Part shown: positions 1 through 35,614 of the stretch, one piece after another
Numbering within the stretch: position 1 is the stretch's first letter
Layout: the number at the start of each line of letters is the position of its first letter
Assembly: GCA_016871055.1 (NCBI GenBank)
Contig: VFZW01000020.1
Location: forward strand, 1 to 35,614
Reading direction: 5' to 3'
From: Acidobacteriota bacterium
GTDB taxonomy: Bacteria > Acidobacteriota > Terriglobia > Bryobacterales > Bryobacteraceae
Length of the DNA: 35,614 nt
Made by a program: the position numbers and the translations under genes
The notes under the pieces: model-generated
What the model was told of the DNA's origin: nothing
The model's input: only the letters and a program-made list of their open reading frames with translations
The model's database searches: none

Positions 1-41
1 ACCCGGCGACGCCGGACCGCCATAAGGCATAATGATTGAAC

Positions 42-2432
42 ATGCTCAGTGATGTCCGGCTGGCTGTTCGCGGCCTCGCGCGCAGTTCTGGCTTCACCGC
101 GGTTGCGGTGATAATCCTGGGTCTCGGAATCGGCGGCGCCACCGCGGTGTTTAGCATCGTCAACGCGGTACTTCTGCGCGCATTGCCGTACGATCAACCC
201 GATCGCATCGTCGCCGTCACTACCGGCGCGAGTGGGACGGTATCCGGCGGCGATTACCTCGATCTCGTTTCCGGTGTTTCCGCGTTCGAACACATCGCTT
301 ACTACTACGGCGGCCAGATCAACGTCCGTACCAAGAACGGCGCCGAATTCGCGAACGCACAATTCGCCTCTCCTCAGTTCTTCTCCGTATTCGGGCCCGG
401 CGCCATTCTCGCCGGACGCGCCTTCGATCCCAACGACAGCGCTCCCGCCGCGGTCGTCACCGCCGATTTCGCCGAGCGAACTTTCGGCTCTGCCGCCGCC
501 GCAATCGGACAGAACGTCATTGTCTACGAGAAGCAGTTCGCCATAGCCGGCGTGCTTGCAACCGCCACGGCGTTTCCGCCGAAAGCCAATGTTTGGCTGC
601 GCGCCAATGCGACGCCCGAACTGCTGGAACGTACGGCGCACAACTATCGCGTCGTGGCGCGCCTGCGCGCCGGGCAATCGTTGGAAGCCGCACAAGCGCA
701 GCTCGAAACAATCGGCCGGCGCCTGCGCGCGCAGTTCCCTGCGACCCACGAGCGCAAGTCCTTCCAGGCCACCGACCTAGCCGAGTTTCTCTCGCTTGGA
801 TCGAAGTCCACGCTTCAAGCGCTTCTGGCCGCCGTGCTGGTGCTCCTACTGATCGCATGCGCCAACGTTGCCAACTTGCTGCTAGCACGCGGGGCCGCAC
901 GCACGCGTGAGCTCGCCGTGCGCTCGGCCCTCGGCGCCAGCGCGTGGGCCATCGTCCGCTACCTTCTCGCCGAGTCTTTTGTCCTGGCAGCGATCGCCGG
1001 TGCGGCCGGGCTACTGCTGGCCCGCATCGCGATTGGGGCGATGGTGGCTGTCGCCCCGCCCGGCACGCCGCGACTGGACGAGGTCTCGATTGATGCCCAC
1101 GTGCTCCTGTTTACCGGCGCTCTTGCCCTTGGCGCGACGATTCTATTCGGCCTCATGCCCGCCTGGCAGTCCGCACGCATCGATGTCCAGAGCGCGCTCA
1201 AGCAAGGCGGCGGACTCCGCGGCACAGTGTCCGGCTCCAACCGCATGCGCCAGTTCGTCGTCGTAGTGGAGATCGCGCTCGCACTTGCGCTCGCCGTGTC
1301 CGCCGCTCTGATATTCCGCAGCTTCTTGCGCCTCAACGAAGTCGAACTCGGCTTCCGAAAGGACGATGTCCTGGTCGCCTACGCCGCCGTGCCGGCAAAC
1401 AGTTCCGACGCAGCTCAGCTTTCGGCTGCACGATGGTTCGCGGCGCTCCCTGAAAAGCTGGCGGCGATACCGGGAGTCGCCTCCAGTTCCGCCGCCATGG
1501 GCGTGCCCTCCGGCGTATACTCCTCGGGCGGCTACTTTGCCGTCGAGGGCCGGAGCGATCTGAAAACTTCGCGCCGGAGCACACTTCCGTCCGCGCGTTT
1601 CCGCCTCACCGGCGAGCGCTACTTCGAGACCATCGGCATTCCACGCATCGCCGGCCGCGACTTCACAATTCGCGACACGCATGACGCGCCGCCGGTCGCC
1701 ATCGTCTCAAAGTCTCTGGCCGATCGCATCTTTGGTGGCAACGATGCGCTCGGCAAACGGATCGCATGCGGCTTCGATCGCCCGGATGAATGGATGACCA
1801 TCGTCGGCATCGTCGGCGACGTCCGCAGCAGTTCGCCTTTGATCGAACCCGCCTCCGAGTTGTACATGCCTTATCAACAGCACCTCCGATACGCCGATGA
1901 GTTGCAGGTCGTTATCCGCGCTTCCCTCGATCCCGCTTCCATCACTGAGTCGGTTCGCCGCACGATTCTCGCCGATAAGCCAAACGTCGCCCTGCGGTTT
2001 CAAACCCTCAACTCGATGGTGTCGGAATCGATCGCCCTGCCTCGTTTCCGCACAGTTTTGCTTGGCAGCTTTTCGCTGCTCGCCGCGCTGCTCGCCTTGA
2101 TCGGCGTTTACGGCGTCATGAGTTACGTTGTCGAGCAACGGCGCGGCGAGTTCGGCGTGCGTCTCGCGCTCGGCGCGACGGGCGCCGACCTGGCGCGGCT
2201 CACGCTAACGGGAGCATTGAAGCTGGCCGCCATCGGAATTGTCCTCGGTCTTGGCATTGCGTTCACGGCGCAGTTCGCGCTCGTCGCATTCCTGTTTGGG
2301 GTCGATCCGGTGGATGAAGTCTCCTGGTTCGGCAGCATCTCCGGTCTCGGCTTAATCGCGCTCGTCGCCGCTTGGATTCCCTCTCGCCGCGCCGCCTCGC
2401 TCAACCCCGCGGATGTGCTGCGAGGGGAGTAG
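42..2432 (+). CDS. ADOP-family ABC transporter permease (MacB/FtsX type)
   Basis: This is an inner-membrane permease of the acidobacterial duplicated orphan permease (ADOP) type, about 796 residues, twice the size of a single FtsX/MacB unit. Visible order: N-terminal membrane helix (about 18-42), a MacB-like periplasmic core (about 50-235), an FtsX block with three helices (about 265-385), a short linker, a second helix and periplasmic core (about 405-640), and a second FtsX block (about 675-790) ending in the usual R-A-A-x-L-N-P-A-D-V-L-R motif. ATG at 42 is chosen because the protein then begins M-L-S-D-V-R-L-A-V-R, like the family. TTG at 36 is possible, and AAGG at 24-27 is better spaced for it. 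No ATPase gene is next to it, as expected for this family. The substrate is unknown; family roles proposed elsewhere include export of peptides or lipids. The next gene follows after 12 bases. Confidence 0.93.
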   Translation: MLSDVRLAVRGLARSSGFTAVAVIILGLGIGGATAVFSIVNAVLLRALPYDQPDRIVAVTTGASGTVSGGDYLDLVSGVSAFEHIAYYYGGQINVRTKNGAEFANAQFASPQFFSVFGPGAILAGRAFDPNDSAPAAVVTADFAERTFGSAAAAIGQNVIVYEKQFAIAGVLATATAFPPKANVWLRANATPELLERTAHNYRVVARLRAGQSLEAAQAQLETIGRRLRAQFPATHERKSFQATDLAEFLSLGSKSTLQALLAAVLVLLLIACANVANLLLARGAARTRELAVRSALGASAWAIVRYLLAESFVLAAIAGAAGLLLARIAIGAMVAVAPPGTPRLDEVSIDAHVLLFTGALALGATILFGLMPAWQSARIDVQSALKQGGGLRGTVSGSNRMRQFVVVVEIALALALAVSAALIFRSFLRLNEVELGFRKDDVLVAYAAVPANSSDAAQLSAARWFAALPEKLAAIPGVASSSAAMGVPSGVYSSGGYFAVEGRSDLKTSRRSTLPSARFRLTGERYFETIGIPRIAGRDFTIRDTHDAPPVAIVSKSLADRIFGGNDALGKRIACGFDRPDEWMTIVGIVGDVRSSSPLIEPASELYMPYQQHLRYADELQVVIRASLDPASITESVRRTILADKPNVALRFQTLNSMVSESIALPRFRTVLLGSFSLLAALLALIGVYGVMSYVVEQRRGEFGVRLALGATGADLARLTLTGALKLAAIGIVLGLGIAFTAQFALVAFLFGVDPVDEVSWFGSISGLGLIALVAAWIPSRRAASLNPADVLRGE

Positions 2433-2444
2433 GATGGAAGCATC

Positions 2445-3356
2445 ATGCTCACTCGCCGGTCCGTTGTCGCACTCGCTCCCGCACTCGCCGCCGCCGGAAA
2501 GCCACGCTACAAAGTCGGCGTCACCAATAACACGCGCGGTGGCTGGGAGACCGACTTCTGGCTCGCCACGCGCGAGTCACACGAAGTTGGCTATCGTAAC
2601 GTCGAGACGTTCTTCAGTTATCTGAAGGACTCGATCGACAAGCCCGGCGAGGTTCTCGCCAAAGCGAAAGCAATCGGCGTCGGCATCATCACCGTGTCGA
2701 ACTCCGGTCCGATGGAGATGGCATTCAACGATCGCGCCAAGCAGCCGAAACTCCTCGACGAGCACACGCGGCTGGCGCGCTTTGTTCGCGCACTCGGCGG
2801 AAATCATCTCAAGATCAATCTCGGCCCGCGCCGCCCCACCGGCACCACGGACGAAGATCTGAAGGTGCTCTCAGACACGGTCGAGAAACTTGGCAAGCGC
2901 ACAGCCGCCGAAGGCGTGCGCCTCGCAATCCACGCGCACATGTGGAGTCAGTTCGAAAATCGCCGCGAGGTCGACTATGTGCTCAGCCACACCGATCCGA
3001 AGACCGTGGCCTTCGTACTCGACACCGGTCACATTACACTGGCGGGCATCGATCCGGTCGAGCTGACCAAGACCCTCGGCCATCGAATTGTTGAGTTTCA
3101 CTTGAAAGACACCAAGCCCGACACACGCGGCGGCGCGCGCGCCCGACTCGATTGGCCCGACATGATGACGGACCCGCCTTTCCTGCCGCTTGGCTCAGGT
3201 GGTGTTGATTTTGTTTCGATCAAAAATCATCTCGATTCGATCGGCTGGCAAGGCTGGCTGACGACGGAACTCGACTCATCGCCGTTCCGCCCGCCGAAGG
3301 AAAGCGCGGCGATCAGCCTGCGGTACGCGCGCGACAAGATGAAGGTGAATGGCTGA
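2445..3356 (+). CDS. Sugar phosphate isomerase/epimerase-like TIM barrel, exported
   Basis: This 303-residue protein belongs to the xylose isomerase-like/AP endonuclease 2 TIM-barrel group. It begins M-L-T-R-R-S-V-V-A-L-A-P with an alanine-rich stretch, which reads as a twin-arginine-type or short export signal (residues 1-18). Likely metal and substrate residues are in I-H-A-H (about 160), V-L-D-T-G-H (about 195), E-F-H-L-K-D (about 215) and the C-terminal T-T-E-L-D. Such proteins isomerise or epimerise keto-sugars in sugar catabolism, but the substrate here cannot be read from sequence. It lies 12 bases after the permease gene, and its last 8 bases overlap gluQ, so the three genes are probably cotranscribed. 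The functional link to either neighbour is not obvious. Confidence 0.85.
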   Translation: MLTRRSVVALAPALAAAGKPRYKVGVTNNTRGGWETDFWLATRESHEVGYRNVETFFSYLKDSIDKPGEVLAKAKAIGVGIITVSNSGPMEMAFNDRAKQPKLLDEHTRLARFVRALGGNHLKINLGPRRPTGTTDEDLKVLSDTVEKLGKRTAAEGVRLAIHAHMWSQFENRREVDYVLSHTDPKTVAFVLDTGHITLAGIDPVELTKTLGHRIVEFHLKDTKPDTRGGARARLDWPDMMTDPPFLPLGSGGVDFVSIKNHLDSIGWQGWLTTELDSSPFRPPKESAAISLRYARDKMKVNG

Positions 3357-4143
3357 GCCGTACCGCGGCCGCTTCGCACCGTCGCCAACCGGCCCCTTAC
3401 ACTTTGGCTCACTGGTCGCCGCGGTTGGCTCGTGGCTTGACGCGCGCCGCGCGCGGGGGCGATGGCTGGTCCGGATCGAAGACATCGACGAACTACGCTG
3501 CGTACCGGGCGCCGACGGCGAGATTTTGCGAACACTCGAAGCCTACGCGCTCGAATGGGATGAGGAGGTGGTCTGGCAAACGCAACGCCACGGTCTCTAT
3601 CGCGCGGCGCTGGAGTCGCTCGGCTCCAAGGTGTTCCCTTGCTCTTGCGCTCGAAAGCCGCGATACGACGGCGCCTGCCGCAACGGGACCAACCTTCCGC
3701 CTCGAACGATACGCCTTCGCGTGCCCGATGCAATGATCCGTTTCGAAGACCGGCGTCTGGGCGCGTTCGAAGAGAACCTCGAGGCAACCTGTGGCGATTT
3801 CATTCTCAAGCGCGCCGACGGACTGTACTCGTATCAGTTCGCGGTCGTCGTCGACGATGCCGACCAACGCATCACCGACGTCGTTCGCGGCGCGGACCTA
3901 CTTGATTCGACCGCCCGTCAGATTTGGCTGCAGCGTCAACTCGGCGTTCCGACTCCTCGCTATTTACACCTGCCCGTCGCACTCGGATCGGGCGGCGAAA
4001 AGCTGAGCAAGCAGACCGGCGCGCCGCCGATTCCGCCGGACGGCGACGTCGAAACTCTACGTATGGCGCTGGCGTTCCTCGGTGTCCAAAACATCGAAGG
4101 CGCGACCTGCCGCGAGCTTCTCGCCGGAGCCTTGGCAAAATAG
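3349..4143 (+). CDS. gluQ: Glutamyl-Q tRNA(Asp) synthetase
   Basis: GluQ-RS is a paralogue of the catalytic half of glutamyl-tRNA synthetase. It activates glutamate and attaches it to queuosine at position 34 of tRNA(Asp). The 264-residue length fits the family, which lacks the anticodon-binding domain. Seen here: the class I HIGH-type motif as H-F-G-S (residues 18-21) after F-A-P-S-P-T-G; zinc ligands C98, C100, Y106 and C110 in the C-x-C...Y-x3-C arrangement; and the KMSKS-type motif K-L-S-K-Q (218-222). The second HIGH position is F where L is common. It overlaps the upstream isomerase gene by 8 bases and is followed after 6 bases by the beta-propeller gene. The product is cytoplasmic and needs queuosine-modified tRNA, so the host should make or salvage queuosine; those genes are not in this window. 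Confidence 0.95.
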   Translation: MAEPYRGRFAPSPTGPLHFGSLVAAVGSWLDARRARGRWLVRIEDIDELRCVPGADGEILRTLEAYALEWDEEVVWQTQRHGLYRAALESLGSKVFPCSCARKPRYDGACRNGTNLPPRTIRLRVPDAMIRFEDRRLGAFEENLEATCGDFILKRADGLYSYQFAVVVDDADQRITDVVRGADLLDSTARQIWLQRQLGVPTPRYLHLPVALGSGGEKLSKQTGAPPIPPDGDVETLRMALAFLGVQNIEGATCRELLAGALAK

Positions 4144-4149
4144 GAATAG

Positions 4150-5841
4150 ATGAAATCGTTGATCGCCCTCGCCGGGCTGGCGGTTGCAACCGCGCAGCAG
4201 ACGGCGCCTCTTATCCATCTCCATCGGGAAGGCCCAGCCTCCATAGCAATTTTTGTCTCCAACGCCGATGGTACCGGCGAGCGCCGCCTCGACACCACTT
4301 CCGATCTCGCCTACAGCCCGACCTTTTCGCCCGACGGCAAGTGGATCGCCTTCGCCAGCGAACGCAGCGGCTCGACCGATCTCTACCGCATCCGCAACAA
4401 TGGCACCGGCCTCGAACGCCTAACCCGCCAAGCCGCCTTCGAGGATCAACCCGCCTACTCGCCCGACGGCACACAAATCGCCTACGTGTCCAACCGCGGC
4501 GCCGACATCACAGACATTTGGATCTACGATATCGCGTCAAAGAACTCACGCAATCTCACTTCGGCGCCCGGCGGCGATTTCCGACCGAGCTGGTCTCCCG
4601 ATGGAAAGTGGATCGCGTTCTCTTCCGACCGCGGCACGAAGCCGCGTTACACACCCACTGGCTTGGAGCCGTTGCATGAAACGTCAATCTACATCGTGAA
4701 GCCCGATGCGAGCGAGGCGCGTCGAATCACGGAGGCGGGGCTGTTCGCCGGCTCGCCAAAGTGGTCGCCGGATAGCAAACGCGTTGTTTTTTACGAGATG
4801 ACAGCGGAGGCGACGGCGCCCGCGCGGCGCACGCTCGCCGATCAGAAGGGCGTGATTTCGCAGATCGTGTCGATCGATATCGACTCCGGCGAGCGCTTGG
4901 AACACTCAAAGGGCCCAGGTTTGAAGGTCTCTCCGCAGTACATCAATGCGAAAAAGGTGGTGTGGCTCGATAAGGCGGCGCGCGCGATGCGAAATCCTGT
5001 TTGGTCGCCCGATGGCAAATTCGTCGTCTATGAAAAAGTCACCCCGCGCGCCCGCAGGCAGGGCGAGTCGTTGCTGAGCGCGGAGCCCGGCTATCGATTG
5101 ACCTACACGAGCGGGGAGACCTCCGCCGCCAATGACGGCAATCGCATCGTGGTAACCGAAGGAGGTTCGCTGGTTGCCTACGATCCCGTGCGCCGCGTGA
5201 TTCTGCCCGCCGGGAAGAACAAGGTGCTCGGAGCATCATGGTCGCCCGATGGCGCTTGGATCGCCGTCGGTTACGGCGCCTCGTTCGACGCCGATTGGGG
5301 CACATCGCAAATCGCGATCGTGAAACCGGACGGCACGGGGTTACAAATCATGACGAAGGAACCGGCAGGCGCGGCGTACCCGAGTTGGTCGCCCGACGGG
5401 AAGAAAATCGTCTACCGCGTGCAGGGCCGCATGCATCGCGGATTACGTGTGCTTGATATCGAAAAAGGCGAGGCGACGATTCTTACCGATGGGCGCGACG
5501 ATCATCCGGTATGGTCGCCCGATGGCGGGCTGATTGCCTACACCGGTTTTTTCGAAGACGACTTCGATGTCTTTACCATCAAGCCCGACGGTGCGGAGAA
5601 GAAACGGATTACGCCCACCATTGGCATCGATCGCCTGCCGGCTTGGACCGCGGACGGCAAGGGCATTCTGTTCACCAGCGACAGGCATGGTTTCCACGAC
5701 GAAGCGCCGCTCTACGACGGCCTCACCGCGCCGAACGCCGAGCTATTCATCATGGATTTCGACGGTAAGAAGCAGACGAGGCTCACCGCGAACAAGTGGC
5801 AAGAGGGCACCTCGGCGTGGCAGCCGGGGGCGCGTCAGTAA
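4150..5841 (+). CDS. Secreted TolB-like/PD40 beta-propeller protein
   Basis: This 563-residue protein is built from repeated PD40/WD40-like blades. W/F-S-P-D-G-K-W/x-I-A-F motifs recur through the protein, for example near residues 57-67, 100-110, 143-155, 285-297, 372-382 and 420-430, as in TolB and the propeller of prolyl oligopeptidase-like proteins. Residues 1-17 (M-K-S-L-I-A-L-A-G-L-A-V-A-T-A-Q-Q) look like a signal peptide, so it is likely periplasmic or exported. I see no catalytic domain after the propeller, so a binding or scaffold role is more likely than peptidase activity. It starts 6 bases after gluQ and is the last gene of this plus-strand run. Its stop overlaps the convergent PrmA-like gene by 7 bases. 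Being short of the usual tol-pal neighbours, it should not be named tolB. Confidence 0.88.
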   Translation: MKSLIALAGLAVATAQQTAPLIHLHREGPASIAIFVSNADGTGERRLDTTSDLAYSPTFSPDGKWIAFASERSGSTDLYRIRNNGTGLERLTRQAAFEDQPAYSPDGTQIAYVSNRGADITDIWIYDIASKNSRNLTSAPGGDFRPSWSPDGKWIAFSSDRGTKPRYTPTGLEPLHETSIYIVKPDASEARRITEAGLFAGSPKWSPDSKRVVFYEMTAEATAPARRTLADQKGVISQIVSIDIDSGERLEHSKGPGLKVSPQYINAKKVVWLDKAARAMRNPVWSPDGKFVVYEKVTPRARRQGESLLSAEPGYRLTYTSGETSAANDGNRIVVTEGGSLVAYDPVRRVILPAGKNKVLGASWSPDGAWIAVGYGASFDADWGTSQIAIVKPDGTGLQIMTKEPAGAAYPSWSPDGKKIVYRVQGRMHRGLRVLDIEKGEATILTDGRDDHPVWSPDGGLIAYTGFFEDDFDVFTIKPDGAEKKRITPTIGIDRLPAWTADGKGILFTSDRHGFHDEAPLYDGLTAPNAELFIMDFDGKKQTRLTANKWQEGTSAWQPGARQ

Positions 5842-6533
5842 TAGCCCGCACACCAGCCGGCGCGACACCGCAGTTCGCGCGGTTCGCCGAATAGTTCCGC
5901 TACTTCGCCGCACTGCTCCGGCAAGAAACCGCTCAATAAAAGAACACCGCCGAGCCGCCGCAGATCTGCCGCGATTTCACGCAACACTCCCAGGTGGATG
6001 TTGGCGATGACAACATCGAACGCCCCGCTTCGCAATGCGTCCGCTGAACCGACAAAGTCCACCGAAGCCGCCTGGTCGATATCGCAGCCGACTGCTTGTG
6101 CGCGGAGCGCCCGCGCGGCGCGGGTAAGTATCCCAGTGCCCGCTCCGATGTCGACAACCCTTGCGCCTTCGAAGACAACTTCTTCCAGTAGCTCCAAACA
6201 GAGTTGCGTCGTCGGATGATCACCGCCGCCGAACACGTTGCCCGGCACCATTTCGAGTCTGATGCGGCCTTCTGGCGTGGCACCGTGCCACGCGGCGGGT
6301 GCTAACCAGAAGCGCCTGCCGATTGGGACCGGCACCCATTCGGCCTGCAGCGCGGCGGACCAGTTCTCATCGGCCACAACTTCGACAACGGAGTCGAAGC
6401 GCAGCGCGCACGTCTCCGCTTCCGCGAAGGTATCGAAGAACACGTGCCACTCGGCGGCGTATTCCTGCGCGCCCGCGCAGTCGAAATCCAATTCGACCGC
6501 CTGAGGAATCCGAACCAGAAACGACTCCGCCAC
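5835..6533 (-). CDS. prmA: PrmA-like ribosomal protein L11 methyltransferase
   Basis: A 232-residue SAM-dependent methyltransferase resembling PrmA, which trimethylates ribosomal protein L11. Visible motifs are the PrmA-type lead-in G-N-V-F-G-G-G-D-H-P-T-T (about 118-129), motif I V-V-D-I-G-A-G-T-G-I-L (about 145-155), the acidic G-C-D-I-D, and V-I-A-N-I-H (about 190), where the typical enzyme has A-N-I-L. The N-terminal substrate-recognition part is short and weakly conserved; E. coli PrmA is about 293 residues. The start is GTG, two bases after the stop of the upstream esterase gene, so it is the last gene of a ggt-esterase-prmA run. A different protein substrate is possible given the short N-terminus. 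Confidence 0.82.
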   Translation of the reverse strand: MAESFLVRIPQAVELDFDCAGAQEYAAEWHVFFDTFAEAETCALRFDSVVEVVADENWSAALQAEWVPVPIGRRFWLAPAAWHGATPEGRIRLEMVPGNVFGGGDHPTTQLCLELLEEVVFEGARVVDIGAGTGILTRAARALRAQAVGCDIDQAASVDFVGSADALRSGAFDVVIANIHLGVLREIAADLRRLGGVLLLSGFLPEQCGEVAELFGEPRELRCRAGWCAGYY

Positions 6534-6535
6534 GC

Positions 6536-7786
6536 TTAGCGGTTCAACGCCTTAACGCGGAAGTACGGTTTCGTTTTCTCGGCCGGATCCATTGTGAAGG
6601 ACTCCGAGGTCTTCGCGGGGTCGTAGCCACGCCACAACCACTCCAGCGCTTCGGGCAACTCCGCATTGCCGTGCTGCGTGTTGTGCTGCGCGGTGCCGAA
6701 GACGAAGTGGAAATCGTACTCTTTCATCTTCAGCGAGTTCGCCAACGCGATATTCTGCAGCGGCCACGAGCCGTGATTGTTCTCCAGATCGTTGGCGCCA
6801 TCGGACATCCACACGCGGATGTTCTTGCGCTCGGACTTTCTGACGAGGAACGGGAAGATGTTTCCGCCCTCTTTTTTCCACGGATCCCATTGAATGCTCG
6901 TGTAGCTGCCGATGCGCGACAACACACGCGTGAAGTGTTCGTTGTGCTGCCACGCGACGTTGAATGCACAGATCGCGCCCGACGACTCGCCGGCGATGAA
7001 ACGCGAGTAGCCATCCTTGCGGACGTTGTACTTCGCCTCGACGTCCTTCAGCACTTCGTCGCGCAGGTAGCGCGCGTACACGTCGTCGACCGAGTCGTAC
7101 TGTACGGAGCGCAGACGGCGCTGTCCCACCATGCCAGGCGAGATGAAGACTTGGATCGCCACGGGGATTTTCTTTTCGTGCATCAGATTGTCCAGGACGA
7201 TCAACAACCGCGAATTTCCCGGCCGCGTGATGTAGTTCTGCCCGTCCTGCCACACCATCAGCGCGGCGGGCGTCGAGGCGTTGTACTGCGCGGGGACGTA
7301 AACCCAGTAATCATTGGTCATGCCCGGATAGATCTTGCTCTGGTGCACAATCTTCTCCGAAACCTTGCCTTGCGGTACGCCTGACTTTTCGTAGCTACCG
7401 GGACCGAACGCCGCGATGTCGTTCGGCAGCAGCAGCGGCGCGGCCAGCAGCGGCTTGCCGTCGACGACCCAGTAGTAATTGTGGGAGCGACCGGTCTTAC
7501 CCGAAGTTAACGCAACCCACAGATCGGTTCCCTTCAAGCGCACCGCCTTGCCTTGAGGCCCTTCGTTCCATACGATCGCCGCGGGCTTGGACGACTCCAA
7601 CGCGAGCACGAACTCACCCATGTATCCGACGGCGGCGCGCCCGGCCTTACGCGCTTCGGGCTGCGTCATCGCTTCCAACTGCTTGCGAAACTCCGCCGAT
7701 TGCGGCGACTTCTTCGCCAGCTTCGTCAATTCCTCGGCCGGCTCGGCCGCTAACGCCGCGATCGCGGCAAAAACAAAAAGTCGCAT
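6536..7786 (-). CDS. Secreted alpha/beta-hydrolase esterase (Esterase D/Fes-like)
   Basis: This 416-residue protein has a likely signal peptide (M-R-L-F-V-F-A-A-I-A-A-L-A-A) and a C-terminal putative-esterase domain like those of enterochelin esterase and esterase D. The nucleophile elbow is G-E-S-S-G (266-270, serine 268). Likely acid residues are D329 or D333 in M-S-D-G-A-N-D, and the likely histidine is H368 or H372 in Q-H-N-T-Q-H-G. An N-terminal part (about 50-140) resembles the beta-sandwich found before such esterase domains. Its ATG overlaps the TAA of the upstream gamma-glutamyltransferase gene by one base (TAATG), pointing to translational coupling. The substrate is unknown: carbohydrate esters or siderophore-type esters are possible, but no siderophore genes are nearby. 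Confidence 0.86.
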   Translation of the reverse strand: MRLFVFAAIAALAAEPAEELTKLAKKSPQSAEFRKQLEAMTQPEARKAGRAAVGYMGEFVLALESSKPAAIVWNEGPQGKAVRLKGTDLWVALTSGKTGRSHNYYWVVDGKPLLAAPLLLPNDIAAFGPGSYEKSGVPQGKVSEKIVHQSKIYPGMTNDYWVYVPAQYNASTPAALMVWQDGQNYITRPGNSRLLIVLDNLMHEKKIPVAIQVFISPGMVGQRRLRSVQYDSVDDVYARYLRDEVLKDVEAKYNVRKDGYSRFIAGESSGAICAFNVAWQHNEHFTRVLSRIGSYTSIQWDPWKKEGGNIFPFLVRKSERKNIRVWMSDGANDLENNHGSWPLQNIALANSLKMKEYDFHFVFGTAQHNTQHGNAELPEALEWLWRGYDPAKTSESFTMDPAEKTKPYFRVKALNR

Positions 7787-9456
7787 TATTGTTTCCTCTG
7801 CAAAAAGTAGGGATCCGGCTCGGGAATCGCCGCGCCGTCTTTCCGTGGTGACGACGCCCCATAGTGCATCTTTGCCGCCGTATCGAGCATCACGGCCTGG
7901 CCGCCACCCATCTGGCCGGAGTACTCCGCGCGCAGGTCAACGATGTGTCCCATGCCGCGCAGCTTCTCCAGCGCGCCTTCATTCAACCGATTTTCAATCA
8001 TCACACCGCAGCCTTCCACCGATCGCCGCGTGAACCGCGTTGCTTCCAGCGCGGCTTGAATGTTCATGTTGTGATCGACGACGTTTGACACAAACTGCGC
8101 GTGCGCCTGCGCCTGATTGCCGCCGCGCATGATTCCAAACGCGATCTTCTGGCTACCCTTTTCCATGAACCCTGGAATGATGGTGTGGAACGGCCGCTTG
8201 CGCGCGGCCAGCACGTTCGGATGCGCGGGATCGGACGAGAAGCCGCCGGCGCGGTCGTGCAAATGAAATGCGTAGTCGTCGACTGCGACTCCGGATCCCC
8301 ACATGTCCGAAATGCTCTGAATCCAGCTCAGGGTGTTGCCTTCTTTATCGATGACACTGAGATAGATCGTGTGACCCTTCTCCGGTTCGCCGGGCCGCGT
8401 GTCGCAGGTCGCGCGGCCGGCCTGAATGCCTTTCGCACGCTCTGTGGCATAGGCCTTCGACAACATCCCCGCAATCGGGACCTTCGAGACTTTCGGATCG
8501 GCGACGTAGGCGTAGAGGTCGCGATACGCCAACTTTTGGGCTTCGATTTTTAGGTGCATCGCCTCGGCGGAGCGCGGGTCCATCTGCGGCAGCGAGAACA
8601 TCTCCATCAGATTCAACATCATCAACGCCGCGATTCCTTGCCCGTTCGGCGGCATCTCGTAAACCTTCCAGCCGCGGTAATCGGTCGAGATCGGATCAAT
8701 CCACTCGGACCGGAACAGCGTGAAATCTTCCTGCACCAACGTGCCGCCGAGCCTTCTTGACGTCTTCAAAATCGACTGCGCGATCGGCCCGTTGTAAAAC
8801 GCATCGCGGCCGCCCTTCGCAATGATCGAAAGCGCTGTTGCAAGTGCGGGGACCTTGAAGACTTCTCCAAGGCGCGGCGCCCGGCCATCGATCAGCCAGT
8901 ATTTTCGGGCGTTCTCGTCTCGCTCCAACTTCGACGAGGTGCCAGCCCAATCTTCCTGAATGATCTCGGTGACGGGAAAGCCTTCGCGTGCGTAGTAGAT
9001 CGCCGGCTGGAATAGATCCGCCCACGGCAGCTTGCCGAACTTCTGGTGCAACTGCCACCAGCCGTCGACCGCGCCGGGCACCGTCGCCGTGTGAATTCCA
9101 GAGTATGGAACGCCGCTCAGGCCTTTGGCGCGATAGGCTTCGAGCGTTTGTCCTTTTCCGCTCCAGCCGCTGGCGTTTATGCCGGACAGCTTCGCCGACT
9201 TCGCGTCGTAGTGAATGGCGAACAGGTCTCCTCCGATGCCACACATCATCGGTTCGACCACGGATAGGACGGCGTTGGCGGCGATGGCGGCGTCGACGGC
9301 CGACCCGCCTCGCGCCAGAATCTGCGCACCGGCCTGGGAGGCAAGCGACTGACTTGTCGCCGCGATCCCGCGCGACGAGATCACCATGGACCGCGCCTGC
9401 CAGCGCTCTTGCGCAACCAGGGGCGCCGCGATGAGGAAGAGAATGAGATAATACAC
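7786..9456 (-). CDS. Gamma-glutamyltransferase family protein, exported
   Basis: This 556-residue protein belongs to the N-terminal nucleophile hydrolase family that matures by self-cleavage. It has a signal peptide (residues 1-15, ending V-A-Q-E) and the family signature G-G-S-A-V-D-A-A-I-A-A-N (50-61). The likely catalytic threonine is T363 in G-H-T-I-Y-L-S, at the start of the small subunit. Around the active site it has S-W-I-Q-S-I-S (377-383) and R-P-F-H-T (421-425), in place of the E. coli Ggt serine pair. These resemble the YwrD/HpxW branch more than true glutathione hydrolase, so substrate use may differ. The GTG start at 9456 is placed by the signal peptide. It is the first gene of a three-gene minus-strand run. 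Confidence 0.9.
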   Translation of the reverse strand: MYYLILFLIAAPLVAQERWQARSMVISSRGIAATSQSLASQAGAQILARGGSAVDAAIAANAVLSVVEPMMCGIGGDLFAIHYDAKSAKLSGINASGWSGKGQTLEAYRAKGLSGVPYSGIHTATVPGAVDGWWQLHQKFGKLPWADLFQPAIYYAREGFPVTEIIQEDWAGTSSKLERDENARKYWLIDGRAPRLGEVFKVPALATALSIIAKGGRDAFYNGPIAQSILKTSRRLGGTLVQEDFTLFRSEWIDPISTDYRGWKVYEMPPNGQGIAALMMLNLMEMFSLPQMDPRSAEAMHLKIEAQKLAYRDLYAYVADPKVSKVPIAGMLSKAYATERAKGIQAGRATCDTRPGEPEKGHTIYLSVIDKEGNTLSWIQSISDMWGSGVAVDDYAFHLHDRAGGFSSDPAHPNVLAARKRPFHTIIPGFMEKGSQKIAFGIMRGGNQAQAHAQFVSNVVDHNMNIQAALEATRFTRRSVEGCGVMIENRLNEGALEKLRGMGHIVDLRAEYSGQMGGGQAVMLDTAAKMHYGASSPRKDGAAIPEPDPYFLQRKQ

Positions 9457-9518
9457 GTTTGCCGTGATATCGTACCAAGTGGAATCGGCAAATTGAAACT
9501 ACAAGGGAGACCAACACG
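9457..9518. promoter_or_regulatory. Divergent promoter region between ggt-like gene and Cys/His protein gene
   Basis: These 62 bases separate two divergent genes and should hold both promoters. On the plus strand a purine-rich AAGGGAGA at 9503-9510 sits 8 bases before the ATG at 9519 and is a good ribosome binding site. A TTGCCG at 9459-9464 is a candidate -35 for the plus strand, but no convincing -10 lies at the right distance. No clear ribosome binding site was seen for the GTG at 9456. Confidence 0.45.
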
Positions 9519-10052
9519 ATGAAATTCACAATCGTAGCGCTGGCCGCGGCCGGCATGATGTTCGCGCAAGAAGCGAAGAAAGACACCAAGAAAGCCGGCG
9601 GCCCCGGCGTGCTCGCTCCGGCTTGGGCGCCGATCGGCGATGCAACCTACAAGAAGCCCATGGGCACCATGGGCGCCAAAGGAGACGCCTGGTCACAGAC
9701 CACCGTTTCGGCCGGCATCGACGGCAAACCGCGCGATGGAAAGGTCACGACAGTCGTCGGCGAACTCGTCGAATTTTCCTGCTACTTGCAGCTTGGCAAG
9801 CACGGCGAGAAGCACCGCGCCTGTGGACAGAAGTGCGCAGCCTCCGGCCAGCCGATCGGCCTGCTCACCGCCGATGGCACGTTGTACATGCTGATGGAAG
9901 AAGAACACGATCCGCGCCGCGACGGCCAGACGATGAGCGACTTCCGCAAAGCCGCATCGGATCACATGGCGCACGTGATGGAAGTGACCGGCACGCTCGC
10001 CTCGCACGCGGGCTACCGCGCTCTTTACGTTGCCGGATACGTGAAGAAATAA
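9519..10052 (+). CDS. Small exported Cys/His protein of unknown function
   Basis: This 177-residue protein has a signal peptide (M-K-F-T-I-V-A-L-A-A-A-G-M-M-F-A-Q) and is probably periplasmic. The mature part is basic at first, then a compact domain from about 76 to 175 whose beta-strand pattern (V-V-G-E-L-V-E-F, T-L-Y-M-L-M, V-M-E-V-T-G-T-L, A-L-Y-V-A-G-Y-V) suggests an OB-like barrel. It carries a C88, H95, H99, C102, C106 cluster followed by G-Q-P-I-G-L-L-T-A-D-G. Such a cluster could bind a metal or heme iron or form a disulfide. I do not recognise a named family. It is 9 bases upstream of a di-heme cytochrome c peroxidase gene and very likely cotranscribed with it, so a periplasmic redox or metal role is a reasonable guess. 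Confidence 0.85.
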   Translation: MKFTIVALAAAGMMFAQEAKKDTKKAGGPGVLAPAWAPIGDATYKKPMGTMGAKGDAWSQTTVSAGIDGKPRDGKVTTVVGELVEFSCYLQLGKHGEKHRACGQKCAASGQPIGLLTADGTLYMLMEEEHDPRRDGQTMSDFRKAASDHMAHVMEVTGTLASHAGYRALYVAGYVKK

Positions 10053-10061
10053 CGGAAAGTC

Positions 10062-11084
10062 ATGGTTTCCAAAACTTCACTGTGGATTGGTACGGCGGCA
10101 CTAGTCGCCGTGCCAGCGTTCCTGCTTCACGCTCAAAAGGCGGCCGGCGTCAAAACTCCGCTGGGCCTAACGACGATCATTTGGCCAAAGGACAACGCGT
10201 ATTCCGCCGCGAAGGCCGATCTCGGCCGATTGCTCTATTACGACAAGCGGATCTCGGGCGACGGCACGTTGTCGTGCGCGACTTGCCACGATCCGAAGAA
10301 GGGCTTCACCGATCAAGCTCCGGTCTCGACCGGCATCCGCGGCCAGAAGGGCCCGATCTCAGCGCCTACGGTAATCAATCGCGCCTACGGCCTCTTGCAA
10401 TTCTGGAACGGCCGCGCGGCGACGCTGGAAGCGCAAGCAGTTGGCCCAATGGCGAATCCGATCGAGATGGGGAACACGCACGCGAATGTCGTAAAGACAC
10501 TGCGGGGCATCGCGGGTTATCGCGCGAAGTTCAAGGCCGTGTTCGGCGCCGAAGAGTTCACACTCGACCACATCGCCAAGGCGATCGCGACGTTTGAACG
10601 CACGGTGTTGAGCGGCGACGCACCGTACGACCGCTACAAGGCCGGCAACAAAGCCGCCATGACTCCAGCGCAAGTCCGGGGCATGGATGTCTACTTCAAC
10701 AAAGCCAAGTGCGACAAGTGCCACGAGGGTCCGAACTTCACATTGAACGCGTTCCACAATCTCGGCATCGGCCAGGACAAGGCGACTCCGGAAGAGGGGC
10801 GCTTCGCAGTGACGAAGGATCCTTCGCACTTCGGCCAATTCAAGACGCCGACTCTGCGCGAGATCGAACATACGTTCCCGTACATGCACGACGGAAGGTT
10901 GAAGACGCTCGAAGAGGTCGTCGAGTTCTACGACAAAGGCGGCATCAAAAACAAGAACCTGGACGAAGAGATGAAGCCACTCAAACTCACGCCCGCGCAG
11001 AAAGCCGATCTGGTGGCTTTCATGAAGGCGCTGAGCGGACGCGGGTGGCAGCACCTTACCGAGCCGAAGGAATTTCCACAGTAA
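10062..11084 (+). CDS. Di-heme cytochrome c peroxidase (MauG/CCP family)
   Basis: A 340-residue periplasmic protein with an N-terminal signal or anchor (about 5-24). It has two c-type heme sites, C72-A-T-C75-H76 in the first domain and C217-D-K-C220-H221 in the second, as in bacterial CCP and MauG. Conserved family stretches include F-W-N-G-R-A (114-119), G-P-M-A-N-P-I-E-M (128-136) and K-T-P-T-L-R-E followed by Y-M-H-D-G (274-278); M275 is a candidate distal heme ligand. CCPs reduce hydrogen peroxide using periplasmic electron donors, while MauG-like members oxidise proteins; sequence alone does not separate these. GGAAAG just before the ATG serves as the ribosome binding site. The gene sits between the Cys/His protein and a binding lipoprotein gene, one base before the latter. 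Confidence 0.93.
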   Translation: MVSKTSLWIGTAALVAVPAFLLHAQKAAGVKTPLGLTTIIWPKDNAYSAAKADLGRLLYYDKRISGDGTLSCATCHDPKKGFTDQAPVSTGIRGQKGPISAPTVINRAYGLLQFWNGRAATLEAQAVGPMANPIEMGNTHANVVKTLRGIAGYRAKFKAVFGAEEFTLDHIAKAIATFERTVLSGDAPYDRYKAGNKAAMTPAQVRGMDVYFNKAKCDKCHEGPNFTLNAFHNLGIGQDKATPEEGRFAVTKDPSHFGQFKTPTLREIEHTFPYMHDGRLKTLEEVVEFYDKGGIKNKNLDEEMKPLKLTPAQKADLVAFMKALSGRGWQHLTEPKEFPQ

Positions 11085-11085
11085 G

Positions 11086-12048
11086 ATGAAACGCAACACC
11101 TTTATGCGCGGCGCCCTAGCGGCTGCCGCGCTTTCTTTTGCGGGCTGCGCCAAGTCGAGCAAGCGCCGCATCGCGGTCGTTCCAAAGGGGCGCGCGCATC
11201 TTTTTTGGCAGTCCGTCCACGCGGGCGCGGTCAAGGCCTCGCGCGAGTTGAACGTCGATATCATTTGGAATGGCCCGGCGACGGAAACCGACTATAACGG
11301 CCAGATTCAGATCGTCGAAGCGATGATCAACCAGCGTGTGGACGCGATCGTTCTGGCCCCAATCGACAAGAAGGTGATGGTGGGCGTGGTTGACCGCGCG
11401 CACAACGCAAAGATCCCCGTTGTAATTTTCGACAGCGGCATCGACACCGAGAACTACGTCTCGCTCGTAGCAACCGACAACTACGCTGCCGGCCAACTCG
11501 CAGCCGATCGGATGGGCGAAATCCTCGGTGGCAAAGGCAAGGTAATCGTTGTCGCCGTGCAGCCTGGCGGCGCGTCCACGATGGCGCGCGAGTCCGGCTT
11601 CGAAGATCAAGTGAAGAAGAAGTTTCCTGAGATCCAGATCGTCGATAAGCGCTACGGAATGGCGGACTTCGCCAAGTCGCTGCAAGTGGCCGAGAACATG
11701 CTCACGGCGATTCCGGATGCCAACGGGCTGTTCGCTTCGAACGAATCGAGCGCCGTGGGCGCGGCGCAGGCGCTGAAAGGCCGCAAAGACTCAAAGGTGA
11801 AGATGGTCGGCTTCGACTGGAGCCAGACGTTGCTGGCCGATGTGCGCGCCGGGGCGATCGATTCGCTGGTGATCCAGAACCCGATGCAGATGGGTTACAA
11901 CTCCGTGATCGCCGCGGTTGAGAAGTTGGACGGCAAGGAAGTGAAGAAGGATCAGCCGCTGCCGCCCAAGCTTGTCACGAAAGAGAATATCGACTCAGCC
12001 GAGGTGAAAGCGCAAGTCGAACCGGACTTGAAGAAGTATCTCGAATAG
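11086..12048 (+). CDS. Sugar-type periplasmic binding lipoprotein (Peripla_BP_4)
   Basis: This 320-residue protein belongs to the RbsB/LacI-type substrate-binding family. The N-terminus has a basic stretch, a hydrophobic core and F-A-G-C at about residues 19-22, a slightly unusual lipobox with F at -3, so it is probably membrane-anchored. Domain signs are R-I-A-V-V-P-K (about 28), V-D-A-I-V-L-A-P-I-D (about 87), I-P-V-V-I-F-D-S-G-I-D (about 112) and the hinge-region V-K-M-V-G-F-D-W-S (about 242). Such proteins deliver pentoses, hexoses or related ligands to an ABC importer. No importer ATPase or permease gene lies in this window, so its partner must be elsewhere or it acts as a sensor. It begins one base after the peroxidase stop codon. 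Confidence 0.9.
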   Translation: MKRNTFMRGALAAAALSFAGCAKSSKRRIAVVPKGRAHLFWQSVHAGAVKASRELNVDIIWNGPATETDYNGQIQIVEAMINQRVDAIVLAPIDKKVMVGVVDRAHNAKIPVVIFDSGIDTENYVSLVATDNYAAGQLAADRMGEILGGKGKVIVVAVQPGGASTMARESGFEDQVKKKFPEIQIVDKRYGMADFAKSLQVAENMLTAIPDANGLFASNESSAVGAAQALKGRKDSKVKMVGFDWSQTLLADVRAGAIDSLVIQNPMQMGYNSVIAAVEKLDGKEVKKDQPLPPKLVTKENIDSAEVKAQVEPDLKKYLE

Positions 12049-12083
12049 AGTACGCGCGATCGCGATTATGATTTCATAGAAGG
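12049..12083 (+). promoter_or_regulatory. Short spacer with possible -10 box and abutting ribosome binding site
   Basis: This spacer holds a perfect palindrome CGCGATCGCG (12055-12064), a TATGAT hexamer at 12067-12072 that fits a -10 box, and AGAAGG at 12078-12083 directly touching the GTG start of the next gene. A TSS about seven bases after TATGAT would give a very short leader. No good -35 is present 17 bases upstream, so the promoter is only a suggestion. Confidence 0.25.
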
Positions 12084-15065
12084 GTGCGTCCCCTTGCAGC
12101 ATTTGCGTTCGCCGGAGTGTTAGCCGGCCAACAAGTCGAATTCAACCGAGACATTCGCCCGATACTAAGCGACCGCTGCTTTGCGTGTCATGGGCCGGAT
12201 GCGGCGAATCGCAAGAGCCCGCTGCGGCTCGACGTGCCGAGCGCGGCGGGCAAAGGGTCCGAGATCTACGCGCGGGTTACCGAAACCAACATCGCTAAAC
12301 GCATGCCTCCCGCCTATGCAGGCCACGCAGCGTTGGCGAAGTCCGACATCGAGACGATCAAACGCTGGATCGATCAAGGCGCGCCGTGGCAAAATCACTG
12401 GTCATTGGTTGCCCCTACGCGGCCGAACGGCGGCGGAATCGACGAATTCGTTCGCCGCCGGCTGCAGCGAGACGGCTTGAAGACGTCGGCGCAGGCGCCG
12501 GCGCACACGCTGTTGCGACGTGTCTATCTGGATCTGACCGGCCTACCGCCGTCGCCCGAACTCGCGGCGAAGTTCACGATAGCCGACTACGAGAGGGTCG
12601 TCGATCAGCTACTCGCTTCGCCCGAACACGCCGAACGCATGGCGCAGCGGTGGCTGGAGTGGGCGCGGTATGCCGACACCAATGGATATCAAAGCGACGG
12701 TGTGCGCGATATGTGGCGGTGGCGAGACTGGGTCATCGACGCGTACAAGACGAACATGCCGTTTGACAAATTCACCATTGAACAAATCGCGGGCGATTTG
12801 TTGCCGAACGCAACGCTGCCGCAGAAGATCGCGACGGGCTTTCATCGCAACCATCGCACGAACGCCGAGGGCGGCATTGTCGAAGAAGAGTTCCGCGTCG
12901 AATATGTCGCCGACCGTGTGGAAACGACGGCGACCGTGTGGCTGGGACTCACGCTCGGCTGCGCTCGGTGTCACGATCACAAGTACGATCCGCTGACACA
13001 GAAAGACTTCTACTCGATGTTCGCGTTCTACAACAATGTGCCCGAACGCGGGCTGGTCTACAACTTCGGCAACGAAGAGCCGACGATCAAAGCGCCGACG
13101 CCGGAGATGGCGGCAAAGCTCGCGGAATACGACGCAAAGCTGCGGAGCGCGGAGGCGAACTGGAACGCGCTCTCGGCGCAATCGGGCAAAGAGCGGAAGA
13201 TTTGGGAGCGGCGGATCAAAGACCGAAAGGAATACGACTGGAGAGTCGAGAAGGGCCTCATCATTTACGATGATCTTGAGTCGTGCGATACGCCCTGCAC
13301 GGTTACCGAAGGAAAGCGGGGCAAGGCGGCACAGTTTAACGGGGCCGCTCAGGTCAGTGCGGGCGACAAGGCAAATTTCAACTACATGTCGCCGTACAGT
13401 TTCGCCGCGTGGGTAAAGCCGGAGAGCGAGAACGGAACGATCCTGTCGAGAATTGAGGATTATTGGGAAGGCGAAGGGTATGGCCTCTACGTCAAGCAGG
13501 GGAACCTGCATTTCGTTGCGACAAGGCGATACACGGACATCAGCTTGCGATTGGAGACCGAAGAGAAACTCGCGCAGGGAAAGTGGCAGCATCTCGCGTT
13601 CACCTACGACGGAACGCGCAAAGGCGCGGGTGTGCGGATTTGGATCGACGGCAGACCAGCGAAAATCAAGATCACGTTCGACGAGTTGACGTACCCATTC
13701 GGACCGAAGGTACCGTTTCTGATCGGCTCCGGCGGCGGGATGAAATTCACTGGCGCGATCGACGACGTTCGCGTGTTCGATCGAGCGCTAACGGAAGAGG
13801 AAGCGTTGTCGACGGCTGTTTTGGAGACGATCGATCAGATCGCGGCGATCCCTGAAAAGCGCCGCACGGCGCAGCAACGGGCGAAGTTGCAGTTAGCGTT
13901 TCTGGATCAGGGAGCATCGGCGCCGATCAAAGATACGTTGGCCGCCCGCGATGCGGCGCGCATCGAACGCGACAAATACAACGAGACGCTTCCTACGGTA
14001 ATGGTCATGGTGGAAGGCCCGAAGCGGCAGGCGTACCTGCTGAAGCGAGGAGCGTATGACGCGCGAGGCGAAGCCGTTGAGTCGGCGACACCGCACGCTC
14101 TGCCAGCGATGAAACCGGAGTGGCCGCGCAACCGGTTGGGCCTCGCGCAGTGGCTGGTCGACCGTCACAATCCGCTGACCGCGCGTGTGCAGATGAACCG
14201 GATGTGGCAGATGTTCTTCGGAACGGGTCTGGTCAAAACCGTGGAAGATCTCGGTTCGCAAGGCGAGTGGCCATCGCATCTCGCTCTACTTGATTATTTG
14301 GCGGTGGAGTTCATGGACCGCGGCTGGGATTTGCGTGCAATGGAAAAACTGATCGTGATGAGTGAAGCGTATCGGCAGACGTCGGCGGCATCACCGGAGC
14401 AGTGGCAGCGAGATCCGGAGAATCGTTTGATTTCGCGCGGTCCCCGTGTGCGTTTGCCGGCGGCGTTTGTACGCGATCAGGCGCTGGCGGTCTCGGGGCT
14501 GCTCGTCAACAAAACCGGAGGGCCTAGCGTGAAGCCGTATCAACCACCGGGACTCTGGCAGGAGCTATCGGGCGGCGCGTATCGAGAGGACAAGGGCGAC
14601 GGGCTGTATCGACGGTCGCTGTACACCTATTGGAAGCGCACCGTCGCGCCGCCGATGATGATCAACTTCGATTCGCCGACACGAGAAGGCTGCGTAGTGC
14701 GCGAGACTCGCACGAATACTCCGCTGCAAGCCCTCAACTTGATGAACGACGTGACGTTCGTCGAAGCGGCGCGCAAGTTCGCTGAACGCATGATCCGCGA
14801 GGGCGGGGCGTCGGTTGACGACCGAGTGGCCTACGCGTGGCGTGTTGCGCTTGCGCGGGCGCCATCGGCAAAAGAGGCCTCGGCGGCGCGCCTCACGTAT
14901 GATCGGTTCGTGAAGAAATTCGACGCGGATCCAAAGGCTGCGGAGCGGTCGCTGAACGCGGGTGCATCCGAGCGCGACAAGTCGCTCAACATCACGGAAC
15001 TGGCGGCATACACGATGGTCGCGAGCCTCATCCTCAATCTCGATGAAACGGTGACGAAAGAATGA
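12084..15065 (+). CDS. PSCyt1-DUF1549-LamG-DUF1553 cytochrome-like exported protein
   Basis: A 993-residue multidomain protein of the planctomycete/acidobacterial cytochrome type. In order: signal peptide (1-16); PSCyt1 with a c-type heme motif C32-F-A-C35-H36; PSCyt2/DUF1549 (about 115-330) with a second C292-A-R-C295-H296 followed by D-H-K-Y-D-P; a coiled, charged linker (about 340-395); a LamG/concanavalin-like domain (about 395-575); and PSD1/DUF1553 (about 650-960) with N-R-M-W-Q-M-F-F-G and [17 protein letters not shown]. The family is common in polysaccharide-degrading bacteria and is thought to handle electron transfer or carbohydrate binding at the cell surface; its exact activity is unproven. 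GTG is the first start after an in-frame stop at 12069. The abutting AGAAGG is too close for a standard ribosome binding site. It overlaps the DUF1501 gene by 4 bases (ATGA). Confidence 0.93.
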
Positions 15066-16417
15066 AACGCCGCACGTTCCTTACAACCGCCGCGCTGCAT
15101 AGTCTTCTGAACGCACAGGCGACCCATCACGCACCGAAGGCCAAGCGAATCATCTATCTGTTCCAATCGGGCGGGCCTTCGCAGTTAGAACTCTTCGACT
15201 ACAAGCCGCGCTTGAGGGACAAATACAAAGAAGAGCTGCCCGACTCGATTCGCATGGGCCAACGGCTGACTGGGATGTCATCGACGCAGTCGACATTTCC
15301 CGTAGTCCCCGCGCGATTTTCATTTCAGCAACACGGACAGAGTGGAGCGTGGATCAGCGAGTTGCTGCCGCACACGGCAAAGATCGCGGACAAACTGACG
15401 GTCGTGCGATCGATTCATACCGAAGCGATCAACCACGATCCGGCGGTGACGTTTCTGCAAACCGGCTCGCAGATCGCCGGGCGGCCGAGCATGGGTTCGT
15501 GGGTGTCGTATGGACTCGGCAGCGAAGCAAAGGATCTGCCGGGATTCGTTGTCATGATTTCAGTCGGCAGTGGCGGCCAGCCGCTGTATGACCGGCTTTG
15601 GGGCAGCGGTTTCTTGCCAACGCAGTATCAGGGCGTGAAGTTTCGAAGCGTCGGCGATCCGGTGTTGTTTCTGCGCGATCCCGAAGGCGTGTCGCGGGAA
15701 GACCGGCGCGCGTATCTCGATTCGCTGGCCGCAATCAATCAATCGAAGTTCAATGAAACGGGCGATCCGGAAATCGCCACGCGCATCGCGCAGTATGAGA
15801 TGGCTTTTCAGATGCAGGCGTCGGTGCCGGAGCTGACGGACCTATCGAAGGAGTCCGCGAGCGTTGTTGAGAGCTACGGCGCCGATGCGCGCAAACCCGG
15901 CACATTCGCGTACAACTGCCTGATGGCCCGCCGGCTGGCCGAGCGCGGCGTGCGGTTTATTCAGCTCTATCATCGCGATTGGGATCATCACGGCGGCTTG
16001 CAAAAGGGCCTGCCCGCGCGATGCCGCGAGACCGATCAACCGGCCGCGGCGCTGGTGCGCGATCTGGAACAACGTGGAATGCTGCAAGACACGCTGGTGG
16101 TCTGGGGCGGCGAATTTGGACGCACGGTATATTGCCAGGGACGCCTGACGGATCAAGACTACGGGCGCGATCACCACCCGCGCTGCTTCACGATGTGGAT
16201 GGCCGGCGGCGGTATGAAACCAGGGCTCGTGTATGGCGAAACGGACGACTACAGTTACAACATCGTTGCCGATCCGGTGCACGTTCACGATCTGCAGGCA
16301 ACGCTGCTGCACTGTCTCGGCATCGATCACACCAAGTTGACCTACCGCTACGCTGGCCGCTACTTCCGACTCACCGACGTACACGGCAACGTCGTAAAGA
16401 AGATCCTGCAATCGTGA
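15062..16417 (+). CDS. DUF1501 family protein (sulfatase-like fold), exported
   Basis: This 451-residue protein begins [13 protein letters not shown], a short twin-arginine-like export signal, and shows the DUF1501 start [17 protein letters not shown] (about 30-46). Later features are H-H-G-G (about 305), [10 protein letters not shown] (about 346-355), G-R-D-H-H-P (about 370) and a C-terminal H-C-L-G-I-D-H. DUF1501 is related to the alkaline phosphatase/sulfatase superfamily, but enzymatic activity has not been settled for most members. DUF1501 genes regularly follow DUF1549/DUF1553 genes, as here with an ATGA overlap, so the two are expected to act together at the cell envelope. The GNAT gene starts inside its stop codon. 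Confidence 0.93.
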
Positions 16418-16896
16418 CGATTCGAAGGGCCACACCGGAAGACGCCGAGGCGATCGCACGCATAATGGCGGGCATCGCAGCCGAGCGCGTACATTCGGCG
16501 ATCACAACGGCATGGACCGCCGAAGAGCAGCGCACCTACATAGAGCGCCTGAACGCTCGCGAGGCGATTCATGTTGCCGTCGAAAGCGAGATCGTCGGGC
16601 TGCAAACCCTCGAGAAAGGAACGTTCGTGTCTATGATGCACGTTGCGCAGATCGGAACGTTCTTAACGCCAGCCGCGCGCGGGAGAGGAATCGGCCGGCA
16701 ATTGTTCGAGCACACCAAATCGTTCGCGATTGCGAATCACTACGCGAAGATATTCATTCAGGTTCGTGCCTCGAACATTCATGCGCAGGGGTACTACATG
16801 TCGCTTGGATTCACCGAGTGCGGCCTTTTGCGAAGGCACGTATGCATCGATGGTGTGTTCGACGATGGGCTGTTGATGGAACTGCCGCTACAATAG
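16414..16896 (+). CDS. GNAT family N-acetyltransferase
   Basis: A 160-residue Gcn5-related acetyltransferase. It opens [17 protein letters not shown], typical for the fold, and has the acetyl-CoA binding motif [12 protein letters not shown] (about 87-98) followed by N-I-H-A-Q-G-Y-Y-x-S-L-G-F (about 125-137). The start is taken as the GTG at 16414, which overlaps the DUF1501 stop codon by four bases (GTGA). The open frame extends much further upstream, but that part is the antiframe shadow of DUF1501. The substrate is not predictable. The Gfo/Idh gene follows after 5 bases, making both part of the long plus-strand run. Confidence 0.85.
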
Positions 16897-16901
16897 TCGA
16901 A

Positions 16902-17972
16902 ATGTCTCAACCACTGGAACTCGGCATCATCGGCGTTGGCCGGATGGGATGGGTGCACGCGCTCAACATCCTCGATATTGAACGGCGCGACGGCGCTTGC
17001 AGGCTTGCGGCGGTCGTCGATATCGACCTCGACAAGGCGAAGCGTTTCATCGCCGAGCATGGCTCGTCGGCGCAGGCGTTCGGCTCGATTGAGGAGTACC
17101 GGGAATCTGGCGGGTGCAACGCCACGATGATCGTAACCCCCACCGAGAAGCATCGCGAACACACTTCGCTTCTGGTGAAAGCCGGGCAACGCGTCCTTCT
17201 GGAAAAACCGCTGACGGGTTCGTTGAGAGGCGATACCGAGTTCTGCGCCGAACTCGATCGGGATGCGCCGAACGCCGTAATGCTTGCGTTCCAGCGGCGC
17301 TTCGATCCGGCGCTGGCTTATGGCCGCGAATTGGCGCATTCGGGCGCGGTCGGCAAGGTATTCAAGATCTACTCGGCGCTGGAAGACTCAGGCCCCGCGC
17401 CGAACGGCTATCAGAGCGACGGCATCTTGCCGGATATGTCGGTGCACAATGTTGATGAGATTTTGTGGCTCACCGGCAAGATGCCGGACCGCGCGCTGGC
17501 GATCGGTTCGCGCATCTATAGCCATGCGTTGACGACATGCCAGGAAGACTTCGACGACGCCGCTCTCTACATGTGGTTCGGCGAAGATCTGCACGCACAG
17601 GTGCAGGTTTCGCGCAATCACGTTTCGGGGTACCGAGTGGAGACGATCATCTTCGGCGAGCAAGGGCAAATTCAGATCGGACGCTTCGATCAACGGCCGC
17701 ATGAAATCGTGGTGGAAGCGTATGGCCAGCGCGGCGCCGCCGAACCGACCGCGCGCAAGGCGTTTGCGGGCGGAACAGCCGGATTGACGGCGCCTGAGTT
17801 TGTCGACCGCTTCGGCGCGGCATATCGCGCGGAAGTCGCTGCGTTCATCGACTGCGTGCGGAGCGGCGCGGCGTTTCCCGCGAATCACAACGACGGACTG
17901 TGCGCGCAGCGAGTAATATCGGCAGGCATGTCGGCGATGTTCGGCAAGGCGAACGCCGCGCGGCTGGACTAG
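16902..17972 (+). CDS. Gfo/Idh/MocA family oxidoreductase
   Basis: This 356-residue protein has an N-terminal Rossmann fold with G-I-I-G-V-G-R-M-G (8-16), the family motif L-L-E-K-P-L-T-G (about 95-102), and the C-terminal sheet domain with D-M-S-V-H-N-V-D-E-I-L-W-L-T-G (about 175-190), which supplies the usual aspartate and histidine. It resembles myo-inositol 2-dehydrogenase-like enzymes that oxidise or reduce sugars and cyclitols with NAD(P). The start is the ATG at 16902, shortly after the GNAT stop; the longer open frame upstream only overlaps the GNAT gene. It is the last gene of the 9519-17972 run and suggests that the run serves sugar use. The convergent aminotransferase gene ends 3 bases beyond its stop. 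Confidence 0.9.
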   Translation: MSQPLELGIIGVGRMGWVHALNILDIERRDGACRLAAVVDIDLDKAKRFIAEHGSSAQAFGSIEEYRESGGCNATMIVTPTEKHREHTSLLVKAGQRVLLEKPLTGSLRGDTEFCAELDRDAPNAVMLAFQRRFDPALAYGRELAHSGAVGKVFKIYSALEDSGPAPNGYQSDGILPDMSVHNVDEILWLTGKMPDRALAIGSRIYSHALTTCQEDFDDAALYMWFGEDLHAQVQVSRNHVSGYRVETIIFGEQGQIQIGRFDQRPHEIVVEAYGQRGAAEPTARKAFAGGTAGLTAPEFVDRFGAAYRAEVAAFIDCVRSGAAFPANHNDGLCAQRVISAGMSAMFGKANAARLD

Positions 17973-17975
17973 CGG

Positions 17976-19172
17976 CTACGCTTTCGAATCCGCGACCGCC
18001 TGGAACAGCGCGTCGATATCACCAGGCCGCGTGTGGATGTGAGCCGACACGCGGAAGCGCTCGGCGGCAAGCGTCCACATGCGCCGCTCCTTGACGAGCG
18101 CCGCGAAGCGCTTCGCGTGTTCGGGTTGCAACTGCAGCGTTACCATGCAGCCGAAGAGCCGGTCGTCGTCCGGAGTCAAAATTCGGAGCGACGGCTCTTT
18201 CGCGGCGCGGTCGCGAACCATCCGGGCAAGCTGATGCATGCGCTTCATGATTCGTTCGGGGCCGATGTCTTTGGCGAATTGCAAACCCGCCATCATGCCT
18301 TCAAAGATCGAACGATTATTTGTCCCGACGAGCATGAAGCGCGCGGCGGCAAGCGAAGAGTTCACCCAGCCGTCGGTAGTGATGGAGGGAAACACGCGAT
18401 CCTGGTGTTCGCGACGGATGTAGAGAAAGCCGCAACCGGCAGGCGCGAATAGCCACTTGTGAGGACTGGCGGCCATGAAATCGCAGTCCATTTCATCGAT
18501 GCGAAACGGAATCTGGCCGTGCATATGCGCGCCGTCGACAAGTGTCAGCACGCCCTTGGCGCGGGCGGCGCGGCAGATCTCGCGTACCGGCATGATGAGG
18601 CCGGTCGTCGTTGTGATGCCGCTAAAACAGAGCACTCGCGTGCGGGGACCAATGGCACCGACCATCAACTCAGCCAACTGTTCGGGGCTCTTCGGCGGCA
18701 GTGGGATCGGCACTTGCCGAACCACGATGCCGTGGCGCGCGGCGCGCACGGTCCACGCGCCTCGGCCGCTGGGATGTTCCTGATCGGTCATCAGTACCTC
18801 GTCGCCGGTTTTCAAGTCGAGTCCTTGCGCGACGAGGCTGATCGCTTCGGTGGCGTTGTGCGTCAGCGCGAGTTCGTCGGGATCGCAACCGACAAAGGCG
18901 GCGAGCGCCTTCCGATGCTCGTCCATGCGTTCGTAGCCCCAGCGCGGATACTCTTCGATGTCGAGCGCGGCCGATCGATCGATGAAGGCCTTCATCGCGG
19001 CAACGACCGGCTTAGGCGTGATGCCAAGACTGCCGTTGTTCAGGAACACGCGCCAGTGTGGCAGCGAGAACTGCTCCTCGCGAATACGCCGCCAATACAT
19101 CTCCGGATCGGTTTCGGCCAGGGCAGCCGATGGCAGGGCCGCGAGACCAGTCAACAACGCACGACGGTTCAT
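17976..19172 (-). CDS. Class V aminotransferase-fold PLP enzyme, exported
   Basis: This 398-residue PLP-dependent protein resembles cysteine desulfurase and isopenicillin N epimerase-like enzymes. It begins M-N-R-R-A-L-L-T-G-L-A-A-L-P-S-A-A-L-A-E, a twin-arginine-type export signal, which fits transport of a folded cofactor enzyme. Core motifs are H-N-A-T-E-A (about 105-110), D-G-A-H-M-H-G (213-219, with the PLP-nitrogen aspartate D213) and S-P-H-K-W with the Schiff-base lysine K239. The start at 19172 is chosen over an upstream extension because the signal peptide begins there. A TACAAT box (19184-19179) ends six bases before the ATG, so the mRNA may be leaderless. The reaction is unknown. 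Neighbouring genes give no direct clue. Confidence 0.88.
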   Translation of the reverse strand: MNRRALLTGLAALPSAALAETDPEMYWRRIREEQFSLPHWRVFLNNGSLGITPKPVVAAMKAFIDRSAALDIEEYPRWGYERMDEHRKALAAFVGCDPDELALTHNATEAISLVAQGLDLKTGDEVLMTDQEHPSGRGAWTVRAARHGIVVRQVPIPLPPKSPEQLAELMVGAIGPRTRVLCFSGITTTTGLIMPVREICRAARAKGVLTLVDGAHMHGQIPFRIDEMDCDFMAASPHKWLFAPAGCGFLYIRREHQDRVFPSITTDGWVNSSLAAARFMLVGTNNRSIFEGMMAGLQFAKDIGPERIMKRMHQLARMVRDRAAKEPSLRILTPDDDRLFGCMVTLQLQPEHAKRFAALVKERRMWTLAAERFRVSAHIHTRPGDIDALFQAVADSKA

Positions 19173-19200
19173 TGCAACATTGTAGTTAAACTGGAGATTC
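19173..19200. promoter_or_regulatory. 28-bp divergent intergenic region with candidate minus-strand promoter
   Basis: On the minus strand AGGACA (19207-19202) and TACAAT (19184-19179) are separated by 17 bases, a plausible sigma70 promoter whose TSS would fall at or next to the ATG at 19172. On the plus strand GGAG at 19193-19196 lies 4 bases before the ATG at 19201 and can act as its ribosome binding site. The plus-strand promoter must lie inside the divergent coding sequence. Confidence 0.4.
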
Positions 19201-20037
19201 ATGTCCTTTCGTTTCCGCCACGCCATCTGCAACGAGGTTTACAAAGGATGGGACTTCCGCGACGCCTGCAAGTCCATCCGTAGCGCCGGCTACACCGGCA
19301 TCGAGATCGCACCGTTCACGCTCGCCGACGATCCGTCAACGATCACGCCCGAACGGCGGCGCGAATGCGTTGCGATCATGGCCGATGAGGGACTCGAGTT
19401 CGTCGGTCTCCATTGGTTAATGGTCGCGCCGAATGGGCTGCACGTGACCACACCGGACCACGCGCTGCGAGCGCGCAGTTGGGAGCACATCCGCACCTCG
19501 ATCGATCTCTGCGCCGATCTGATGCAAAGCGGCGGGGTAATGATATTTGGCTCCCCGAAACAGCGCAGTTCGGTGGGCGGCTTGTCCGCTCAGGAAGCTA
19601 CGCGGAACTACGTCAACGGATTGCGCAGTGTCGCGAAACACGCCGAGATGCGCGGAGTCACGTTGTTAATCGAAGCGTTACCGCCGACCGATACCGATGT
19701 CGTGACGACGCTTGACGAAGCCGCGGCCTGGGTCAAGGAGACCGACAGTCCTTCGATTCAAACGATGTTCGACTCGCATAACGCGGTAATGGAAGCCGAA
19801 CCACACGCGACGCTGGTGGCGCGCCACTTCCCGCTGATTCGCCACGTGCACGTCAACGAAATGGACGGTAAACATCCGAGCAAGGGCAACTACGATTTCA
19901 AGCCCGTGCTGCGCGCTCTCCGCGACCGCAATTACACGGGCTGGATTTCGATGGAAGCATTCGATTTCACGTTCGGTTCGGAAGCGATCGCCAACGAATC
20001 GTTGCGCCACATGGAAGCGGAGATCGCGGCACTCTAA
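19201..20037 (+). CDS. Sugar phosphate isomerase/epimerase (xylose isomerase-like TIM barrel)
   Basis: A 278-residue cytoplasmic TIM-barrel protein without a signal peptide. Family features are the opening S-x-R-x-A-I-C-N-E, G-Y-T-G-I-E-I-A-P-F (about 30-39), L-L-I-E-A-L-P-P-T (about 155-163), M-F-D-S-H-N-A (about 190) and H-V-H-V-N-E-M-D-G (about 218-226), which supply the acidic and histidine metal ligands, and W-I-S-M-E-A-F-D (about 245). Members isomerise or epimerise sugars or their phosphates. Its stop overlaps the ATG of the downstream epimerase by one base (TAATG), so the two are probably translated together and may act on related sugars. Confidence 0.88.
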   Translation: MSFRFRHAICNEVYKGWDFRDACKSIRSAGYTGIEIAPFTLADDPSTITPERRRECVAIMADEGLEFVGLHWLMVAPNGLHVTTPDHALRARSWEHIRTSIDLCADLMQSGGVMIFGSPKQRSSVGGLSAQEATRNYVNGLRSVAKHAEMRGVTLLIEALPPTDTDVVTTLDEAAAWVKETDSPSIQTMFDSHNAVMEAEPHATLVARHFPLIRHVHVNEMDGKHPSKGNYDFKPVLRALRDRNYTGWISMEAFDFTFGSEAIANESLRHMEAEIAAL

Positions 20038-20978
20038 TGTCTACACGTTACTTGATCACGGGCGGCGCCGGTTTTATTGGTTCGGCACTGGTGCGCGAGC
20101 TCTTGCAGTCGGGCCAAGCGCGCGTCGCGGTCATCGACAACATGCTGAGCGGCAAGCCGGCGAACCTCGAAGAGGTGAAAGAACGAGTCGACGTGCACGT
20201 CACCGACATCCGCGAGTTCGCCGCGATTCGGCCATTGTTTGCTGGTATCGACACGGTTTTTCATCTCGCCGCGATACCCTCGGTGCCAAGATCGATTAAG
20301 GACCCGGTGCCTTCGCACGACGTCAATTGCAACGGCACGTTCAACGTCTATCGCGCGGCGAAGGAGGCCGGCGTGCGTCGCGTGGTCTACGCCGCGTCGA
20401 GCTCAGCGTACGGAGATACGCTGGTACTGCCGAAGGTGGAGACGATGGCGCCGAAGCCGAAGTCGCCGTATGCTTTACAAAAACTCCTAGGCGAGTATTA
20501 CGGTTCGGTGTTTCACTCCTGCTACGGGCTGGAGGCGGTGTCGCTACGCTTCTTCAACGTGTTCGGACCGCGCCAGGATCCGGGCAGCCCGTATTCGGGC
20601 GTATTGAGTTTGTTCATGAAGGCGGCCCTTGAAAACACCGCGCCGCCGATCTTCGGCGATGGCGAGCAGACACGCGATTTCACCTACGTCGAAGACGTGG
20701 CGGCGCTGGTACACAAGGCCGCGCACGCGCCAGGTGTTTCCGGTAACGTCTACAACGCTGGCAATGGGAATCGCTACTCGTTGAACTTCCTTTGGAGCGA
20801 AGTGCAGAAGCTGGCAGGCGTTTCCATTCCCGCGAAGTACGGCCCGCCGCGGGAAGGCGACGTCCGTGATTCGCAGGCCGATACCACGGCGGCGCGACGC
20901 GATCTTGGTCACGATCCGCAGTTTCCGATTGAAGAGGGATTGCGGCGTACGTTCGAGTGGTATCGGGCGTCGTGCTGA
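20037..20978 (+). CDS. NAD-dependent epimerase/dehydratase (UDP-sugar 4-epimerase-like)
   Basis: This 313-residue extended short-chain dehydrogenase has the N-terminal NAD motif T-G-G-A-G-F-I-G (8-15), serine in S-S-S-A-Y-G (about 120-125), and the catalytic Y-A-L-Q-K pair (about 144-148). P-R-Q-D-P (about 181) and R-D-F-T-Y-V-E-D-V (about 215) are typical of UDP-glucose/UDP-N-acetylglucosamine 4-epimerases. It probably makes nucleotide sugars for envelope polysaccharides, but other NDP-sugar epimerases or dehydratases share these motifs. It is coupled to the upstream isomerase gene (TAATG) and overlaps the start of the laccase-domain gene. Confidence 0.9.
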   Translation: MSTRYLITGGAGFIGSALVRELLQSGQARVAVIDNMLSGKPANLEEVKERVDVHVTDIREFAAIRPLFAGIDTVFHLAAIPSVPRSIKDPVPSHDVNCNGTFNVYRAAKEAGVRRVVYAASSSAYGDTLVLPKVETMAPKPKSPYALQKLLGEYYGSVFHSCYGLEAVSLRFFNVFGPRQDPGSPYSGVLSLFMKAALENTAPPIFGDGEQTRDFTYVEDVAALVHKAAHAPGVSGNVYNAGNGNRYSLNFLWSEVQKLAGVSIPAKYGPPREGDVRDSQADTTAARRDLGHDPQFPIEEGLRRTFEWYRASC

Positions 20979-21589
20979 CCTCCGAGATATTAGAGCGCGA
21001 AACATGGCTGGAACATGGCTTCGGCACGCGGCATGACGGCGCTTGGACGCCCTATGAATTGACGGCGCGGCTGAAGCAGACGCATTCGGCGACTTTCGTT
21101 TCGACTTTCGCGCCCGGACACCGCGGCGAAGGCGATGCGTTGCTGTCCACGCAGCAAGGGCTGTGGCTTGAGATTCGCACGGCCGACTGCGTGCCGGTGC
21201 TAATTGCCGACCCTGGGCGCCGCGCCGTCGCGGCTGTGCATGCTGGATGGCGAGGCACGGCGGCGCGAATTATTGGCGAAGTGGTTGAGCGGATGGTGTC
21301 TGATGGATCCCGGCGCGAGGCTCTGTTGGCGGCGATTGGGCCGGCAATCGGCGCGTGTTGTTTTGAAGTAGGCGAGGATGTGGCAACACACTTTCCCATC
21401 GAACGAATAGAGCGTGATCCGCGGCCATTTGTCGACTTGATCGCGGCGAACCGCCGGCAACTTGTAGGCGCAGGCCTTCAACGCATCGACGCACTCGGAC
21501 TTTGCACCCACTGCGATGCGGAACTGTTTCATTCGTTCCGGCGCGACAAGGGCGACGGACGAATGGTCAGCGCAATTCGGGTGCGATAG
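20972..21589 (+). CDS. pgeF: PgeF/YfiH-type polyphenol oxidase (peptidoglycan editing factor)
   Basis: A protein of about 205 residues with the DUF152/multicopper-laccase-like domain. It keeps the conserved ligand set: Q-T-H-S (H38), T-A-D-C-V-P (C73) and H-A-G-W-R-G (H90), with I-G-A-C-C-F-E-V (about 126-133) and the C-terminal F-R-R-D-K-G-D-G-R. Members act as purine nucleoside phosphorylase/adenosine deaminase-type enzymes (FAMIN/YfiH group) or remove misincorporated L-Ser from peptidoglycan precursors (PgeF). GTG at 20972 overlaps the epimerase stop by 7 bases; GTG at 20957 is an alternative adding five residues. Neither has a strong ribosome binding site, so translational coupling is likely. 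Its 3' end overlaps the convergent cinA by 23 bases. Confidence 0.88.
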   Translation: MLTSEILERETWLEHGFGTRHDGAWTPYELTARLKQTHSATFVSTFAPGHRGEGDALLSTQQGLWLEIRTADCVPVLIADPGRRAVAAVHAGWRGTAARIIGEVVERMVSDGSRREALLAAIGPAIGACCFEVGEDVATHFPIERIERDPRPFVDLIAANRRQLVGAGLQRIDALGLCTHCDAELFHSFRRDKGDGRMVSAIRVR

Positions 21590-22793
21590 ATCGCCGCAGC
21601 CAGTCCAGGCAATTGATCACGGCCAAGCCCCTAACACGCTGGCGGTCGCCGAAGAGACTCAAACGCCGCGCGTGTGTGTGCTTGGGCGTGGCGAGTCCGA
21701 TATAGACTAACCCGGCCCGATCACCGTCGGCGTAACCGGTTACGCTGAGGGCGTACGTTGCGTTTGTCTTAGCGCGGGCGCCAGAAGCCATCGCTATGGA
21801 GACTTCTTCACTCACTTCCGTATGCTTCTCGATCAGAGCCGGAGGCACGTCCAGCAATGCCGTCTTCATTTCGTTCGTATACGTCAGGAATCCGCCCGCG
21901 AAGTACTTGCTCGAGCCGCTCACTTCGGTGATCGTGGCGCCTAACAGGCCACCTGTACAGCTTTCCGCAACGGCTACGGTTTGGCCATGCGCGCGCAGCA
22001 TGTCACCCACTGTTTTCGATAGCGAGTCGCCGTTGTTTGAGTAGATGCGATCGCCGATCAAACTCTCGATATGGGAGCCCAGTTCTTCGAGAAGGGTCTC
22101 CGCTTCTTCGGCGTTCACAGAACGCGCGCGCAGGTGTATATCGATATCACCGGCGGCGGCCAGAATCGTCGTCACAGGGTTCGCGTACTTGGTGTAGACC
22201 GGCGCGATCAGCGAGTCAAGATCGCTCTCGCCCATCAACGCGACGCGATACCAACGGGCGCGAATCGCCATCGGCGGAAGAATTTGGCTGAGTTTTGGAA
22301 CGATTTCCGAGGCGACCATTGGCTTCAACTCACGCGGCGGCCCCGGTAGCATGACAAGTATCTTTCCGGACCGGCTGAACCACTGGCCAGGCGCGGTGCC
22401 GTTTGGATTCGGAAGCACCTCTGCACCATTCAGGATGTCGGCCTGGCGCCGGTTGTTCGCGCTCGGAGTGCGGTTGAATTTCTTGAAGCGTTCTTCGATT
22501 CGATGCCAGACCGATTCGTCGTAATGTTGGCCGACGCCCAATGCCGCGGCCGCGGCGTCGCGCGTCACGTCGTCCTCGGTCGGACCGAGACCGCCGGTCA
22601 GAATGACGAGTTCCGACGAAGCGAGCGCGGCTGCAATCGCGGCGGTCAACTTCGCGCGATCGTCGCCGATGATCGACTTCGCAACAACTTCGATACCAAG
22701 CGTATTGAGCTCCTGCGTGAGGTACAGCGAGTTCGTGTCGATCTTGTCTGGCGTCAGCATCTCCGAGCCGACGGCGATGATCTCGGCGTTCAT
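21567..22793 (-). CDS. cinA: CinA family protein (COG1058 + PncC-like domains)
   Basis: This 408-residue protein has an N-terminal MoaB-like COG1058 domain (1-165) with V-G-S-E-M-L, T-G-G-L-G-P-T-E-D-D-V-T-R (67-79) and M-L-P-G-P-P-R-E-L (149-157), and a C-terminal PncC nicotinamide-nucleotide amidase-like domain (about 252-405). The C-terminal part keeps A-E-S-C-T-G-G-L (276-283) and Y305 and K310 in G-G-F-L-T-Y-T-N-E-M-K. The usual G-x-A-G-P-x-G-G loop is shortened to T-G-Y-A-D-G-D (352-358), so amidase activity is uncertain. The family takes part in recycling of NMN and ADP-ribose-type pyridine nucleotides. The start at 22793 overlaps the upstream stop codon by 4 bases; an upstream extension of eight residues has no family match. 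Confidence 0.93.
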   Translation of the reverse strand: MNAEIIAVGSEMLTPDKIDTNSLYLTQELNTLGIEVVAKSIIGDDRAKLTAAIAAALASSELVILTGGLGPTEDDVTRDAAAAALGVGQHYDESVWHRIEERFKKFNRTPSANNRRQADILNGAEVLPNPNGTAPGQWFSRSGKILVMLPGPPRELKPMVASEIVPKLSQILPPMAIRARWYRVALMGESDLDSLIAPVYTKYANPVTTILAAAGDIDIHLRARSVNAEEAETLLEELGSHIESLIGDRIYSNNGDSLSKTVGDMLRAHGQTVAVAESCTGGLLGATITEVSGSSKYFAGGFLTYTNEMKTALLDVPPALIEKHTEVSEEVSIAMASGARAKTNATYALSVTGYADGDRAGLVYIGLATPKHTHARRLSLFGDRQRVRGLAVINCLDWLRRSIAPELR

Positions 22794-23812
22794 AGCGGAC
22801 GCGGCGCAATGCCGCAATCGACGCGATACAGCGTGTTGCTGGTCGCGACGATCGCGTGGCGCGAAGGCGAGAACGCAAGGCCGACGATGCCGGGGCCGGA
22901 AAGAAACAGCTCCGCGTCGCGATCCGGCGAAATCCGCACAACGCCGCGGCGGCCGCCCAGCGACGCAGCGACATAAAGATTATCGTTTTCGTCGAATGCA
23001 AGGCCCTGCGGGCGGCCGAGACCGCGATAGAAGACTTCGACTTCGCCCTTGTTCGATATGCGGTAGACACAGTCGAAACTCGATGTTGTTGGGCCTGTCA
23101 CGTAGAGGTAGCCTTCCGGCCCAAACGCGAGATGGTAAGCGGCGATCGACGGTTCGACCGTTGCGTAGACATAGATCTGGCGGTCACGGCTGATCTTGAA
23201 AATCGTGCCGCTACGATCGCCGACGTAGAGGAAACCCTCGTGATCGAACGCGATGCCGGTGGCGACGCCCATGCCTTCAACGAACACCGCCATCTCGCCA
23301 TTCGGCGTGACTTCGTAAATAATGCCGTCGAAGCGGCTCGATACGTAGAGAATGCCATCCTGATCGAACGCGAGTCCCGTGGCGTTCATGATGTCGGTCA
23401 GGAACGGCGTCGCGCCTTCGCGCGGATCGATGCGATAAACCGACACCTGCGTCTTCTGTCCGCGGCTTCCCGAAAACGTGGAGAACACGATACCTTTACG
23501 ATCCACGGCCGGGTTGGCGACCGGATGCAAATTGTCCGCAATCGGTATGCCGACCTCGCAGGTCCACTGCGAACTCGACAAATCTCCGCTTGCGACACGC
23601 AACGAGCTATCGGTCGCGTTGTCGGGCACACGCGCGATGCAGTAAGAATCCGAACCGATGATCAGCGGCGCCGACACTTCTCCGAGCAGAACGCGAGGAC
23701 GGTCGGCGGTCGCGAATCCGCGGCCGTGAATGCGTATCTCGCCTCCAGGTATCGCAGCCTCCGGAGAAATCTGTTCTATGTTCGGATTCTTATCAACTAC
23801 TTTGCGTGGCAT
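22790..23812 (-). CDS. IPT/TIG domain plus NHL/SMP-30-like beta-propeller protein
   Basis: A 340-residue protein with an N-terminal immunoglobulin-like IPT/TIG domain (about 10-80; P-G-G-E-I-R-I-H-G-R-G-F) followed by a six-bladed NHL/SMP-30-type propeller (about 85-335). The blades repeat G-I-A-F-D-H-E-G-F-L-Y-V-G/A-D, G-L-A-F-D-x-D-G-I-L-Y-V and similar. No signal peptide is visible, which is odd for this domain pair and suggests a cytoplasmic protein or a non-standard route. The ATG at 23812 is chosen, 2 bases after pgpA; a GTG at 23833 would overlap pgpA. It may be a lactonase-like enzyme or only a binding scaffold. It lies between pgpA and cinA and overlaps cinA by 4 bases. Confidence 0.8.
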   Translation of the reverse strand: MPRKVVDKNPNIEQISPEAAIPGGEIRIHGRGFATADRPRVLLGEVSAPLIIGSDSYCIARVPDNATDSSLRVASGDLSSSQWTCEVGIPIADNLHPVANPAVDRKGIVFSTFSGSRGQKTQVSVYRIDPREGATPFLTDIMNATGLAFDQDGILYVSSRFDGIIYEVTPNGEMAVFVEGMGVATGIAFDHEGFLYVGDRSGTIFKISRDRQIYVYATVEPSIAAYHLAFGPEGYLYVTGPTTSSFDCVYRISNKGEVEVFYRGLGRPQGLAFDENDNLYVAASLGGRRGVVRISPDRDAELFLSGPGIVGLAFSPSRHAIVATSNTLYRVDCGIAPRPL

Positions 23813-23814
23813 AC

Positions 23815-24261
23815 CTAATAAAGATTGTTCCACCCGAGGACGCGCATGACAACCGCGCCATACACGCCGGCCATCACGTCGTCCATCACAATGCCGGTTC
23901 CTCCGGGCAGTTTTTCAAGTTGCCTGACCGGCGGCGGCTTGTAGATATCGAAGAGACGAAATAGCGCAAACGCCAATATCCATGGGGTCGCCGACGACAG
24001 ATGCGTCGCGCCGGCCAGTGCGATCCACTGGCCGATTACTTCGTCGACAACAACCTCCTGCGGGTCCTTGCCGCCACGCGAGGCGGCGTATGCGTTCGCC
24101 GCCCAAATTGACGGAATGATCATCACGGCGATCATCCACCACAGGTACGCCGGCGCAAGCAGCGCGCACACGATACCGCCGACAGCGCCCGCGGTGCCCG
24201 GACCCTTCGGCACGTAGCCGCAGCCAAACCACGTCGCGATCCACACCGCCAACCGCGTCAT
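23815..24261 (-). CDS. pgpA: Phosphatidylglycerophosphatase A
   Basis: PgpA removes the phosphate from phosphatidylglycerophosphate to give phosphatidylglycerol in the inner membrane. The 148-residue protein is close to the usual size, with F-G-C-G-Y-V-P-K-G-P-G-T-A-G at the N-terminus (about 12-25), three or four membrane segments, the acidic V-V-V-D-E-V-I-G (about 74-81), F-R-L-F-D-I-Y-K-P-P-P (about 104-114) and the terminal I-V-M-D-D-V-M-A-G. The ATG at 24261 overlaps the yacG stop by one base (TAATG); the longer open frame upstream is the frame-shifted shadow of yacG. It lies in the rimO-yacG-pgpA run. Confidence 0.93.
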   Translation of the reverse strand: MTRLAVWIATWFGCGYVPKGPGTAGAVGGIVCALLAPAYLWWMIAVMIIPSIWAANAYAASRGGKDPQEVVVDEVIGQWIALAGATHLSSATPWILAFALFRLFDIYKPPPVRQLEKLPGGTGIVMDDVMAGVYGAVVMRVLGWNNLY

Positions 24262-24437
24262 TAATTTGGTTTTCCGTCGAAGGGCATCTCGTCGAGATCT
24301 TCCGGGCGAAGCGGCGTGGAAATCACATATTTCTCCGACGCCCAGTTGCCGAGGTCGATCTCCTTGCAACGCGCGCTGCAGAACGGCATGAACGGATCGG
24401 TGAACGCAACTTGCGCTTTGCAGATTGGACATTTCAT
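24261..24437 (-). CDS. yacG: YacG-type zinc-finger protein (DNA gyrase inhibitor family)
   Basis: A 58-residue gene that is easy to miss because of its size. The product starts M-K-C-P-I-C-K-A and has zinc ligands C3, C6, C20 and C24 in C-P-I-C...F-C-S-A-R-C, followed by K-E-I-D-L-G-N-W, the YacG hallmark, and an acidic tail. E. coli YacG (about 65 residues) binds GyrB and inhibits DNA gyrase. ATG at 24437 overlaps the rimO stop by four bases (ATGA) and its TAA overlaps the pgpA ATG by one base, so translation of all three is probably coupled. Confidence 0.93.
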   Translation of the reverse strand: MKCPICKAQVAFTDPFMPFCSARCKEIDLGNWASEKYVISTPLRPEDLDEMPFDGKPN

Positions 24438-25846
24438 CGGTGTGGAAGTGGATTGGTTACACTGTGCCCGGCAAGGATCGGAAACATTGGCTTCGGCGGT
24501 TGCGGCATCGCCACACCCGCGTCGACCAACTCTCCTTCCAAATCATAATCGTGCGCTTTCGTAATGCGCATGCGGCGGAACTGACCTTGGGCGAGTGGGC
24601 CCGCGCCGGGATCGGTGATGTAGCAGACACCATCAATGTCAGGCGCTTGCGTCGACAGTCGCGCTTCCCAAAGCAACTCGGATTCCTTCGACGGCCCCTC
24701 GACGAGCACGGTGAATTCGCGGCCGACCAGTTCGCGATTGCGGACCTTGCTGATCTTGCGCTGCACCGCCATCAAGCCGCGCTTGCGGTTGTAGATCGTA
24801 CGGCCATCGACCTTGCCGTCGAGCTTGAAACTCTCGCTGGTATCTTCGTCGGAGTAGGTGAACACACCCAGGCGATCGAACTTCGCCACCGCCACGAACT
24901 GCTTAAGTTCTTCGAAATCGGCGTCGGTCTCCCCGGGGAACCCAACAATCATCGAGGTTCGTATGGCGACACCCGGTATGGTCTCGCGAATCCGTTCGAT
25001 CAGTTTCAAGAACGCATCGCCATGCGAACCGCGCTTCATCCTTTTCAGCACGTTGCGCGAAGCGTGTTGCAGCGGCATGTCGATGTACTTCACAAGCGAT
25101 GCATAGGCCGCAATCGTGTCGAGCAGCTTCTGCGTGACTCGATTGGGATAGCAGTAGAGGAATCGCACCCACTTCTCGTGCGCAGTTTCGATCTGAGAAA
25201 GCCGCTCCAACAATCGCGCCAAGCCGTCTTTCAGACCGAGGTCTTCGCCATAACAAGTCGTGTCCTGCCCAATCAAGTTGATTTCGCGCACGCCATCGGC
25301 GAAAAGGTTTTTCGCTTCGTTGACGACGCTCTCGAAACGGCGGCTGCGAAATGCGCCGCGGTAGTGGGGGATCACGCAGAACGTGCACGGATGGTCGCAG
25401 CCTTCGGCGATCTTCATGTACGCGAAATGCCGCGGCGTAGTACGGACGCGCGGCGTGAGGTCGTGATAGAGATACGGGGCGGCGCCGTCTTCGCGCGGGG
25501 TTAGTCCTTCACACATCGCCACGACTTTGTCGAGCTCGTTAGTACCGATGACCGCATCGACCTCCGGCAACTGCGCCGCGATTTCACCGCGATACCGCTC
25601 AACCAAGCAACCCGCGACTACCAGTCGCTGCGCGCGGCCGGTCTTCTTGTATTCCGCCATTTCGAGAATCGTGTCGATCGACTCTTTCTTAGCGGGATCG
25701 ATGAAGCTGCAAGTGTTGACGACAATGACATCGGCTTCTTCCGGCGAGGGCGTGAGCGTGTGACCGGCCATTGAGATATTGCCCATCATTACCTCGGTGT
25801 CGACGAGATTTTTCGGGCAGCCGAGGCTGACAAATCCAATTTTCAA
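24434..25846 (-). CDS. rimO: Ribosomal protein S12 methylthiotransferase RimO
   Basis: A radical-SAM enzyme that methylthiolates an aspartate of ribosomal protein S12. The 470 residues hold the UPF0004 domain with iron-sulfur ligands C10 (S-L-G-C-P-K-N), C46 (N-T-C-S-F) and C80 (A-G-C-L-V-E-R-Y), then the radical-SAM cluster C150-x3-C154-x2-C157 (E-G-C-D-H-P-C-T-F-C) and a C-terminal TRAM domain (about 370-440). S-L-G-C-P-K-N-L-V-D-T-E is the RimO-type start and sets it apart from MiaB. The protein runs about 25 residues past the TRAM domain. It lies 12 bases after an ankyrin gene and overlaps yacG by 4 bases. Confidence 0.96.
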   Translation of the reverse strand: MKIGFVSLGCPKNLVDTEVMMGNISMAGHTLTPSPEEADVIVVNTCSFIDPAKKESIDTILEMAEYKKTGRAQRLVVAGCLVERYRGEIAAQLPEVDAVIGTNELDKVVAMCEGLTPREDGAAPYLYHDLTPRVRTTPRHFAYMKIAEGCDHPCTFCVIPHYRGAFRSRRFESVVNEAKNLFADGVREINLIGQDTTCYGEDLGLKDGLARLLERLSQIETAHEKWVRFLYCYPNRVTQKLLDTIAAYASLVKYIDMPLQHASRNVLKRMKRGSHGDAFLKLIERIRETIPGVAIRTSMIVGFPGETDADFEELKQFVAVAKFDRLGVFTYSDEDTSESFKLDGKVDGRTIYNRKRGLMAVQRKISKVRNRELVGREFTVLVEGPSKESELLWEARLSTQAPDIDGVCYITDPGAGPLAQGQFRRMRITKAHDYDLEGELVDAGVAMPQPPKPMFPILAGHSVTNPLPHR

Positions 25847-25858
25847 GCGTGGGAGTTC

Positions 25859-27463
25859 CTACTTCCCTAGGATACCAGCCACTTCGCTATGCCCTCGACG
25901 CAACGCCCATTCCAGCGGCGTGGCCCAAGGTGGATCGTCGACCGCTTCCAACTGCGCGCCCCGCGTGAGCAGAAACTCGACCATCGCGAGTTGCCCAAAC
26001 TTGGCGGCCCACGCCAGAGGCCGCGAGCAAATATCCTCGTCGCGCGCTTCGAGATTGGCGCCGAGATCGAGAAGTAGTGCGGCGCGCTCCACGTTGCCCC
26101 GGCGCGCGCATTCGTGCAATGGTGTGATACCAAGCCAATCGGCTCGGTTGGGATCCCAACCGTGCGCCTGCAATAGCCGCGCCATCTCCGGAGTCTTGCC
26201 GCCGTTCATGCTGAGCCGCTCCGCCAACCTCGGCCGATACCGCAACATCAACCGAACGAACGATTCGCGGCCGCAGCCCGCGGCATTGGATAACGCTTCG
26301 ACGTCATCGGCAAGCTCGGACTTGGCCGCGAGCATAGCCGCGGCGGTCTGGACGTCACCATAGTAGGCGAGCAGATGGAGGCGGCGCGCCGCGCCGTGCG
26401 AACAGAGCAGTTCGACCATCTCGGCGTCATTATTGCTGATAGCGATGCTGAGAGTATCCGCCGAACTCTCCACTTCGACGTTCGGAATCGCACCGTGCGC
26501 CAGCAAGAGCCGCGCAATGTCGTGATGCCCGCTATAGACGGCCGAATAGAGCGCGTGCCCGTGCGGGGCGATGTACTCTTCCGGCAGATTCGGATCCGCG
26601 CCGCGATCAAGCAGCAGACGCACGAGAGCAATGTGCCCCTTCGCGGCCGCGTTGCGTAGCGCCGAACCGGAACCGAGGTAGTAGGAGCGGTAGTCGCTAT
26701 TGCGGTTCGCAAGCGAAGGCTCCTCGTCTAGAAGCTGACGCAAACGTTCGACATCGCCGCGATGCGAAGCCGTCCAGATGTCGACGTACGCGCCTTTTGC
26801 GATCAGGTGATCGAGCACTTCCGCGGGAGTCGTATCAACATCCTTCGGAACGTCGCGCCAGCCGCGATAGTTGTAGTCGCCGTTGGAAAGATGAATCGGC
26901 CGCGCACCGTCCTTGCGCCGCGCGTTGATGTCAGCGCCGCGCGCGAGCATCGCGTCGATAGCGTCGATGTTGCGTGTCATCACCGCCCAATGGATGGGCT
27001 GGTTTGAGGTGCGATCGCCGGTATGTAGAAGTGCAGGCGATTCATCCACCAGCGCGCCGGCCCGCTCAAGATCTCGCTCGCGCAGAGCATCGCAAACCGG
27101 GTTGCCTTCCGGCGTTGCACCACAAAGCCGCCGGCTTGCGTCGTCGATGAGCGCTTCCAATTCCATATAGCCGCGGTCGCGCGCGATCTCCAACAGGGAA
27201 TCGTTCACCGCCAAACCGAACGGATCCGGATCGCGCTCCAGCAGGAACCGCGCGACTGCAACGCTATTCTCTCGCACGGCGAAATAGAGAGGCTTCCGGT
27301 AGCCGTAATGCGAACGGACCAGCGAAGGATCGCGCTCGACCAGCTCACGAATCGCGTCAAGATCGCCCGCGATGGCGGCGCTGATCATCGCCCAGACGTC
27401 GATGCCTCGCCCCGGCGACCACTGCAACGGCTCGGCGCTTTTCAGTTGGTCAGGTTGCGTCAT
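25859..27463 (-). CDS. Ankyrin-repeat protein (534 aa)
   Basis: The protein is made largely of ankyrin repeats. Typical units are P-I-H-W-A-V-M-T-R-N-I-D-A-I-D-A-M-L-A-R-G-A-D-I (about 145-168), A-A-K-G-H-I-A-L-V-R-L-L-L-D-R-G-A-D-P (about 272-290), L-Y-S-A-V-Y-S-G-H-H-D-I-A-R-L-L-L-A-H-G-A and T-P-L-H-E-C-A-R-R-G-N-V-E-R-A. I estimate about 12-14 repeats. The ATG at 27463 is chosen because the earlier open frame is a shadow of the upstream ankyrin gene, which it overlaps by 14 bases. No signal peptide is seen, so it is probably cytoplasmic and protein-binding. It lies between a second ankyrin gene and rimO. Its partner is unknown. Confidence 0.88.
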   Translation of the reverse strand: MTQPDQLKSAEPLQWSPGRGIDVWAMISAAIAGDLDAIRELVERDPSLVRSHYGYRKPLYFAVRENSVAVARFLLERDPDPFGLAVNDSLLEIARDRGYMELEALIDDASRRLCGATPEGNPVCDALRERDLERAGALVDESPALLHTGDRTSNQPIHWAVMTRNIDAIDAMLARGADINARRKDGARPIHLSNGDYNYRGWRDVPKDVDTTPAEVLDHLIAKGAYVDIWTASHRGDVERLRQLLDEEPSLANRNSDYRSYYLGSGSALRNAAAKGHIALVRLLLDRGADPNLPEEYIAPHGHALYSAVYSGHHDIARLLLAHGAIPNVEVESSADTLSIAISNNDAEMVELLCSHGAARRLHLLAYYGDVQTAAAMLAAKSELADDVEALSNAAGCGRESFVRLMLRYRPRLAERLSMNGGKTPEMARLLQAHGWDPNRADWLGITPLHECARRGNVERAALLLDLGANLEARDEDICSRPLAWAAKFGQLAMVEFLLTRGAQLEAVDDPPWATPLEWALRRGHSEVAGILGK

Positions 27464-28469
27464 GTCGCTCCAGGTATTCCGCGATTTCCGTCTTGCCACC
27501 ATACCGCGCCCAACCGAGCGGCGTACTTTCGTAGACCATGTCGCGAGTGTCGAGACACGCGCCGCGTTCAACCAGCAAACGCACAACATCGAGATGCCCC
27601 GCCCACACCGCCTGATGAATGGGGGCCGAGTGGGCATGTGTGCCCGGCGGATTGTAACGGTTCGGGTCTTCACCGGCGTCGAGTAGCATTCGCACGGCCT
27701 CCACTTGGCCGGTTTGTGCGGCGATCGCCAGCGCGCGATGGCGCGCCTCGGCTGAAGAAACGTGTAAAATCTTCGCAACTTCGTCGACTCGCCCAAGCCC
27801 GGCGGCCGCCGCGATTGTGGCAATTGGAGCGCCGCGCATGACGAGAACTTCCGCTGTCGCGCGATAACCAAACACCAGCGCCGTTTCAAGCGGAGACACC
27901 CAGTTACCGAAACCGGCGCCGGTCAGCGACGCACCGTAGTCGATCAAAAGTTCCGCCAGTTGCGCCTGCAATCCGGCGTTGGCCGGATGACAACTCGACA
28001 CAAGCAAGCTCAATGTCGTGCACTCGCCGCCGTATAGATCGGCTAGCGAATCGACGTCGGCGCCCGCGTCGAGAAGTGTCTTCGCGATCACCATGGCATT
28101 CGCCGGAGTCTTCTGGCGGTATCCCTCGACACCATTGGCGGCAATGTAGTGCAGCAACGTCGCGCGATGCACCGGAGGATCGAAGTGCGTAACACGCGTG
28201 GACCGGGCGTGAACAAGACCTAGCGTTTCGCGCAAAAATTTTTCCAACGATTCCACATCGCCATCCACAACCGCGTCGACGGCCCGTTCGAACGGGTAGA
28301 CCTCCGGATCGCGACCGGCAATCGCCGCGACGAATTCGCTGAGCGCGGACCAATTGGCGAAGTCGTAACGCCGGGCTACGAAGTCGAAAGCACCCGCGCT
28401 TGGCGCGGGCCCGGCTTGGCTCTCATACTCGCTGAGTGGCGCGTCTAATGGCAATACTGGCAGGGGCAT
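27450..28469 (-). CDS. Ankyrin-repeat protein with acidobacterial-type N-terminal motif
   Basis: A 339-residue ankyrin protein. Near the N-terminus A-R-R-Y-D-F-A-N-W-S-A-L (about 31-42) matches the R-E-Y-G-F-x-S-W-P-x-L element that often precedes ankyrin repeats in soil bacteria; several repeats follow, ending in S-T-P-L-G-W-A-R-Y-G-G-K-T-E-I-A-E-Y-L. ATG at 28469 gives the shortest frame that keeps this motif. It overlaps the 3' end of the LysR gene by 47 bases on the same strand, which is long. A TTG at 28454 would shorten the overlap to 32 bases. It is followed by the second ankyrin gene with a 14-base overlap. The function is unknown. Confidence 0.85.
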   Translation of the reverse strand: MPLPVLPLDAPLSEYESQAGPAPSAGAFDFVARRYDFANWSALSEFVAAIAGRDPEVYPFERAVDAVVDGDVESLEKFLRETLGLVHARSTRVTHFDPPVHRATLLHYIAANGVEGYRQKTPANAMVIAKTLLDAGADVDSLADLYGGECTTLSLLVSSCHPANAGLQAQLAELLIDYGASLTGAGFGNWVSPLETALVFGYRATAEVLVMRGAPIATIAAAAGLGRVDEVAKILHVSSAEARHRALAIAAQTGQVEAVRMLLDAGEDPNRYNPPGTHAHSAPIHQAVWAGHLDVVRLLVERGACLDTRDMVYESTPLGWARYGGKTEIAEYLERHDAT

Positions 28470-29337
28470 CGCTTCCCGATAATACCCTGGAACACGTTTC
28501 GACAAAACGCCGGGCCGCAGCGTTCGGTCTCGCACCGGAGGCCAGCAGTAGCGTCGTTTGAACTCCAGCAAGCGGCAGAACGACACTCCCCCGCCCCGCC
28601 AACCGCGCTATCGACGCGGGACCAATCGTTACACCGATTCCGGTTTCCACCAGCGCCACAATGGTCGACCACTGTGTGGCTTCCTGCACAACGCGTGGGA
28701 CGAAGCCGATGGTATCGACGAGTTCATCGAAGAAACCGGCCCCCAGGCGGCGGGGGAAAAACACGAACGGCTCATTGGCCAGTTGTTCGGCTCGCAGTTT
28801 ACGGTTCGACACCAAGCGGTGTTTCTTCGGCAGTACGGCCACAACGCCTTCGGTGTAGCGCGCTAGTTCGCCCGCCGCGCAAGGGCATCGCAAAAAGCCA
28901 AGATCGACTTCCCCGCGTGAAAGCGCCTCCGCGATCGCGGCGGTCGACATCTCCCGGAGGCGCAGTTCAACCGCGGGCGTCGTCCGGCGGAAATCGCGGA
29001 TGACTTTCGGCAGGCGAGTGAGCATCACCGATGGCGGCGTGGCCAGTACCAATTCGCCCGATTCGCCCCTGCCGGCCCGGCGGGCGGCCTCCACCGCACG
29101 AGCGGCCGTTTCGATCGCGGCGCGCGCAATGGGCAGCATCGCCGCGCCCGCGCTTGTCAATGCCGTGTGGCGGGTTGAACGCTCGAACAGGGCGAAACCG
29201 ATTCGCTCTTCAAGCCGCTGAATCTGCTGGGTCAACGGCGGCTGCGAAATATGCAAACGCGCAGCCGCCCGGCCAAAGTGCAGTTCCTCGGCGACCGCGA
29301 CGAAGTATCGAAGATGACTGAGCTCATATTCGTTCAT
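28423..29337 (-). CDS. LysR-type transcriptional regulator
   Basis: This 304-residue regulator has an N-terminal winged helix-turn-helix (about 6-65) with L-R-Y-F-V-A-V-A-E-E, H-F-G-R-A-A-A-R-L-H-I-S-Q-P-P-L-T-Q-Q-I and L-E-E-R-I-G-F-A-L-F-E-R, then a periplasmic-binding-like effector domain (about 92-295). The N-terminus resembles the BenM/CatM/CynR branch, which often respond to small carboxylates. It is divergent from the argD-like gene at 29406, so it probably controls that gene and its own expression through the 68-bp intergenic region. An LTTR box and three ATATGA repeats lie there. Downstream ankyrin and rimO genes may be cotranscribed. Confidence 0.94.
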   Translation of the reverse strand: MNEYELSHLRYFVAVAEELHFGRAAARLHISQPPLTQQIQRLEERIGFALFERSTRHTALTSAGAAMLPIARAAIETAARAVEAARRAGRGESGELVLATPPSVMLTRLPKVIRDFRRTTPAVELRLREMSTAAIAEALSRGEVDLGFLRCPCAAGELARYTEGVVAVLPKKHRLVSNRKLRAEQLANEPFVFFPRRLGAGFFDELVDTIGFVPRVVQEATQWSTIVALVETGIGVTIGPASIARLAGRGSVVLPLAGVQTTLLLASGARPNAAARRFVETCSRVLSGSDAPASIAIRRATQRV

Positions 29338-29372
29338 ATCACTGTCATATTAATCGATCTAATCTTTATATT
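29324..29372. promoter_or_regulatory. LysR/argD-like divergent operator: TCATAT repeats and LTTR dyad
   Basis: Three TCATAT hexamers start at 29324, 29334 and 29345, spaced 10 and 11 bases apart (one helical turn), two of them touching or inside the LysR start (ATG at 29337-29335). A 15-base imperfect dyad ATTA-N7-TAAT at 29349-29363 fits the T-N11-A LTTR box. TATATT at 29367-29372 is an AT-rich -10 candidate for the plus strand. Together this is a likely LysR binding and autoregulation region. The rest of 29338-29405 shows nothing else clear. Confidence 0.45.
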
Positions 29373-29405
29373 GGACGGAATCACGGATCCGCCGTACGGT
29401 AGGAC

Positions 29406-30572
29406 ATGATCTTACCCGTTTACTCGCGGCCACCCATGACAATCACCCACGGCGACGGCTGTAATCTGTTCGATACCAATGGCAAACGCTACCTGGATTT
29501 CATAAGCGGTATCGGCGTCAACGCGCTTGGGCATAACCACCCGTCGATCACGAGAGCGATCACCGCGCAAGCAGGCCGGCTGATTCACTCTTCGAATCTC
29601 TTTCACAACGAGTATCAGCAGGCAGTGGCGAAGAGGCTTGCATCGATGGCTGGCCTGACGCACGTCTTCTTCACCAACAGTGGCGCGGAAGCGATTGAAG
29701 TCGCATTGAAGACCGCCAAGGCGAGCGGCCGGCACGAATTGGTAGCGATTGAGAACGGCTTCCACGGCCGGACGTCCGGCGCACTCTCAATAACCAGTGA
29801 TCGAAAGTACCGAGCGCCGTTCGAGCCGCTACTACCCGGCGTAAGGTTCGTAGCCGCCAATGAGAAGAAGGCGCTGCGCGCGGCGGTCTCCGAAAAGACC
29901 GCCGCGATCGTTGTCGAATCGATTCAAGGCGAGGGTGGCGTTGTACCGATGACCGAACCGTACTTGCGCGAGGTTCGCCGCCTGGCCACTGATTCCGCGG
30001 CGATGTGGATCGCCGACGAGACACAATGCGGGCTAGGACGCACCGGCCACCACTTCGCGTACCAGCGATTCGAAGGACTTGTGCCCGACATCGTAACAAC
30101 AGCGAAGCCTCTCGCCGCCGGAATCCCTCTCGGCGCGACGATTTTTGGCGAACGTGCGGCAGCCCTGATAAATTTGGGCGAACACGGATCGACGTTCGGC
30201 GGCGGGCCGTTTGCATGCCGCGTCGCGCTTGCCGTGCTGGATGAAATCGACACCCTGCTTCCAAACATTCGCTCCACCGGTGCGTATTTGCACAAGAGGC
30301 TTAGCGAATTCGGACTTCCGATACGCGGGGAAGGCATGATGGCTGGGGTGCAACTCGACACGCCGGGCGGTGCAATCGTCGAAGCCGCGCGCGAAAAAGG
30401 CCTGCTCATCAACTGCACGCACGACACCGTACTGCGCCTGTTGCCTCCTTACATCGCAACAAAAGCCCACGTCGACGAGGCGATCGAAATCTTACGAGGA
30501 CTGAGCGAGTTTCTTCAGCGCCTCTCCGGTCAAGCGGAAGATCGTCCACTCGTCCTGAGTCTCGGCGCCTAG
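29406..30572 (+). CDS. argD: Class III aminotransferase, acetylornithine aminotransferase-like
   Basis: A 388-residue PLP enzyme of the ArgD/class III group. It shows G-I-G-V-N-A-L-G-H-N-H-P (35-46), N-S-G-A-E-A-I-E-V-A (91-100), F-H-G-R-T-S-G-A-L-S (119-128), the aspartate in I-A-D-E-T-Q-C-G-L-G-R-T-G (202-214) and the Schiff-base lysine K234 in T-A-K-P-L-A-A-G-I-P-L-G. These fit acetylornithine aminotransferase in arginine biosynthesis; other omega-aminotransferases such as ornithine or lysine-degrading enzymes are possible, and the divergent LysR gene suggests regulated use. ATG at 29406 matches the family N-terminus. The last 80 or so bases overlap the convergent GNAT gene and encode a non-conserved tail. 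Confidence 0.88.
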   Translation: MILPVYSRPPMTITHGDGCNLFDTNGKRYLDFISGIGVNALGHNHPSITRAITAQAGRLIHSSNLFHNEYQQAVAKRLASMAGLTHVFFTNSGAEAIEVALKTAKASGRHELVAIENGFHGRTSGALSITSDRKYRAPFEPLLPGVRFVAANEKKALRAAVSEKTAAIVVESIQGEGGVVPMTEPYLREVRRLATDSAAMWIADETQCGLGRTGHHFAYQRFEGLVPDIVTTAKPLAAGIPLGATIFGERAAALINLGEHGSTFGGGPFACRVALAVLDEIDTLLPNIRSTGAYLHKRLSEFGLPIRGEGMMAGVQLDTPGGAIVEAAREKGLLINCTHDTVLRLLPPYIATKAHVDEAIEILRGLSEFLQRLSGQAEDRPLVLSLGA

Positions 30573-30974
30573 CGACTTGTAGAAGCCGATGGCCGGCTCA
30601 TTCCAATCCAGCACCGACCACTCCAGCCTCCCGCAATCGCGTTCGACGGCGAGGCGCGCGAGTTCGATCAGCAACGCCTTGCCAATTCCCGCGCCGCGAT
30701 GAGCCGGAAGCACGAATAGGTCTTCAAGATAGATGCCTGGCTTCGCTAAAAACGTCGAATAGTTATGGAAGAAGAGCGCGAAACCGGCGGAAACGCCGTG
30801 GTGGTCGGCGATGATGATTTCGGCGTAACGGCGCTCGCCATACAGTGTCCGCCGGAGCGCGTCTTCCGTCGCTACACAAGCATGGCGCAACTTCTCGTAA
30901 TCGGCAAGGCCTTCGATAAAAGAAAGAATGACGGGCAAGTCGGATTCGGCGGCGATGCGCAGCGTAACGCTCAT
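30492..30974 (-). CDS. SSAT-like GNAT acetyltransferase
   Basis: A 160-residue acetyltransferase resembling the diamine/thialysine (SSAT1/SSAT2) branch. Seen are Y-L-E-D-L-F-V-L-P-A-H-R-G-A-G-I-G-K-A-L-L (about 82-102, with the acetyl-CoA loop R-G-A-G-I-G), C-G-R-L-E-W-S-V-L-D-W-N (about 116-127), and F-Y-K-S-L-G-A near the end. The substrate could be a polyamine or an amine-bearing metabolite. ATG at 30974 overlaps the aldolase stop by four bases (ATGA); the longer frame upstream is a shadow. Its last 81 bases lie antisense to the argD-like gene, an unusually long convergent overlap. It is the last gene of a minus-strand run. Confidence 0.88.
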   Translation of the reverse strand: MSVTLRIAAESDLPVILSFIEGLADYEKLRHACVATEDALRRTLYGERRYAEIIIADHHGVSAGFALFFHNYSTFLAKPGIYLEDLFVLPAHRGAGIGKALLIELARLAVERDCGRLEWSVLDWNEPAIGFYKSLGAETQDEWTIFRLTGEALKKLAQSS

Positions 30975-31753
30975 GCACCAGCCAGAATAACGCGGATGTC
31001 CTTGACACCTTGCGCAAGCGCGTTCCGATAGACGCCGTAGTCCATCATCCAACTGATGACGTTGAATCCAACGGCGCGCCATTCCTTCGCTTGATCCAAG
31101 CTGTTCGGCTGAATGCCCGCTTGTTTGCCGTGCTTGCGCGCGGCGGCGACTACGGCATTGATGGCCGCGTGAAAATCGGGATGCTGAAACTGCGCGGGAA
31201 TCCCCATGGCTTGCGTAAGGTCGAAGTGTCCAACCCACAGAACATCGACGCCGGGCGTGGCCGCAATGGCATCGACGTTGGCGACGCCAATCGGCGACTC
31301 GATCATGCAGACGACGGTCGTGTTCTCATTCGCGTAACGAAAATACTCAGCAGGATTCGGCATCACGAAATCGTTATGTGCTCCTCCGAGCGCGACTCCG
31401 CGTTTACCGAGAGGGGCATATTTACAGGCGTCGACGATCTCTTTGGCTTGCGCGGCAGTTTCGACATTCGCAACCATAATGCCGAGCGCGCCTGCGTCCA
31501 GCGTCCGCGCGCAGAAGTGATAAAGCCCCTGCGGAATACGGACCATCGGAGCAACATCGACGGCCCGGAACCATGAGCAAAGATCGGCGATTCGTTCCGT
31601 GTCGTAGCCGGTGTGCTCCATGTCGATCATCACGAAATCGACACCGGTGCCAGCGACGATGCGCGCGATGCCGCGCGTTCCGAATTCGCTGATCATGTGT
31701 CCCGCGGCCGTGCCATTGGCGGCCAGCGCTTGTTGCATTTTGTTGGGTTTCAT
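30971..31753 (-). CDS. HpcH/HpaI-type aldolase
   Basis: This 260-residue class II aldolase belongs to the HpaI/HpcH family, which splits 2-keto-3-deoxy acids into pyruvate and an aldehyde using a divalent metal. Features are V-D-F-V-M-I-D-M-E-H (about 38-47), the arginine in P-M-V-R-I-P (about 72), the metal glutamate in M-I-E-S-P-I-G (about 150) and the aspartate in W-V-G-H-F-D-L-T-Q-A-M-G (about 173-184). ATG at 31753 overlaps the dehydrogenase stop by 4 bases; a GTG at 31759 is possible. Coupling to a hydroxyacid dehydrogenase suggests a sugar-acid or aromatic-acid breakdown pathway. The exact substrate cannot be read. Confidence 0.92.
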   Translation of the reverse strand: MKPNKMQQALAANGTAAGHMISEFGTRGIARIVAGTGVDFVMIDMEHTGYDTERIADLCSWFRAVDVAPMVRIPQGLYHFCARTLDAGALGIMVANVETAAQAKEIVDACKYAPLGKRGVALGGAHNDFVMPNPAEYFRYANENTTVVCMIESPIGVANVDAIAATPGVDVLWVGHFDLTQAMGIPAQFQHPDFHAAINAVVAAARKHGKQAGIQPNSLDQAKEWRAVGFNVISWMMDYGVYRNALAQGVKDIRVILAGA

Positions 31754-32778
31754 TTCCACCTCGCGAGTTTGGCTTGGAACGCCGCATTATCGGCGACCGC
31801 CTTGTTAACCAGTCCCGGCGGCAGTTGGCCGCGCGCTACCGCAAGAATGTTGTCGCACGCCTCCAGACCGTTGTCGCGCGCGATCTCTTCGGTCCAGGGC
31901 AGTCCGTGCGGCGTGACGATGACGTTGTCTAGATGCAACAACGGCAGATCGGGTGGTGGCGGTTCGACTTCAAATACATCAAGTCCAGCGCCGGCGATCG
32001 CCCGATCCTCGAGCAATCGCGTCAACGCGGCTTGATCGACAATCGGCCCACGCGCGGTGTTGATAAAATACGCGCCCGGCTTCATCAACCGCAGCGCGCG
32101 TTCATCGATGAGTCCGGTGGTCGCCGCATTCAGGAGAGCATTCACGGTCACGAAATCGCTTTCGCGCATCACCGTATCCAGATCGACGAGTTCGACGCCA
32201 AGATCGCCCATCTGCTTCTGTGTAAGAAATGGATCGTAGGCGATCATCCGCGAAAAGCCGAACGGCTTCGCAAGCCGGAACATCTCTTTGCCGATATTGC
32301 CGCAGCCGATGGAGCCAAGCACCTGGCCACGCAGGTTCCGGCCGAGCCGCGGCAGATCGCCCCGCCATTTTCCCGCACGCGTAATTTCGTTCTGTGTGAA
32401 CAGATTCTTCGCCAGCGCCAGCATCAGCGTGATGATCGCTTCGGCAACGGGCGTGCGAACGGCATTGGGCGTGATCGCCAATGCGATTCCGTTTTCGGTG
32501 AGTGCCCTGGTGTCGACGCGGTCGTAACCGACGCCCCATCGCGCGACGATGGCCAGTCGCGAACAACCGCCCACACTCTCAGCCTTGAACCAGGAGGCGA
32601 GCGCGAAGATGGCGTCGTAACGGTCCAGCACATCTGGCGTGCAGACATTGCCCTCAAAGTCCGGCATGAGTTCGTACTCGACGTTCGGAAGCGACAGCTT
32701 CTGTTCGAGCGCCGCTTCATAGCGGCCTTTTGCTTCGGTGGCGAAGTCGGCCGTGACGCCGACGCGGAACTTGCTCAT
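31750..32778 (-). CDS. D-isomer-specific 2-hydroxyacid dehydrogenase
   Basis: A 342-residue NAD(P)-dependent enzyme of the D-2-hydroxyacid dehydrogenase/phosphoglycerate dehydrogenase family. It has A-R-W-G-V-G-Y-D-R-V-D (about 82-92), the cofactor motif G-S-I-G-C-G-N-I-G (about 160-168), N-T-A-R-G-P-I-V-D with the substrate arginine, D-V-F-E-V-E-P-P with the glutamate and T-P-H-G-L-P-W with the acid/base histidine (about 300). All catalytic residues are present. It would reduce a 2-keto acid or oxidise a D-2-hydroxyacid. ATG at 32778 is chosen because the family-like N-terminus M-S-K-F-R-V-G-V-T-A-D-F starts there; no ribosome binding site is visible upstream. It is the first gene of the run. 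Confidence 0.92.
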   Translation of the reverse strand: MSKFRVGVTADFATEAKGRYEAALEQKLSLPNVEYELMPDFEGNVCTPDVLDRYDAIFALASWFKAESVGGCSRLAIVARWGVGYDRVDTRALTENGIALAITPNAVRTPVAEAIITLMLALAKNLFTQNEITRAGKWRGDLPRLGRNLRGQVLGSIGCGNIGKEMFRLAKPFGFSRMIAYDPFLTQKQMGDLGVELVDLDTVMRESDFVTVNALLNAATTGLIDERALRLMKPGAYFINTARGPIVDQAALTRLLEDRAIAGAGLDVFEVEPPPPDLPLLHLDNVIVTPHGLPWTEEIARDNGLEACDNILAVARGQLPPGLVNKAVADNAAFQAKLARWK

Positions 32779-32819
32779 AATCGACAAGGAGGCTAGTTTA
32801 ACATGCGAGGAGCGAAACC
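32779..32819. promoter_or_regulatory. 41-bp divergent spacer with strong ribosome binding site and leader hexapeptide
   Basis: On the plus strand a near-consensus AAGGAGG (32786-32792) precedes an ATG at 32803, which opens a six-codon frame (M-R-G-A-K-P) ending in a TGA at 32821-32823 that overlaps the ATG of the next gene (32820). GAGGAG at 32807-32812 serves that next gene directly. CATAAT at 32776-32781 is a possible -10 box. Confidence 0.4.
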
Positions 32820-32823
32820 ATGA
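32803..32823 (+). CDS. Putative leader hexapeptide upstream of the DUF6282-type gene
   Basis: A six-residue frame, M-R-G-A-K-P then TGA, with a very good AAGGAGG 10 bases upstream. Its stop codon shares bases with the start of the following gene (ATGA), so it could couple translation. It may be a chance frame: nothing in the peptide suggests attenuation, and no hairpin is apparent. Confidence 0.22.
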   Translation: MRGAKP

Positions 32824-33650
32824 GCGGACTTCCCGAGTATCTGCGCGGCGCGGCGGACCTTCATGTGCACAGTGCGCCAGACGTCGTCGCGCGCCGCTAT
32901 GACGACATCGATCTCGCTCGCGAAATGGCGGCGGCTGGATTCGGAGCAATCCTGCTGAAGTCCCATTCCGCGCCCACGTCCGCGCGTGCCTATCTCACTC
33001 GCAAAGTCGTGCCGGAGATCAAAGTTTTTGGCGGGCTCGTGCTCAACGACACCATCGGCGGCTTCAACGTCAGCGCCGTTCGCGCGGCCTTAGCCGTAGG
33101 CGCAAAAGAGATATGGATGCCAACCCACTCCGCGCATAATCACAAGGTGCATCACAAGGAGCATGGCGTGCTGTCGGTGTTCGACGGTCACGGCGAGTTG
33201 CGGCACGATGTCCAATCGATCGTGCGCCTCATCGCGAACGCGGACGCGATTCTTGGCACGGGGCACATCAGCCCGGAAGAAGCCTCAGCGCTCATCCGTT
33301 TCGCACACACCGAGGGCGTATCGAAAATTCTCGTCACGCACCCGGAATGGGGAGCGACCTACTACACGCCCGCGCTCCAACGCGAGCTCACGGTCTTCGG
33401 CGCGATCTTCGAACGGTGTTTCGTGTCGACGACCCACCGTTGCGGACACGTGCCGTTCGCGACGATTGAAAATGCCATCGCCGATGTCGGTGTGAACTCG
33501 ACGATTCTCACCTCCGATCTCGGTCAACCGGATACGCCTCCACCAGCCGAAGGAATGATCGAATACGCGGAGAGGATGCGTGCCGCGGGCTTCACGCAAG
33601 ATGATGTGCGCCGGATGATGGTGACACACCCGCGGCACTTACTGGAATAG
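32820..33650 (+). CDS. DUF6282-type putative metal-dependent hydrolase
   Basis: A 276-residue protein related to amidohydrolase/PHP-like TIM barrels, most like the DUF6282 family. It shows a metal-binding start D-L-H-V-H-S-A-P-D (13-21), L-L-K-S-H (about 45-49), M-P-T-H-S-A-H-N-H (about 100-108), T-G-H (about 147), V-T-H-P-E (about 172) and T-S-D-L-G-Q (about 237), which together could hold a dinuclear or single metal site. The enzyme reaction is unknown. It is divergent from the hydroxyacid dehydrogenase/aldolase run and may serve the same pathway, for example as a lactonase or hydrolase. Its stop overlaps the convergent winged-helix gene by 12 bases. Confidence 0.85.
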   Translation: MSGLPEYLRGAADLHVHSAPDVVARRYDDIDLAREMAAAGFGAILLKSHSAPTSARAYLTRKVVPEIKVFGGLVLNDTIGGFNVSAVRAALAVGAKEIWMPTHSAHNHKVHHKEHGVLSVFDGHGELRHDVQSIVRLIANADAILGTGHISPEEASALIRFAHTEGVSKILVTHPEWGATYYTPALQRELTVFGAIFERCFVSTTHRCGHVPFATIENAIADVGVNSTILTSDLGQPDTPPPAEGMIEYAERMRAAGFTQDDVRRMMVTHPRHLLE

Positions 33651-35475
33651 CGGGCGGTATTTCTCCAGCCGCAAGTTCTTCGCCCGCTGACCGCCGATGC
33701 GTGCATTGTTTCCTTCCGCGCCGAAATAGACTCCAACCGTACCCGCATTGGTACCAGGAACTGGAAGTTCTTCCCATGCACGATCGAGCACGACGTTCGA
33801 AGTCATCGCGCCGCCTTGATCGAACACCACGAGTCTTCGATCCAGTGCGACTTGCAACACGGCGCCACTAGCGGAAACTTCAAGATGGTGGAAGGCGCTC
33901 GCGTTGAAAATCCCGGTAGGTGCGGCGAACGCAATGATCGCCGACGGATTCAGCCGGCGCACGCTGACAGCGCCGGTCGAATGAAGCCGGACCCAAAAAC
34001 CGGCGGATGTCCCGCCGATAATTCCATCGCCCGGCGCTGCGCGGCGGCTGCGGAAATACGGCCCCGCTTGGGTTTCCATGTGGTCCTCGTTTGTCGGCGC
34101 GAGCACGTCCATCGCAAAGTAGAGGTCCTGGCCGGCGTCGGCGGCGCGGATGCTTCGCAATCCGCAATCGGCGGTGCGTCGCACGAGATGAACTCCGGCA
34201 AAGCTCGTGCCAGTGTGCTGAATCTCGGAGTCGATGCGCAAATGCACCGGCCCTTCGGGGCTGGGCGAATTCGCGGCGATAAAGTAGAAGCCGTCTTGCA
34301 GGTCGTTCACACCGGAAACGCAACGATGGATTGCGGCAATGCCGGCTTGATTCAGCGCACGTTCAAAGACACGAACGTCATCGATATCGCCGCGAAAAGA
34401 TGTTCCGCGAACAACCCCGTTGCCCGCGGCGAATCGGCCAGGGCCCGGCATGAACGGTGAAACCAACGGCATGATGGCCGGATCACTTTCGACGCCATCG
34501 ACAAAGACGCTGGCGCTATTGGAAGGCGCTCCCTCGAACCGCCCCGCGATAAAGTGCCACTCGCCGTCATCGACCCGGCTCTTGCTAACCGCGACCTCTC
34601 TGCGGAGGTACACATCGGCTCGCCCGTGCCGGCTCCATGCCACATGACCGGACTTCAACAGCATGAGCGAAAAGTTGTCGGGCGAAAACTCCGAACCGCC
34701 GTTACTGTTGAAATTAACAATGACGCTCGAGTCCCCGTTGGTCGAAGTCGTTCGAATCCAAGCTGTGACCGTTCGCGGAGAATCGCCGCTTGGAAGGCGG
34801 CCGCGCGGATCGTCGCCGTCGAGAGCCGCCGACACGCCATCCAAACGAACCGCGCCGCCGAGCGCTCCGGCGACGAACTTCGCCGGACCGGAGATGCGCA
34901 GTGCCGGAAGATTCCCACCCGCATCGGCCGCCTCGCCACCGTCCAACTTAAACCAGGCAACTTCCGATAGCGACCGATCCACCGGCGTCCGCTGCCGGAG
35001 GTTTGCAAAAACGATCACGCCCGCGACCGAGGCGACGGCAGCGAGTACGTAAGGCCAAATTCGGGGACGACGCTGCGGCGGCACGTGGGGTTCGATGACT
35101 TCCGTCTCGGCAGCCGCCGATGCCACTGGCGCTATGAATTGGTACCCGCGCCTGGGCACAGTACGTACATAACGCGGCGACTTTGAGTCGTCATTCAGTG
35201 CCTTTCGAATCTCCTGGATGCATCCGACCAGCGTTGCATCGGATACTGTGGCGTCCTTCCAAACAACCAAAGAAGATCTCGTTTTTTTCAACCAGCCGGT
35301 GGCGGTTCTCAATTAGGAATTCAAGCAACTGAAACGTTCGCGGCCGGAGGTGGATCGGCTCGCCGTATAGGTGCGCCAAGCCTTGCGCCGTGTCTACCAC
35401 CAAGTCCAACGCTCGAAAAACCTTTAATTCGTCGCCTTTCGCTCGAATCTCGTCGAACTCTTGTTCTTCTCTCAT
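33639..35475 (-). pseudogene. Frameshifted winged-helix/TM/LamG one-component regulator
   Basis: The gene lies in two overlapping frames. The 5' part starts at ATG 35475 and encodes the first half of an OmpR/CadC-type winged helix (L-R-P-R-T-F-Q-L-L-E-F-L-I-E-N-R). The rest is in the next frame (V-V-W-K-D-A-T-V-S-D-A-T-L...P-R-Y-V-R-T-V-P-R-R-G-Y-Q-F), followed by one membrane helix (about W-P-Y-V-L-A-A-V-A-S-V-A-G), a LamG-like jelly roll, and a second beta-rich jelly-roll domain to the end. Removing one base near 35269-35271 restores K-N-E-I-F-L-V-V-W-K-D, the spacing expected of the family, giving about 611 residues. So it is either a recent pseudogene, a sequencing error in the T3/A7 stretch, or programmed shifting. 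Intact, it would be a membrane regulator sensing a periplasmic ligand, perhaps a sugar. Confidence 0.8.
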
Positions 35476-35544
35476 GACTTCGGGATCAAGTGCAGTGTAT
35501 ACGAGAGTGAAGGACGGACCCTAGCGGGAGTTTACTGCGAAGAG

Positions 35545-35576
35545 CGCTTACCTCGTGCGGGAGCGCGAGGTAAGCG
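35545..35576. repeat. Perfect inverted repeat forming a GNRA-capped hairpin
   Basis: CGCTTACCTCG (35545-35555) pairs perfectly with CGAGGTAAGCG (35566-35576). The stem extends inward by T-G, G-C and C-G pairs to 14 base pairs and closes on the tetraloop GGGA (35559-35562), which fits the GNRA rule. No T-tract follows on either strand, so it is not a standard intrinsic terminator, but it could end transcription or protect an mRNA 3' end. It lies 69 bases upstream of the winged-helix start, in the 139-base stretch 35476-35614, where I see no supportable gene. Confidence 0.65.
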
Positions 35577-35614
35577 GTTCATTGTGAATCACTTAGCGGG
35601 CATGCGCTCGGGCG

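What the first reader, a model, noticed from the sequence alone, without database searches (positions are those of the whole stretch)
33639..35475. Membrane one-component regulator with LamG-type sensor, split by a single-base frameshift
Seen: winged-helix halves in two frames meeting near 35269-35288, next to an A7 run and a T3 run on the coding strand; dropping one T gives K-N-E-I-F-L-V-V-W-K-D, which fits the helix spacing of OmpR/CadC-type domains. Known: CadC/ToxR-like proteins carry a cytoplasmic winged helix, one membrane helix and a periplasmic sensor. Inference: the sensor here is two jelly-roll (LamG-like) domains, which bind sugars or proteins in other settings, so an intact copy could couple a surface carbohydrate to transcription. 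The long uninterrupted 3' frame argues that the break is recent or an assembly error.
Basis: partly seen in the sequence, partly recalled or inferred. Interest (0 to 1): 0.6.

Follow-up and report, generated by a model that had tools for sequence, protein, structure and literature searches.

The report
Broken membrane gene switch with sugar-binding-like sensor
A bacterium of the phylum Acidobacteriota carries the decaying remains of a membrane-bound gene switch whose outer part looks like two sugar-binding modules; intact relatives often sit back to back with genes for large secreted-looking or surface proteins, which points to a little-noticed family of surface-sensing switches.

Summary
In detail: window 35475-33639 (minus strand) holds one gene split into a 94-aa and a 557-aa frame. 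Intact relatives align up to and beyond the joint in the same order: CadC-type winged helix, one membrane helix, LamG-type domain, second jelly roll. The predicted sensor resembles carbohydrate-binding modules (AbnA domain 4; CBM66). The break looks like real decay rather than a chance assembly error. A 95%-identical congeneric copy is intact at the window's joint but has its own one-base change in the same winged helix and a nonsense codon; all three indels in 10.8 kb of alignment lie in this gene; dN/dS is 0.23, so loss is recent. In the window's genome an insertion sequence with CTAG on both sides lies 49 bp upstream of the start, where the other genome has one CTAG; it parts the gene from a divergent PEP-CTERM gene that is still open. 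Of 26 related loci, 23 carry the whole architecture; of 22 testable ones, 18 have a divergent gene within 300 bp (13 of 20 controls), 13 of them a frame of 800 aa or more (0 of 19 controls; cut-off chosen afterwards). Ligand and target are inferred, not shown; no reads were available.

The parts
35191..35475 (-). 5' part of the broken regulator gene: 94-aa frame from ATG 35475, with the first half of the winged helix
   Evidence: collinear with the G007 copy
33639..35312 (-). 3' part of the gene: 557-aa frame with the second half of the winged helix, membrane helix and sensor
35260..35295 (-). joint: one-base length difference against the G007 copy (placed at 35269 by BLAST) beside the A7 run
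35004..35060 (-). single predicted membrane helix (557-aa frame residues 85-103)
   Evidence: hydropathy maximum 2.14; helix 146-164 in the model of an intact homologue
34320..34964 (-). first sensor domain, LamG/ConA-like jelly roll, AbnA-domain-4-like (sensor residues 1-215)
   Evidence: Pfam Laminin_G_3 2e-20; Z 21.0, 2.3 A over 190 residues to 5hp6
33651..34310 (-). second sensor domain, jelly roll like CBM66 (sensor residues 219-438), without a Pfam match here; one of the family's two invariant cysteines lies in it (267), the other at its edge (215)
   Evidence: Z 16.9, 2.9 A over 161 residues to 4azz; invariant Cys in 13 of 13 rows and 21 of 21
35521..35614 (.). CTAG target copy (35521-35524) and the end of an insertion sequence (35525-35614) cut by the contig end, 49 bp upstream of the start codon
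   Evidence: 18 other copies of this stretch in the genome; inverted terminal repeat and second CTAG on contig C455

Best explanation
This is a recently inactivated copy of a CadC/ToxR-type membrane one-component regulator. In the intact family the winged helix binds DNA, one helix crosses the membrane, and two tandem carbohydrate-binding-module-like jelly rolls outside the membrane sense a ligand, most likely a glycan or a glycan-bearing surface component (inferred). The usual target is most likely the divergently encoded neighbour, often a large secreted-looking protein or a PEP-CTERM surface protein (inferred from gene order). In the window's genome the gene is dead or nearly so: its winged helix is cut by a frameshift, and an insertion sequence has landed in the short region between it and its PEP-CTERM neighbour, whose frame is still open. 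A congeneric genome lost the same gene by different lesions.
For: Split frames and domains. G007 copy: 93.6% identity over 6 kb, intact at the window's joint, own one-base change 34 bp away plus GAA to TAA. Only 3 indels in 5994 + 4804 aligned bases, all in this gene. dN/dS 0.23 (0.14-0.36) against 0.04-0.07 for three neighbours and 0.20 for a fourth. Inverted IS ends with CTAG on both sides against one CTAG in G007; partner on C455, 242-aa frame open, PEP-CTERM. Whole architecture in 23 of 26 loci; divergent gene within 300 bp in 18 of 22; frames of 800 aa or more in 13 of 22 against 0 of 19 assessable controls. The regulator that is sister to the window's (100/99) has a partner 69% identical to G007's. 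Fold matches to AbnA D4 and CBM66.
Against: No reads were available, so the window's change is not proved at read level; both genomes are fragmented (713 and about 1360 contigs). Synonymous divergence is uneven along the region (0.12-0.34), so the dN/dS comparison is rough. Divergent pairing as such is also common among other CadC-like regulators here (13 of 20 controls; p 0.30), and the 800-aa cut-off was chosen after seeing the lengths. Partners are shared in only 2 of 6 two-row sister pairs. Jelly-roll similarity shows no ligand. No binding or expression data.
Confidence: 0.7

Rival explanations
1. The frameshift in the window is an assembly or sequencing error; the gene is intact and working in the cell.
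For: Single one-base change about 345 bp from a contig end; long open 3' frame; purifying dN/dS; no reads seen.
Against: All 3 indels in 10.8 kb of two-genome alignment fall in this gene; two one-base changes placed at random would both fall in its 1834 bases about 3% of the time (own arithmetic). The congeneric copy also has a nonsense codon. An IS lies between the gene and its neighbour.
Confidence: 0.18
2. The break is bypassed: ribosomal frameshifting or polymerase slippage at the A7 run yields some full-length protein.
For: A run of seven A's lies just upstream of the joint and the 3' frame is conserved.
Against: The G007 copy would need a shift in the opposite sense and also has an in-frame nonsense codon, so no common bypass fits both; the intact members need none.
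Confidence: 0.04
3. The 557-aa frame is a separate working protein: a membrane-anchored sensor that has given up DNA binding.
For: A stand-alone protein of the two sensor domains without winged helix exists in G102 (434 aa).
Against: The 557-aa frame keeps half a winged helix; the same part in G007 meets a nonsense codon within the sensor; its start would be an internal TTG.
Confidence: 0.05

Closest known systems
CadC / ToxR-type membrane one-component regulators
   Same: OmpR-type winged helix, one membrane helix, further domain beyond it; the family profile matches CadC 5ju7 (9.7e-24) and ToxR 7nmb (4.9e-20) best among solved sequences. An invariant cysteine pair recalls the CadC disulfide named in the title of PMC3096576 (title and start of abstract seen in a listing).
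   Different: Sensor is two tandem jelly rolls like carbohydrate-binding modules; that CadC and ToxR have other sensor folds is recalled, not tested.
AbnA domain 4 (GH43 arabinanase) and CBM66
   Same: Folds of the two sensor domains (Z 21.0 and 16.9); AbnA domain 4 also matches in sequence (5hon, E 2.2e-8).
   Different: 16-20% identical in those rows; AbnA is a secreted enzyme; binding-site residues were not compared.
Transmembrane transcription regulators surveyed in PMC10269533
   Same: Same broad class; passages seen report raised or slightly raised numbers in Acidobacteriae.
   Different: The words LamG, laminin, lectin and concanavalin do not occur in its main text; supplements were not seen.

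Membership tests
CadC/ToxR-type membrane one-component regulator (intact family) | OmpR-type winged helix in the N-terminal part | tested here: met
   Trans_reg_C in 7 of 7 rows of A1 at E up to 1, best 8e-18; CadC 5ju7 E 9.7e-24. Exception: in G266 it lies at residues 372-473 of 927
CadC/ToxR-type membrane one-component regulator (intact family) | single membrane helix between winged helix and sensor | tested here: met
   hydropathy peak (1.54-2.68) at that place in the window frame and in the 11 winged-helix homologues among the 14 listed; helix 146-164. No topology program was run
CadC/ToxR-type membrane one-component regulator (intact family) | extracytoplasmic sensor domain | tested here: inconclusive
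   two jelly rolls after the helix; the side of the membrane is inferred
CadC/ToxR-type membrane one-component regulator (intact family) | signal-dependent control of a promoter | not testable with these tools
   needs experiment
Functional member (the window's own copy) | unbroken reading frame | tested here: not met
   two frames; IS upstream; read-level check not possible
Carbohydrate-binding modules (AbnA D4 / CBM66) | shared jelly-roll fold | tested here: met
   Z 21.0 and 16.9 on the predicted model
Carbohydrate-binding modules (AbnA D4 / CBM66) | sugar-binding residues conserved | not tested
   binding residues of the solved structures were not aligned
PEP-CTERM surface proteins (the divergent partner in G000 and G007) | C-terminal PEP-CTERM sorting signal | tested here: met
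   TIGR02595 20.1 and 19.7 bits, cut-off 16; PF07589 20.8, cut-off 20.7, G000 only; marginal scores of a 24-position model
PEP-CTERM surface proteins (the divergent partner in G000 and G007) | N-terminal signal peptide | tested here: inconclusive
   only a crude hydropathy scan of the G007 protein

The most novel reading that the evidence does not exclude
A family of surface-monitoring regulators in Acidobacteriota: each senses, through domains shared with exported proteins, the glycan or surface layer that its divergently encoded secreted or PEP-CTERM partner occupies, so that the cell adjusts surface-protein output to what is already outside. In 5 of 22 loci a giant protein in the neighbourhood carries a relative of the regulator's own sensor domain (in 2 of them it is the immediate divergent neighbour), against 0 of 20 controls with shorter flanks.
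Probability: 0.3. Interest if true: 0.65.

Novelty: new variant of a known kind. Interest (0 to 1): 0.45.

Why it matters
How bacteria of this phylum control their large secreted and sorted surface proteins is, as far as I know, little understood. A regulator family with carbohydrate-binding-like sensors, encoded back to back with such proteins, gives regulator-target pairs that can be tested directly. The window's copy also shows a regulator being lost twice in one genus while its presumed target gene stays open.

Tried and rejected
Looked for a full-length paralogue in the same genome: of the four other matches of the sensor profile in G000, three are printed and are LamG-only; the fourth lies below the printed list (at most six candidates per genome were scored). 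Looked for the gene in the genus by DNA: 2 of 19 genomes, both broken. Considered that divergent pairing alone marks the family: rejected, 13 of 20 CadC-like controls have a divergent neighbour too. Considered that partners are always inherited with their regulator: rejected; of the 6 two-row sister pairs 2 share a partner, in 3 no match reached the 12% coverage at which the printed list ends, and in one G037a has no divergent neighbour. Considered that the giant partners are all metalloproteases: the zinc motif is clear in 2 of 20 neighbours scanned and altered in a third. The body of the insertion sequence was not found; its family is not assigned. Foldseek's top rows for the sensor are clostridial toxin binding domains and laminin; these are generic matches of jelly rolls and say nothing about toxicity. 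Six paper searches aimed at this architecture or its partners listed no title on it; one search found 35 papers and listed 15. Only open-licence PMC papers are held; I saw listings with starts of abstracts, and passages of two papers (PMC10269533, PMC3174227).

Limits of counts: genes were called mechanically as longest frames, so gaps can be negative and lengths too long. Of the 25 loci, G007, G102 and G261 (no complete winged helix) were dropped before counting; G154, the 26th locus, was left out because the gene runs to its contig end. G050 was counted as not paired although an unresolved frame overlaps there. The 20 controls were picked by me from the list; one (L125) is cut by its contig end, hence 0 of 19 for long neighbours. 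Controls had up to 8 kb, family loci 6-17 kb. The PEP-CTERM tail pattern was run looser on the first two neighbours of family loci than on all control frames, where it hit two frames, one plausible (L118, not the immediate neighbour) and one probably spurious (L133). Shared sensor domains, 5 of 22 against 0 of 20, give p 0.049.

Full report
What is there. Two frames on the minus strand, 35475-35191 (94 aa) and 35312-33639 (557 aa), together hold one gene. Pfam splits Trans_reg_C between them and finds Laminin_G_3 in the longer one. The 94-aa frame matches intact homologues up to its residue 68 or 67, the joint, at E 4e-15 and 2e-12; the 557-aa frame takes over from there. The window is the whole contig C20 of a 7.1-Mb, 713-contig genome. 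Of 19 relatives found in named genomes, 15 are titled Acidobacteria, Bryobacteraceae, Bryobacterales, Solibacteraceae or Terriglobia; the other four (Chloroflexi, Verrucomicrobia, Sumerlaeaceae, Nonomuraea) match over a part only. The nearest, G007, is VFZQ01000058.1, 'M_DeepCast_100m_mx_118', a name form that occurs in the Lake Tanganyika paper PMC8245535 (search listing only).

Is the break real? The G007 copy aligns over the full 1834 bases at 95%, and the region over 5994 columns at 93.6%. It is intact at the window's joint but has a one-base difference of its own 34 bp away in the winged helix and a GAA to TAA change inside the sensor. Contig C455 continues the collinearity for 4804 bases. 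In these 10,798 columns there are three indels, all in this gene: two of one base and one of three. Codon changes give dN/dS 0.23 (bootstrap 0.14-0.36; N part 0.37, C part 0.21) against 0.06, 0.07 and 0.04 for three neighbours and 0.20 for the aminotransferase; dS itself varies from 0.12 to 0.34 along the region. The gene was thus probably under selection until lately. The best reading is independent, recent loss in two species. Reads were not available, so an assembly error in the window is disfavoured, not excluded.

The insertion sequence. The last 94 bases of the window recur 18 more times in the genome; 14 of these 18 lie within 90 bases of a contig end, and for the other four the contig length is not shown. 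The first 98 bases of contig C455 end in the inverted form of the same terminal repeat, and both junctions carry CTAG where G007 has a single CTAG between matching flanks. So an insertion sequence with a four-base target duplication lies 49 bp upstream of the regulator's start and 40 bp upstream of the next gene's start, inside an intergenic region of about 85 bp in G007. The seven other copies whose flanks I printed (of 18) also follow CTAG.

The partner. Beyond the insertion lies a divergent 242-aa frame for a PEP-CTERM protein, open in G000 and G007 (TIGR02595 above cut-off in both, PF07589 just above it in G000), followed by a DUF3500 gene and a sulfatase gene.

The family. The sensor profile found 24 matches at E below 1e-120 in 17 of 257 genomes of the order, the window and G007 included (at most six candidates per genome were scored, so a lower bound); one more member, G081, is from the same class outside the order. 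In 26 loci examined, 23 carry winged helix, LamG domain and second domain in one frame; the others are the broken G007 copy, G102 (no winged helix, 434 aa) and G261 (no winged helix found). G266 is a longer form with the winged helix in the middle. Two cysteines are invariant in 21 of 21 rows of A4.

Neighbours. Of 22 loci with a complete gene and known upstream sequence, 18 have a divergent gene within 300 bp, against 13 of 20 CadC-like controls from the window's genus, family, order and class; that difference is not significant (p 0.30). What differs is size: in 13 of 22 the divergent frame has 800 aa or more, against 0 of 19 assessable controls (p 3e-5; the cut-off was chosen after seeing the lengths). 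Of these 13 giants, 12 were scanned with NCBIfam and 8 match choice-of-anchor D or Soli_cterm above cut-off; signal peptides were judged only by a crude hydropathy scan. Four more neighbours have PEP-CTERM-like tails (G037, G155, G118, G119); NCBIfam puts three above cut-off and G155's below. In five loci a giant protein in the neighbourhood bears a relative of the regulator's LamG or second domain: strongly in two G211 loci and G161, weakly in G050 and G037; in one of the G211 loci and in G161 it is the immediate divergent neighbour. None of the 20 controls shows this, with shorter flanks (p 0.049). The window's regulator is sister to one in G155 (100/99), whose PEP-CTERM neighbour is 69% identical to that of G007. 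G118 and G119, of one genus, also share a partner. The four other two-row pairs do not, as far as the printed list shows.

Structure. The window's sensor (441 residues, 13-row alignment) was predicted at mean pLDDT 80.6. Its first domain is closest to domain 4 of the arabinanase AbnA (Z 21.0, 2.3 A over 190 residues), its second to CBM66 (Z 16.9, 2.9 A over 161 residues); further rows for the first domain are clostridial toxin binding domains and sialidases, a generic jelly-roll likeness. An intact homologue (611 aa) was predicted at 81.8 with winged helix, one helix at 146-164 and strand-rich domains after it; its first sensor domain again matches AbnA best (Z 22.5), while its second domain was hardly tested there. 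In sequence the family profile matches CadC 5ju7 first, then ToxR. NCBIfam gives CadC (41.1 bits, cut-off 400) and HilA/EilA (28.9, cut-off 589) for the window frame, both far below cut-off.

How it most likely works. Shown: domain order, predicted folds, the lesions, the gene arrangement. Inferred: that the sensor lies outside the membrane, that it binds a glycan or surface component, that the winged helix controls the divergent gene, and that loss of the regulator left the partner gene under other control or none.

Against what is known. The class (membrane one-component regulators) is known; PMC10269533 surveys it and reports raised numbers in Acidobacteriae (passages read). Six paper searches listed no title on this sensor. 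I therefore call the family a new variant of a known kind, and the window's copy a decayed member of it.

Noticed in passing
window 35521-35614; G000 contig C455 start (L109:1-102): Insertion sequence with terminal repeat CGGGAGTTTACTGCGAAG and CTAG target duplication; 19 copies of one end found in this genome, its own included; the body was not found and the family was not assigned.
   Followed up: partly
L109:139-3462: PEP-CTERM protein, DUF3500 protein and sulfatase in a row, divergent from the broken regulator and present in the same order in G007.
   Followed up: partly
G000:C78:17781-20174: Two LamG-type matches in this genome, each with an in-frame stop; perhaps further decaying or misread genes.
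   Followed up: no
L096:10315-11619; L053:4944-6248: Stand-alone protein made of the two sensor domains without winged helix, with a hydrophobic N-terminus.
   Followed up: no
L037 (1249-aa frame), L038 (1647-aa frame): Large proteins with a metalloprotease-like HExxH motif (by eye) end in a relative of the second sensor domain.
   Followed up: no
window 32820-33650 (+): DUF6282 gene convergent with the broken regulator, the two frames sharing 12 bases at their ends; strongly conserved (dN/dS 0.06).
   Followed up: no
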